Source: Zingiber officinale
Taxonomy: Eukaryota > Streptophyta > Magnoliopsida > Zingiberales > Zingiberaceae
Reading direction: 5' to 3'
NCBI RefSeq assembly: GCF_018446385.1
Contig: NC_056000.1
Span: 49,942,722-50,006,721 of the forward strand
Length of the DNA stretch: 64,000 nucleotides
Numbering within the stretch: the first letter of the stretch is position 1; each line of letters begins with the position of its first letter. The translations under genes and the position numbers were made by a program. Shown in pieces: positions 1 through 64,000 of this stretch. The notes beneath the pieces are model-generated. The model had not been told where the DNA came from, did no database searches, and saw only the letters and a program-made list of their open reading frames with translations.

Positions 1-2
1 GT

Positions 3-427
3 TTGCTTCATGGAAGCAAAAAATGGAGGTATACCTTAAGTCTGATTTTGGTATTTATTTAATAATGAAATCTGGTTATGAAGCACCAAAGAAAGTAAAC
101 GGAGAAGTGCTCGAGAAATACCTCTGGAATGCGACGTGATGAGTCGATGGCAAATGCGCGGGCTGAATTTCATCTTCTAACCACAATACCAAATGAAGAT
201 CTCGACAAAGTCGGAGAGTACAATAGCGCAAAAGAACTTTGGGAAAAGTTCTTAAAGATCTATGAAGAGTCCGAATCCAAGGTAAATGCCGCAACATCCC
301 CAACAACCGAATTCCATCCTGAAGCCACAGAAAGCTCATCCCAGATGAGCATCGATGAAGGGGAAGAGACTTCGGAAGAAAGCAACTCGACAGGGGGAGA
401 ATCAACAACTGACAAGGTAAGTCAGGT
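3..427 (+). pseudogene. Gag (Copia type, UBN2/DUF4219-like), 5'-truncated and frameshifted
   Basis: Translation resembles the N-terminal capsid-like region of plant Copia Gag, with the hallmark GEYNSAKELWEKF near residues 70-85. It aligns with the gag at 48164-48661. The frame breaks near 130-140: after LWNA there are two stop codons where the other copy reads on through a QRAESMANAR-like stretch. The acidic Ser/Glu-rich tail (about 300-427) matches the other copy. No zinc knuckle is seen. Gag would form the virus-like particle in the cytoplasm. This copy is inactive. Confidence 0.75.
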
Positions 428-706
428 ATGGTCTCACCTTCTGAACAATTAATTACATTAATCGAGAAGGTACCTGAAAATTTTTGCGAATTAAAAATTA
501 AATCTTCGAAAGAATTTTCTGGATTAGAAAAAATTTTGTCGAACGAATCTTTCCAATTAAAAACACCGTCGAAATATTTTTTACCAACTATTTTGTTGAA
601 AAAATTTCTGAAACTAAAAACATTGCCAAAAGATTCTTGTGAGTTACAAAATAATTTGTCGAACGAATTATCAAAAGATCTTTTATCAATTATTTTTTCA
701 AAATAA
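428..706 (+). pseudogene. 11-residue-repeat domain following gag, degenerate copy
   Basis: A 92-codon frame of degenerate units of the form x-I-L-S-K-E-F-C-K-L-Q, rich in Leu, Lys, Ser and Phe. It is homologous to, and shorter than, the frame at 48680-49255. Aligned with that copy, this one has lost a single base near 438-441, which moves the frame relative to gag. At the codon where the other copy has TGA this one has TGG. The ancestral gag and repeat domain were therefore probably one reading frame. Function unknown; the regular spacing suggests a helical or coiled structure. Confidence 0.5.
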
Positions 707-1140
707 TTTTTCGCATACTTAATATTGTTTTCCTTAAATCTAAAAAATTATGATAAACTAAAGTGGAAATTTAGATATCATAATAAGGTTAGAGAAATGG
801 CAATAACTTGAGAATGAATTTTGTTTTAATAATAAAAAAAAATTATTATTTTCGCCTAAGTTAAAAGCCTTTTCTATAATTCTAAAAAGTAATTTAACTT
901 AGAATTTTTTTAAATATTCTTCTGAAAAATTCAAAAATTCATTTTACTAAAATTTTTTAACTTGAAATTTTTTTTGGTGGAAACTTTTTGACCTGCAAAA
1001 TTTTACCTAGAAAATTTTTCAAAATTTCATTCTTACTTGGAATATTTTTTGAACCATTTATTTTACCTAACATATTGTTGGATAATTCTCTCTATTTTTA
1101 TTAACCCCGTTTTTGCTGTGATCAAAGGGGGAGAGAAAAG

Positions 1141-1340
1141 TACAAGTTTAGGGGGAGTTAGAAAAATTTAAAATTTAAATTTCTTTTTCTATTTTTTGTT
1201 GCAATTTTACTAATTGCAAAAATTATACTTAACTTATCTAGAAAAATACAAGTTTAGGGGGAGTTAGAAAAAATTTAAAATTTAAATTTCTTTTTCTATT
1301 TTTTGTTGCAATTTTACTAATTGCAAAAATTATACTTAAC
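1141..1340 (+). repeat. Tandem duplication, period 106 bp
   Basis: Two nearly identical AT-rich units start at 1141 and 1247, each opening with TACAAGTTTAGGGGGAG. They lie in the non-coding part of the gag-only element, upstream of its purine tract. The GGGGGAG core resembles a duplicated purine tract, and a single relative of it occurs in the other copy near 49648. Confidence 0.85.
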
Positions 1341-1434
1341 TTGTTAGTTTACTAATTTTTCTTTAAAATTACTTTTTATGTCTATTTTAACCCTAACTTG
1401 AACTTGAGTTGATGCACATCAAAAAGAGGGAGAT

Positions 1435-2371
1435 TGTTGGACCCCGTGGTAGTTTTGATGTGATCAACCAAGTTAGTTAGGTCCTGCTGTGTTTGATCCC
1501 TGTGTCTGAGTGTGCAGGAGCTTAGGAACACAGGAAGTCGAGCGGAAGATGCAGCTAGCGAGAAGGATGGCACGGGAAGAGAGCCGACGGGCTCGGTGCG
1601 TCCGAAGGACAAGAGAGCTGCGGAAGAGTACTCCGGTGGGCGTGAAGAGCGTGCACGACGTTCGAGGGACGTTAAGCCGGGACGGAAGGCTGCTCGAGGA
1701 AGGCCGGAAATTGGGTTCGGGTGAGCCCTATTTCGGTTGGCCGAAATCACCCAAACAAACAGAGCTTCGGAAGACAAAGTGAAGAAGAAAGGGAGTCAAA
1801 AGAGGCCGAAAGTTACTGTAGCAGAAATTACTGTAGCAGAAATTACTGTGGCAGGAACCTTGAAGGCGCCTTAAACACATTGAAGGCGCCTTAAACACAT
1901 TAAAGGCGCCTTGAATGGATTGTTTAAGGCTCCTTGAGCAGGCTAGTTTGACCGTTTGCGCTGCGGATAAAGTTTTATTCGCATATCGAGTTGGAGGCGC
2001 CTTGAACCCTGTTGGAGACGCCTTGGACTCTCAGGATAAGATTTCCAGGGCCTATATAAAGGCCCCTGGAGCTAGGAATTCAATAACAACTCAAGCATTC
2101 AATCTGTAGTGTTTCCTAGCAATAGTTCTGAGCTTTTGAAAGTGTAAAAGGCTTCTCCGCCTTCAGCAAATGAGAGTTTCTTTTAGTGCGCTTCTACTGC
2201 CCTGGATTAACAACCTCCTTGGTTGTAACCAGGTTAATTCCTGAGTCTCTTTTTATTGATTTATTATTTTGTTAACTATTGCACTAACTGAGTTGAAAGT
2301 ACGAGGAGGGTATAGTTACTTTTTGTTTATAGTAATTCACCCCCTTCTTGTCGGCCTCCGCTGCACCAACA
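1435..2371 (+). mobile_element. 3' LTR of gag-only element (937 bp)
   Basis: Begins TGTTGG directly after a purine-rich tract and ends GCACCAACA. A TATA-like CCTATATAAAGG lies near 2052-2063, followed by a transcribed-leader-like stretch. The first 250 bp are strongly similar to the LTR starts at 47166 and 49802. A cluster of AAGGCGCCTT palindromes lies at 1863-2035. Confidence 0.85.
1863..2035 (+). repeat. GGCGCC-centred palindrome cluster in LTR
   Basis: Repeated palindromes of type AAGGCGCCTT, three of them at a period of about 20 bp between 1863 and 1915, and then diverged copies around 1995-2030. The related LTR at 49802-50831 carries GGCGCC palindromes with different flanking arms (CCGGG..CCCGG) at 50337-50392. 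Confidence 0.7.
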
Positions 2372-2493
2372 CTTTATCTATATATATAGCATGGATATAA
2401 AGATAAAATAATGTCAAACTGAATTGAATTATATTAAAATAAAGGTTGTTTATTTACAAGAGTCAATAAAGCTCTAACCAACAGTTAGTTAGT

Positions 2494-2689
2494 GTACTCT
2501 TCCGCAGCACCTCATCCCTCGGACGCACCGAGTCCGTCGGCTCTCTCCCGTATCATCCTTCTTGCTAGTTGCGTCTTTTGCTCGACTCCTTGTGTTCCTA
2601 AGCTCCTGTACACTTAGACACAATGTTAAAATATCACAAGACCTAACTTAACTTGTTGATCACATCAAAACAACCTTGAGGTTCCAACA
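2494..2689 (-). mobile_element. Inverted LTR fragment, about 196 bp
   Basis: Reverse complement of the first about 200 bp of the same LTR family as 1435-2371: its minus strand begins TGTTGGAACC at 2689 and reads through the GTGATCAAC, CAGGAGCTTAGGAAC and GCGGAAGAGTAC landmarks. It ends abruptly at 2494. It abuts the broken left end of the Tat element, so it marks a truncation or rearrangement junction. Confidence 0.8.
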
Positions 2690-3526
2690 CTTTGCCCCAT
2701 CGCCCTTTCTCCGGCAATCTATGTGATCTCTCGTAAGCCCTCATCTTCCTTCGATTGAAGTTGTTCGTTGCTTGTAGAGTCCTTTTTTCCAAGTCGCCTT
2801 TCTTCCTTGTTTTCTGTTGAACTTTAGTTTCGATGGCAAGCTCTTCACAACCACCTGTTGGTGTCCTTGGGCTCTAGTATACCTTTACTGAGTCCAGGTT
2901 TGACGCCGGCGACGCTGAGAGTTTGACAGCTGCATTTGAATTTCCTCCTGGCTACAAAGTTGTTCTCACTTCTCCTTTCGATCGGTCAAATTCTCCGCCG
3001 CCTGGCTGCATTTGTTTCTTTAGAGATCAGTTTACCACCGGTCTGCAGTTTCCCATTCACCCCTTCTTTCCCTTCATATGTAAGTACTTCCATATCTCCC
3101 TTCATCAACTAGTGTCGAACTCCTTTCGGATGTTGTGCGGGGTAATGATCCTTTTCCGCCTGCACGACATTCCTCTTACTCCCCGAATTTTTCACTACTT
3201 TTATTATCCGAAATTGTCCAAGCCGGGGGTTTTTTTTTTAAAGCTTGAGTGGGCTTAGTCTTCTTCGACAAAATGCCAACCTCTAACAAGCATTGGAGGC
3301 AATATTTCTTTTTTGTACACCTTCCCGAGCAGTCGGACTTCTCGACCCACTGCAACTCGAAGTGGCGACCCAGCCTCCCTTGAAACGTATAAGAGCCGAT
3401 CGGACTACCTCAATGCAGCTTCGATGTTGGCAGGTCAGAAATATGACATCCACAAGTTGCTGCAGGAGAGTGTCCTCTACATTTTTTGTCTGAGTCTGAT
3501 TCACACTCGTCTTCCGTCCAGCCTAG

Positions 3527-3585
3527 GTATGCAACTTCTTCACTCTTTCCTTTGATTCTAACTGATTTTTCTTCCTCTCTTGTAG
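3527..3585 (+). other. Putative intron 1 of antisense ORF (copy A)
   Basis: 59 bp with donor AG|GTATGC, a T-rich stretch and acceptor TTGTAG. Removing it joins ..RLPSSL to AEVILRARLAGK in phase. The second copy has a matching 58-bp gap (36148-36205) whose acceptor is mutated to CAA. It is short for a plant intron, so this remains a prediction. Confidence 0.6.
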
Positions 3586-4349
3586 CCGAAGTCATACTGC
3601 GTGCACGTCTAGCCGGCAAGGGCAAACTGACGGATGTCGTGATCAATGCAGCTGCTGTGGAAGAATTGGAGAGTCGCGGCCTGCAGTCAATCGCCTCACA
3701 AGAAGAGACGTAAGATGAGAGCGAAGCGGCTCCCATTTTGGTAAGCGGAGGCAAAGCTAGTCGGACGCCTAGCGGTGGAGCGGCTGGTGGATCACAGCCT
3801 CCTTCTAAACGGCTTCCAGTCGTTTGGGTTAAGGGGGTGTCGGGCTCAGCCTCCTCAAGAGAGCCACTGATCAGACACAAGAGGCGTCGGGTGGAGACAC
3901 CATCGCGCTCCGCTTCCTCATCCATGCGGTACGTCGAGCGGGTTGAGACTTCGACCCCCACTCTAGTTTAAGAGATGGCGACTCCTACATCGTCTGATCG
4001 GACTCCCTACCTGTTCGGTTTGCCCCATGGAACAGTCTGCACACCGCTAGTGGCCTTTATGCCACCAAAATCGAAGGCCAAAAAATCTGGTATCCCTCCG
4101 GCATCCTCGTCTTGGTCGTCCGAGCAAGCAACCTCTACACAATTAGCCCTGAGCGGCCAGCGCCATATAACGGCAATACTGCATCTGCCGACTGAGGAGT
4201 GGCACGAATCTAGCACTGAATCCCGAGCTCTCACGCACCAAATAATCATCCAAGGGTCGCTCGCCCAAATATGGGTTGATGCCCGAGTTCGTGCAACGAT
4301 GATGCCTCAGGGGGTGCTCACGGATAGCCACACCCAGATGTCTACTGGG

Positions 4350-4407
4350 GTAAGTTGCATTTTCATAGTTTATCTCCGATAGACGCTTATATTCTCTTTG
4401 TTTACAG
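4350..4407 (+). other. Putative intron 2 of antisense ORF (copy A)
   Basis: 58 bp from a consensus GTAAGT donor to a TTTACAG acceptor. The same position in copy B is a 65-bp gap (36946-37010) with GTAAGT and TTGCAG. Flanking exons are conserved in phase (MSTG|YW..). Two independent copies with the same boundaries support splicing. Confidence 0.65.
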
Positions 4408-5308
4408 TACTGGTGGAGAGCATGGTCATATGCCAAAGACTCACATTTTTAGAGGAGGAAGTGAAGAAACTAAAAGCGTCGAGCGGCCAATCATCCTTCT
4501 CTTAGCAGCAGACGAATGCTGAAGTGACTAAGCTGAGGGTCGACCTAGAGAAGAACAACTAGCTGCTAGAAGTCGAGCGGGGAAAAAGCGTCGAGCAAGC
4601 CACTCTGCTAGCTCGGCTCAATAGGAAGGTCAGCACCTTCGACGCCAAGATCAAGTCGGCCAATGCGAGGAAGCTTCGGGCCATTGAAGACTTCGACCTG
4701 AAGAATAAGGAGGCCTGGGCTCTTGCCAAGAAACTCAAGGAAGCTGAGGATTTTCTGGTCGTCGAGCGGAACAACTGGTAGGTCGAAGAACCTGCCCGGC
4801 CCTCACAGCCAACTCTCCGCTAAAGATAATGCACTGGCCACCACGAAAGATGAGTTGGAGGCCTCCCGAGCAGCTTTGAAGACTTACCAAAATGCCGAGG
4901 TTGGCCGGTTCGAGACTATGAAGAAGAACTACATCCACTCGGACACTTTCAACGACAAAGTCGCCGACCAGGCACTTCGCCTGTTCGACCTGGCGATTGA
5001 TGGGATGATCGACCAGCTCAGAGAGGGAGGCTACCTATCGACAGCTCTGACCAATAACATCATTAGCCGGGGCAAACTTACCGCGTCGCTGCCTGATGAC
5101 GCCTTAGATTACCTTGAGTGAGGTTGAGAGTTCCTCCCTATAAAATTTTTGAAGTTTTAATGAATGCTCATTCATCCGGACAAGCTTTATCTCCTTGTAT
5201 TTATTTTTTCAACTCATCTTTTGAATATTACAAGAACTCGTGGCCTCGTGACTCCTCCGATCGTTCATGATTAGTCTATCCAGCCGATCTATCCTTTTTG
5301 TCTTCAGA

Positions 5309-5594
5309 GTTTAAGGTCGTCGCTTGACCGTTGACATAGACTAGAGTTTAAGGTTGTCGCTCGACCATTGATGTCGACAAGGGTTTAAGGTCGCCTCTTG
5401 ACCGTTGATGATGACAAGGGTTTAAAGTCGTCGTTCAATCGTTGATGACGACAAGGGTTTAAGGTCGCCGCTCGACCGTTGATGACGACAATTGTTTAAG
5501 GTCGTCGCTCGACCGTTAATGATGACAAGGGTTTAAGGTTGCGACTCGACCGTTGATGACAACAAGAGTTTAAGGTCACCGCTCGACCGTTGGA
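5309..5594 (+). repeat. 37-bp tandem array, 8 units
   Basis: Units begin GTTTAAGG at 5309, 5346, 5383, 5420, 5457, 5494, 5531 and 5568. Each contains an inverted repeat, GGTCG-tcgct-CGACC, in most copies. It lies between the integrase 3' end and the antisense ORF 3' end, so both converging transcripts would run into it. A related, less regular array is in copy B (38062-38494, 40844-40969). Confidence 0.9.
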
Positions 5595-5701
5595 GAAAAC
5601 ACATCTCAAGAGTGGCATTCTTCACTTTTATTCATATTTCGCCATGCGTTCAGGAAACATACAAAAATACATGTATTCACTCGCGCACCTCTCATCCGAC
5701 C

Positions 5702-6958
5702 CTATAGGGTTGGAGATGATTCGCGCTCCATGACCTCTCGAGCTATCTCCCCCCCCCCCCCCCCCCTCTCATCCTCCAAGTAGTAGATGCATGAACGGAG
5801 CTTTTGCACAATCTTGAAAGGTACCGCCCATGGGGCTTCGAGCTTGGTGATGTCGTCGACCGATTTCACTTTCTTCCAGATGAGATCGTCAACCTGGAAG
5901 GATCTCGGAATCACCCTTCGGTTGTAGTTCTGCTTCATCTGTTGTCGGTACGTCGTTAGCCGAACAGCTGCTTTCGCTCGTGTTTCATCCACCAAGTCTA
6001 GCTCCATGAGCTTCTGTTCGGTGTTTCCTTCATCGTAGTATTGCACCCAATCGGATTCGACTCCAACCTCCACGGGGGTGATTGCCTTGCCGCCGTATAC
6101 CAAGTGGAAGGGGGTTATGTCAGTCGCCTCCTTCGGGGTCGTGCGAAGGGCCCACAACACACTGGGGAGCTCGTCGATCTAACTGCCTCCAACGTGGTCA
6201 AGCCGAGCGCGTAGAACTTTGAGGATCTCCCGATTGACAACTTCGGCTTGTCCGTTGCCCTGGGGGTAGGCCACAAAGGTGAAGGCCTGCTGGATCCCAT
6301 TGCCCTCGCACCATTCTCTGAGCCTCTGACCAGTGAATTGTCTACCATTATCGGATACAAGCCGGCGTGGGATGCCGAACCGACATATGATGTTCTGCCA
6401 CACGAATGTAATGACCATATGTTCGGTTATTTTTGCAAGCGGCTCGGCGTCCGCCCATTTTGAGAAGTAGTTGACCGCGACAAGCAGAAATTTCTACTGA
6501 CCGGTCGCCATGGGGAATGGTCCAACAATATCCATGTCCCATTGGTCGAACGGGCAAGATACCATGGACGCCTTCATTTCCTCGGTCGGTCGGTGAGGAA
6601 GGTTATGATACTTTTGGCAGGACAAGCAGGTAGCCACCGTTCGAGCGACATCTTCTTGGAGGGTCTGCCAACAATATCCGGCCAGGAGTATTTTACGAGC
6701 TAACGCGTCACCACCCGGATGGCCTCCGTAAGCACCTTGGTGCACCTCCCGCAGAATGTATTCGACATCTTTCAATCCGACACATTTGAGTAAGGGTCGG
6801 GAGAATGCTCTCTTATAGAGTTGGTCCCTGACTAAAGTGAACAGTCCGACCCTCTTCTTCATTAAGCGAGCTTCTTCCTTATCGGCGGGTATTACTCCTG
6901 ATAGCAGAAACTCTGTCAGAGCTATCCTCCAGTCGTTCAGGAAGGTTATTCCTTCCAT
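5702..6958 (-). pseudogene. Integrase of Tat copy A
   Basis: Minus-strand pieces show the HHCC zinc-binding region (VHQGAYGGHPGG ... CLSCQKY), the catalytic core (DQWDMDIVGPFP, LVSDNGRQFTG, AYPQGNGQAEVVNREI) and the C-terminal part (KAEAPW-like, YYLEDE). The core would insert element cDNA into chromosomes. It is broken by an in-frame TAG after MATGQ (about 6496), a stop near 6180 and a G/C homopolymer near 5751-5766 that truncates the C-terminus. Confidence 0.85.
5751..5766 (+). repeat. Poly-C homopolymer within integrase remnant
   Basis: An uninterrupted run of 16 C where the other Tat copy (43655-43670) has ordinary coding sequence. Either a slippage expansion or an assembly uncertainty; its length cannot be trusted from one sequence. 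Confidence 0.85.
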
Positions 6959-7371
6959 TCGGTCAATAACTCAATATGCGCCACTAGCGAGACCTGTTTG
7001 ATCGGTTGCCCTATGATGATCGATGATAATGAACTGGCTAATTTTGCCAACTCATCTGCTGCTTGGTTCTCCGATCGGGGGATTTTTTGTATAATGACCT
7101 CTTGAAAGTTGGTCTTCAACTTCTTGAAAGCCTCCACATAGAGCCTGAGTCAAGCATTACTTATCTCGAACTCCCCGGATAGCTGCTGAGTGGCCAACTG
7201 AGAGTCTGAGTGGATGACGACTTTAACGGCTCTCACATGTCAGGCTGCCTGTAGGTCGACTATCAATACTTCATACTCAGCTTCATTATTGGTGGCTTTG
7301 TAGTCCAGCCGAACAGAAAGCTACATCTGGTCTTCCCATAGTGAGATGAGTAATATGCCGATTCCACTTCC
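6946..7371 (-). pseudogene. Second (archaeal-type) RNase H of Tat copy A
   Basis: Between the retroviral-type RNase H and the integrase, the minus strand carries a second RNase H remnant: a glycine-rich GSGIGILLIS-like segment, NNEAEYEVLIAGLQA-like core and QKIPRSENQAADELAKLA. Plant Tat elements are known to have gained an archaeal-like RNase H in this place. Disrupted by stop codons near 7155 and 7240. Confidence 0.7.
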
Positions 7372-8850
7372 TTACCTAGTGGACAAGCTGTCAACATATT
7401 TCTTCCATATTGCCTCTGGTTCATCATTCCGAACTTCTGTGACGAAATCTGCCAAGACTTGAGCCTTGATTGCCACTCGGAGTTGATATTGTATATCGAA
7501 TTCGCTCAGCTCGGTCATCCATTTGATCAGTTGTCCTAATACCTCGGGGTTGAGAAGAACTCGTCCCAAGGAGCTGTTAGTCAACACGATGATTGAGTGT
7601 GCGAGGAAATATGGACGAAGCCTCCAAGCGGCGAGAATCAAAGCATAAGCTAACTTTTCCAAACCGGTGTAGCGAGACTCTGCACCCTTCAATATATGGC
7701 TTAGAAAGTATACAGGCTATTGCTCTTGGTCGTTCTACCTAACTAGGGTCGACCCAACCGCATGCTCGTTGGATGATAAGTAGATCCAAAGCGGTTCACC
7801 AACAAGGACTTAGCTAATATAGGCAAGGAGTTAAGATATTCCTTAAGCTCTTCCAATGTCCGATCGCACTCGGCGTCCCACTAGAATTTCATAGCTCGGC
7901 GAAGCACTTTGAAGAATGACATACTCTAGTCAGATGACTTGGATATGAATCTGGACAGCGTCGTGATCCGACCAGTCAGCCGTTGAGCTTCCTTTATGTT
8001 CCGAGGCGGCGGCATATCTTGTAACGCTGACTTTTCTTGGATTGGCTTCAATATCTCGCTCGGTGACGATGTAACCCAGGAAGCGACCACTATTCGCGCT
8101 GAACAGACACTTGCTAGGGTTCAGCTTTATTCCATAAGCCATCAGCATTCGACAAATCTCCTCGATATCTGCGCATAGGTCAACAGCTCGGAGGGATTTT
8201 ATTAATATGTCGTCGACGTATACCTCCATATTACGTCTGATCTGCCGTCGGAACACCTTGTTCATCAACCTCTAATAAGTGGCTCCGACATTCTTAAGTC
8301 CGAACTACATGACATTGTAGCAGTACGTTCCATAGACCGTAATGAAGTTGACATTCTCCTGATCCTCTTGGATGAGCGGCACTTGGTGATACCCTTGGTA
8401 TACGTCGAGCATGCAGATCAGCTCGCAACTCGACGTCGAGTCCACCATCTAGTCTATCCTGGGCAATGGATAGAAGTATTTTGGGCATGCCTTATTCAAA
8501 TCGTGCAAGTCGATGCAGACCTGTCATTTATTGCCCGGCTTGGAAACTAACATGACATTGGCTAACCAGCTCGGGAATTGAACTTTTCTAATATGGTCGG
8601 CCTCTAGCAACTTCTCTATCTCCGCACGAATAATCAAATTTTGCTCCACGCTGTAGTTCCTCTTTCTTTGCTTCACCGGCCGAGCGTCCGATCAGACATG
8701 AAGCTTGTGTTGAGCCACACTCAGGGAGATACCGAGAAGCTCGTGTGTCGACCATGCGAACACATCGTGATTTTGTCTAAGGCAGATGATCAACTCTGCC
8801 TTCTTTTCCACCTTCAAGTCGGCAGCGATAAAAGTGGTTGCTTCCCTTCA
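7372..8850 (-). pseudogene. Reverse transcriptase and RNase H of Tat copy A
   Basis: The RT catalytic motif YVDDIL is at 8204-8220, followed by NPSKCLF and FLGYIVTERDIEANP (thumb), and then by the RNase H region (SRYTGLEKLAYALILAAWRL, VLADFVTEV). The palm N-terminus (PLPRID.., LDVYQGYHQVPL) lies upstream near 8400-8550 in broken frames. It would copy element RNA to DNA in virus-like particles. Stop codons at several places make it non-functional. Confidence 0.85.
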
Positions 8851-9414
8851 GCTAGGGTGGATCTGAACCTCCTCATTTTCTTCATACACCAATGTAGGGG
8901 GCTTCTCAGTGATTGTGTTCACCTCCAAGCGCGGATTCTTCCGACCACTTTTTGCTTCAGACTTGACCATCTCGACGTAGCATTGCTGAGTGGCCAGTTG
9001 ATCGCCTTTGACTTCGTCCACCCGGTTGTCCACTAGGAACTTGATCTTTTGACAGTAAGTAAACACCACCACCCGAAATTCGTTGAGGGTCGGTCGGCCC
9101 AAGATGATGTTGTAGGCCGACGACGCATTCACCACGATAAAGTTTGTGGTCCTTGTTCTCCTCAGTGGCTCTTCCCCCAGCCAGATGGGCAATCAGACTT
9201 GTCCGAGCGACAGTACCTCGTTGTCCGTAAAGCCATAGAGTGGGGTCGTCATAGACAGCAACTTGTTTCGATCGATTTGTAACTGATCGAACGCCTTCTT
9301 AAAGATGATGTTCACCGAACTCCCTGTATCAACGAAAGTTCGATGAATAGTGTAATTAGTAATTACCGCTCGGATGATCAGCGCGTCGTCGTGAGGGATC
9401 TCCACTCCCTCCAA
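8848..9414 (-). pseudogene. Aspartic protease and linker of Tat copy A
   Basis: Contains the retroviral-type aspartic protease signature FVDTGSSVNIIF (DTGSS codons at 9316-9330) and the ILGRPTLNEFR motif after it, then an acidic linker into RT. It would cleave the Gag-Pol polyprotein. One stop at about 9193 separates the two halves. Confidence 0.8.
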
Positions 9415-9789
9415 ATCGCTGGGGCGAAGCTGATCTCGGGCCCTTCGGCTTTCTCCCTACTACATCCTACAGTATGGATCTTCAGTCGCAGAGCGTATGA
9501 CTTCCTGGCTTTGTTGGAGTCGCCGCCGGTCGGCCCACCAGCGATCATGCCTATTTCTCCACGAGCGGCATTGGTTCTATTTTCTTCTTCCCGAGGGGAG
9601 AGTCTATTTCGCTCGGCCGAGGCTCTGGCAAGATCAGCGTTATCCCTCCCCTGGTGCTGATTATGTCGTTCGGGTGCTCTTCTTTCATCCTCTCATCGCC
9701 TCGCCCGATCGTTGTCTATGTCGTCGATCATGAGTGGGAAATCGGAGACGGTATCCTCTTGGCGCCGGTCGGCTGTCGATCGGTGTCAG

Positions 9790-10980
9790 ATCGTAACAGT
9801 CACGCGTGTTGTGTCGCCGACTGGTGAAAGGAGCAGAACATTGGAGTCCACACTCTGCCTCTTGTCATCTTCTGCCGACTGGAGGTCACATGCTGCACGA
9901 CATGTGTCCTAGCCTCTTGGTGTGGTCGTGCTCCCTCTGCTCTTGGCCCTTTGGGCGGTTGGTGGTTACTTGCCGATCGCCGCTCGAGCATTGGTGCGGG
10001 CTATGCCAGCGTTTCCTTCTTCTTGTTGCTTGGGCTTCTTCTATATTTATGTACTCATTGGCTTTCCTGAGCAGGTGATCGAAGTCCCTGGGCGGCATCC
10101 GGATGAGCGATCGGAAAAACTCTCCTTCAACTAGCCCTTGAGTGATAGCGTTCATCATCGTCTCGGATGAGACCGAGGGGATATCCATGGCTACTTGATT
10201 GAAACGTCTGATGTACGCTCGGAGCGCTTCCTTGGGCCTTTGCTTTAGGAAAAAGAGGTTGATGCTCGTCTTCTAATAGCGTCGGTTGCTGGCAAAATGG
10301 TGTTAGAACGTAGCTCGGAAATCTTTGAAGCTTCGTATTGAGTCGTCTGACAGTCTTCGGAACCAACGCTGTGCCGAGCCGGAGAGAGTAGTGAGAAAGA
10401 CTCGGCACTTCACTCCATTTGTGTACTGGTTCAACGTAGCCGCATTATCGAACTTATCCAGATGATCATATGGATCGGTCGTTCCATTGTATTCCCCGAT
10501 AGCTAGTGGGGTATAGTGTCGGGGTAGAGAGTCACTCAAGATCGCCTAAGAGAACTGCAGATTGATCTACTCGGGCGATGCATGACTTCTGGGCGCCTTT
10601 CCTTTCAGCGCATCCCAAACGGGAGCGTCGTCCGAAGATGACCCCTTTCCTGATTCGCCTGAGCTATCTTTGAGAGGGTCTGGAACAAGGCACGATGGAA
10701 TGGGATGGGCGAGGACGACGCTTCTTGCGTGCCAGTCGGACTTCTATTCTGCCCCCATATGGAAACAGGTTCCGGTTGATCCTCTAGTCCTGCTCACCCT
10801 CTTGCTGGACGTCGCCGGCTGTTGCACTAGTCGATCGGCTAGTGCCTGTTGTTGCTACTGCTCTAACATCTTCGTCGCTCGGGTTTGCATGAGTATGTTG
10901 AGCTCCTCTTTGGTGAGCGTCACAGTTGTGAGTCGTCTAACGTCCTCCATCTTTTCAACTCAGATGCAAGTTAAGTTCCC
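9790..10980 (-). pseudogene. Gag of Tat copy A
   Basis: Minus-strand pieces show a Ty3-type capsid core (YNGTTDPYDHLDKFDNAATL, CRVFLTTLSGSAQRWFRRL, FSSLIR/PPRDFDHLLRKANEYI), followed by a basic Arg/His-rich region. Frames change at about 10300 and 10190, and stops interrupt the N-terminal part. No intact zinc knuckle was seen in the broken tail. The homologous gag in copy B is cut by the Copia insertion at 53903. Confidence 0.75.
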
Positions 10981-10986
10981 ACATAC

Positions 10987-11003
10987 AGCGCCAAATATGA
11001 TTT
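10987..11003 (-). promoter_or_regulatory. Primer-binding region of Tat copy A
   Basis: Immediately inside the LTR, the minus strand reads TTTGGCGCTG, a TGGCGC-type start seen at the primer site of many plant Gypsy elements. The tRNA was not identified. Confidence 0.5.
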
Positions 11004-11923
11004 TGTCCGAAAGTCGAAAAGATGGAAAGCTAGGGATGTGGCGCTCCCGCTGACCACCTGTGGACTCCACTCTGACCTGCAACATAGATGGTGTCAGTGT
11101 CGAGCCAGGGAAGAGGTCCTTGGCATTGGTCCTCCAACGCTCAAGTCAATCATCGACGATGAAGTATAAGGCGGAGCAACAAGAAGACTGTAGCGCAAAT
11201 AGTGAATATCACATACCTCCACTGACGCTTGGACCCCCCCTTTATATAGAACTCCTGTAGCGAGCATGCACCCCAAGGCGAGCACACTTCCTAAAGTTTT
11301 CCCTGAAAAGACTTGTCAATAAAGTGTCCCTGACACAGTACCTTAACAGACCGAGCATATATCTGAAGTGATAGTGGAAGCTTCCGCTGTATAATCTTCT
11401 GGTTGACCATGCCGGGTGTCAGCGGCACTAACTCCCAAAAGGATGTCGATAGATAACAGAGAGAGTATGTTTTTGGGTTGAGCGGGTTGGCCACTTGGCC
11501 GAGGACTCCACTGTCCTTGTGTCCCATCCACTCGATCGGGACTTCGTTGCATGCGTCCGCTCGCTTGGAACTCCTCTGTGCTCTTGCTACGTCTGCTCGG
11601 CCAAAACAACAGTGTGCCAATGTCACACCTGCTCGACTGTGGCTCCATTGTGCCAATGTCGAATCCTGCTACTTGCCCGAGCGAGGCAATCGCTCAGCCC
11701 AGATTCTGCATGTCATCTCCTCTAGCGTCCTCCCTTATTGAGCATCGGTTGTTCGACGTATTATCCAAGTCAGAGGTGGGGTTGGATCGGGCTCTTCTCC
11801 TCCCGATCGAGACATGATCGCCCTGATCGACCAATAACCTCTGAGTGTTGACCATCTTAACTTTAACCTCCCCTACGATAGCTATCCCCGCAGGATGAGC
11901 CCCACCTTATCACCCCATCAATA
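11004..11923 (-). mobile_element. 5' LTR remnant of Tat copy A
   Basis: About 920 bp similar to the first part of the complete LTR at 33808-35272 when both are read on the plus strand from TGTCCGAAAG. It ends at about 11923, where the similarity to the other LTR stops. A minus-strand TATA box (CTATATAAAGG, 11235-11247) would drive transcription into the element, away from the peroxidase gene. About 550 bp of the outer LTR is lost. Confidence 0.75.
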
Positions 11924-12224
11924 ATTAATACTAATCAAGTTTCTACCATATTCTCTATCTACTCTTGACCAAAAAAAACAAACATCCTCTATACTTACAT
12001 AATTCTATTTATACAAATGACTATATATTACCATCATGTTTTCACCGTATATAGAAAGAAAAGGTCAAGTCAACCTTTCCGTTCTAAAATTAACTCGTCG
12101 ACAGATTGTAGCTAACTCAAGAAATTTCTATTATCGAACTTCTTATTTCCGTCCAATGCCAGCGCCGGTATCGCCGGTGAACCATGCACGTACGCGCATG
12201 CCATTTGAGCCATGGACGTCTTTC
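11924..12224. other. Upstream region of the peroxidase gene
   Basis: About 300 bp of AT-rich single-copy-looking DNA between the truncated Tat LTR and the peroxidase TATA box. No coding region is seen. Two CCATG/CATGC-type palindromic pieces (TGCACGTACGCGCATGC near 12186-12201) include an ACGT core and may be promoter elements. Confidence 0.5.
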
Positions 12225-12232
12225 TATATAAG
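12225..12232 (+). promoter_or_regulatory. TATA box of peroxidase gene
   Basis: TATATAAG, 93 bp upstream of the ATG at 12325. This leaves a 5' leader of roughly 60-70 nt, which is normal for a plant gene. Confidence 0.7.
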
Positions 12233-12324
12233 GCCCTCGCTGTCGTCCACCTCTGTTTATCAAGTTCCTGAGCGAGCTTGGTCGGGATAAGCTACAGGCC
12301 TCTCTTCCCTTCCCTGTAGCCAAT

Positions 12325-13453
<1,129 letters not shown>

Positions 13454-14150
13454 TTAATGATGAAGTGCTCTAAAGTTTGGTGGAGTTGTGGAGGATATTT
13501 GATTAATTGTCATCCAATTCATTATATTTTTTATAAAATAATTAACATTCCATAAGGCATAAAATCTTATCCATATCATTAACAAAATAATTTTTTTATG
13601 AAAATAACTCTCCGCCTATTCTAATTTAATATTAGATTAGATCTATTACTAAAGGCATATGATATTATTTTGTATTGTATCGACATTCTAATGGAGATTG
13701 CTGCGGAGGTTAAAAGAAGAAAAACATGACTTTATAAAAGGTTAAAATGTAATGAAGCTTAGGAGTTAAGACCTTAATATTTGTCACAGTTGTTGTGCCC
13801 ATTAAGACACTGTGACATTCTTCCATTTATTCAAGGTGGCCCTAAAAGGGTGATAGATCGCTCTAATGACATTATAATAAATTAAGAGGTGGAAGATCCT
13901 TAGTGTACCTCAGTTGGAATTTTCCTATTTCATGGAAAAATAACTCTTTTTTGGCTCTTATATTATTTCCTCTCTAAAACATGCATTATGATAGAGCTAA
14001 GCATTTCTTACATATTTCTTAAACTATATAATAATTGTTTGGGGTTACTAACATGCTATATCTACATGCCAGATACTTAGCTTCATTTAAATCATTACCG
14101 TGCTTTGTTTTTACTACTATTAGCACAGGAAAATACAGAATCCAAGTTCT
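13454..14150. other. Intergenic region between convergent peroxidase and MED10 genes
   Basis: About 700 bp, AT-rich. It must hold the 3' ends of both genes, which converge. No ORF with family resemblance and no clear repeat were seen. Confidence 0.6.
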
Positions 14151-17100
14151 TCAGTGCTCTGGTTTTACTTTCACATCTCCATTTGGCAAAGTATGCTGGG
14201 ATTGTGCTGGTCTCCTTGATTCCTGAAAAAAAGGAAGCTAAACAATCAGCAAAATCGACTCTTCATTTTGTCAGTGATAGAGAAATAATTAGTCAAAGCA
14301 ATTGTCACTAAGAAATGTTTGCATCAATAAGCTTTTATGCAGAGATTAGTAATATATCACAAGTAGTTTGGATGATAATTTATCGAAAGGAATATATTTC
14401 CATTTAAGCATATAGATGAACATTTTACGACAAATTGGCATTCTGTTGTCTATGTTACTCAGAACTATGATTTTCCATGTATTCAAAACTGGCTGCTGAA
14501 GGTTAGTGCACTCCATGGCTGACTAGAACAGTATCTGCTGAATCTATATACAATCTATGATCTGTCTTATTTCCTTTAGATAACATTTGGATGTATCCAT
14601 AGCCTTCAGGTTTGTGCCCTCGCAAGGGGGAGAAATTTTCAGTTCATCAAATTTACAGCTATCGCAGCAAAATAGAATGTTCAATATGATTCAATTTGTA
14701 GTAGTTGATATTCAGTGAAAAAAAACGAATTGAAGTGCGATCTAGCAGTAGTTCATTCTATTCATTTGTACAAATTTAGTAGTTGGACATATGCCGTAAT
14801 GAGTCATCAGAGCAGAAGCACAAGTTATCATATGTCCTGAATAGCAAAAGAAATGCTGAATTTTAGCAAAAATTAAGGATGACTCTGAAGGGTTAAGCTT
14901 TTGACTTACAGCGGCAGAAGTACGGATCTCCCTGTACATGTCTACTTCATCAGGAAAAGCGTGATCAAGCTCCTCAAGGAGATGCTTTCGAAGGCTCTAT
15001 TACCATAGTAAAGATCATGAGCCAATGCAATGATATGCAACAATAAAAAGCAAATGGTTAATCAGAACATATTGTAAAAAAGCTATTGGCATTAAAGTTA
15101 TTCCAAACTAAGAAATTATAGTTGATCACCCTCTCAGTTGAGAAAGCATAATACATGAATCAACAAGATTAGTGAAACTCAGGATAACTAAAGCAGGGCA
15201 TAACAGGACTTGAGCATAATAGAGAGTATTAGTACAACATATATCATCAAAAAAATGCAACTTGAAATTTTCATTTTATGCAGAAAAGAAAAACAAAATA
15301 AAATCTTCACATATATATATTTAAAATTTTTTATGTAGGGAATTAAAGTATCAAATTAATATTGGAAAGCAATGCATTAAGATATAAATCAATCTTCCAA
15401 TCTTAGAGGTGATTTGAATGGTAGAAAAAAAAAGTGGACTCCTTAAGATTGTAAGGTCAACAAACAAGTTATTACATAGCCCGCAAATCTTCTGCTAAAC
15501 AGAAATCAATATGAGGATTGATCTGAAACTCAGTATACATTCATTTATAGTTGAATATGTTAGGACCAAAAGTAGCTAGAGGGGGGGGGTGAATAGCTCG
15601 TCGCGTTCGCTCGGTGCTTGGCGTTGCTCGGCGTTGCTTGGCGTTGATTGTTTCTTCAAGAATATGCAGCGGAAAATACAGAAACAAATACACCCACACT
15701 AACACTAGGATTTTACTTGGTATCCACCTCCAAAGGAGGTGACTAATCCAAGGATCCACACCACGCACGCACCCTCCACTATGAAACACTCCTTTTCGGT
15801 AACTACCGAGGGCGGAGAAGCCCTACAAGACTCTCGGTACAAGAAGAAGGAAAGGGAAACAAAATACAAGCACAAAGCTTACAATGAATGCAGAAAACCC
15901 TAACCCTAGCTTCTCTTCTTGCCTTTGATCCGCCTCTTGACTCGGAGAGCTTCCAAGAACCTTCAAGAACTGGCGATCACGAGCTTTGAGAGTGCTGTGG
16001 AGGAGCTGGCGAGAGATCGGTGAATCGAGAAGCGATGCGAAGGAAATGAACGCCTGCGGCCTTTACGCAACGGTCGGATCCCGGTCGATTCGAATGTTCC
16101 CAATCGATCGGGAGGCTTTGGATCGATCCACGGATCGATCCGGCGCCTATGCGCGCGAAAGCGCTGGATCGATCCACGGATCGATCCGGCGCTATCGCGC
16201 GACAGCGTCCCAATCGATCCATCGATCGATTGGGACCTCTGAATCGATCACGGATCGATCCGAGGCTCTCATTGGGGCGATCCATCGATCGATCGATCCG
16301 CGCTGGATCGATCCATCGATCGATCCGCATGTTTTGTCCAAAACCAAGTCCCGAACCTCCCAAACCAACATCCGGTCAACCTTGACTGTTGGTATGTCAT
16401 GCCTAGCATCTAGTCACTCCCTCGACTGCTAGGACTCCCTTACCAAGTGTCGGTCAATCCCTTTGACCCACTTGGACTTTTCTCTGTGCCAAGTATCCGG
16501 TCAATCCCTGCTTGGACTTTTCTTTCATGCCAAGTATCGGTCGATCCTTTGACCTACTTGGACTTCCGAGCACCGGATGTCCGATCATCCTCGATCCATC
16601 GGATTTTCCCTGCTCGGCTTCACTCACGGGACTTTCACCTAGCTTCACTCACTGGGTTTTCCATCGCCTAGCTTCACTCACTAGGACTTTCACGCTTCAC
16701 TCACGGATTTCCATCGCCTAGCTTCACTCACTGGGACTTTCATCCACTAGCTTTCGTCTTCCATCCGCCTAGCTTCACTCACTAGGACTTCACTGGCTTC
16801 ACTCACGGGACTTTCACCTGCCAAGACTTTCAACTGCCTTCACTCACTAGGTCTTTCATTTTGCCTAACATCCCGTTAGGACTTCCATCAAGTATCGATC
16901 AACCTTGACCTACCGACTCTTCTTGATCAATATCTTGTTCAAACATCTAAACCCAAACCAAGAATCGACTTGGTTACCCAGTCAACCTTGACCGAGGGAT
17001 ATGCACCAACAATCTCCCTTTGATGTTTGACAATACCAACACTTTACAATCTCATATATAAGTTAGGCTAATCCCATATCCTCCTTCTTCATGCCACTAG

Positions 17101-20100
17101 GTAATGAAGCATAAATTAAGCTCTTCATTCTCCCCAAGAGGCAAACTCCCTCTAGGTAATGAAGCCTAACTTACTCCCTTTCACCTTTCTTTCCCCCTAT
17201 GACCTTCCCATAGGTAATGAAGGCCTAAGCTTAACCATCATTCTCCCCTATTGGCACACATCAACCCATCGTTGGACACACATCAACCTATGCTCTAACA
17301 CTTGCAACAAATCCATTTGTTGAAGACTCTCCCCGAAGAGTTGCTCATCGTTGTTCACAACATCACTCGTTGTGATCAACACGATAATGAAGGTCCCATA
17401 CCCTTCATTTATCCTTAACGTCTCCCTCAATGTAGACAACTACCCAACCTTGAGCATTATCTAACCACTTGAGTGTCCACTTGAAATAATGAGGATATCC
17501 ACTCCCCATTTCTCCCCATTTCAAGTTTAAATGCTCAACCTTGAGCAAGTTCACACGAAGGTTAACCACCTTCCAAGGTTCATGAAAAAAATAATTTTCA
17601 TGTCTTTAAAGAGTCCCTCCCCCTAAAGACATGGTGGTAACTTCTGTCATTGCACCAACAATGACTTGGAATCCCTAAAACATTAGGAAACCCAAATTTA
17701 GAAGTTTTGAGGTTCAAATATTCAAAATTTGAAACACACCTCAACCTAAACTTCAACTTAGCCTTCCTTAACCAACCCATCCTTGTTTTCATATGAAAAC
17801 ACCCTTTTTATGGATACAAATGTATTTTAGGGGTTTGGAATGGTTACCTAGACTAAAATAGGTTCAAAGATGCTGAAATCAGGCCTTCCCAGCCAAAACC
17901 AGCAACTTGGATCGATTGAAGTTGGGTTCCAATCGATTGAACCTTTCTGAATCGATCCACTGATCGATTCAGACTCCCTGGATCGATCGGCTGATCGATC
18001 CAGCGAGCTTCTGCTCGCGGGAATTGCCGTTTGAATCGATCCATGGATCGATTCAGGAACTCCAATCGATCCATGGATCGCTCAGAGCTCTGATAGTTGC
18101 TGAAATTCTATTTCAACTTGAAACCCCTAGAAAATTCTACAAAAATCCAAAAATTATGAAATTTCGTGTAGACATTATTTAGGGCATACTTAATCATGGA
18201 AAAATAGCTTTCTATGAAAATACATCATATTTTCAAAGATTGACACAAACTTGAAAACTTACAAAAACTTTAGTGTTTTTCTTCAAGTTTGTGTCTAACT
18301 ATTCAATGGTGATTACTATCAAAAGATAGCCTTCACCAAGGTTTTCCAAAAACATTTTAAAAACATTTTCAAAACCAATATCCCATCATGTTCCTTGGGC
18401 ATAATGCACATGACTTGTACATTAGCTTTCCCAATGATGGGAAAACACATAACTATGTGTTTTGATGAACCTAAAAACTCAAAAGAATGCACTAAATCAA
18501 CATGTTGAGTTTTGTTCATCATCCTAACATCTCACTTGTATCTATTGTGGACAAAACACATACAAGTCACCTTATAGTCTTTGTGAGATGTAGATTTTGG
18601 TTTTTGCCCTAATCTAGGGATCATGCATATTTATCTAGGCATTTTAGAAATATTAGACATCCACCTAGGATGTCACTTGTCAATAAGTGTCGTTAAATGC
18701 CATTTGTCCTTAATTACAAGGAATTAAACTTAATGCATGATTATGTTATGGCATACATCAAAAGAAAATAATTTTCAAAAGAAAATATCCTATTGCTACA
18801 TGATGTATGAATGTCATGACATGGTATTTTTGGATTTTTCATAATAAAACATGAATGCAAAACTAGACATGATGTCATGACATATTATGGGCAAACAATC
18901 ATGGCAAGATTTAGCATAAATAAAATATACCTAGATTAACTATCTAAGTATCCTTAAAGTCTTAGCTAAACTTACAACTTAAACCTAGATTGCCCTAAAG
19001 TGCTACAAGAGAATGCCAAAGCCTAAATTTGGCATTTCTAATTTCCTTGATTTAATGTATGCCAATTGAAAATAAACATGTCCTCAAATGTTGGCATATT
19101 CCATTTTTCCTCAAGAGTAGCACTTTTAAATTTAAGGCCCGGATTGCCTTAAATTGCCTAAGAACATACCAAAATCCCAACTTGATAGTTCTTATGAATT
19201 TCCCAATATGTGCCATTTAAGATTAAAATCAATTCTTCCACCATTAGGCACATTTTACTCTTTCAAGGAGTAATCAATAGGTCCATTTCATTTTCAAAGG
19301 TTAACTAAAACCTTGAAAATGCTCCTTGAGTGTCAATTTCCTCAAAGTTGGGTTAACTACCCTTCTAATCGGAGTTGACACTCTCTAACCCATCTATGGG
19401 GTAGAGAAGATGCTCCTAGGAACCCAACACCTATTGGTGCTCCTTGGATGCTCTAGGTACTCACTAGGGATAACTTCCCTAGATACCTTCCTAGTGACCT
19501 TGTTGGGCTTCTTAGAAGCCTTGGTCACATTTTCTAGGTCAACTCTAGGGATAGCCTCCCTTGTGACCTTGTTAGTGACTTTCTTAGACTTCTTAGAAGT
19601 CTTAGTCACTTTGGTTGCAAAGATACTCTTAGGGATGACTTCCCTAGTATTCTTGGCTTGACCACTAGACCTAGGGTTTGTTCCATAACTATATGGAACT
19701 CTATGGTAAGAGGGCACATCCTTCTTAGCCTTTGGTTTGTATCCCAAACCTCTATGGCCATTAGATGACCTTTGTGCTCCTAGACCTAGGCTATGCTCAT
19801 TTTGCCCTTTTAGGATATTTTCCATCCTTTTTAGGGTCCTTTCCATTTTATCAAGCCTTGACCTCAAGACTTGATTTTCTATCACTAAGTCCTTAGTTTT
19901 AGATTTTTCATTTGATTCATGAGCATATTTGTTCTTGGGCTTGTATCTAAAATCTTTAGAGTTATTGCCCAAGTGTCTATCTACCTTCCTAACCTTAGGT
20001 TGGGTAGTTTTGGCATGTAGGGCCACATGTTTTTCCTTAAAGCCCTCATGCTTTCTATTCTTATGGTAAATTGCATTAAAATGATAAAAGTTAGAACTAT

Positions 20101-23100
20101 CATGCTTTTTACCATAATGTAAAGGGGTAGGCTCAATAAATGTTACCTTCTTCTTTACCTTGGAGGCTCCCCCTTGCCTAGTGCCTCCTTGAGCCTTGAC
20201 CACCTTCTTCCCCTTGGGGCATTGACTTCGGTAATGCCCCTTTTGATTGCAAGAGAAGCATATAATATGCTCCTTGCTCTTCTTTGTGTTGGGATGATCT
20301 CCTTGGGCTTCGCCTTGCCCTTTTGTGCCACTTGGCCCTTCTTCTTGGCCAATTTAGGGCACTTGCTCTTGTAGTGCCCATGTTCCCTACACTCAAAGCA
20401 TATAATATGATTTTTAATTTTAATTGAAATATTTATACCTTTGCTTGTAGGGGTTGCATCTTTCCCTTTGGCTCCGGAGGTAGAAGCTTCCTCTTGATCC
20501 GATCTTGATTCTCCTCCATTTGATTTTTCTTGACTCGTAGATGTAGAAGCTTCTTCCATCTCTTCATCTCTTGTCCCGGATGTAGAAGCTTCTCCTTATT
20601 CTGATCCGGTACCATGATTGCTCCCCTCAATCCTAGAGGTGGAGGCTTCATCTTGAATACGAAACAAGGAGTATGCTCCTCCTTGTTCCCGTTGCATTCC
20701 TTCAAGATGAAGCTTCTTGAACTTCTTCGGAGGTTATCTCTCAACCTCGGAGTCCTCCTCTTGGTCTTGATCCAACGTCGCCTCTTTGGATTCTTCTTGA
20801 TCTGACAGTGGAGGGATCTCTTTGCTCCAAAGCTCCTTGGCATCTTCAAACTCTCCAATTTGTTCCAAGATGTTTCTTGGCAATAAATTGACCAAAAGCT
20901 TGGTCACTTTGTCATTGGCCTCACATCTTTGGATTTGGTCTTTGCTCCACTTGCTCCTTTTGAGTACTTTGCCCTTGGAATTTGTGGGAGCTTCAAAACC
21001 TTCCATGAGAGCAAACCATTGCTCTATCTCCATCATAAGAAAATTTTCGATTCTTGATTTCCAAGAATCGAAACTCGTAGAAGTGTATGGTGGAGCCACC
21101 CTTGTGTCAAATCCAAGCCCATCTTGGAATTGCATCTTGAAGTTGAGCTTGATAAAATCTTGAACTTGAAGAATTTGCTCCAACTTCTTCACCCTCTAGC
21201 TTTTCTTATTATACTTGACCCTTCCGGCGATGATTCCAGTGAAGAGCGGCCTTGCTCTGATACCACTTGTTAGAACTAAAAGTAGCTAGAGGGGGGGGGG
21301 GGGTGAATAGCTCGTCGCGTTCGCTCGGTGCTTGGCGTTGCTCGGCGTTGCTTGCCGTTGATTGTTTCTTCAAGAATATGCAGCGGAAAATACAGAAACA
21401 AATACACCCACACTAACACTAGGATTTTACTTGGTATCCACCTCCAAAGGAGGTGACTAATCCAAGGATCCACACCACGCACGCACCCTCCACTATGAAA
21501 CACTCCTTTTCGGTAACTACCGAGGGCGGAGAAGCCCTACAAGACTCTCGGTACAAGAAGAAGGAAAGGGAAACAAAATACAAGCACAAAGCTTACAATG
21601 AATGCAGAAAACCCTAACCCTAGCTTCTCTTCTTGCCTTTGATCCGCCTCTTGACTCGGAGAGCTTCCAAGAACCTTCAAGAACTGGCGATCACGAGCTT
21701 TGAGAGTGCTGTGGAGGAGCTGGCGAAGATCTGGAGTGAATCGGAGAAGCGATGCCGAAGGAAATGAACGCTTGCGGCCTTTATCGACGCCAACGGTCGG
21801 ATCCCGATCGATTCGAATGTTCCCAATCGATCGGGGAGGCTTTGGATCGATCCACGGATCGATCCAGAGCGCCTCTGTGCTCTGGGAAAACGCCTGGATC
21901 GATCCAGCGCTTATCGTCGTAGCACTGCGTCCAATCGATCCATCGATCGATTGAGCTTGGTCCAATTGATCACTTGATCAAAGTGACCAACCCTAGCTCT
22001 CCCGAGTCACATATACCTCCCAAACCCAACATCTGGTCAACCTTGACCTGTTGGTACTTCTCGTGCCCAGCATCTAGTCACCCTCGACCTGCTAGTACTT
22101 CTTCACTAAGTGTCCGGTCAATCCTTTGACCCACTTGGATTTTTCTCCTCGTGCTAAGTGTCCGGTCAACCTTGACCTACTTGGACTTCTTTCATGCCAA
22201 GTATCCAATCCTCCTTGACCTACTCGGACTTCCCCACCGATGTCCGATCATCCTTGATCAATCTGGATTTTCTTCCAGGACTTTCACCTAGCTTCACTCA
22301 CTAGGGTTTTCCATCTGCCTAGCTTCACTCACTAGGACTTTCACCTGGCTTCACTCACCAGGATTTCCATCTGCCTAGCTTCACTCACTAGGACTTTCAT
22401 CTGGCTTCACTCACCAGGATTTCCATCTGCCTAGCTTCACTCACTAGGACTTCCTTCTGCCTGGCTTCACTCACCAGGACTTTTCTTCTGCCTGGCTTCA
22501 CTCACCAGGACTTTCATACTGCCTAGCTTCACTCACTAGGTCTTTCATTTTGCCTAACATCCCAGTTAGGACTTCCCAGTCAAGTATCCAGTCAACCTTG
22601 ACCTACTTGACTCTTCTTCAATCAATATCTTATTGTCAAACATCTAAACCCAAACCAAGACTCAGCTTGGTTACCCAGGTCAACCTTGACCTGAGGGATA
22701 TTGCACCAACAGAATAAACATTCATATCATCAATCATTTTGAAGAATTTTGAATTGTAAAGTGCATCAAATCATGAATGTTTCAGGTTCAATTAGGAATT
22801 GTAAAATAGGCTACAAATTTCTTGTATCCTATATATTAATAGTGTATTATCTTTATTTAAGAGGATAATAATGTATGATAAATAGACATATTGACCCTAA
22901 TTTATAATTACAAAAAGAAATGCATACATATCTCATTTGATCAAAAAAGTTCAAATTATCTAATTTAATTTCATTTAGAATTAAAATAAAATGAACTATA
23001 TTTCACCATCACTAGTTTCTGAAACAATATGGTAATCATTCACTCCACTCTATCCATTGACTTCAAGTGGAAAAAGACAGAGGGGAAGACAATTTCAATG

Positions 23101-24292
23101 TGAGAGAATTTCTTCTCAAAGATTGACAACTCCACCATACCCATCGGTTTTGCCTTGGCGCACAAGTCTTGTTCTTCTTAATCACCATTGTGTTTCAAGT
23201 TCACCCTCACCATCAACTCTGGGTCTTCAAGCAACGAGATTTATTCTTCTATGTCACCAGCAACTCAAATTCCACCCTACTTGATCTCCATGTAATAGAA
23301 AATTCAATTTTTAAATAATGTAATGGATTAAATTTTGGATGGGTTGGAATTGATTTAACAGGCATGTTAATTTAATGGCTCGGGCACAATTTCTGGCCTT
23401 TCCCACTCCCCGCAAATGTGATTTGTCCAGTCAATTGGGATCATAATGATTCTTTTTCAACTCATGATACATGTACTTTTACATCTGAATCTACCACAAT
23501 TCATATGATAGAAAACACAAATTGTGCAATTCTAACAACTATGGTGACAATTTAAGTGTTCAATCGGATTGCAACAGAAATAAAAAAAAAAAAAAGCAAG
23601 TCTTTCCTCTCGTGTCAAATAAATCCTGGAAAACAAGGGAAACAGGGAATTTACCTTAAAAGCATCGGACTTTCCTTTGGTTACCTGGTTCTTGGCAACA
23701 CAATTATTTATCACATCCTTAGTGAACTCATCTGGATTCTTCCCGTCATCAATCAAACTTCATGGAAAATGGAATCTTTTAAAGCTATTCAAATACCGAC
23801 AGACAGAAAGAAAGAAATGAATAAAACAAAAGGAGCCCAATTGAACGGGGATCAGAAACCAACCTGACGACCTCCAAAGGGATCTGAATGTTACACTTGT
23901 CAGCCATCTTCTGCATCGCATCGAACTCCGCTACTAAGGCGTTCCTGCGGTAGCCAAAATACAAAATACAAAAACCCTAGAATCAGAGGCACCAGCATCT
24001 CCAACGACAAACGAAGCGGAAAGGGAGAGGCAGAGAGGGCTTACAGTCTTTGGAGGAGAGGGAGTTGCGAGGCGACGCTGAAGGAGGACACTGTGATGTA
24101 GAGCTGGTGGAGGAGACCAAGGGTCTTGTCGATGGAGTTGATGACCTGGTTGAGGTTCTGCTTAGCCTCCTCTGCGGGGTCGGAGGCGGCGCCTGAAGTA
24201 GGGTTGGGGGCGGGGCTGGGTGTGGCCGAAGCGGAGGTGGAGAGAACGCCGTTACCGGTGGCGGAGGAAGAGTTCTGCGGCGAAGGATCCAT
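14151..24292 (-). CDS. MED10: Mediator complex subunit 10 (5 exons, 196 aa)
   Basis: Exons on the minus strand: 24045-24292, 23864-23944, 23655-23757, 14910-14996 and 14151-14222; all junctions are GT-AG and in phase. The product is a Mediator middle-module subunit that links transcription factors to RNA polymerase II in the nucleus. A low-complexity Ser/Pro/Ala N-terminus (about 1-38) precedes the Med10 domain: LNQVINSIDKTLGLLHQLY, the NALVAEFDAMQKMADKCNIQ segment, LIDDGKNPDEFTKDVINNC, KNQVTKGKSDAFK, then SLRKHLLEELDHAFPDEVDM. The tail ends LPNGDVKVKPEH, as in other plant MED10 proteins. Length is normal. Intron 3 is 8658 bp because a whole LTR element (15558-22711) sits in it; the other introns are 100, 106 and 687 bp. 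Coding exons show no lesion, so the gene should work if the long intron is spliced. Confidence 0.92.
14997..15552 (-). other. MED10 intron 3, downstream remnant
   Basis: About 550 bp of AT-rich original intron between the retroelement and exon 4. The acceptor is TAG|AGCC at 14997. The GAATA target duplication lies at 15553-15557. Nothing else was recognised. Confidence 0.7.
15558..17011 (-). repeat. 3' LTR of the MED10-intron element (1454 bp)
   Basis: Contains three hairpin-rich blocks: ATCGAT-centred inverted repeats (about 16080-16330), GGTCAA/TTGACC units with differing outer arms (16365-16602) and CTAGCTTCACTCACTAGG-type units (about 16630-16860). A G-run lies next to its inner-strand end at 15582-15590. 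Confidence 0.9.
16365..16602. repeat. Array of hairpin units with distinct but complementary outer arms
   Basis: Successive units are bounded by arm pairs CCAACA/TGTTGG (16365-16392), CCTAGCA/TGCTAGG (16402-16433), CCAAGTG/CACTTGG (16443-16475), CCAAGTA/TACTTGG (16530-16561) and CCGGATG/CATCGG (16573-16602). Inside most units is a second stem of type GGTCAA/TTGACC. The same order occurs in the other LTR at about 22026-22260. Confidence 0.85.
17012..19393 (-). other. Non-coding 3' internal region of gag-only element
   Basis: About 2.4 kb where an autonomous element would carry pol. Only AT-rich sequence and the ATCGAT hairpins were seen; no protease, integrase, RT or RNase H motif in any frame. 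Confidence 0.7.
17947..18003. repeat. Two covarying ATCGAT hairpins in the internal region
   Basis: First: CTGAATCGATC (17947-17957) pairs with GATCGATTCAG (17962-17972). Second: CTGGATCGATC (17978-17988) pairs with GATCGATCCAG (17993-18003). The A-to-G change in one arm is matched by T-to-C in the other. Another, imperfect one follows to 18090. Confidence 0.85.
19394..21192 (-). pseudogene. Gag of the MED10-intron element, two zinc knuckles, frameshifted
   Basis: Minus-strand frames 21192-20734, 20559-20155 and 20203-19394 together resemble a long Copia-type Gag. The N-terminal part is capsid-like (FDSWKSRIENFL, TKLLVNLLPRNILEQIGEF, DAKELWSKE). Then comes an acidic region with repeated EEASTS motifs. 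A CCHC zinc knuckle CFECREHGHYKSKCPKL lies near 20400-20350, and a second CFSCNQKGHYRSQCPKG-like knuckle near 20255-20205. The tail is Lys-rich with direct repeats of SKKSKKVTNKVTREAIPR type. Several frame changes separate the parts. It would form particles that package element RNA; this copy is probably defective. Confidence 0.75.
21268..22711 (-). repeat. 5' LTR of the MED10-intron element (1444 bp)
   Basis: Same three hairpin blocks as the other LTR. The CCTAG/CTAGG and CCTGG/CCAGG array is longest here (22288-22540). A run of 12 G at 21290-21302 differs in length from the other LTR. Confidence 0.9.
22288..22540. repeat. Tandem stem-loops with a fixed loop and two arm types
   Basis: About nine units at roughly 28-bp period. 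Each has the loop CTTCACTCA between CCTAG..CTAGG or CCTGG..CCAGG, the two types largely alternating. Both arms change together, and mismatched combinations are rare. Confidence 0.85.
22717..23654 (-). other. MED10 intron 3, upstream remnant
   Basis: About 940 bp of AT-rich original intron between exon 3 (donor AAG|GTAAAT at 23654-23649) and the retroelement. No coding signal. Confidence 0.65.
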
Positions 24293-24804
24293 GGAATCAG
24301 TGACGCGACTACCGAAATCAGTGATGAAACTAGTACATTACCAATAATAACGACATTAACTCGGCCTCCAATAAATGGGCCGATATTGGGCTGCACATCT
24401 CCATGCTTCAGTGAAAGTAATGCAACTATTTTATAAAATATAATGATATTAAAACTGACGTGGCATTCCTATGTTTTTATAAGGTGAAAACCTATAGATT
24501 TTGTTTACATATCTAGCATTAAAAAAAAACTTCTTTTTGTTTTTTTTTTTTGAAAGATTAATGAATAAAAAAGGATTTGGTGCACTTTTTTATTGTATTT
24601 ATAATGAAATTAATATTTAATAAATCGAAAACATAAAAATAGTTTAGCAATTGACAAATGAATTCCTAATTAAATTTTATAACTCAAATGTCATTATTAA
24701 AAAATATTACAAAACAGTGGAAAGCTAAAACAAAGAGAGCGTTTCAGTAATTTCCTAAAATAGCTCTCTCTTTTATAAGATTGAAGACGAAAAAAGATTA
24801 ATAA

Positions 24805-25571
24805 CTAAAGTTTGTTTCTGGCAGAAAAGCAACCGGAAACAACCCGCCTGTTCCCGCTCGCCTCCACCACCGGCCCCCTCCGCCGGAGCACCGCCGCAGA
24901 AAGTTTCCGCCCTTCCACCCCCCACGGCCCGGCCGCTGCGCCGTTCGAGGACTGGCACGCCACCGCAAACAATAGGCACGACGTGCAGAGGATCGCGCAG
25001 AGCCGGCCTAGAAACACTGTCGCCGACAAGCTCGCGACGAGGACGAATGCGCCGGTGGCCGCGTCGTTGATGCACGTCGGCTTCAGGTGAATAGTCGCCT
25101 GCTTCCTCCGCTCCGCTGGCTCTTCCGGCTCCGAGAGAGAGGACAAGGCCGCCGTTGACACGCGCGAGGATGAGCAAGAGGAGGAGGAGGAGGAAGTGAA
25201 CAAGGAGGAAGCGGAGGACGATAAGGACCCCGTTCGGCGCTCATCCTCCTCTTCTGACTTCTTCTCCGACGAAATCGACCGCCGCCAAGATGAAGACTTG
25301 CTCGCCTTCTTCCTCTGCATCAATTTCGTCGACAAAACATTAATAAAAACTGACAAAGCTTCAATTTTGATCATGTAAACTGATCAAAAGAGCTTTTTTT
25401 TTTTTTTTGGTGTTTGCGTTTTGGTGTTCATACCAAATGACTGAAGATCTTGCGAAGAGACCGACGGCGAAGGCAGTTGCTGTCTTCACCGGCCGCCGCC
25501 GCCTCGCATTCGAGATCCTCGACGACGACGAAGCAGGCGAAGAAGCCACTGCGATTTCTCTTTTCTCCCAT
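24805..25571 (-). CDS. Small plant membrane protein of unknown function (2 exons, 215 aa)
   Basis: Exons 25434-25571 and 24805-25314, joined in phase 0 by a 119-bp intron (TTG|GTATGA .. GATGCAG|AGG). Exon 1 reads MGEKRNRSGFFACF and ends LRKIFSHL. Exon 2 opens with a basic Ser/Lys-rich stretch, then acidic and poly-Ser segments, then a hydrophobic segment at about 133-166 (GAFVLVASLSATVFLG, CAILCTSCLLFAVAC) that is one long or two short membrane helices, and a basic C-terminus with ARNKL at the end. The layout resembles an uncharacterised plant family of the At5g23160 kind; that match is from memory and tentative. A minus-strand TATA box lies about 85 bp upstream. No function can be given. Confidence 0.75.
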
Positions 25572-25653
25572 TCCGGCAGAATTGAACGGCGGCGGAACGG
25601 ACTTCAGACTCTGTGTTTCTCGCCCAATGAATCGAACGGCGCCCTTTCAAGCT

Positions 25654-25662
25654 CTTTATATA
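25654..25662 (-). promoter_or_regulatory. TATA box of the small membrane protein gene
   Basis: The minus strand reads TATATAAAG, about 85 bp upstream of the ATG at 25571. The position fits the proposed first exon. Confidence 0.65.
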
Positions 25663-26423
25663 GAACGACAGAGACAGAGACGTGAGGGAGTGGCTTGGCC
25701 GTTACGTCCCGTTCCGTTCCGAGCCCCTTCCCGTCTCAGTTAACCGCTTCGGCTCGAACGAATCATCGTTCCTACCCATCGGTCAACACGTAGTTTCTAC
25801 CACACTTACGTGGGCCCTAGTCTGTCTTCCACAAATAGCCATGCGGATATGCCAGTGGGTGCAAAAGACACGGGTGCCACGAAAGCATGCAGTTTCAAAC
25901 GGTTGCAGTGTCGTTGACATTTGACCAAATCGTGGGCAGTTTCGTACTTGAATGTCGGAAAGGCTTACGATTCTTTCTTGACCAAGTCAACCCTACGCGT
26001 TCTCAAAGTCCAACGATTCCTAATTAGCAGAAGCACTGGATCAATAATTTACATGATAATTTCATCATTTTCCCGACAGCCTTTTGGTCACAAGAATGGA
26101 ATATATTCCAAGGATTATTTTTTTGTTTTTCAAGATTTAGAAAGATCGAGGAACACGCGATACGTGCTTGCTCTCTTTGTTGTTGAGGTGGAGGGAGCAT
26201 CATCTTGTGCTAACAGACTTGATGACATTCTCATCAGCAACTAGGAATTCTGTATGTACAAATACAGGATAAATACACACTTAATCTACCACAGAAGGAT
26301 AATTCCCAACGAAACTAGCTAGGGTTCTTTAAACCCCTCCTCCAGCTCGCATCGATACTATAGACAAGAATCTAACATGAAATAAACACGAAGATTATAC
26401 ACTTCGAGGGTGGCCATGGAGTT
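25663..26423. other. Intergenic region
   Basis: About 760 bp holding the promoter of the minus-strand membrane protein gene and the 3' end of the next minus-strand gene. Open frames here show no family resemblance. No repeat was recognised. Confidence 0.5.
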
Positions 26424-29400
26424 TCAGCAATAACTTGTCCTCTCATAGTCCGGTGGTAGGGATGGGCATCTCTCGTTCATGTGAGGATATGGCTCCATGG
26501 TATTGTATCCTGGCAGTTCCATTCGATATCGGCCCTTGATTTGACAATAAGGAAGTTTCACATTGTCGTATCTGTTGCACCACTGCGGCAGACGGCTCGA
26601 GTTGCTCTCGAAGAAATTGAGGGTGTAGGCATCTTTGATCTGCACGGCACCGGGAGTTAGTAAATTCACAGTTAGAATTCTGGAAAGTTTTCTAATCAGT
26701 TCTGAGGGGAGGACTTACAGTGAACTCAGTAACTTGTATCGAGTTGGCAATTGGGTCGAACAATCCAGCTGCCTTGTACAGTTCGAGAATGAAGGCAATA
26801 CATGATGTTGATTTTCCATCAGAGTAGATCCAATCATCTTGTTCGGGAATCGTCAATAACTCATCGAAAGAAGTTCCGTTATTTTCTGCTTCGACAATGA
26901 TTTCAGGCAGATCAAGACCCTGCATAGAGATTTAAGATTTCCAATGAAGAATAAAAGTGCCCAATTTAAAGGTGTCGAATTCTCCCAAGACCGTATGAAA
27001 CTTTTCTGTAAGAATACATCCAATTATGAAACTACTCAATCGAAATTACTTTTCAAAAATTTAGTCCAAAGTATCCAAACTATAGCTCTAAGACAAATGC
27101 AAAGATTGTCAGTGATGTCAAATCTGTTGAATTTCAGAGCTCTGCAATGCCCGTAAAAAATATTTTTCATCAACATCTAATTTATGAATTAGGAAGGAAA
27201 TCTTATCTTAAAAAAAACATCTAGGCTACAAACATATGGTTTCAACACAAAGAAGAAAAACTGATCTAGAAGCAAAATAGAAGTCATTAGTCCAAGTAGA
27301 TCCATTGAATAGGAATATAGCACAAATACATGAAAGGTGAAGTATGCCAACAGGATGCTGACAGTATACCTCAGTTCCGAGTCGCGTGTTCAGAGCTTCA
27401 TTCCACATATTTGCAGCATAGTCTGGCTGGATTTTATTCCACATGGTCATCACAGAAGCCACCTATAGGATCAAAACTAGAACTTAGCCACTATTTTTTG
27501 AGGTCCCAAAAATATTCCAATTTTCAAATACTAAAATGGAAATAAAGGCACAAATAAGACTATTGTGAATCTCAAGGGAAGACTTGTAATGGAGGATTTA
27601 GTTGAAAAGTGCAAGTAGATTGACTGTCTAGGTATACATGTCTAGGAATAAATAGTTAGCTATGAAAGACAAAATTAGCCATGAAAAAAAAAAGAGAAAA
27701 AAAAGTTAAGATATGGTTCATAATAGGAGCATAGAATCTGCTGTAGTAGACATGTATTAGTTAGAATCAGTGAAATTTCCAACAGATTAATACATTTAAA
27801 AATATGTAAGGAGACTCAAATTTTTGAAGTATGATTAACTCTGCAAAGTGCCAGGCAAATAATAAAAAAAATATAAGCAGAAAACCAAAATCGAGTGTGG
27901 CAATATATCCCAGAAGAACTGCACATTAGTAAGATATAAGTGGGAAAAAAAAAATAGCACATAAGAGACAAAAAGGAACAGAAAATTAACTTCGAAAGAA
28001 GACACTAGTGGTGTCATACCACATGTGAATCAAGAGGTGGTGGATAGTTCCCACTTGTAGTATCTATCCAGCTGAATATCATGTTATGATACCCGTAAGG
28101 CTTATTTGACATGCTTTCAGCATACTCCCAAGCTGCAGTGTTGTTAAATTTTGCTCTGATATCTGGATGGAGGGGAAGTAATGCAATGTGTGGATTTGAG
28201 TCATCTTTGGTGAGCTCGAATTCCCACCACTCTTCCCATGGTAGAATAACTATTATATCCTCTCCCTGCAAAATAAGAATCAGTCTATGACAAATAAGAA
28301 TAAAAGAAAGACAGAGTGTAAGAAGAAGAATTACTTTATCACTATAGTATGGTCCAGAAAACACAACTAGTAGTTATCTACTTGAATAGTCAGAAGAAAA
28401 TCCTGAAACTCTAAGAACATCCTCTCAAAAGGCTAAAGGAAATCACTTGGAAAGGAAAATTAAGAGACATTAGGAAAATTTGATTTGTTGCTGATATTTA
28501 AAAATTGATGGTAGTTTGATTCCTCATGGCCATCTTAATTACATTAATGAAAGGCCTATCTTAAATTGATCTAAATTGCTTATTCAGAAGCAGCTCATGT
28601 GTATGAATATCTACTAGCCCGCCAACCATTAGGTTTATTATACGTGGCAAAAGGGCAAGGTAAGGTGTCAGCAGGAGATTGGTCTGTGGGACCCAGTGAG
28701 AACTAGTACCAGCTACAATGTGGAAGGCCAACTAATTAATTTTAGGATTAACTTGGAATGTGACCGGAGGAAATGATTTGTCGCACTAGGTGTCCACTCT
28801 GGGACAGTAAGATGCTGATCCCGAGGCTTATAAAAAGACGTTGGGTGCTAGCGCCGTGGGAACTTTGTGCCAAAACTACTTATCACCAGAGACAAAAGGG
28901 TGATAGACTGGCTGATAATAGGCCACAATTTTGATTGGAATCCTGGGTCTGCATCTCTAGTTGGGACTACTTGAAAGATCGAATCACCTTGAGATCAACA
29001 TTGATATATGAATCAACTTCAAAACAAGGAGTGCGCTGCAGGAGTTGCAGGCACCTTAGACAATTGAGAATGACCTCATGGAACTTTGATTGAGCTGGAC
29101 TTACCTCAGTTGAATTAAGAAACCTTTATAGAAGCCTTGAATTATCTCGAACGAACTAGGCTTACTGCATTCCAACCTCTCACCGTCCTTCAGTGAACTT
29201 ACTTTTGGTCTGCATTCACTGTAACTAGGGGATATTGCACGATCAAGGTGTTACTTGACCACATTGCTAATACTAAATCCAACAGATACACATATATAAC
29301 CAGTGCTTTGACACTTGTTGAGTGTCAATATTAGTAGACTTTTTTTTAACCGCATCCAATAGATGAATTTTCCTAATAGCTAAGTTAGTATAAAACTCAT

Positions 29401-31902
29401 TTGGATATCTCTCAACAAGTCTTTCTTTTGAATGATTATTGATCATCGAATTTTACTAAAAACGGAGGTATTATTATGCATTATACTATTTTGGCTCTCT
29501 TGCATCATGCATCAAGCAAAAATTAATGTAGCTTTATTGATAGTCTTATTCCGTATCAAACATACAATCTTCTACATTCTTTAGTAATAAACTGCTGAAA
29601 AAAAAATAATATATATTAAAAACCAAGTTGTGTCACACATCATGCATATATCTAAATGATTTATCCTCTGCATTTGCATACAAAATAAGAATGCATTGAT
29701 TCGTTTGGGGTAAAACATGAATATGATACCAAAGATTAATAAAATAGTTTAGAACTAGTAATCAGAAATCAGATCTAACCTTCTCATTCTCATGGCCTGA
29801 TTCACCAACCCAAAGCTTTCCTTCAGAATCCTTTAGGCAAACTGCACTATGGCCAGCATATGACCCACTAACCCACTTTTCTAAAGTCTCAAATCCACCC
29901 CAACGTCCACGAATTTTTGATATAACCAAAAAGTCTCCTGAGTGAATGTCATCAATGTTGATAGTTGAAATCCACGGTTGAGGTCGTTGCTCAAATGTAG
30001 CCCCCATATGTTTCTCAAGAAAAGCAAGATTTGAACTTTCACCCCATCCAGTATTTGTAAATAGAGGAAAGACGTCCCACAACGCCTGAAGAGTTCCAAG
30101 CATTCCAGATTCCATAAGAAAAATTGACACTCCATGATTTTTCACCTGGTTTACAAAATAACACCATAAACAACTTAGTGGAACAGAGATAGCAAATTAT
30201 GATAATAAAAATGTATCTTTTGTTACAATGTTACAAACTGATGAAGCAACTTACATATTCATATTCAGCTTCTCCATCCCACTCATGAAAATCAAGAGTA
30301 TGTTCCCGAGACAAAAAGTAGTAATCCCATGTCACACGATATGGCGTAGCAAAGACATAAAGATCCATGCAAGTCCAACTATGGGCATTGCTTGTCTGCA
30401 CAACCAAAAAAGGCAAAAGTCATTGATAACAAAATAATATTTTTTCACATTAAGAATGAAAAAACAAATTAAGTAAAAAACTAGATGAGAGACGACAATG
30501 CAAAGACCATAAGTGAACAAAAAGACAGGTGAAAATAAGAAACTTTTGCCATGTGTATCCCCTTCCCACTAATATGCCAAACAACTAAATTCCAACATAA
30601 CAATAATTACATGGCAGGAAGATTCCAAAAAGTGAAATTAGGACTCCAACAGGTTGCAAGTCCTTGTAATTGAACTAAAAAGCTTTCAGATTGGTGAACT
30701 TTAAATTGAAAACATAACGATTATGATTCACTCAACAACAATAATCCACATTGAGAGAAGAAGCCAATTAGCTAGCAGGTATATCTCTTGGAAATCGTTG
30801 CCAAGGTTTTGCATCCATACAACGCTTCACCATCTAGGTGGGGTTTATCCTTTTGGTTGTCTTCAGAAAAGATAAAAAAACAAGTGCCGCTTTGAGAACT
30901 AGTAGATCTGGTAGGCTGCAATATGCATTGAACCACCAAGAGATATCCTAATCTAAGCAGAAAATGGAGATCATGTTTTTTCAAGCAACTAACTCCGTAG
31001 CAATATACAATGGAAGATATGCATTGGAAGATATTTTTGTTTAAGCTTCACCATCAGGCAGCTTAGTAGGAATAAACAAGAGATTTCCAGTAAGGTAAGC
31101 ATCAGTAATGAAAAAACCACAAGTTTCTTCACCCAAATACGCTTTGTACAGTCCCAAACTCAAAACTAGAGAACCACTTATCGTGAACCTGTACCTTCAA
31201 CCAATTTCAGAAAATTCTAATGCACAAGTAGAGATAGATCCAGCTCCTATGTCTAAGGATCCACAATGAACTAAATAACTCTCGTCTTCCACCAAGATAG
31301 AAGTTATTCCCCAATCAAATGGGAGTTTTTGTTTTGTTTTTTTAATAGTACGGAAGCCACTTATTCAAGAAGAACTACATCAAAATTTGCTAACCCTTTT
31401 TCTCGCACCTCAATTTACTATCTTCTTAAACCACACGCTACCTAGAACCCAAATTTCAAGTCAACCCCATAATCGCTCCGCCATTAATTAATTATGAAGG
31501 ATAATACAAAGGATCGTCCGAATCCAAATTACGAACCTTGATATGGATCGTGCCGCCTCCGAATTGGGACTTGCTCTTGTTGTGGAACTCCATCCACGCG
31601 GTGTTCTTGTAAAAGCAGGCACCTTTCCATTGCAGGTCGGCCTCAGGAGAGGATGCGGCGCCGACGAAGGTGGGGAGCAGGTCTACGGCGCTACGGAGGG
31701 AGCGGAGGAGGGGCCAGGCAACCCGCCGGGGAAGGAGGGGGAGCAGGTCCATGACACGGAGCGGGGCCTTCCAGGAACCCGCATCGTCCCAGAATGAAGG
31801 CAAAGAGGAGGAGGAGGAGAAGAAGAAGAGGAGGAGAGGGGAAGCAATTAGGATGAGGAAGAGAGGGAGAAAGAGGCGCTTGACAGCAAGCCTTGGCTTC
31901 AT
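26424..31902 (-). CDS. Conserved plant protein with permuted papain (YiiX-like) layout (7 exons, 542 aa)
   Basis: Exons on the minus strand: 31537-31902, 30255-30395, 29780-30145, 28020-28265, 27370-27462, 26719-26919 and 26424-26639. All junctions are phase 0 with GT-AG, totalling 542 residues. The start at 31902 (MKPRLAVKRLFLPL) gives an N-terminal signal anchor or signal peptide (about 9-28); an upstream in-frame ATG at 31959 is less likely. Residues 237-268 read HSGDFLVISKIRG .. SYAGHSAVCL, and Cys444 lies in KSTSCIAFILELYKAAGLF. A GD(I/F)L motif, then a His, then a Cys in a C-x-x-L-x-x-x-Y-K context is the order of circularly permuted NlpC/P60-like enzymes such as YiiX. A thiol hydrolase or acyltransferase role in the secretory path is therefore possible; the substrate is unknown. 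The C-terminus is Cys/Tyr/Pro-rich, suggesting disulfides. No lesions. Confidence 0.85.
28266..29779 (-). other. Intron 3 of the YiiX-like gene (1514 bp)
   Basis: Donor AAG|GTTAGA and acceptor TTGCAG. The middle (about 28660-28960) is less AT-rich than the rest and could be an old insertion, but no terminal repeats were found. Confidence 0.5.
30396..31536 (-). other. Intron 1 of the YiiX-like gene (1141 bp)
   Basis: Donor AAG|GTTCGT, acceptor GTGCAG. AT-rich with no coding signal. The weak donor still gives a phase-0 join. Confidence 0.55.
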
Positions 31903-33188
31903 GGCGATGGAGGAGAAGAGATGAGAAGAGGCGCAGAGAACAGAAGACGGCGGACGCAATCATAGAACACAAGGACGTCCAATTATTATCCGCTCATAAT
32001 AATAAGAAATGCTAAAAAAAGGTTTTAAAATTTTGTAAAAATACAGAATTAATAAATTAAATTATTTAATGAAACAACTTTTCCATATCTTTAATAAATA
32101 AAAGCTTATTAATTTGATTAAAGACAGGACTGTATTAAATTCATTTATGAGAAAAATGACATTCCAATGGCATTCATTAAATCACCAAATTCCTTGTTAT
32201 GAAAAGTGTCCCTCCGACTGAGGCTAAGGCTGAGTAAGTCTTTGATTTACCTGAAGGGGTATGCCTTTGCCGCACGAGCAAGGTTGGAGGGCCTGACGGC
32301 AGGCCTGGCCCAATCATATAGGAGCCCAATATATATATATATATATAATTTTATTTTTTTAGTTTTAGATATAATTAACTAAGGATATAGATGGTTTTAA
32401 AAAATAAGTCTCTTTTAATTTAAACCATAAATTGTAAAATCAATTGGTTCTAAAAATATTTGAATACGTCTGATAATTATGCAATGATACTAGATGGTGA
32501 AGATACAATCTGTTTTCTTTGACAATTTAAATCCTCTTCGTTCGTGAGTGATCAAGACTCAAGAAGTTTTTATTTTATTAATTGTTACATTTTATTTGTT
32601 CAAAATCTATTTTATTTCAAATGAGAGATATGTTTTCTTTTTTATATAATATAATATGTTTAATTTTGATGAATGTTACGAGGGTCTAAGGACTTTTTAA
32701 TCGCTCCACTTATCTAATGATGCGTCCTGTATATTTTATTTTTGATATTTTTTTATTACTTAATTAATTTGACTGTGTATATTAGTTTTTACTCTCCCTA
32801 ATACCAATTCATAATTTGTATTAAATCGAGACTCCATTATTTTTTTAATCGACTTGAGAATGTGAAAGCGGGGAGATTCTAAAAAGTTGAGTAATCGGAT
32901 TTTTAAAAAAAAATCATAAATTTTAATTCTATTAATGTATTCCAATTTTCTTTAATTGCTCTTTTCTTGTGAAGTATATGTATCATTCTATATTTAGGCT
33001 TTTTGCTTCCAGATTAATTTTAGTTGTCTATCCAATTATTAATAAAAAAAAATTTATTTAATTTGGATATAATCGAATCGCAATATTTAAAAGGGTAAGG
33101 TTTCCATAATTCCAATTCCAAGGTTAACAAATCTTTTTTTTTTAATTACCCTGTGAGTTTTTGTCCACTTGACGGTTAGTGTGAATTC
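31903..33188. other. AT-rich intergenic region
   Basis: About 1.3 kb upstream of the YiiX-like gene. It includes that gene's 5' leader and promoter, a short (AT)n run at 32329-32347 and long AT-rich tracts. No gene was recognised. Confidence 0.6.
32329..32347. repeat. (AT)n microsatellite
   Basis: About nine AT dinucleotides in a row. Length likely varies between individuals. Confidence 0.85.
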
Positions 33189-33620
33189 ATACCAAGCGTC
33201 GGTGAGGCCCTCAAGTGCAGCACCTGCGGTTGTCACCGGAACTTCCACCGGAAAGACCACAACGAGATGTACCTGCTCCGGAACGGTGCCACGATGCCAC
33301 TCCCACTGCTAGCGGCTTCGACAGTGATGCCCCACGGGCAAGGCTTTCAGCGCCACATCTGACCTAATGGTGCGGGATGGGAATAGTTGTGTAGCGGCAG
33401 TGGGAACGAAGTCGTCGAGTGAGATCTAGCAATGCAACGACCGTTCATGATGTCGAGGAAGAGGGGTCCAAACCAAGTTCACGACGGAACATAAAGAGAA
33501 GATGCTGGTGTTCGTAGAGAAGGTGGGGCGGCGGATGTAAGGCAGGGTTGGGAGGGGGTGAGAAGACATGTGTTCAAGGTAAGGATGCACAATAACTAGA
33601 GTTCATTCAAGAAGCAAAAC
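33189..33620 (+). pseudogene. Zinc-finger homeodomain (ZHD) transcription factor pseudogene
   Basis: Hidden by frameshifts. From 33198 the frame reads GEALKCSTCGCHRNFHRKDHN, the signature C-x2-C-x-C-H-x3-H core of the plant ZF-HD dimerisation domain, and stops at 33360-33362. Another frame at 33475-33540 reads KFTTEHKEKMLVFVEKVG, matching helix 1 and the turn of the ZHD homeodomain. A third piece at about 33572-33620 reads VFKVRMHNN and FKKQN, matching the DNA-recognition helix (normally V-W-M-H-N-N). An in-frame stop follows MHNN. Working ZHD genes are usually intronless, so this may be a copied or degenerated gene. It cannot make a working factor. Confidence 0.85.
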
Positions 33621-33807
33621 CACAACAAGCAGCAATAGCTTCTAGAAGATGATGAAGAAGAACACTAGAATCAGCAGGTTCATAGTCATCGCCATTGTCA
33701 CCGCCACCATGAAATGTCAGTGGATTGAGATATATGCCTACTTTCAATTACTTCAATTTACAATCATGTTCTAAGAGTAATTTCATAGTTAATATTACAA
33801 TTGATCC

Positions 33808-35272
33808 TGTCTGAAAGTCGAAGAGATGGAAAGTTGGAGATGTGATGCTCTCGTTGATCGTCTATAGACTCCTCTCGGACCAGTAACACAAACTACGTCA
33901 TTGCCGAGCCAGGGAAGGGGTCCCCATCGATGACCCTCAAACGCTCAAGTCAATCACCGACGATGAAGTATATGGTGGAGCAACAAGAAGACTGTAGCAC
34001 AAACAGTGAATATCGCATACCTCCGCACATGCTTGGACCCCTCTTTATATAGAGCTTCAGTAGCGCATGTACACGCTTTTCAATACGAGCACACTTCTCA
34101 AAGTTTTCCTAAAAAGACTTGTCAATAAAGTGTCTCTGACACAGTACCTTAACGGGCTGAGCATATCTCTGAAGTGACAGTGGAAACTTCTGTCGTACGA
34201 TCTTCTGGTTGTCCGTGCTCGGTATCGGCGACACCAACTGCCAAAAGGATATTGTTGGATATCAGAGGAAGTGTCCTGCTAGGCCGAGCGAGTTGGCCGC
34301 TCGGCCAGAAGTTAGCCGCTCTGGTGGGTCGTCCGATTGGCCAGAATCTCGTTATTCCCTTCTCGTGTGTCCGCTCGACCGAAGGTCCACTTTGCCACTA
34401 CCAAGACCCATTGTCAGGCCGAGCGGAGTAGCCGCTCGGCCGAAGTTCAACTCTACCCGTATGAAGCTCTGCTGTCTGGCCGAGCGGGGTAGCCGCTTGG
34501 CTTGGCTTTTGCACACCGTCTCCCTTGAGCGTCGGTCGTCTGCTTCTCTTCTTAACGAAGGCAACGGCGGGTTGGAGCCTTCTCCCCGGTTGGAGCATGC
34601 TTCGCCCGACCTGCCGATGTCATCTGTGTGTTGACCGCCTTGACTTTGACCTCCACCGTGGCAGCGGGGTGGAGCTCCTCATTATCACCTCATCACATGC
34701 TTCCCCTTCATGTCTAGTCGAAAGAGGCTGCAAGTCCGACTGACTAGACAATTGTCTGAACAGCTTTCCTCCTGATCGGCCTTCGGCATTAACTTGACTT
34801 TTGAGTGGGATGCGAACGCTCCTTACTGGTCGGCCTGTTGAAGCTTGTCGTTCGGCTTTAGGTATGCTCCCTCAATCCGATCGGCACAACGAAGGCTTAC
34901 ACTTTGAAATTTTTTCTCGAGTTGTCTTGGATGGGCGCGAGCCAGGCTTACATCGCCCAGATTTCTGGGAAATCGTACAAATCTCTTCATATTAAGGCTG
35001 AGCACGCCCCCATGCCCTCATTAAATGTCGACCCATGGTGATGTGCCACGTGTCCTGCTCCCTGCCGCCACACGCTCGATGTAACAGGCAGATATCTGCT
35101 GTGATGTGACGTTTGGGGGTTCAAATTCAACGGTCAGATCTAGGCCTTGGTTTATGCGACTTAGATCGGACGGTTCCAGTCGACCGACCCTCAGGCTTAT
35201 AAGCCCGTGCACATCGACGCATTTGCGCACTTGAAGTGAGTTTTTCGACAGCGCTCCTATGCTCCGGCGACA
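33808..35272 (-). repeat. 3' LTR of Tat copy B (1465 bp)
   Basis: On the plus strand it starts TGTCTGAAAG and ends GGCGACA, giving TGTC..GACA ends. It is followed at 35273-35292 by a pyrimidine tract, the complement of a purine tract. A minus-strand TATA (CTATATAAAG) lies near 34043-34052. The interior has repeated GGCCGAGCGG..CCGCTCGGCC hairpins. Confidence 0.75.
34282..34502. repeat. GGCCGAGCGG hairpins in Tat LTR
   Basis: Three inverted repeats: arms 34282-34290 with 34298-34306 (9 bp, perfect), 34417-34426 with 34432-34441 (10 bp, perfect) and 34478-34487 with 34493-34502 (two mismatches). Loops are 5-7 bases. Copy A's LTR has only traces of these. Confidence 0.85.
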
Positions 35273-35454
35273 TCCTTCTTTTTCTCTCCTCCAGCGACCT
35301 TTCCAGTAAGCGTTCTCCCCCTCGCACTTTGCTTTCTCGTATTCTGACGTCTGTCCTTCTCTGTCCTCCAAGTTTTTTGGCTTCTCAGTGTTCCGGTGAT
35401 AATTCCACCAGTTGGTTTTGTTTCTTTTGCCTCTCCACCTTTCCTTGTTTTGCG

Positions 35455-37720
35455 ATGGCAAGTTCTTCACAGCCTCCTGTCGGTATCTCGGAGCCCTAGT
35501 ACACCTCTACCTCCCGGTTTGATGCCGGTGATGCTGAGAGTCTGAAAGTCGCTTTTGAGCTTCATCTCGAATACGAAATTGTTCTTCCTTTCCTTTCAAT
35601 CGGCCAAATTCTCTGACTCCCGGCTGTATTTGCTTCTTTAGGGACCATTTTACCACTGGTCTGCGATTTCCCATCCACCCCTTCTTTTTCTCCATGTGTA
35701 AATATTTCCAAGTCTCCCTTCATCAACTAGTGTCGAACTCCTTTGGGGTGCTGTGTGGGGTGGTGGTTCTTTTTCTCCTGCATGACATCCCTCTTACTTC
35801 CCAGCTCTTTCATTACTTTTATTATCCCAAATTTTCCAAGCTGGAGACTTTTCTTTTCCAAGCCCGAGTGGGCTTGGTTTTTTTTTTTTATAAAATACCG
35901 ACTTCCAACAAACACTGGCAGAAGTTTTTTTTTGTACGCTTTCCCGAGCAGCTAGACTTCCCAACCCTCTAACAGCTCGACGTGGCAACTCGGCCTCCAT
36001 TAAAGAAGTATAAAAGTTGATCGGACTATCTCAACGCAGCTTCGATGTTGGTCGGTCAGAAATATGACATCCATAAGTTACTGTTGGAGGGTGTCCTTTA
36101 TATATTCGGCTTGAGTCCGATCCGCACCCGACTTCCGTTCAACCTAGGTATGCGATATCTTTACTCCTTCCTTTGATTCTAACTTATTTTCTTCCTCTCT
36201 TGCAACCGAAGTCATGCTGCGCGCACGTTTAGCTGACAAGGTGAAGCTCGTGGATGCTGCGATCAATGCGGTCGTTGTAGAAGAATTGGAGAGTCGAGGC
36301 CTACAGTTGATTGTCTCACTAGAAGAGTCGCAGGATGAGAGCGAAGCGGCTCCCTCTTTGGCGAGTGGTGGAGCGACTAGCGGCTCGCCACTTCCTCCCG
36401 AACGACTTCCAATCGTTCAGGTTGAGGGGGCTTCGGGCTCAACCTCCTTAGTCGGGCCATTGATCAGGCGCAAGAGGCGTCGAGCGGAGCTTTCATCACG
36501 CTCCGCCACTTCGGGAGTGCGGTTTGTCGAACGGGTCGAGACGTCAACCCCCGCTCCTATCCAAGAGTCCACCGCTCCTGAGTTATTAGATCGGACCCCC
36601 TCCCTGTCTAGTCTACCTCAGGGAACAGTCTATGTGCCGTCAATGACCTTCCTGCCATCAAAATCGAAGGGCCAGAAGTCAAGCATCTGTCCAACATCTT
36701 TATCTCGACCGTCCGGGCGAGCTACTTCTGCACAATCAGCCTCAAGCGACCAACGTCATATCATGGCGATTCTTCACTTACTGACCAAAGAGTGGCATGA
36801 GTCAACAAGCACTTCATCCCGAGCCCCCAAGCACCAAATCATCATCCAAGGGTCGCTTGCCTAAATATGGGCAGACGCTCGAGGCCGTGCGACGATGATG
36901 CCTCCGGAGGCGTTTGCGGACAGTCACACCCAGATGTCTACTAGGGTAAGTGTTAATGTGCTTTTCAATCTATTTCCAATCGGCGCTTACAATCTCTTTG
37001 TTGCTTGCAGTACTAGGTGGAGAGTCTGGCCATGTGTCAAAGGCTCGCATTTTTGGAGGAGGAAATGAAGAAAATGAGGCATCGAGCGGCCAATCCTCCG
37101 CAGCTCAAGAGCAGTCGAACGTCGAGGTGGCCAAACTGCGTGTCAATCTGGCGAAGAGCACTAAACTGCTCAAGGTCAAGCGGGAAAAGAGTTTAGGGTA
37201 GGCCACCCTACTGGCTCGGCTCAATAAACAGGTCACCACATTCGACAATAAAATTGAATCGACCAACGTGAGAAAGAATCGGGCCATCGAACACCTTGAG
37301 CTGAAGAATAAGGAGGCCTAAGCTCTTGCCCAAAAACTCAAGGAAGCTGAAGATTTCTTAGTCACCAAGCGGAAGAGTCAGTCGTCCGAAGAAGCTGCCC
37401 TTCATGGCCAACTCGCCGCCAAAGATACCGCACGGGCCACCGCGAAGGATGAGCTAGAGGCCTCCCGAGCGGTATTGAAGACTTATCAAGATGCCGAGGC
37501 TGGTCGATTTGAGGCAATGAACAAGAATTATATCCACTCGGATGCGTTTAACGATAAAGTTGTCGACCGGGCACTCCGCCTGTTCGACCTAGCGATCGAC
37601 GGGATGATCAACCAGCTTATAGAAGGTGGATACCTGCTGGCAGCTCTGACCAGTAGCATCATCAGTCAGGATAAACTTACGACGTCACTGCCTAACGACG
37701 CCCTAGACTACCTTGAGTGA
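35455..37720 (+). pseudogene. Antisense additional ORF (Transposase_28-like) of Tat copy B
   Basis: Homologous throughout to 2833-5121. It starts MASSSQPPVG, has TAG at codon 15 (35497-35499, the same codon as copy A), and then LHQLVSNSFGVLCGV and LHDIPLTSQLFHYF of the family domain. A 216-codon stretch (36214-36864) is open: helical segment LRARLADKVKLVDAAINAVVVEELESRG, then a Ser/Pro-rich basic linker. After the second intron come a Lys/Glu coiled coil and the conserved tail ending DDALDYLE/NDALDYLE. Intron 1 (36148-36205) has lost its AG acceptor. Several further stops. It converges with the element's own pol. Confidence 0.75.
36946..37010 (+). other. Putative intron 2 of antisense ORF (copy B)
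   Basis: 65 bp, GTAAGT donor and TTGCAG acceptor, at the same protein position as 4350-4407 in copy A. The downstream codon reads TAC TAG where the intact form would have TAC TGG. Confidence 0.65.
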
Positions 37721-38061
37721 GGCCTAGAGCCCATGTAAAATTTCTATAAAATTTTTGAAGTCTTAATGAATGCTTGTCTGTTCTGACAAGCTTTATTTCC
37801 TTGTACTTTTTTTCAACTCCCTTTTTTATTTGAGTATTGGCCGAACTCGTGGCCTCGCGAATCCGATCGTCCATGATTAGTATATCCAGAAGACTGATCC
37901 CTTTTGTATTCAGAGTCCCATCATGATTCTACGAACTTCCAATCGGTCCTGGAGTATTTCGAAGAATAGTGTCAAACAGTCACTATATCTTGAAGACTTC
38001 GAGCTTTTGAGTAGCCCGGGGTTCACTTTCAACTATTCATCGATGCTTGCTCGCTCACTAA

Positions 38062-38494
38062 GCCATGGGTTTAAGGTCGTCGTTCGACCGTTGAGGAAGA
38101 TTAAGTGAACACTAGATTTAAGGTCACCACTCAACCGTTGTTGTAGATCCGGGTTTAAGGTCGTCATTCGACCGTTTCTGTAGACCCGGGTTTAATGTCA
38201 CCACTCGACCGTTAAGGATGATTAGACGAACACTAGAGTTTACGATCACCGATCGACCATTGATGGAGACAAGAGTTAAAGGTCGCCGCTGGATCATTGA
38301 TGTTGGCTAACATTTAAGGTCGCCGCTCGACCATTGATGGAGACAAGAGTTTAAGGTCGTCTCTCGACCATTGACGGAGACAAGAGTTTAAGGTCGTCGC
38401 TCGACCATTGACGTAGTCCGAGGTTTAAGATCGCCGCTCGACTGTTGACGTAGTCCGAGATTTAAGGTTGCCGCTCGACCATTGACGTAGTCTA
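38062..38494 (+). repeat. Tandem array of Tat copy B, first half
   Basis: Units of GTTTAAGGTCGnCGCTCGACC type, 37-49 bp apart, related to the regular array at 5309-5594. The array is cut by the solo LTR at 38495 and resumes at 40844-40969. Confidence 0.85.
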
Positions 38495-40843
38495 TGTTGG
38501 AGTGTATACTAAAAGCCTAGCTTTTATATAAACATTTATAAGAATCACATTGGTCAAGTGTCTACATTTATATATATACCAAATGTAGATGTTCAATTAA
38601 TTTATATTGTAGATAACATAGTGTGTGGTGTCACACACAAAAGATCGTGTTATCGGTTCTTTATAAATTAAAAACAGTAGCTCACGACTAAGATGGAAAG
38701 GAACAAACCATTGGAAGGTCGTAGTGTAATTAGGTATTAGTTTATCTTAACTATATAATTACACTAGTACACTTAGAATGTATTGGGCAAGACTATTTAG
38801 AGGTCGTTTCTTTTATACTGACTTTATAAAGGAACAAAGACCTCAGTTATTATGGAAGTGTGTGCTCTTAATCCTAATATAATAACAAGCACATATATTT
38901 GATATTTATTTCTTTAATTTATCAATGGGTGAGATTTAGTTCGATAAATCAATAAGCCCGATAAGTTGGGAAATGATATTACTTATAGTGTGTGTTGTTG
39001 ATTATAGAAGGAATCTGTGTCCTAGTTATCTAGGTTGAGAATGTCCCCAAGAGAAGCTCATAAGGATTGTCATGTTAAACCCTGCAGGTGGACCTAGTCC
39101 AACATGACAATAAAGTTGAGTGGTACTACTCTTGGAGCTAGATATTAATTAAGTGAGTTGTCAGTAACTTACTTAATTAGTGGGCATTCGTAATCTTAAA
39201 TACAGGGAGATTAACACACTCATGATAAGAATGAGCCCATAATGTAATTTGGGATTGGTGTGGTAGTGCGGTAATAACTCTCTAGTGGAATGAGTTATTA
39301 TCGATGAACTTGAGTTGTGTGTTTAGGGCGAACACGGGATACTCAAGCTCATCGGAAGGCCAAAACCAATTTCTCCTCTAGGTCCCTGTCGTAGCCTTAT
39401 TATAGCCTCAAGTCCATCCAAATGTAAGGCTCTTCTTGGTGACTAAGCTTGTAGGGGTCGGACATAATAATTCAAAAAGGGATGGTTGTTTTGAATTTTT
39501 AAAATCTTCTCTTTGCAGAAAACTATAAGTTTTAAAAGAGAGATTTTAATTTTTAAAACTTTCCTTATTTGAATTAGGCCACGTGTTTAAATAGAGAGTT
39601 TAAAAGATTTTAAAACTTTCCTTTTTTAACCATCCTTATGGTTTAAGAAAAAAAGGAAAAGAAGTTTTAAAATTTAAATTTTCTATCACCATGTTAAAAA
39701 AAGGAAATTTTATAAGAGAGTTTTTAAATTTTAAAACATGGTTTTAATTTTTAGAAACTTTCCTTTTTTAACTCATACTTTAGGAAAGAGAGCTTGTAAA
39801 TTTTATAAGAGGATTTCTTCTTGTAAAATTTTTAAAAATTATTTTTCCTTTCCTTTTAATTGCTTGGTGCCCAAGCAAGGGCCGACCAATAGGATTAAAC
39901 CAAATTCAATCCTAAACCAAATAGGATTGATCATAACCATCGATTGGTGATTGATTCAATCAAGAGGAAATAAAAGGAAAAATAAAAAGGGAAAAGGAAA
40001 ACTCTTGGATGATTTTATTTTTTGTAAAAGGATTTTCCTTATTTGCCTTGGGCAAGTAATATAAAAGAAGGGGTGAGGGGGCTTCATGAGATACAACTCT
40101 TATTCTTTTGCTTGAGTGATCTCTTGGTGGCCGACCCTCTCCCTTCTTCCTCTCCCTTTGCTCTCTTCTCCTTGGTGGTGGTGGTGGCCAGATTTTAGAA
40201 GAAGAAGGAGGAAGCTTTTGGGTGGTGTTCATCTTGGAGGATCGTCGCCCACACGACGTCCAAGGCGAGGCGAGGAATACGGCAGAAGATCTTGAGGTCA
40301 TTAGCTTACAAAGAGAAGGTATAACTAGTATTTTTCTTCCGCATCATACTAGTTATTTTTCTTTATATGAATTCTAAATACAAGAGGCAATTAAATCTAG
40401 TTTATCGAATTTATTTTTCGATTTTGTGTTTTCTTCTTTTTCGAATTTGTGATTCGATTGTTCTTTTTTGTTAACCTAGAGTTATTTAAGGAAATAAATA
40501 TTAGCTTTCCTTAAAAGGCTTTGCCTAGGCGGTGGTGGTTGCTCCCATATCCAAGAAGGTCATGTGCCTCGCCATGCAGTCCTGGAAGCCAATTTTGGAA
40601 ATTAATATTTATGGAATTAATAACCTAGGTAGATTTGAATCAATAGTGTTAAGTTCCGCTTGTGATTCAAATCTAAACCATTAAGAACAGATAAGTTAAA
40701 TTTGGAATCAATGATGTTAAGTTCCGTCTGCGATTCCCTATTTAATTTCTAAAGAACACAATAGGTATTTAAGGAAATGTTCGACACTTGTACAAAAAAT
40801 TTTGTACAGTGGAATCGGTACGTTTTCCTAGGATTAACCAACA
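38495..40843 (+). mobile_element. Solo LTR, long-LTR Copia family (2349 bp)
   Basis: Starts TGTTGGAGTG and ends AACCAACA. Identical 5-bp duplications GTCTA flank it (38490-38494 and 40844-40848), so it is a complete insertion reduced to one LTR by recombination. Same family as 53903-56312. Confidence 0.92.
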
Positions 40844-40969
40844 GTCTAGAGTTTAAGGACGTCGCTCGACCGTTGACGTAGTCCGGGGTTTAAGGTCGCT
40901 GCTCGACCGTTGACGTAATCTTGGATTTAAGGTTGTCAGTTGATTGTTGAGAGAGACACTGTTAGGGTG
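40844..40969 (+). repeat. Tandem array of Tat copy B, second half
   Basis: About three units of the GTTTAAGG..CGACC repeat, between two solo LTRs. Two insertions of one family landed about 130 bp apart in the original array. Confidence 0.8.
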
Positions 40970-43512
40970 TATACTAAAAGCCTAGCTTTTGGTATAAAGA
41001 TTTATCTAGTAATAAGAATCACATTGGTCAAATGTCTACATTTATGATAAATGTAGTTGTTCAATTAATTTATATTGTAGATAACATGGTGTGTGGTGTC
41101 ACACACAGAGGATCATGTTATCAGTACCTTATAAATTATAAACAGTAGCTCACGACCAAAATGGAAAGGAACAAACCATTAGAAGGTCGTAGTGTAATTA
41201 GGTATCAGTTTATCTTGACTGTATAATTACACTAGTACACTTAGAGTGTATTGAGTAGGACCATTTGAGGTCGTTTCTTTTGTACTGATTTTATAAAGAA
41301 ACAAAGACCTCGGTTATTATGGAAGTGTGTGCTCTTAATCCTAATATAATAACAAGCACATATATTTGATATTTATTTCTTTAATTTATCAATGGGTGAG
41401 ATTTAGTTCGATGAATCAATAAGCCCGATAAGTTGGGAAATGGTATCACTTATAGTGTGTGTTGTTGATTATAGAAGGAAACGTGTCCTAGAGATACTAG
41501 GTTGATAATGTCCTCAAGAGGAGCTCATAAGGATTGTCATGTTAAACCCTGCGGTGGACCTAGTCCGACATGATGATAAGGTTGAGTGGTACTACTCTTG
41601 GACTAAGATATTAATTAAATGAGTTGTCAGTAACTCACTTAATTAGTGGACATTCGATATCTTAAACACGGGAGACTAACACACTCATGATAAGAAGGAG
41701 CCCAAATGTAATTTGGGATTGGTGCGTAGTTCAATAATAGTTCTCTAGTGGAATGAATTATTATTGATAAAATTAAGTTATGTGTTCGGGCGAGCACGGG
41801 ATGCTTAATTTTATCGGAGACCAAAACCAATTCCTCCTCTCGGTCCCTATCGTAGCCTCTTGTATATAGAGATTTATACCCACCACATACCCACCTTCTT
41901 ACCCAACCAATAGGGGCCAAGCTAAGCTTGAAGCTCAAGCTTAGGGCTGCCAAGCCTAAAGGTTGTGGTCGGCCATAAGCTTGGAGCCCAAGCTTGGGTG
42001 GCCGCCACATCATATTAAAAGGATTTTTATTAAAATTATTTCTTATGTGGATATCATAGTTTTAAAGAGAGTTTAAAAATTAAATCTTTCCTTTTAAAAG
42101 CTTTCTAAAAGATTAAGAAAAGATTTGAAATCTTTCCTTATTTGTAGATTGAAAGGAGATTTTATTTTTAAAAAACTTTCCTTTTAACCATGATAATAAT
42201 TTAAAGAGAAGTTTAAAATTAAATATTCTCTTTTATTAGTTTCTACAAAGATTAAGAAAAGATTTGATATCTTTCCTTATTTGTAGATTGAAAAGAGATT
42301 TTAATTTTTTAAGAGATAACTTTCCTTTTGGAAATTATCCACATGTTTAAAAGAAGAATTTTAATTTATAAAATTTCCTTTTTATTAACCACCATGAAGG
42401 GAAAATTATTGGAGAAATTTTTTATAAATTTCTGGAGACAAATTAGGAAGTTTTAATTAATTAAAACTCTCCTTGTTTATAGCTTGATGGTGGCCGGCCA
42501 TGTAAATTGAGAATAGGAAAATTGTTTTTAATTAAATAAATTTTCCTTATCAATGGCAAAAGAATTAAGGAAATTTTTATTTAAATTTCCTTATTTGCTA
42601 AGGCCAAGGATTATAAAAGAGAGGGTAGAGGTGCCTTCATGGGTGATCAACTCTATTATTCTTCTCCTCTCTTTTCCTCCTTGGTGGCCGGCCCTAGCTT
42701 CTTCCTCTTCTCTTCTTCTTATGGCCGGCGGCAACCTCTCTTGGAGCTCTTGATGGTGGCCGGTTCTAGCTAGGAGAAGAAGGAGAGAAAGGTGGTTTTG
42801 TTTCTTGCATCCCTTGGAGCTTGGTGGTGGTGGCCGGACCTCTACTTCTCTTGGAGAATTGTGGTGGCCGAAACTTGTTAGGAAGAAGAAGGTGCTTGGT
42901 GGTTCTCATCTCGGAAGATCGTTGCCCACACAACGTCCGAGGTTAGAAGAGGAATACGGTAGAAGATCAAGAGGTCTTTTAGAAGGTATAACTAGTAATT
43001 TTTCCTTTCCGCATCATGCTAGTTATTTATGGAAATAATACCAAATACAAGAGGCTTACGATTCTAGAATTTCGAATATGTTTTTCGATGTTGTGTTCTT
43101 TTGTTTTTCTTATCCTTGTGATTTGATTGTTCTTTTCGGTTAACCTAAAGTTATTTTAGGAAATTAAATATTACCTTTCTATAAAAGGTTTTGTCTAGTC
43201 GGTGGTGGTTGCTCCCATATCCAAGAAGGCCATGTGCCTCGCCACGTCAGTACTGGGAACCAATTATGGAAATTAATATTTAATGGAATTAATAACTTAA
43301 GGTGATTTGGGTCGAACGTGTTAAGTTCCGCAGGAGACCCAAGTCAAAACCTAAAAGAACGAATAGATTAAGTTTTGGATCAAACGTGTTAAGTTCCGCA
43401 GGCGATCCAAAATTTAATTTAAAAGAACACATGGTAGCTAGGAAAAGGTTCAGACCTTTGTACAAAATTTTTGTACAGTGGAACCTCTAGGTTTTCCGAG
43501 TAGCAACCAACA
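40970..43512 (+). mobile_element. Second solo LTR, long-LTR Copia family (2543 bp)
   Basis: Starts TGTTAGGGTG and ends AACCAACA, flanked by GACAC at 40965-40969 and 43513-43517. Diverged from the first solo LTR, especially in the 3' AT-rich half, so a separate insertion. Confidence 0.92.
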
Positions 43513-44960
43513 GACACATTTCAAGAGACATTCGCTTTTTATTCACATTTTTCCCTGCGTTCAGGAAACATACAAAAATACATGATATTCACTCGCGCAC
43601 CTCGCATCTGGCCATGTAGGGTTGGAGATGATTCACACTCCATGGCCTCTCGAGCTGCCTTCCCTCCTCATCCTCCAAGTAGTAGTCTCCCGAACGGAGC
43701 TTTTGCACGATCTTGAAAGGTCCCGCCCATGGGGCTTCGAGCTTGGTGACGTTGCCGACCGACTTCACTTTCTTCCAGACGAGATCACCGACCTGGTAGG
43801 ATCTCGGGATCACCCTCCGGTTGTAGTTCTATTTCATCCGTTGTCGGTACGCCGTTAGCTGAACCGTTGCTTTCGCCCACGTTTCATCCACCAATTCGAG
43901 CTCCATTAGTCTCCGTTCGACATTTCCTTCATCGTAGTGCTTCAGCCGATCAGATTCTACTCTGACCTCCACGGGGACTACTGCTTCGCCACCGTATACC
44001 AAATGGAAGGAGGTTACGTCGGTCGCCTCCTTTGGGGTCGTGTGAAGGGCTCATAGCACGCTGGGGAGCTCGTCGACCCAGCTGCCTTTGACGTGGTCGA
44101 GTCGAGCGCCTAAAACTCTGAGGATCTCCCGATTGGCTACTTCAACTTGTCCGTTGCCCTGGGGGTAGGCCACCGATGTGAAGACATGTTGGATGTCATA
44201 GCCCTCGCACCACTCTCTGGGCCTCTGACCAACGAATTGTCTCCTATTGTCGAATATGAGATGTTGTGGGATGCCAAACCGACAAATGATATTCTTCCAA
44301 ACAAATTTGATGACCATCTGCTCGATTATTCTTGCAAGCGGCTTGGCTTCCACCTACTTCGAGAAGTAGTCGACCGTGACGAGCAGAAATTTTTGCTGAC
44401 CAGTCGCCATGGGGAATGACCCAACGATATTCATGCCCCATTGGTCAAATGGACAAGATACTATGGATGCCTTCATTTCCTTGGTCAGTCGGTGTGAAAG
44501 ATTGTGACACTTCTGGCAAGACAAGCAGGTGACCATCGTATGAGTGGCATCTTCTTGGAGGGTTGCCCAAAAATATCCGGCCAGGAGTATCTTTCGAGCA
44601 AGCGAACGACCGCCCGGATGGCCTCCGCAGGAGCGTTGATGCACTTCTCGCAGAATGTACTCGACATCTTCCGATCCGATGCATTTGAGTAGGTGTCGGG
44701 AGAAGGCTCTCTTATAAAGCTGATTCTCAATCAAGGTGAATCGTCCGACCCTCTTCTTAATTAGGCGATCTTCTTCCGGATTGGTAGGTGTTACTCTCGA
44801 ACGCAGAAACTCTGTCAGAGTTGTCCTCCAGTCATTCAGGAAGGTTATTCCTTCCATTCGCCCGATATCAACCACAAGCGAGACTTGTTCGATCGGTTGC
44901 CCTATGACGATCGGCGACAACGAACTGGCTAACTTTGTTAACTCATCCACCGTCTGGTTT
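43513..44960 (-). pseudogene. Integrase of Tat copy B
   Basis: Zinc-binding region (VHQRSCGGHPGG .. CLSCQKCH), catalytic core (FDQWGMNIVGSFP, LIFDNRRQFVGQ, AYPQGNGQVEVANREI) and C-terminal segment (RSYQVGDLVWKKVKSV, EAPWAGPFKIVQKL, DYYLEDEEGRQLERPW). The active-site stretch LIFDN has F for S. Fewer stops than copy A, but frames break near 43820 and 44050. The N-terminus is cut by the solo LTR at 44961. Confidence 0.85.
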
Positions 44961-46827
44961 TGTTGGTGCAATATCCCCTGGGTTAAGGTTGACCAGATTG
45001 ACTAGCCTTGAGTTGGCTCAAGCCTGAGTCTTGATGTTTTGGGTTCGATATTTGACAATACATGGAGATTGCCGATGCAATTGTCCGATTGGGGAGATTG
45101 TTGATACAATTCCCATCTGGTCAAGGTTGATTAGTTAAATGTGAAGAAGAGTCAAGTTGGTCGAAGGGTTGACCGGATACTTAACCGGGAAAGTCCTAAC
45201 TGGAGGTTAGGCAGTTGAAAGTCCTGGTGAGTGAAGCCAGCTGAAAGACCTAGTGAGTGAAGGTAGGCAGTTGAAAAATCCTAGTGAGTGAAGCTAGGTG
45301 AAAATCCTCGTGAGTGAAGCTAGGCAGGTGAAAGTCCTGGTGAGTGAAGCTGGCCAGTAGGAAAGTCCTGGTGAGTGAAGTCATTCAGGTGAAAGTCTTG
45401 GTGAGTGAAGCCGAGCAGTGGAAAAATCCTAATAGTGAAGTCAGGTGAAAACCCTAGTCAGTGAAGCTATGTGAAAGTTCTAGTGAGTGAAGCCAGACAT
45501 ATGAGAAGTCCTAGTGAGTGAAGATAGGCAGATGAAAAATCTTGGTGAGTGAAGCCAAGCACATGGAAATATAGGTGGGTCAAGGTTAACCAGAAACCTG
45601 GTGTTGGAAAATCCAAGTAGGTCAAAGGATTGACCGGATACTTGGCATGAGGAAATCCAGATGAGTCAAGGGTGATTGGACATCTGGTGGAAGTCCAAGT
45701 AGGTCAAAGGATTGACCGGATACTTGTCACGAGGAAATCCAAATGGGTTAAGGGTGATCGAACATCTGGTGGAAGTTCAAATGGGTTAAGATTGATTGAA
45801 TACTTGGCACGAGGAGAAAAGCCTAAGTGGGTCAAAGGGATTGACCGGACACTTGGTGAAGGAGACCTAGCAAGTCAAGGTTGACCGAATGCTAGACATG
45901 AGGTTCCAACAGGTCACGGTTGACCGGATGTTGGGTTTAGGAACCTTGGACTTGATTTAGGCAAATCAAAGGTGGGTCAATCGATCAATCGATCGATTGA
46001 ACCATAGTCCAATCAATCAGTTAATCGATTGGATGTGTACTGTGAAGAAGGTTTGGCCCAATTGATCAGTCGATCGATTGGGAGCAATTGTCATGAGTAT
46101 AGAACCTTTCCCAATCAATCAGTCGATCGATTGGGCATCTCCAATCGATCGATTGGAGACTGAATTTCTCGCGCGCAGACACGAGAAAGGCTAGATCGAT
46201 TGGTCGATCAATTAAGCCATTTCCAGAGAGCATAGAGGTGCTCTGAATCGATCAACCGATCGATTCAAAGCCTCCCCAATCAATTGAGAGTCATTCAATC
46301 GATTGAGATCCGACCATTACGTAGGTTTAAAGTTGTTGCGAGCGATTTCTTTGACACGACTTCGAGTGCTTCTTCTCTGATCTTCACGATCTATTCTCCA
46401 CTGAGCTCACAGACACACACCAGATCTTGGAGGCTTAGAGAGGAGTGTTGTTGCACTTCCAAGTAAGCCAAGAGGTGTATTCAAGCAAGAAGAAAAGCAA
46501 GCTAGGGTTTCTGTCGTGTAAATCTTGTAAGATTTGACATTGTATTAGCTTGTATTTTGTTCTTCTTGTATATCTTTGTGTGTGAGCTTGTACAAGACTT
46601 CTTCGCCTTTGGTAGTTACTGTAAAGGAGTATTTTCATAGTGGATGAGTGAGTGAGGGTCGGATCTTTGGATTAGTCACCTCTTTTGGAGGTAGATACCA
46701 AGTAAATCCTAGTATTAGCATTGTGAGTATGTTTCTTGTTGTTTATTCACTGGACATCATCGAAGAAGCACATCAATGAGCTCATGAAAAACTATTCACC
46801 CCCCTCTAGCATATTTTAACCTTAATA
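44961..46827 (+). mobile_element. Solo LTR of the hairpin-rich family (1867 bp)
   Basis: Opens TGTTGGTGCAATATCCC and closes near the CCCCCTCTAGC landmark, as in the LTRs at 15558 and 21268, here in the opposite orientation. The last two bases are TA instead of CA. Flanks are GGTTT (44956-44960) and GGTTC (46828-46832); copy A has GGTTC at the empty site, so one base of the duplication has mutated. It carries all three hairpin blocks. Confidence 0.82.
45613..45934. repeat. Covarying hairpin array in the solo LTR
   Basis: Arm pairs: CCAAGTA/TACTTGG (45613-45645), CCAGATG/CATCTGG (45657-45687), CTAGCA/TGCTAG (45867-45895) and CCAACA/TGTTGG (45906-45934), with GGTCAA..TTGACC-type inner stems. 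The CCAGATG pair corresponds to CCGGATG/CATCGG of the other LTRs. Confidence 0.85.
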
Positions 46828-47165
46828 GGTTCTCCGATCGGGGGATCTTTTGTATGATGACCTCCTGGAAGTTGGTCTTCAGCTTTTCGAAGGCCTCCGC
46901 ATAGAGCTTGAGTCGGGCATTGCTTATCTCGAACGTCCCAGATTGTTGCTGAGTGGCCAACTGAGAGTCATAGTGGATAAGGACTCTAGCGGCTCCCACA
47001 TGCCGAGTTGCCTGTAGGCCAGCTATTAGTACCTCGTACTCTGCTTCGTTATTGGTGGCGCGGTAATCAAGCTGAACGGAGAGCTGCATCTGATCTTCAC
47101 ATGGTGAGATGAGCAGTATACCGATTCCGTTGCCTTGTCGAGTGGACGAGTCATCAATATATATC
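46828..47165 (-). pseudogene. Second RNase H of Tat copy B
   Basis: Minus strand reads YIDDSSTRQGNGIGILLIS, NNEAEYEVLIAGLQATRH, DSQLATQQ and ending QKIPRSEN, an RNase H fold with acidic active-site residues visible. Open through most of its length. Cut at the N-terminal side by the gag-only element at 47166 and at the other end by the solo LTR. Confidence 0.75.
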
Positions 47166-48109
47166 TGTTGGAACCCCAAGGTTGTTTTGGTGTGATCAAC
47201 AAGTCAAGTTAGGTCCTGCGTTGTTTTAACCTTGTGTCTAAGTGTGCAGGAGCTTAGGAGCACAGGTACTCGAGCGGAAGACGCAGCTAGCGAGAAGGAT
47301 GGCACGCAGTGTGTCCGAGGGACGAGGTGCTGCGGAAGAGTACACCGGCGGACGAGAAGGAAGTGCACACGGTGGTTCCGAGGTACGAAAGCCGGAGCGG
47401 AAGATTGCTCGGGGAGCACGGGGTGCGACCGAGGGATGAAGTCTGCGGATGAGTACGCTGGTGGACGAGAAGGGACATGCGGCAATTCCGAGGGACGAGA
47501 AGCCGGAGGGAAGCACGCTCGAGAAGACCGGAAGATGGGTTCGGGTGAGCCCTATTCCGAATGTCAGAGATCACCCAAGCAAGCGGAGCCAGAGCAGAAA
47601 GATCCGGACCAGAGGCGAGCTGAACCGGAGAAGACCGGACGAAAAGTCAATGGGTTGACTTTTCCAGCCGGGGAACCCGGAGTCAGTTTTTCAACGGATC
47701 GAGCTGACTCGATCCAACCGCTGGGGATAAATTTTATCCCCCGGAACCCTTCCAGGCGCCCCGACCAAGGTTATAAATATAGCCTTGATCCAGAAGCTTT
47801 TCAACAATCACGATCATTCTATTTCCAAACACTTGTATGCTTTAGTTGTAGTTAAGCTTCTGTTTTCTGTGCCTAAACGCTGTAAGAGGCTTCTCCGCCT
47901 GAAGGAGTTTTTGAGCTTAATCTTCCTTGGATTAACAACCACATCGGTTGTAACCAAGTAAACATCTGGTGCCTCGTCTTTTCTTTTATGCTTTTATTTA
48001 TCTGCTTAATTCATTTTACAAGTGTTAGCTTAATCGTTCGAGGAAGGGTTGTTTGTTTTTAATTGACAGGTTATTTACCAACCCTTCTAACCGGCCCAAC
48101 GGTCGTACA
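47166..48109 (+). repeat. 5' LTR of gag-only element
   Basis: TGTTGG..TACA ends. TATA-like TTATAAATATAG near 47771-47782. Relative to the 3' LTR it lacks about 28 bp near 47410 and the GGCGCC palindrome block near 47660-47690. Confidence 0.92.
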
Positions 48110-48163
48110 AGTGGTATCAGAGCCGAGACGCCTCAGAAGGACTAACCACCGTCTGAAGCAACA

Positions 48164-48661
48164 ATGGCCGGAGCTAACGACTACCCACCAACATTCGAGG
48201 GGGAGCTTTCTTCATGGAAGCAACAAATGAAGGTATTTCTTAACTCTGATATTGGTATTTCTCTAATAATGAAAACAGGTTATGAAGCACCGAAAGACAC
48301 GAACGAAGAGAAAATCGGCATACTCCTCTGGAACGAGAAGCAACGTGCAGAGTCCATGGCGAATGCTCGGGCAGAGTTTCACATTCTAAGCGCAATACCA
48401 ACTAAAGATTTCGACAGAGTCGGAGAGTACAAAAGCGTGAAAGAACTTTGGGAAAAGTTCTTAATGCTCTACGAAGAACCGGTTAAAGTCGTCTCCTCAA
48501 TAGACATCGAGCCGTCATCAGAAGAATCCGAGACGGAAGAAATTACCAAGACAACCCCAACAGCCGAAGTACATCCCGAGATCGATGAAGGGGGAGAATC
48601 TTCGGAAGAAATTAATTCAACAGGGGGAGAACCAACGGCCGATGAGGTAAGTAAGGTATGA
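48164..48661 (+). CDS. Gag of gag-only Copia-type element (165 aa frame)
   Basis: Starts at the first ATG after the primer site, MAGANDYPPTFEGELSSWKQQMKVFL. Capsid-like features of plant Copia Gag: SSWKQQM near the start, a Trp-containing LLWNEKQRAESM, and GEYKSVKELWEKF at about 93-105. The C-terminal third is acidic and Ser/Thr-rich. No zinc knuckle. The stop is TGA at 48659-48661. Downstream the same frame continues open for 190 more codons, and the older copy has TGG in place of this TGA, so the stop is probably a recent nonsense change. It would form particles in the cytoplasm. Confidence 0.8.
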   Translation: MAGANDYPPTFEGELSSWKQQMKVFLNSDIGISLIMKTGYEAPKDTNEEKIGILLWNEKQRAESMANARAEFHILSAIPTKDFDRVGEYKSVKELWEKFLMLYEEPVKVVSSIDIEPSSEESETEEITKTTPTAEVHPEIDEGGESSEEINSTGGEPTADEVSKV

Positions 48662-49255
48662 CCTCTACCCTCTGAACAATTGGTTCAATTAATCAAATTA
48701 CCTGAAGATTTTTGGGAACCAAAATTTGAATTATCGAAAGAACTTTTCGGATTAGAAAATCTTCGGTCAAATAATTGTTGCAAATTACAAAATATTTTTA
48801 CGAAAGAATTATGCAACTTAGAAATATTATCGAAAACTTTTTCCGGATCTAAAAATTTGTTCGAATTACAAAGTGTTTTGACGAAAGATTCTTACAAATC
48901 ACAAAGTAATTTTTCGAAAACTTTTTCCGGATCTAAAAATTTTTCCGAAGTACAAATTATCTCGTTGAAAGAGTTTTTCGAATCGCAAAATGATTTGACA
49001 AAAGAATTTTGCAAATTACGAAACATTTTTTTAAACAAAGTTTGTAAATTAGAGATATTATCGAAAGAGTTTTTCGGAGTAGTAAATCTATTATCCACAG
49101 ATTGTTGCAAATTTATGTTGTCAAAATACTTTTGCAAATTACAAAATATTTTGTCGAACGAAGTTTGCAAATCAGAAGTATTGTTTAAAAACTTTATCAA
49201 GTTTATATTATCGAAATATCTTTGCAAATTAGAAATTCAAAATGACATGTTATAA
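48662..49255 (+). CDS. 11-residue-repeat domain, in frame after the gag stop
   Basis: About 197 open codons in the gag frame (first ATG at 48680). Units of about 11 residues (33 bp) such as NIFTKELCNLE, NDLTKEFCKLR, NIFLNKVCKLE and NILSNEVCKSE follow one another with few breaks. Cys, Lys, Leu and Phe recur at fixed places. Eleven-residue periodicity fits a long amphipathic helix or coiled coil. It resembles no domain I know. It may be the C-terminal part of an ancestral Gag, or an expanded repeat that stayed open. Codon use is AT-rich, unlike the preceding gag. Confidence 0.5.
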   Translation, partial: PLPSEQLVQLIKLPEDFWEPKFELSKELFGLENLRSNNCCKLQNIFTKELCNLEILSKTFSGSKNLFELQSVLTKDSYKSQSNFSKTFSGSKNFSEVQIISLKEFFESQNDLTKEFCKLRNIFLNKVCKLEILSKEFFGVVNLLSTDCCKFMLSKYFCKLQNILSNEVCKSEVLFKNFIKFILSKYLCKLEIQNDML

Positions 49256-49801
49256 TTTGCACAAATTTCTACATGCTCAAAATTTCTTGCTTCAAAGTTA
49301 AGAAATTATGATAAATTAAAATGGAAATTTAAAATTTTCTGACAAAAACATTAGAATATATAAATAAATAAATGCATAGAAAATTTCTTTTAATGTTATC
49401 AATTCTCTTAAAATTTTCTTGCATAAATTTTTCAGCTTAGAAAGTTTTTAATTATTGATGACGAATACTTGAAATTTTGTTTAAAAAAAAAAAGAGGTTA
49501 TTTCTTGACTTAGAAAATTTGTCTTGACTTAGAAATATTTCCCTGAAAATTATTGAAATATATTTCAATTTTTTTTTATGTCAACCCTTAGATTTTGGTT
49601 GTTCCCCATTTTTATTGTGATCAAAGGGGGAGAAGAAAAGTATAAGTCTAGGGGGAGGTAGAAAATTGAAAATTAAAATTTGGAATGTTTGAAATTTAAA
49701 ATTTTCTATCATGTTGCATGTTATTGCAATAAACTGTTTAATTTCATATCTATTGTTGACGCTAGCTTAACTTGGGTTGATCACATCAAAAAGGGGGAGA
49801 T
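49256..49801 (+). other. AT-rich 3' untranslated part of gag-only element
   Basis: About 550 bp with a GGGGGAG tract near 49648 and the purine tract AAAAAGGGGGAGAT (49788-49801) that primes plus-strand synthesis. No coding signal. Confidence 0.8.
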
Positions 49802-50831
49802 TGTTGGAACCCCAAGGTTGTTTTGGTGTGATCAACAAGTCAAGTTAGGTCCTGCGTTATTTTAACCTTGTGTCTAAGTGTGCAGGAGCTTAGGAGCACA
49901 GGTACTCGAGCGGAAGACGCAGCTAGCGAGAAGGATGGCACGCAGTGCGTCCGAGGGACGAGGTGTTGCGGAAGAGTACACCGGCGGAGGAGAAGGAAGT
50001 GCGCGCGGTGGTTCCGAGGTACGAAAGCCGGAGCGGAAGATTGCTCGGGGAGCAAGAGACGCAACTAGCGCGAATGTCGGCACGGGGTGCGACCAAGGGA
50101 CGAAGTCTGCGGATGAGTACGCTGGTGGACGAGAAGGGACACGCGGCAATTCCGAGGGACGAGAAGCCGGAGGGAAGCACGCTCGAGAAGACCGGAAGAT
50201 GGGTTCGGGTGAGCCCTATTCTGGATGTCAGAGATCACCCAAGCAAGCGGAGCCAGAGTAGAAAGATCCGGACCAGAGGCGAGCTGAACCGGAGAAGAGA
50301 GCACGGACCAAAAGTCAACTGGGTTGACTTTTGGCTCCGGGGCGCCCGGAGCTGTCCAGGGCGCCCGGAACTGTCCGGGGCGCCCGGAAGTGACTTTTTC
50401 ACAGGATCGAGCTTTGACTCGATCCAACCGTTGGGGGATAAATTTTATCCCCCCTAGGGTGCCCGGAACCCTTCCAGGCGCCCCGACCAAGGTTATAAAT
50501 ATAGCCTTGATCCAGAAGCTTTTCAACAATCATGATCATTCTATTTCCAAACACTTGTATGCTTTAGTTGTAGTTAAGCTTCTGTTTTCTGTGCCTAAAC
50601 GCTGTAAGAGGCTTCTCCGCCTGAAGGAGTTTTTGAGCTTAATCTTCCTTGGATTAACAACCACATCGGTTGTAACCAAGTAAACATCTGGTGCCTCGTC
50701 TTTTCTTTTATGCTTTTATTTATCTGCTTAATTCATTTTACAAGTGTTAGCTTAATCGTTCGAGGAAGGGTTGTTTGTTTTTAATTGACAGGTTATTTAC
50801 CAACCCTTCTAGCCGGCCCAACGGTCCTACA
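49802..50831 (+). repeat. 3' LTR of gag-only element
   Basis: TGTTGG..TACA. Contains the palindrome block TCCGGGGCGCCCGGA-type repeats at 50337-50392. TATA-like TTATAAATATAG near 50492-50503. Confidence 0.92.
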
Positions 50832-50836
50832 ATATC

Positions 50837-52571
50837 TTCCATGTTACTTCCGGCTTGACATTCTGGATTTCTATAACGAAATCCACCAAGGCCTGAGCCT
50901 TGATTGCCGCTCGGGGTTGATATTGTATGTTGAATTCGCTTAGCTCGGTCATTCATTTGATTAACCTTCCTAATACTTTGGGATTGAGAAGGACTCGTCC
51001 CAAGGCGCTGTTAGTTAGCACAATGATTGTGTGTGCTAGGAAGTACGGACAAAGCCTCCGAATGGCGAGAATCAAAGCATAAGCTAATTTTTTGAGACTG
51101 GTGTAGCGAGACTCTGCATCCTTCAATATATGACTAAAAAAATATACAAGTTGCTGCTCTTGGCCGTTCTGCCTAACCAGAGCTGACCTAACGACATGTT
51201 CGTTGGATGACAGATAAATCCAAAGTGGCTCACCAACAACCGGCTTGGCCAATATATGCAGGGAGTTTAGATATTCCTTGAGCTCTTCCAATGCCCGATC
51301 GCACTCGGCGTCCCACTGGAATTTTATAGCTCGGCGAAGCACTTTGAAGAATGGCAGGTTCCAATCGGACGACTTGGATATGAATCTGGACAGCCCCGTG
51401 ATCCGATTGGTCAACTGTTGAGCTTCCTTCATGTTCTGAGGCAGCGACATGTCTTGCAAAGCTTTGACTTTGCTCGGATTGGCTTCAATGCCCCGCTCAG
51501 TGACGGTGTAACCTAGGAAGCGGCCATTTTTCACGCCGAACAGACACTTGTTCAGGTTTAGCTTTATTCCATAGGTCCTTAGTGTTCGGCAGGTCTCGTT
51601 GATATCTGCGCATAAGTCAGCAGCTATGAGGGATTTAATTAATATGTCATCGACGTATACCTCTATATTACGACCGATCTGCCGTCGGAACACCTTGTTC
51701 ATCAACCTCTAGTATTGGCTCTGGCATTCTTGAGTCCGAATGACATGACGTTGTAGCATTATGTTCCGTCGACCGTAATGAAACTGACCTTCTCTTGGTC
51801 CTCGCGGGCGAGCGACACTTGGTGATACCCTTGGTATGCGTCGAGCATGCAGATCAGCTCGTACCCCGTCGTTGAATCCACCATCTGATCTATCTTGGGC
51901 AACGGATAGAAGTCCTTTGGGCACGCCTTGTTCAAATCATGAAAGGCGATGTAGATCCACCATTTATTGCCCAGCTTGGAGACCAATACGACATTGGCTA
52001 GCCAGCTTGGGAATTGAACTTCTCTAATATGGTTGACCTCTAACAACTTTTCTATCTCTGCCCGGATGATCAGATTTTGTTCCACGCTGAAGTCCCTTTT
52101 TCTTTGCTTTATCAACCGAGCGTCCAGTCCGACATGAATCTCGTGATGAGCCACACTCGGGGAGATACCGAGAAACTCGTGTGTCGACCAGGCGAACATG
52201 TCATAATTTTGTTTGAGGCAGACAACCAACTCTGCCTTCTTCTCCACCTCCAGGTCGACGGTAATAAAGGTTGTTGCTTCTGCTTGGCTGGGGTGGATCT
52301 GAATCTCCTCCTTTTCCTCGTACACCAATGTGGGAGGCTTTTCAATGATTGCATTCACCTCCAAGCGAGGATTCTTTCGAGCGCTTCTCACCTCGGACTT
52401 GACCATCTCGACGTAGCATCGCCGAGCGGCCAGTTGATCGCCTTTGACCTCGCTCACCCAATCATCCATCGGGAATTTGATCTTCTGGCAGTAAGTAGAT
52501 ACTACCGCTCGGAACTCGTTGAGGGTCGGTCGGTCCAAGATAACGTTATAGGCCGATGGTGCGCCCACCAT
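50837..52571 (-). pseudogene. Reverse transcriptase and RNase H of Tat copy B
   Basis: RT palm motifs CPKDFYPLPKIDQMVD, LDAYQGYHQVSLAREDQEKVSFITVDGT and YVDDIL (51641-51657), thumb FLGYTVTERGIEANPSKVKAL, then RNase H (EPLWIYLSSNEHVVRSALVR, SRYTSLKKLAYALILAIRRL). Two long open parts, 50953-51705 and 51759-52571, are separated by a frame change near 51706-51758. Better preserved than copy A. Confidence 0.88.
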
Positions 52572-52810
52572 GATGAAGTTGGTGGTCTTGGTTCTCCTCA
52601 GTGCCTCTTCCTCGAGCGAGATGGCTAGTCGGGTCTATCTGAGCGATAGTACCTCGTTGCCCATAAAGCCATAGAGTGGGGTCGTCATGGGCAGTAACTC
52701 ATTCCGATTAATTTGCAATTGATCAAACGTCTTCTTGAACTGATGTTCACCGAACTCCCTGTATCAACAAAAGTTTGGTGAATAGTATAATTAGTTATTA
52801 CCGTCCGGAT
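52572..52810 (-). pseudogene. Aspartic protease of Tat copy B
   Basis: DTGSS at 52751-52765 within QTFVDTGSS. A one-base loss follows, near 52738-52742, relative to copy A. The LNEFR..ILDRPT-type motif lies in the next frame at 52480-52560. Confidence 0.75.
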
Positions 52811-53902
52811 GATCAGCGTGTCGTCGTGAGGGATCTCCACTCCCTCCAAGTCGCTGGGCCCGAAGCTGATTTGGGGTCCTTCGACCTTCTCCTTGCTATC
52901 ATCGCATGGATCTCCAGTTGTCGAGCGTACAGCTTCCTGGCTCTGTTGGAGTCGCTGTCGGTCGACCCATCGACGATCATGCCTATTTCACCTCGGGATG
53001 TGTTGCTTCTATTTTCTTTTTCCCGAGCAGAGGGTCTATTTCGCTTGGTTGGGACTCGGGAGGGATCAGTGTTATCCCTCTGTTGATGTTGATGGTGCCG
53101 CTCGGGCGCCCTTCTTTTATCCTCCCGCCACCCAGTAAATTGATGTTTTTGTCGCCGATCGGGAGGAGATCGGTGGAGGTATCCTCTTGGGGCCGGTCGA
53201 CTGATGATTGGTGTCACATTGCGACAATCAAGTATGTTGTGGGTCGCTGATTGATAGAAAGAACAGAACATCGACGTTCATACCTTGCCTTTCGCCCCCT
53301 TCTACCGCCTCGGAAGCCATATGTTGCACGGTATGTGTCCTGGTCTCCTAGTGCGGCCGCGCTCCTTCGGCCCTTGGCCCCTTGGGCGGCTGATGGTTGT
53401 TTGATGGTCGGCGCTCGGTCGTCGTCGGGAGCTCGGTTGGCACCTCTTTTCTTCTGGCCGCTTGAGCATCTTACACATTTATGTACTCGTTGGCCTTCTT
53501 AAGAATGTGGTTAAAGTCCCTGGGCGGCTTCCTGATGAGCGATCGAAAGAAGTCTCCCTCGACGAGCCCCTGAGTGAAGGCGTTCATCATCGTCTTGGAT
53601 GAGACCGGGGAGATGTCCATGGCTATTTGATTAAAACGTTGTATGTACGCTCGGAGCACTTCCTTGGGCCCTTGCTTTAGGGTAAAAAGGCTGACGCTCG
53701 TCTTCTGATAGCGTCGGCTGCTGGCAAAATGGTATTGAAACGTAGCTCGGAAGTCTTTGAAGCTTCATATCGAGCCGTCCGGCAGTCTTCGGAACCAGCG
53801 TTGCGCCGATCCAGAGAGGGTAGTGAGGAAGACTCGGCACTTCACTCCATCTGTATATTGGTGCAGCGTGGCTTCGTTATCAAACCTATCCAGATGACCA
53901 TC
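52811..53902 (-). pseudogene. Gag of Tat copy B, C-terminal part
   Basis: Capsid pieces LRAYIQRFNQIAMDISPVSSKTMMNAFTQG and FFRSLIRKPPRDFNHILKKANEYI, then a basic region (RRSPPDRRQKHQ..). Broken by frame changes, and the N-terminal part is severed by the Copia insertion at 53903. Confidence 0.75.
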
Positions 53903-56312
53903 TGTTAGAGTGTATACTGAAAGCCTAAGTTTTTGTAAACATTTATTTGGAATAAAGAATCACATTTGGTCAAATTATCTACATTTGTTTGTAGTTGTTT
54001 AATTAATTTATATTGTAGATAACATAGTATGTGGTGTCACATGCAGAAGATGATGTTATCAGTACCTTATAAATTATAAATAGTAGCTCACGACCAAAAT
54101 GGAAAGGAACAAACCATTAGAAGGTCGTAGTGTAATTAGGTATTAGTTTATCTTAACTATATAATTACACTAGTACACTCAGAGTGTATTGAGTAGGACC
54201 ATTTGAGGTCGTTTCTTTTATACTGACTTTATAAAGGAACAAAGACTTCGGTTATTATGGAAGTGTGTGCTCTTAATCCTAATATAATAACAAGCACATA
54301 TATTTGATATTTATTTTTTTAATTTATCAATGGGTGAGATTTAGTTCGATGAATCAATAAACCCGATAAGTTGGGAAATGATATCACTTATAGTGTGTGT
54401 TGTTGATTATAGAAGGAAACTGTGTCCTAGAGATATTAAGTTGATAATGTCCCCAAGAGGAGCTCATAAGAATTGTCATGTTAAACCCTGCAGGTGGACT
54501 TAGTCCGACATGATGATAAGGTTGAGTGGTACTACTCTCGGACTAAGATATTAATTAAATGAGTTGTCAGTAACTCACTTAATTAGTGGACATTCGATAT
54601 CTTAAACACAGGGAGACTAACACACTCATAATAAGAAGGAGCCCAAAAATGTAATTTGGGATTGGTGCGGTAGTTCAATAATAGTTCTCTAGTGGAATGA
54701 ATTATTATTGATAAAATTAAGTTGTGTGTTCGGGGCGAACACGGGATGCTTAATTTTATCAGGAGACCAAAACCAATTCCTCCTCTCGGTCCCTATCGTA
54801 GACTCTTATTTATAGAGTACTATACCCACCTATACCCACCTTCTATACTCACCTAAAGGGGGCCGACCAAGCTAGCTTGGGAACCAAGCTAGGGCCAGCC
54901 TAAGCATGGGTTTAGGGTGGCCGGCCCTAGCTTGAACCCAAGCTAGAGGGGCCGGCCATAATTAAATTAAAAAAAAATTTAATTTTATTTTTTATTATGT
55001 GGAAGATATAATTTATTAAAGAGAATTAAAATTAAAATATCTCTCTTAAAAGGATCTACAAAAGATTAAAGAAAGAGATTAGATCTCTTTCCTTATTTGT
55101 AGATTGGAAAGATATTTTATTTTTTCTCTTTAAAAATTATTCACATGTTGAAAAATTAAATTATAGAAATTTCTTTTTATCAACCATGAAGGGATTATAA
55201 AGGGAAATTTTATTTTTTAAAATTTCCAAAGACAAATAAGGAAGTTTTAATTGTTGATTGAAACTCTCCTAATTTTTCTATTTGAGGTGGCCGGCCATGA
55301 TTAGTTGATTAAGAAATTTTATTAAATTTTTCTTAATTAATTATTGTCAAAGAAAGTTAAGGAAATTTTATTATAAATAAATTTCCTTATTTGCCAAAGC
55401 CAAGGAATATAAAAGAAGGGGTAGGGGTGCCTTCATGGGTGACAACTTCTATTGTTCTCTCCCTCTTTTCCTTGGTGTTGTGGCCAGCCATTCTCTTTTT
55501 CTTTCTTCCTCTTTGTGGTGGCCGAATTCTTCATCTCCCTTGGAGCTCTTGTGGTGGCCGGATATTACTTGGAGAAGAAGAAGAAGAAGGAGAGAAAGCT
55601 TGCATCCCTTGGAGCTTGGTTGGTGATTTGTTCTTCATCCTTGGTAAAGCTTCCTTGTTGTGGCCGAACCTAGCTAGGAGGAGAAGAAGGTGGTTGGTGG
55701 TTTCTCATCTCGGAAGATCGTTGCCCACACAACGTCCGAGGTTAGAAGAGGAATACGGTAGAAGATCAAGAGGTCTTTCTAGAAGGTATAACTAGTAATT
55801 TTTCCTTTCCGCATCATACTAGTTATTTATGGAAATAATACCAAATAAATAGGCTTACGATTCTAGTATTTCGAATATGTTTTTAGATGTTGTGTTCTTT
55901 TGTTTTATTTTTCCTTGTGATTTGATTGTTCTTTTCGGTTAACCTAAAGTTATTTTAGGAAATTAAATATTAGCTTTCCATAAAAGGTTTTGTCTAGTCG
56001 GTGGTGGTTGCTCCCATATCCAAGAAGGCCGTGTGCCTCGCCACGTCAGTACTGGGAACCAATTATGGAAATTAATATTTAATGGAATTAATAACTTAAG
56101 GTGATTTGGGTCGAACGTGTTAAGTTCCGCAGGAGACCCAAGTCAAAACCTAAAAGAACGAATAGATTAAGTTTTGGATCAAACGTGTTAAGTTCCGCAG
56201 GTGATCCAAAATTTAATTTAAAAGAACACATGGTAACTAGTAAAAAGGTTCAGACCTTTGTACAAAATTTTTGTACAGTGGAACCTCTAGGTTTTCTGAG
56301 TAGCAACCAACA
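53903..56312 (+). repeat. 5' LTR of the Copia element (2410 bp)
   Basis: TGTTAGAGTG..CAACCAACA. TATA-like TATAAAAG at 55408-55415. The AT-rich middle has direct repeats of CTTTCCTTATTTGTAGATTG type. GGCCGGCC-type motifs are near 54893-54960. Confidence 0.93.
55408..55415 (+). promoter_or_regulatory. Putative TATA box in Copia LTR
   Basis: TATAAAAG; a matching box is at 62809-62816 in the 3' LTR. It would start element RNA about 30 bp downstream. Confidence 0.55.
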
Positions 56313-57431
56313 ATTGGTATCAGAGCTAGGGTTTTGCTTCTGTGTATTTGGTATTAATTTAATTATGCACATGTCATACATAATTTAGGCAGGATAATAG
56401 TAGGATGTGCTAACTTTGTGGATGCAGGATCCAACTATTATGGCTTATAGTTTTATGTGTGTGATTGGACCCTTGGACATGTCAAGGGCATTTATATGTG
56501 TGTGCATGATTGTATTATAAAATACAGCAGGAGCTGTATTTAGTTTTATTAGGATTTTATTTTGATCTAGATACATGTACATTCCTTTTATGGAATATAG
56601 GATCAAAATTGTAAAATTCTATTTATGTCGCGGATCGAATCTTGCAAAGCGTGGAACCTTCTGAGGACCAGAGGCGCAGCGGAACAAGGAGCAAGATGGA
56701 TGCGACAGCTAGACCCGGTGGCGGTGGCCAAATATGACAGCAGCTTGGGATGACAACACACGGAGGACAACTATAGATAAAAGTCATAATAGTTGAAAAT
56801 TAGATTTTCTATTTATTGCTTTTATATTGTGCTGTGTGTGTATGTTAGTATACATGTTTAGTAGGCTAGCATAGTTAAAATTCCTCATTTATAAATAACT
56901 AAGTGGCAGAGGGATTTTTAAGTAAAACCCATGGTCTCCATTACTGATTTGTAAGTGATGCAAACAAGCTTGCGCGTTGGCTCTGAGTGCCTTCCTCCAT
57001 ATCGGATGAGCTTGTTTGTAGATCACTAGAACAGACTTCCATTTTGGATGACTATAGAAAGTTAATTAAGAGCGTGTGATCTTCCCCATCGGAAGGGGCA
57101 TAATCTTATTAATGGACTTAGTGTCAAGTAATGGTATACACTTAGACACACCTAATAGTATCCTCCCCATCGGAGTCACTGCTATTATTTGTGTGACCAA
57201 AGGATACCAACTATTAATTTTATTTGTCAAAAAGTTAGGTTGACAAGATAATAAAATTAATGGGTTAAAACCCTTCTTTTACAAATGTTGAATTTGTATA
57301 CGTCCACACTATCGTGGCATACAAAATTCACGGTGGTTTGAGGTGTTGGTTAATTTAAAATAGTATTGTTTGAGGAATCAATATTATTCTAAATTTAGAG
57401 TTCTGACCAAAAGTTATTTGTGATTCTTAGG
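56313..57431 (+). other. Leader of the Copia element
   Basis: About 1.1 kb between primer site and gag. No coding region found. Contains two short direct repeats of the TCCCCATCGGA type (57084-57174). Confidence 0.7.
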
Positions 57432-58263
57432 ATGACTTTCAACCCACTGTCCATCATACTTCAACAGAATAGACTTACTGGACCTAATTACATAGATTGG
57501 AAAAGGAACCTGGACATTGTCCTTCATCGAAAGCTATAAATTTGATCGATCGAGCCTTGTCCCAAGCACCCATCGTGAATCTACCCAAGAGGAAATTGAA
57601 TATCATAGGAAATGGGTAAAAGCATATGAGATGGCGCGGTGTTACATTTTGGCTTCAATGTCAAATGTATTGCAACATCAGCATCAAGATTTACCAACAG
57701 CCTATGATATTATGAACAATCTCAAGGAACTCTTTGGTCATTAGGATAGGGCTTCTAGACAAGAAGTCATGAGAAAGATAATGACAGCCACCATGCAAGA
57801 GGGTACTCCTGTGAGGGATCATATCCTAAAGATGATGGCTTATCTGAACGAGATACAGATCCATGGAGGAGAAATTGATGGGGAAACCCAGATCAATATG
57901 ATCCTCCAAACACTACCTAGAAGTTTTGAGCAATTCCGCCTGAATTACAATATGAACAAAAGGGTATATTCATTGGCGGAACTACTGACAGAACTTCAGG
58001 CAGCAGAAGGATTGTTTCGTCACAACTCTCATATTCACTATATTGAAAATGATTCTACTTCTAAGCCGAAAGGAAAGAAGAAGAAGAAACAAGTTGGTTC
58101 AGCAAAGAAAGTGAATAAATCTCAGAGTACAGGACCTAAAGCTGGAATGAAGAAGCCGAAGGGCAAGTGCTTCATCTGCAAGCAATCAGGGCATTGGAAG
58201 GCGGACTGTCCTCGTAGGAATCAGAACAACAAAGGGGTTCCAGGAAACCCGACGACTAACTGA
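57432..58263 (+). pseudogene. Gag of the Copia element
   Basis: Starts MTFNPLSIILQQNRLTGPNYIDWKRNLD (57432). A frame change near 57515 leads into the main frame 57517-58263. Features: HRKWVKAYEMARCYILASM, AYDIMNNLKELFGH, ILKMMAYLNEI, INMILQTLPRSF, and a CCHC zinc knuckle CFICKQSGHWKADC (58168-58209). One stop, TAG at 57742-57744, where a CAG codon (GHQDRASRQ) is expected. Gag forms the particle that packages element RNA. Confidence 0.85.
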
Positions 58264-59728
58264 AGGAGAGATTACCGTCTACATGGGCAATGCTACTAAG
58301 GTGGCGGCTGTTGCAGTGGGAGACGTCTACTTATCTTTTAGTAGAAATAAAAATTTGGTTTTAAGAAATTGTCTTTATGTACCCAGTTTTAGAAAGAATT
58401 TAATTTCAATTTCTAAACTGTTTTTAGATTGATATTCAGTTTCCTTTAGCAACGATGTAGTTATTAAGAGAAATAAAGTGATTATCTGTTCTGGTACATT
58501 AGTTGGCAATTTATATATTTTAAATCTAATTTCTCCCACAAAGCAAAACATGAAAATTTATAACTCATCTTCTAACTCAAATAAGAGAAAAGAACCTTCG
58601 GAAATGAACCAAGTATATCTTTGGCATCTAAGGCTTGGTCATATTAACTTAAGTAGGATTCAGAGGCTAATAGCCGATGGACTTTTGGGTTCATTAGAGT
58701 TGGAAAATTTTTCAACTTGTGAATCTTGCTTAGAAGGTAAAATGACCAAGAGGTCGTTCAAGGCCAAGGGGTATAGAGCCAAAGAAATGTTAGAATTGGT
58801 TCATTCTGATTTGTGTGGTCCTATGTCTGTCCAGGCAAGAGGTGGTTTTGAATATTTTGTCTCTTTTATAGATGATTATTCAAGATACGGATACATTTAC
58901 CTAATGCGCCGCAAGTCCGAGTGCTTTGATAAGTTCAAAGAATACAAGGCTGATGTGGAGAAACGACTAGGTAAAAGTATCAAGACACTATGATCTGATC
59001 GTGGTGGCGAATACCTCTTAGGAGAGTTTAGGAATTACTTATCAGAGGCTAGGATTCAATCCCAATTGTCTGCACCTGGAACACCCCAACAAAATGGTGT
59101 AGCAGAATGAAGGAATAGGACTCTTATGGAGATGGTTAGATCGATGATGAGTTATTCAGAATTACCAAATTCGTTTTGGGGATATGCTCTAGAAACAGCA
59201 GTATACGTTTTGAACTTAGTACCTTCTAAATCAGTTTCTTCTACTCCCACAGAATTGTGGAATGGGCGAAAACCCAGTCTAAAACATATTCGGATTTGGG
59301 GTAGTCCAGTACATGTGCTGAAACCAGATGCTGATAAGTTAGAATCTCGTACAGAAGTTCGAGTGTTTGTAGGATATCCCAAAGGAACGAAAGAAGGTTT
59401 ATTTTATAGTCCTAAAGACCAGAAGGTCATTGTTAGCACCAATGCCCAGTTTTTAGAAGAAGACTATATAATGGATCACAAACCCAGTAGTAAAGTTGTT
59501 TTAGAAGAACTAAGAGAGGACACGTCTACTTTAGTACCAACAGTACAAGATGAAGTACCACAAGAAACTGCAACACGTGTCACACATGATACACAACCAC
59601 ATACAGTGCCTCGTCGTAGTGGGAGGGTTGTAAGGCAGCCTGAGAGATTCATGTTTTTGGGAGAGTCTTCGGACTTGATCCCGGGTAAACATGAACCTGA
59701 TCCCCGGACATATGACGAAGCACTCTAA
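58264..59728 (+). pseudogene. Protease and integrase of the Copia element
   Basis: The protease region is recognised by order and by VYVGNATKVAAVAVGDV-like and LYVPSFRKNLISISKL; its catalytic Asp motif is not clear. The integrase zinc-binding motif is LWHLRLGHINLSRI .. CESCLEGKM, followed by the core HSDLCGPM, FIDDYSRYGYIYL and APGTPQQNGVAE. Stops: TGA 58430-58432, TGA 58991-58993, TGA 59108-59110 and TAA 59726-59728. Each is one C-to-T or G-to-A change from the expected codon. Confidence 0.85.
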
Positions 59729-61282
59729 GATATAGATGCAGCATCTTGGCAAAAGGCGATGAATTCTGAAATAGAGTCTATGTACTCTAATAAGGTCTGG
59801 GAGCTTGTAGAACCACCTGATGGTGTAAAAGCCGTTGGATGCAAGTGGATCTATAAAAGGAAAAGAGGGACAGACGGGAAGGTAGAAACCTTCAAAGCTA
59901 GGCTTGTTGCGAAAGGGTACACTCAGAAAGAGGGAATCGATTATGAGGAAACCTTTTCACCGGTAGCCATGCTTAAGTCTATCCGGATACTTTTATCCAT
60001 TGCTGCTCATATGGATTATGAGATTTGACAAATGGATGTCAAGACAGCTTTCCTTAATGGAAGTCTTGAAGAGAACATCCATATGAAGCAACCAGAAGGG
60101 TTCATTGAAAAAGGCAAAGAGCATCTAGTGTGCAAGCTCAATCGGTCCATTTATGGACTGAAGCAAGCTTCAAGATCTTGGAACATCCGGTTTAATGAAG
60201 TAATCCAGTCATATGGATTTATTCAAAGTCCGGATGAGTCTTGTATATATAAGAAGTGTAACGGAAACGTGGTGGTATTTCTTGTACTATACGTAGATGA
60301 TATTTTGTTAATTGGCAACAATGTCAAGGTATTATCAGACGTAAGGGTATGGTTGTCCAAACAATTTGATATGAAGGACTTAGGAGAGTGTGCACACATT
60401 CTTGGGATCAAAGTAATAAGGGATCGCAAGAAAAGAATGTTGTGTCTGTCCCAAGTTTCATATATAGATACAATCCTTGCTCGTTTTAGCATGCAGGATT
60501 CCAAGAAAGGTTTCTTACCTTTTAGGCATGGAATAGCTCTATCTAAAGAGATGTCTCCTAAGACATCAAAGGAGATAGAAAACATGAAAGCAGTTCCTTA
60601 TGCCTCGGCTGTAGGAAGCCTTGTGTATGCAATGCTATGTACGAGACCTGATATTTGTTTTGCCGTGGGCATGGTCAGCAGATATCAGAGTAACCCTGGA
60701 CAAGGACATTGGACTGCGATAAAACATATATTAAAGTACCTGAGAAGGACTAGAGATTATATGCTAGTTTACCAAGCAGACGATTTGCTCCCTGTGGGTT
60801 ACACGGATTCAGATTTCCAATCAGATAGGGACAACAGTAAGTCTACATCAGGCTATGTGTTTACTTTAGGAGGTGGAGCCATTTCATGGAGGAGTGTTAA
60901 GCAGAAATGCGTTTCGGACTCAACCATGGAAGCTGAGTATGTAGCAGCCTCTGAGGCAGCTAAAGAAGCAGTATGGCTCAGGAACTTTCTAATAGACTTA
61001 GATGTGATTCCTTGTTTGCCCAAAATCATCACAATTTATTGTGATAATAGCGGTGCAGTTGCAAACTCGAAGGAACCACGAGCTCATAAGGCAAGTAAGC
61101 ATATAGAGCGCAAATACCACTTGATACGAGATATCGTGAAGCGAGGAGAAGTTGTCATCGCCAAGATTGCATCAGCGGATAACCTGGCAGATCCTTTCAC
61201 TAAGGCCCTTCCAGCAAAAGCTTTCGATCGACATGTGGAGGGAATGAGAATCAGATGTATGGTAGAAGATATGACAGCTTAG
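59729..61282 (+). pseudogene. Reverse transcriptase and RNase H of the Copia element
   Basis: [69 protein letters not shown] and the active-site YVDDILL at 60290-60310. RNase H: YTDSDFQSDRDNSKSTSGY, DSTMEAEYVAASEAAKEAVW, CDNSGAVA and ASKHIERKYHLIRD. All catalytic acidic residues appear present. One stop, TGA at 60026-60028, in place of the Trp in DYEIWQMDV; after it 416 codons are open to the TAG at 61280-61282. It would convert RNA to cDNA. Confidence 0.9.
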
Positions 61283-61303
61283 TCATTAGTATAAGTGGGA
61301 GAT

Positions 61304-63129
61304 TGTTGGAGTGTATACTGAAAGTCTAAGTTTTTGTAAACATTTATTTGAAATAAAGAATCACATTTGGTCAAATTATCTACATTTGTTTGTAGTTGTT
61401 CAATTAATTTATATTGTAGATAACATAGTATGTGGTGTCACATGCAGAATATGATGTTATCAGTACCTTATAAATTATAAACAGTAGCTCACGACCAAAA
61501 TGGAAAGGAACAAACCATTAGAAGGTCGTAGTGTAATTAGGTATTAGTTTATCTTGACTATATAATTACACTAGTACACTCAGAGTGTATTGAGTAAGAC
61601 CATTTGAGGTCGTTTCTTTTATACTGACTTTATAAAGGAACAAAGACCTCGGTTATTATGGAAGTGTGTGCTCTTAATCCTAATATAATAACAAACACAT
61701 ATATTTGATATTTATTTCTTTAATTTATTAATGGGTGAGATTTAGTTCGATGAATCAATAAACCCGATAAGTTGGGAAATGGTATCACTTATAGTGTGTG
61801 TTGTTGATTATAGAAGGAAACTGTGTCCTAGAGATATTAAGTTGATAATGTCCCCAAGAGGAGCTCATAAGAATTGTCATGTTAAACCCTGCAGGTGGAC
61901 TTAGTCCGACATGATGATAAGGTTGAGTGGTACTACTCTCGGACTAAGATATTAATTAAATGAGTTGTCAGTAACTCACTTAATTAGTGGACATTCGATA
62001 TCTTAAACACAGGGAGACTAACACACTCATAATAAGAAGGAGCCCAAAAATATAATTTGGGATTGGTGCGGTAGTTCAATAATAGTTCTCTAGTGAAATG
62101 AATTATTATTGATAAAATTAAGTTGTGTGTTCGGGGCGAACACGGGATGCTTAATTTTATCGGGAGACCAAAACCAATTCCTCCTCTCGGTCCCTATCGT
62201 AGCCTCTTATTTATAGAGTACTATACCCACCTATACCCACCTTCTATACTCACCTAAAGGGGGTCGGCCAAACTAGCTTGGAATCAAGCTAGGGCCGGCC
62301 TAAGCATGGTTTAGGGTGGTCGGCCCTAGCTTGAACCCAAGCTAGAGGGGCCGGCCATAATTAAATTAAAAAGAATTTTAATTTTATTTTTTATTATGTG
62401 GAAGATATAATTTATTAAAGAGAATTAAAATTAAAATATCTCTCTAAAAGGATCTACAAAAGATTAAAGAAAGAGATTAGATCTCTTTCCTTATTTGTAG
62501 ATTGGAAAGATATTTTATTTTTTCTCTTTAAAAATTATTCACATGTTGAAAAATTAAAATTATAGAAATTTCTTTTTATCAACCATGAAGGGATTATAAA
62601 GGGAAATTTTATTTTTTAAAATTTCCAAAGACAAATAAGGAAGTTTTAATTGTTGATTGAAACTCTCCTAATTTTTCTATTTGAGGTGGTCGGCCATGAT
62701 TAGTTGATTAAGAAATTTTATTAAAATTTTCTTAATTAATTATTGTCAAAGAAAGTTAAGGAAATTTTATTATAAATAAATTTCCTTATTTGCCAAAGCC
62801 AAGGAATATAAAAGAAGGGGTAGAGGTGTCTTCATGGGTGACAACTTCTATTGTTCTCTCCCTCTTTTCCTTGGTGTTGTAGCCGGCCATTCTCTTTTTC
62901 TTTCTTCCTCTTTGTGGTGGCCGAATTCTTCATCTCCCTTGGAGCTCTTGTGGTGGCCGGATACTACTTGGAGAAGAAGAAGAAGGAGGAGAGAAAGCTT
63001 GCATCCCTTGGAGCTTGGTTGGTGATTTGTTCTTCATCCTTGGTAAAGCTTCCTTGTTGTGGCCGAACCTAGCTAGGAGGAGGAGAAGGTGGTTGGTGGT
63101 TTCTCATCTCGGAAGATCGTTGCCCACAC
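61304..63129 (+). repeat. 3' LTR of the Copia element, interrupted
   Basis: 1826 bp collinear with the 5' LTR from its TGTTGGAGTG start to the CGTTGCCCACAC position (55733 in the 5' LTR). The remaining about 580 bp are displaced to the right of the window by the next insertion. Confidence 0.92.
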
Positions 63130-64000
63130 TGTTGGAGTGTATATTGAAAGTCTAAGCTTTGTAAACATTCATTATGAATAAAGAATCACATTTGGTCAAA
63201 TTGTCTACATTTAGTTGTAGTTGTTCAATTAATTTATACTGTAGATAACATAGTATGTGGTGTCACATGCAGAAGATGATGTTATCAGTACCTTATAAAT
63301 TATAAACAGTAGCTCACGACCAAAATGGAAAGGAACAAACCATTAGAAGGTCGTAGTGTAATTAGGTATCAGTTTATCTTGACTGTATAATTACACTAGT
63401 ACACTTAGAGTGTATTGAGTAGGACCATTTGAGGTCATTTCTTTTATACTGATTTTATAAAGAAATAAAGACCTCGGTTATTATGGAAGTGTGTGCTCTT
63501 AATCCTAATATAATAACAAGCACATATATTTGATATTTATTTCTTTAATTTATCAATGGGTGAGATTTAGTTCGATGAATCAATAAGCCCGATAAGTTGG
63601 GAAATGGTATCACTTATAGTGTGTGTTGTTGATTATAGAAGGAAACTGTGTCCTAAAGATACTAGGTTGATAATGTCCCCAAGAGGAGCTCATAAGGATT
63701 GTCATGTTAAACCCTGCAGGTGAACTTAGTCCGACATGACGATAAGGTTGAGTGGTACTACTCTTGGATTAAGATATTAATTAAATGAGTTGTCAGTAAC
63801 TCACTTAATTAGTGGACATTCGATATCTTAAACATAGGGAGACTAACACACTCATAATAAGAAGGAGCCCAAAAATGTAATTTGGGATTGGTGCGATAGT
63901 TCAATAATAGTTCTCTAGTGGAATGAATTATTATTGATAAAATTAAGTTGTGTGTTCGGGGCGAACATAGGATGCTTAATTTTATCGGGAGACCAAAACC
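63130..64000 (+). mobile_element. LTR of the same Copia family, inserted in the 3' LTR, runs off the window
   Basis: Starts TGTTGGAGTGTATATTGAAAG and continues collinear with the other LTRs of the family to the window end. Whether it is a solo LTR or a full element cannot be seen. Confidence 0.9.

Follow-up and report, generated by a model that had tools for sequence, protein, structure and literature searches.

Palindromic repeats in the long terminal repeats (LTRs) of Sireviruses were described by Bousios et al. in 2010 as repeated-motif (RM) boxes, which lie in the upstream half of the LTR in at least eight copies, in elements that carry a polypurine tract (PPT) with an AT/TG junction and a flanking inverted repeat (PMC2829016). 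The ginger LTR described here shares all of these traits. In the RM boxes, each element has one short palindrome sequence, its copies are 66.5-100% identical, and a CGG-CCG core is found in 12 of 13 cases (PMC2829016); in the ginger array, by contrast, the arms differ between units, the 9-nt loops or 17-20-nt cores are alike, and the CGG-CCG core is lacking from both hairpin classes, although boxes are nonetheless numerous and GATCGATC and CGGTC..GACCG palindromes are present elsewhere in these LTRs. In maize Sireviruses, predicted LTR hairpins have been tied to small RNAs; the palindrome clusters there, with strong predicted structure and an excess of mapped small RNAs, resemble our locus, the difference lying in the most abundant motif cited there, CACCGGACNNNGTCCGGTG (PMC10760457). 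That paper, which cites the 2016 maize work, does not contain the word 'compensatory'. An earlier note on this DNA, made from the letters alone, knew of no described LTR of such a kind, a claim that the palindromic motifs published in 2010 do not support (PMC2829016). A literature search that left most subscription journals and Bousios et al. 2016 outside its reach returned no description of an LTR array in which the cores stay constant while each unit has covarying arms of its own, and no test separating replicating from dead copies. Palindrome-rich Sirevirus LTRs are already known, and the constant-core, covarying-arm layout appears to be a variant that we have not found described.

The window, that is, the whole 64,000-nucleotide stretch of Zingiber officinale DNA that was analysed, holds an element on the minus strand from 22711 down to 15558. 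Its 3′ LTR (15558-17011, minus strand) and 5′ LTR (21268-22711, minus strand) have the same termini on that strand, TGTTGG at the start and CTAACA at the end, and match each other in two blocks of 93% and 81% identity; GAATA target-site duplications flank the element at 15553-15557 and 22712-22716, and a primer binding site, TGGTATCAGAGCAAGG, which we take to be of the tRNA-iMet type, lies two bases after the 5′ LTR at 21250-21265 (minus strand). Two LTRs with TG..CA ends, a target-site duplication and a primer binding site for a tRNA next to the 5′ LTR identify an LTR retrotransposon. Because the element lies on the minus strand, its RNA strand is the complement of the strand that had been read in the earlier note, which was thus the antisense one.

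Several non-coding marks place the element further. The terminal PPT, AAAGGGAG followed by AT (17012-17021, minus strand), adjoins the TG of the 3′ LTR and so forms the Sirevirus AT/TG attachment site. Next to it lies the left arm (17022-17035, minus strand) of a 14-nt inverted repeat whose right arm (22631-22644, minus strand) is exact in the 5′ LTR only, no exact match of at least 10 nt having been found when the opening 200 bases of the 3′ LTR were compared; an inverted repeat at the PPT and inside the LTR is again a Sirevirus trait, the right arm here being 68 bp inside the LTR compared with a published Sirevirus mean of 28 (PMC2829016). A further Sirevirus trait, repetition of the PPT ahead of the 3′ LTR, is represented by 11 purine tracts of at least 8 nt with at least 3 G at 17021-17624, such tracts occurring elsewhere in the internal region too. 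Also internal to the element, on the side of the 3′ LTR, GATCGATC palindromes whose arms measure 7-17 bp are clustered at 17937-18080, and the interval 17100-18100 has a folding z-score of -13.

The coding content is slight. A Pfam scan of five of the nine stop-to-stop open reading frames of at least 80 aa within 17012-21267 recovered a gag remnant with a CCHC zinc knuckle (19394-20353, minus strand) as the sole domain, and neither pol nor RVT_2 was found in those frames; since the zinc knuckle stands alone among the scanned frames, the element looks non-autonomous. SIRE/Maximus-type Ty1/copia elements have a primer binding site, a PPT junction, a gag zinc knuckle and long LTRs, all of which are present here, unlike pol, which was not found in the scanned frames. 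By its non-coding marks, the element thus looks like a Sirevirus-like one of Ty1/copia type. Between 15400 and 22900, none of the 4,227 Rfam models reached its gathering score, the five weaker matches being to four miRNA families and one sRNA. Elsewhere in the window, a diverged relative of the 15558-17011 LTR with both hairpin classes lies on the plus strand at 44965-46800, and plus-strand copia-type gag, gag-pre-integrase, SH3-like and RVT_2 domains at 57745-61282 apparently belong to a different, more complete element.

Two hairpin classes make up the array. Read in the sense direction, a long unit consists of a 7-nt arm, GGTCA, a loop, TGACC, A or G followed by GA, and a second 7-nt arm, and a short unit is CCTGG-TGAGTGAAG-CCAGG or CCTAG-TGAGTGAAG-CTAGG. 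The five hairpins with differing arms that had been reported from the 3′ LTR were found at 16364-16602 (all units on the minus strand): ACCAACA/TGTTGGT at 16364-16393, CCTAGCA/TGCTAGG at 16402-16433, CCAAGTG/CACTTGG with the inner stem GGTCAA/TTGACC at 16443-16475, CCAAGTA/TACTTGG at 16530-16561, and a fifth at 16573-16602. They had been called consecutive and are present in that order, but a sixth, degraded long unit (CCAAG/CTTGG, 16489-16515) that had been overlooked sits among them. The arms of the fifth unit, also said to be complementary, pair imperfectly in this copy, although relatives carry versions that pair throughout. The layout reaches well beyond 16365-16602: it takes in the short hairpins, recurs in the 5′ LTR and is shared by a very large genomic family. 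A short-unit array with the loop TGAGTGAAG follows at 16616-16880 (exact units at 16667-16685 and 16768-16786), within which a CCTAAC/GTTAGG hairpin lies at 16864-16880. On the minus strand of the 5′ LTR, long units lie within 22025-22184 (22025-22055, 22067-22095, 22106-22138 and 22154-22184), and a short-unit array spans 22287-22611, with eight exact CCTAG/CTAGG or CCTGG/CCAGG units from 22287 to 22540 and a long unit with arms GTCAAGTA/TACTTGAC at 22579-22611. The number of units differs among LTR copies. Unit-borne hairpins occur in other sequence of the window as well, 37-bp tandem repeats whose unit holds a small GGTCG..CGACC hairpin being found at 5309-5592, 38117-38490 and 40851-40933.

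The pairing exceeds what base composition would give. Within 16365-16602 there are 4 perfect inverted repeats of at least 6 bp (gap 3-30), as against 0.86 ± 0.81 and a maximum of 3 in 200 dinucleotide shuffles, and the folding energy has z = -3.7 (100 shuffles); for the whole LTR the corresponding figures are 17 inverted repeats against 6.54 ± 2.13 (200 shuffles) and z = -5.9 (40 shuffles). The comparison was widened to 88 LTRs, namely those of 102 sequences that had a usable LTR start; L001-L040 were relatives of the 15558-17011 LTR, L041-L075 came from places with GC/GC units, and L076-L080 and L089-L100 were drawn from a list of A.C forms, which raises the A.C counts of the sample and leaves the genome-wide counts unaffected. 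These LTRs contain 453 long units, found by their core with the arms unused, among which there are 84 distinct arm pairs. Within a unit the two arms form Watson-Crick pairs in 88-97% of cases at each of positions 1-7, whereas, when two units of one LTR have different 5′ arms, the 5′ arm of the first matches the 3′ arm of the second in 39-54%, with 84% at position 6 (n = 1996). The observation that arms are unlike between units yet complementary within them therefore extends from five hairpins to the family.

Detection by a core pattern fixes some core letters, so that core pairing among the 453 units and in the covariation test below is partly by construction, and core figures were therefore taken from 376 units located by nine named outer-arm types. 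In these, the five core pairs are standard in 93-98% of cases, which bears out the inner stem of type GGTCAA/TTGACC, and two pairs are nearly fixed (T-A in 353 units, A-T in 367). Exact genome-wide counts of the short-unit forms gave 110,714 GC/GC, 99,394 AT/AT, 7,846 G.U and 4,783 A.C, so that 210,108 of 222,737 are Watson-Crick forms; these are largely copies of two old forms, and the counts thus show association, not the number of events. They refer to a 3.09-Gb assembly of 211 contigs, presumably with both haplotypes, the ginger assembly having been described as haplotype-resolved, Nanopore-based and about 3.1 Gb in size, with 11 chromosome pairs (PMC8342452).

Some LTR copies in this assembly are short of CAG/CTG trimers and show dozens of 1-4 base deletions relative to their partner LTR. 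Over the first 1000 bases, the pair formed by 15558-17011 and 21268-22711 has 34 against 16 trimers and 46 small deletions, 20 of them touching a trimer; L034/L007 have 38 against 14 trimers and 38 deletions, L059/L085 behave likewise, and four other pairs have 1-4 deletions. The assembly being likely a Nanopore one, the suspected cause is miscalling of bases at CHG sites that are methylated; such losses would inflate LTR dating.

Family-wide covariation, for which R-scape had been proposed, was assessed against shuffles in an alignment of 70 of the 178 distinct long units, taken in random order (840 cells, 490 of them in outer arms). The named structure is paired in 93.7% of cells, compared with 81.9% in shuffles and 14-37% when partners are slid. 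Changes on both sides that leave the pair intact account for 127 cells, 115 of them in outer arms, as against 42.2 ± 4.9 in shuffles, and the covariation score is 0.463 against 0.241 ± 0.012; none of 500 shuffles was as high in either measure, a count that is not a probability because the aligned units are related. Two of the five covariation measures did not rise above the shuffles, namely pairs with any two-sided change (182 of 500 as high) and further pair types (201 of 500). All seven outer pairs vary on both sides. In corresponding units a full path can be followed, CCAAGTG/CACTTGG, CTAAGTG/CACTTGG and CTAAGTG/CACTTAG all being present, and compensated pairs include CCTAGCA/TGCTAGG versus CTTAGCA/TGCTAAG (6 loci, 4 elements) and ACCAACA/TGTTGGT versus ACCAATA/TATTGGT (5 loci, 3 elements). 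The array accordingly consists of hairpins in which the core or loop is constant and the complementary arms, peculiar to each unit, covary between units and lineages.

Simple tandem duplication alone and random decay alone are both excluded by the excess over shuffles, the unit-specific pairing and the covariation, as had been anticipated from the five hairpins. Another account is that a few ancient hairpin types were spread by tandem duplication and exchange, with pairing unselected. The two main short-unit forms and the variable unit number among copies would agree with such shuffling of units, as would the short-unit arm types CCTGG and CCTAG, which alternate above chance (shuffles give 149.7 ± 7.7 unlike neighbours, and 181 of 286 are observed); long units have no such excess (274 of 284 neighbours differ, 273.7 when shuffled). 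Compensated changes in corresponding units with unchanged cores would not be expected from it, nor would the arm constraint seen on the tree described below, and we consider this explanation very unlikely.

The two LTRs of a single element record what happens after insertion. In 20 LTR pairs, inferred from strand, spacing and identity (at least 0.928) and not from duplications, 1,343 stem pairs are unchanged and 73 changed; 71 of the changes are one-sided, 2 are two-sided without a Watson-Crick result, and none is compensated. G.U and A.C pairs arise equally (30 and 29). The pair L007/L034 stands outside these totals, and L014/L016 and L069/L070 were left out, each having a member without a usable LTR start.

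Changes between lineages were placed on a tree of 65 of the 88 LTRs, computed from LTR sequence that lies outside the array, an inner branch being one with at least three tips. Outer-arm changes fall on inner and end branches in the ratio 6:58, compared with 11:24 for the loops of the same units (Fisher p = 0.010) and 366:534 for the LTR outside the array (p = 9e-8), whose alignment may overstate inner-branch changes; with transitions only, the ratios are 5:33 for outer arms and 177:323 outside the array (p = 0.004). The inner stem is loop-like (7:24) and adds no support for constraint. Among changes shared by at least three tips, 3 lead to G.U, 1 leads back to a Watson-Crick pair and 1 to another (non-A.C) mismatch; two-tip changes comprise 2 to G.U, 2 to A.C, 5 to other mismatches and 1 compensated, and on single tips, besides a small number of rarer kinds, 9 changes lead to G.U, 16 to A.C and 21 to other mismatches, with 1 compensated. 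Events on this tree are few. Units were placed in slots when their arms differed in no more than 4 of 14 letters, by which strongly changed ones are lost, and each slot is filled in 32-59 of the 65 LTRs; where an LTR had several units of one type, the first was used, with 54 extra copies and 27 unassigned units left out. With these caveats of slots and alignment, the outer arms behave as predicted if lineages that replicate are under purifying selection and dead copies decay neutrally. The absence of compensation among the 73 changes within elements, together with recurrent compensation between lineages and the arm constraint, suggests that pairing is kept while the element replicates and not after insertion.

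The differing yet pairing arms had earlier been put down either to selection for structure or to a copying process that rewrites both arms. Template switching between arms or palindrome correction could match arms without selection, and in comparisons of LTR with LTR the two-sided changes that stay paired are more numerous than independence would give in all 12 identity bins, the rows of which are not independent; two two-sided Watson-Crick changes near the tips (one in L060/L086, one on a single tip) also have no seen intermediate. On the other hand, the lack of any compensated change within elements speaks for no noticeable action of such copying on inserted copies, and one-sided states last through many of them: CTAAGTG/CACTTGG occurs in 19 elements, TCAAGTA/TACCTGA in 4 and four others in 3 each. 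The scarcity of inner-branch arm changes would also go unexplained by copying alone, and we regard it as most improbable. Were one arm rewritten from the other, inherited one-sided states ought to be rare; since they persist, selection for the hairpins, working through compensation in steps, is a better account than rewriting.

At which level selection would act is a separate matter. The hairpin domain occupies the upstream half of the LTR, probably U3. As U3 is the 3′ end of the genomic RNA, an array in this half of the LTR would lie at that end. A G.U pair on the sense strand is an A.C on the other strand, so that an excess of G.U would point to RNA. In the core this ratio is 100:26 in the sample of 376 units and, for the innermost core pair of units with CCAAGTA arms, 6,684:235 genome-wide; however, the innermost core C sits in a mutable CpG and its partner does not. 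Outside the array, sense C>T and G>A changes number 58:33 on inner branches and 125:116 at tips (65 LTRs), which looks like a bias towards one strand during replication, and the short-unit excess of 7,846:4,783 (1.64) is no larger than the 58:33 bias. Hence the G.U/A.C excess as proof of the RNA strand is undone by the CpG at the core and the sense C>T bias. Core classes present in at least three elements number 8 G.U and 1 A.C, the latter taken for a register artefact; against 30:29 this gives p = 0.067 (8:1) or 0.008 (8:0), and against the 58:33 bias p = 0.11 with the A.C class and 0.027 without it. Pooled inherited variants, 17 G.U and 7 A.C, do not differ significantly from the 30:29 within elements (p = 0.14).

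Folding energy does not identify the RNA strand either. In the first 600 bases of 24 of the 88 LTRs, absolute fold energy is lower in the sense direction in all 24 arrays, whereas shuffle-relative z-scores do not favour sense (-5.35 versus -6.53 for antisense; more negative in 7 of 24), the antisense strand being as good or better. This parity would suit a DNA-level role, in which the units would be cis-regulatory palindromes, binding or cruciform sites in a U3 enhancer. The core GGTCAA/TTGACC is presumably an inverted pair of W-box-like TTGACC motifs, and its sequence type, with the two nearly fixed pairs in 353 and 367 of 376 units, varies little between units, unlike the arms, much as a protein site would. 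Sirevirus palindromic boxes have been placed upstream of the TATA box, in work that recovered mostly stress-factor sites (PMC2829016). Nevertheless, sequence-specific sites should keep their letters, and the outer arms change while still pairing; many cores, moreover, read GATCA..TGATC or have GTGACC as their second half, by which the motif is lost. Regulatory palindromes in DNA are thus a possible but rather unlikely account, and the array would more likely act at the RNA level.

Taken as a whole, the reading we prefer, with a probability of roughly 60%, is that of a Sirevirus-like LTR hairpin domain whose pairing is kept by selection during replication, most likely at the RNA level. The hairpin units would have multiplied by tandem duplication, and their arms would have diverged by stepwise compensatory substitution, partly through G.U on the sense strand, with purifying selection across replication cycles keeping each unit foldable. 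The folded array may then act in RNA, near whose 3′ end it would lie, immediately past the polypurine tract, packaging and 3′-end protection being candidate roles; as a cost, small RNAs may be produced from its hairpins, as has been proposed for maize Sireviruses (PMC10760457). A bolder version, which we hold to be doubtful, sees the LTR as a modular RNA scaffold of about 10-20 hairpins with a packaging or protection role, in which arms would be selected to be mutually distinct for local folding and would be compensated through G.U steps. If it were true, arm diversity itself would be selected, and short-unit alternation would be its trace.

Most LTRs vary so much that no conserved structure can be seen in them; here more than 220,000 short units were counted in one genome. 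Because the two LTRs of one element display neutral decay beside the inherited differences between lineages, selection on structure can be separated from such decay within one species. The pattern suggests that what copying preserves is the ability to fold and not the precise letters, and the purpose of palindromic Sirevirus LTRs, whether RNA structure, promoter sites or a silencing trigger, becomes directly testable.
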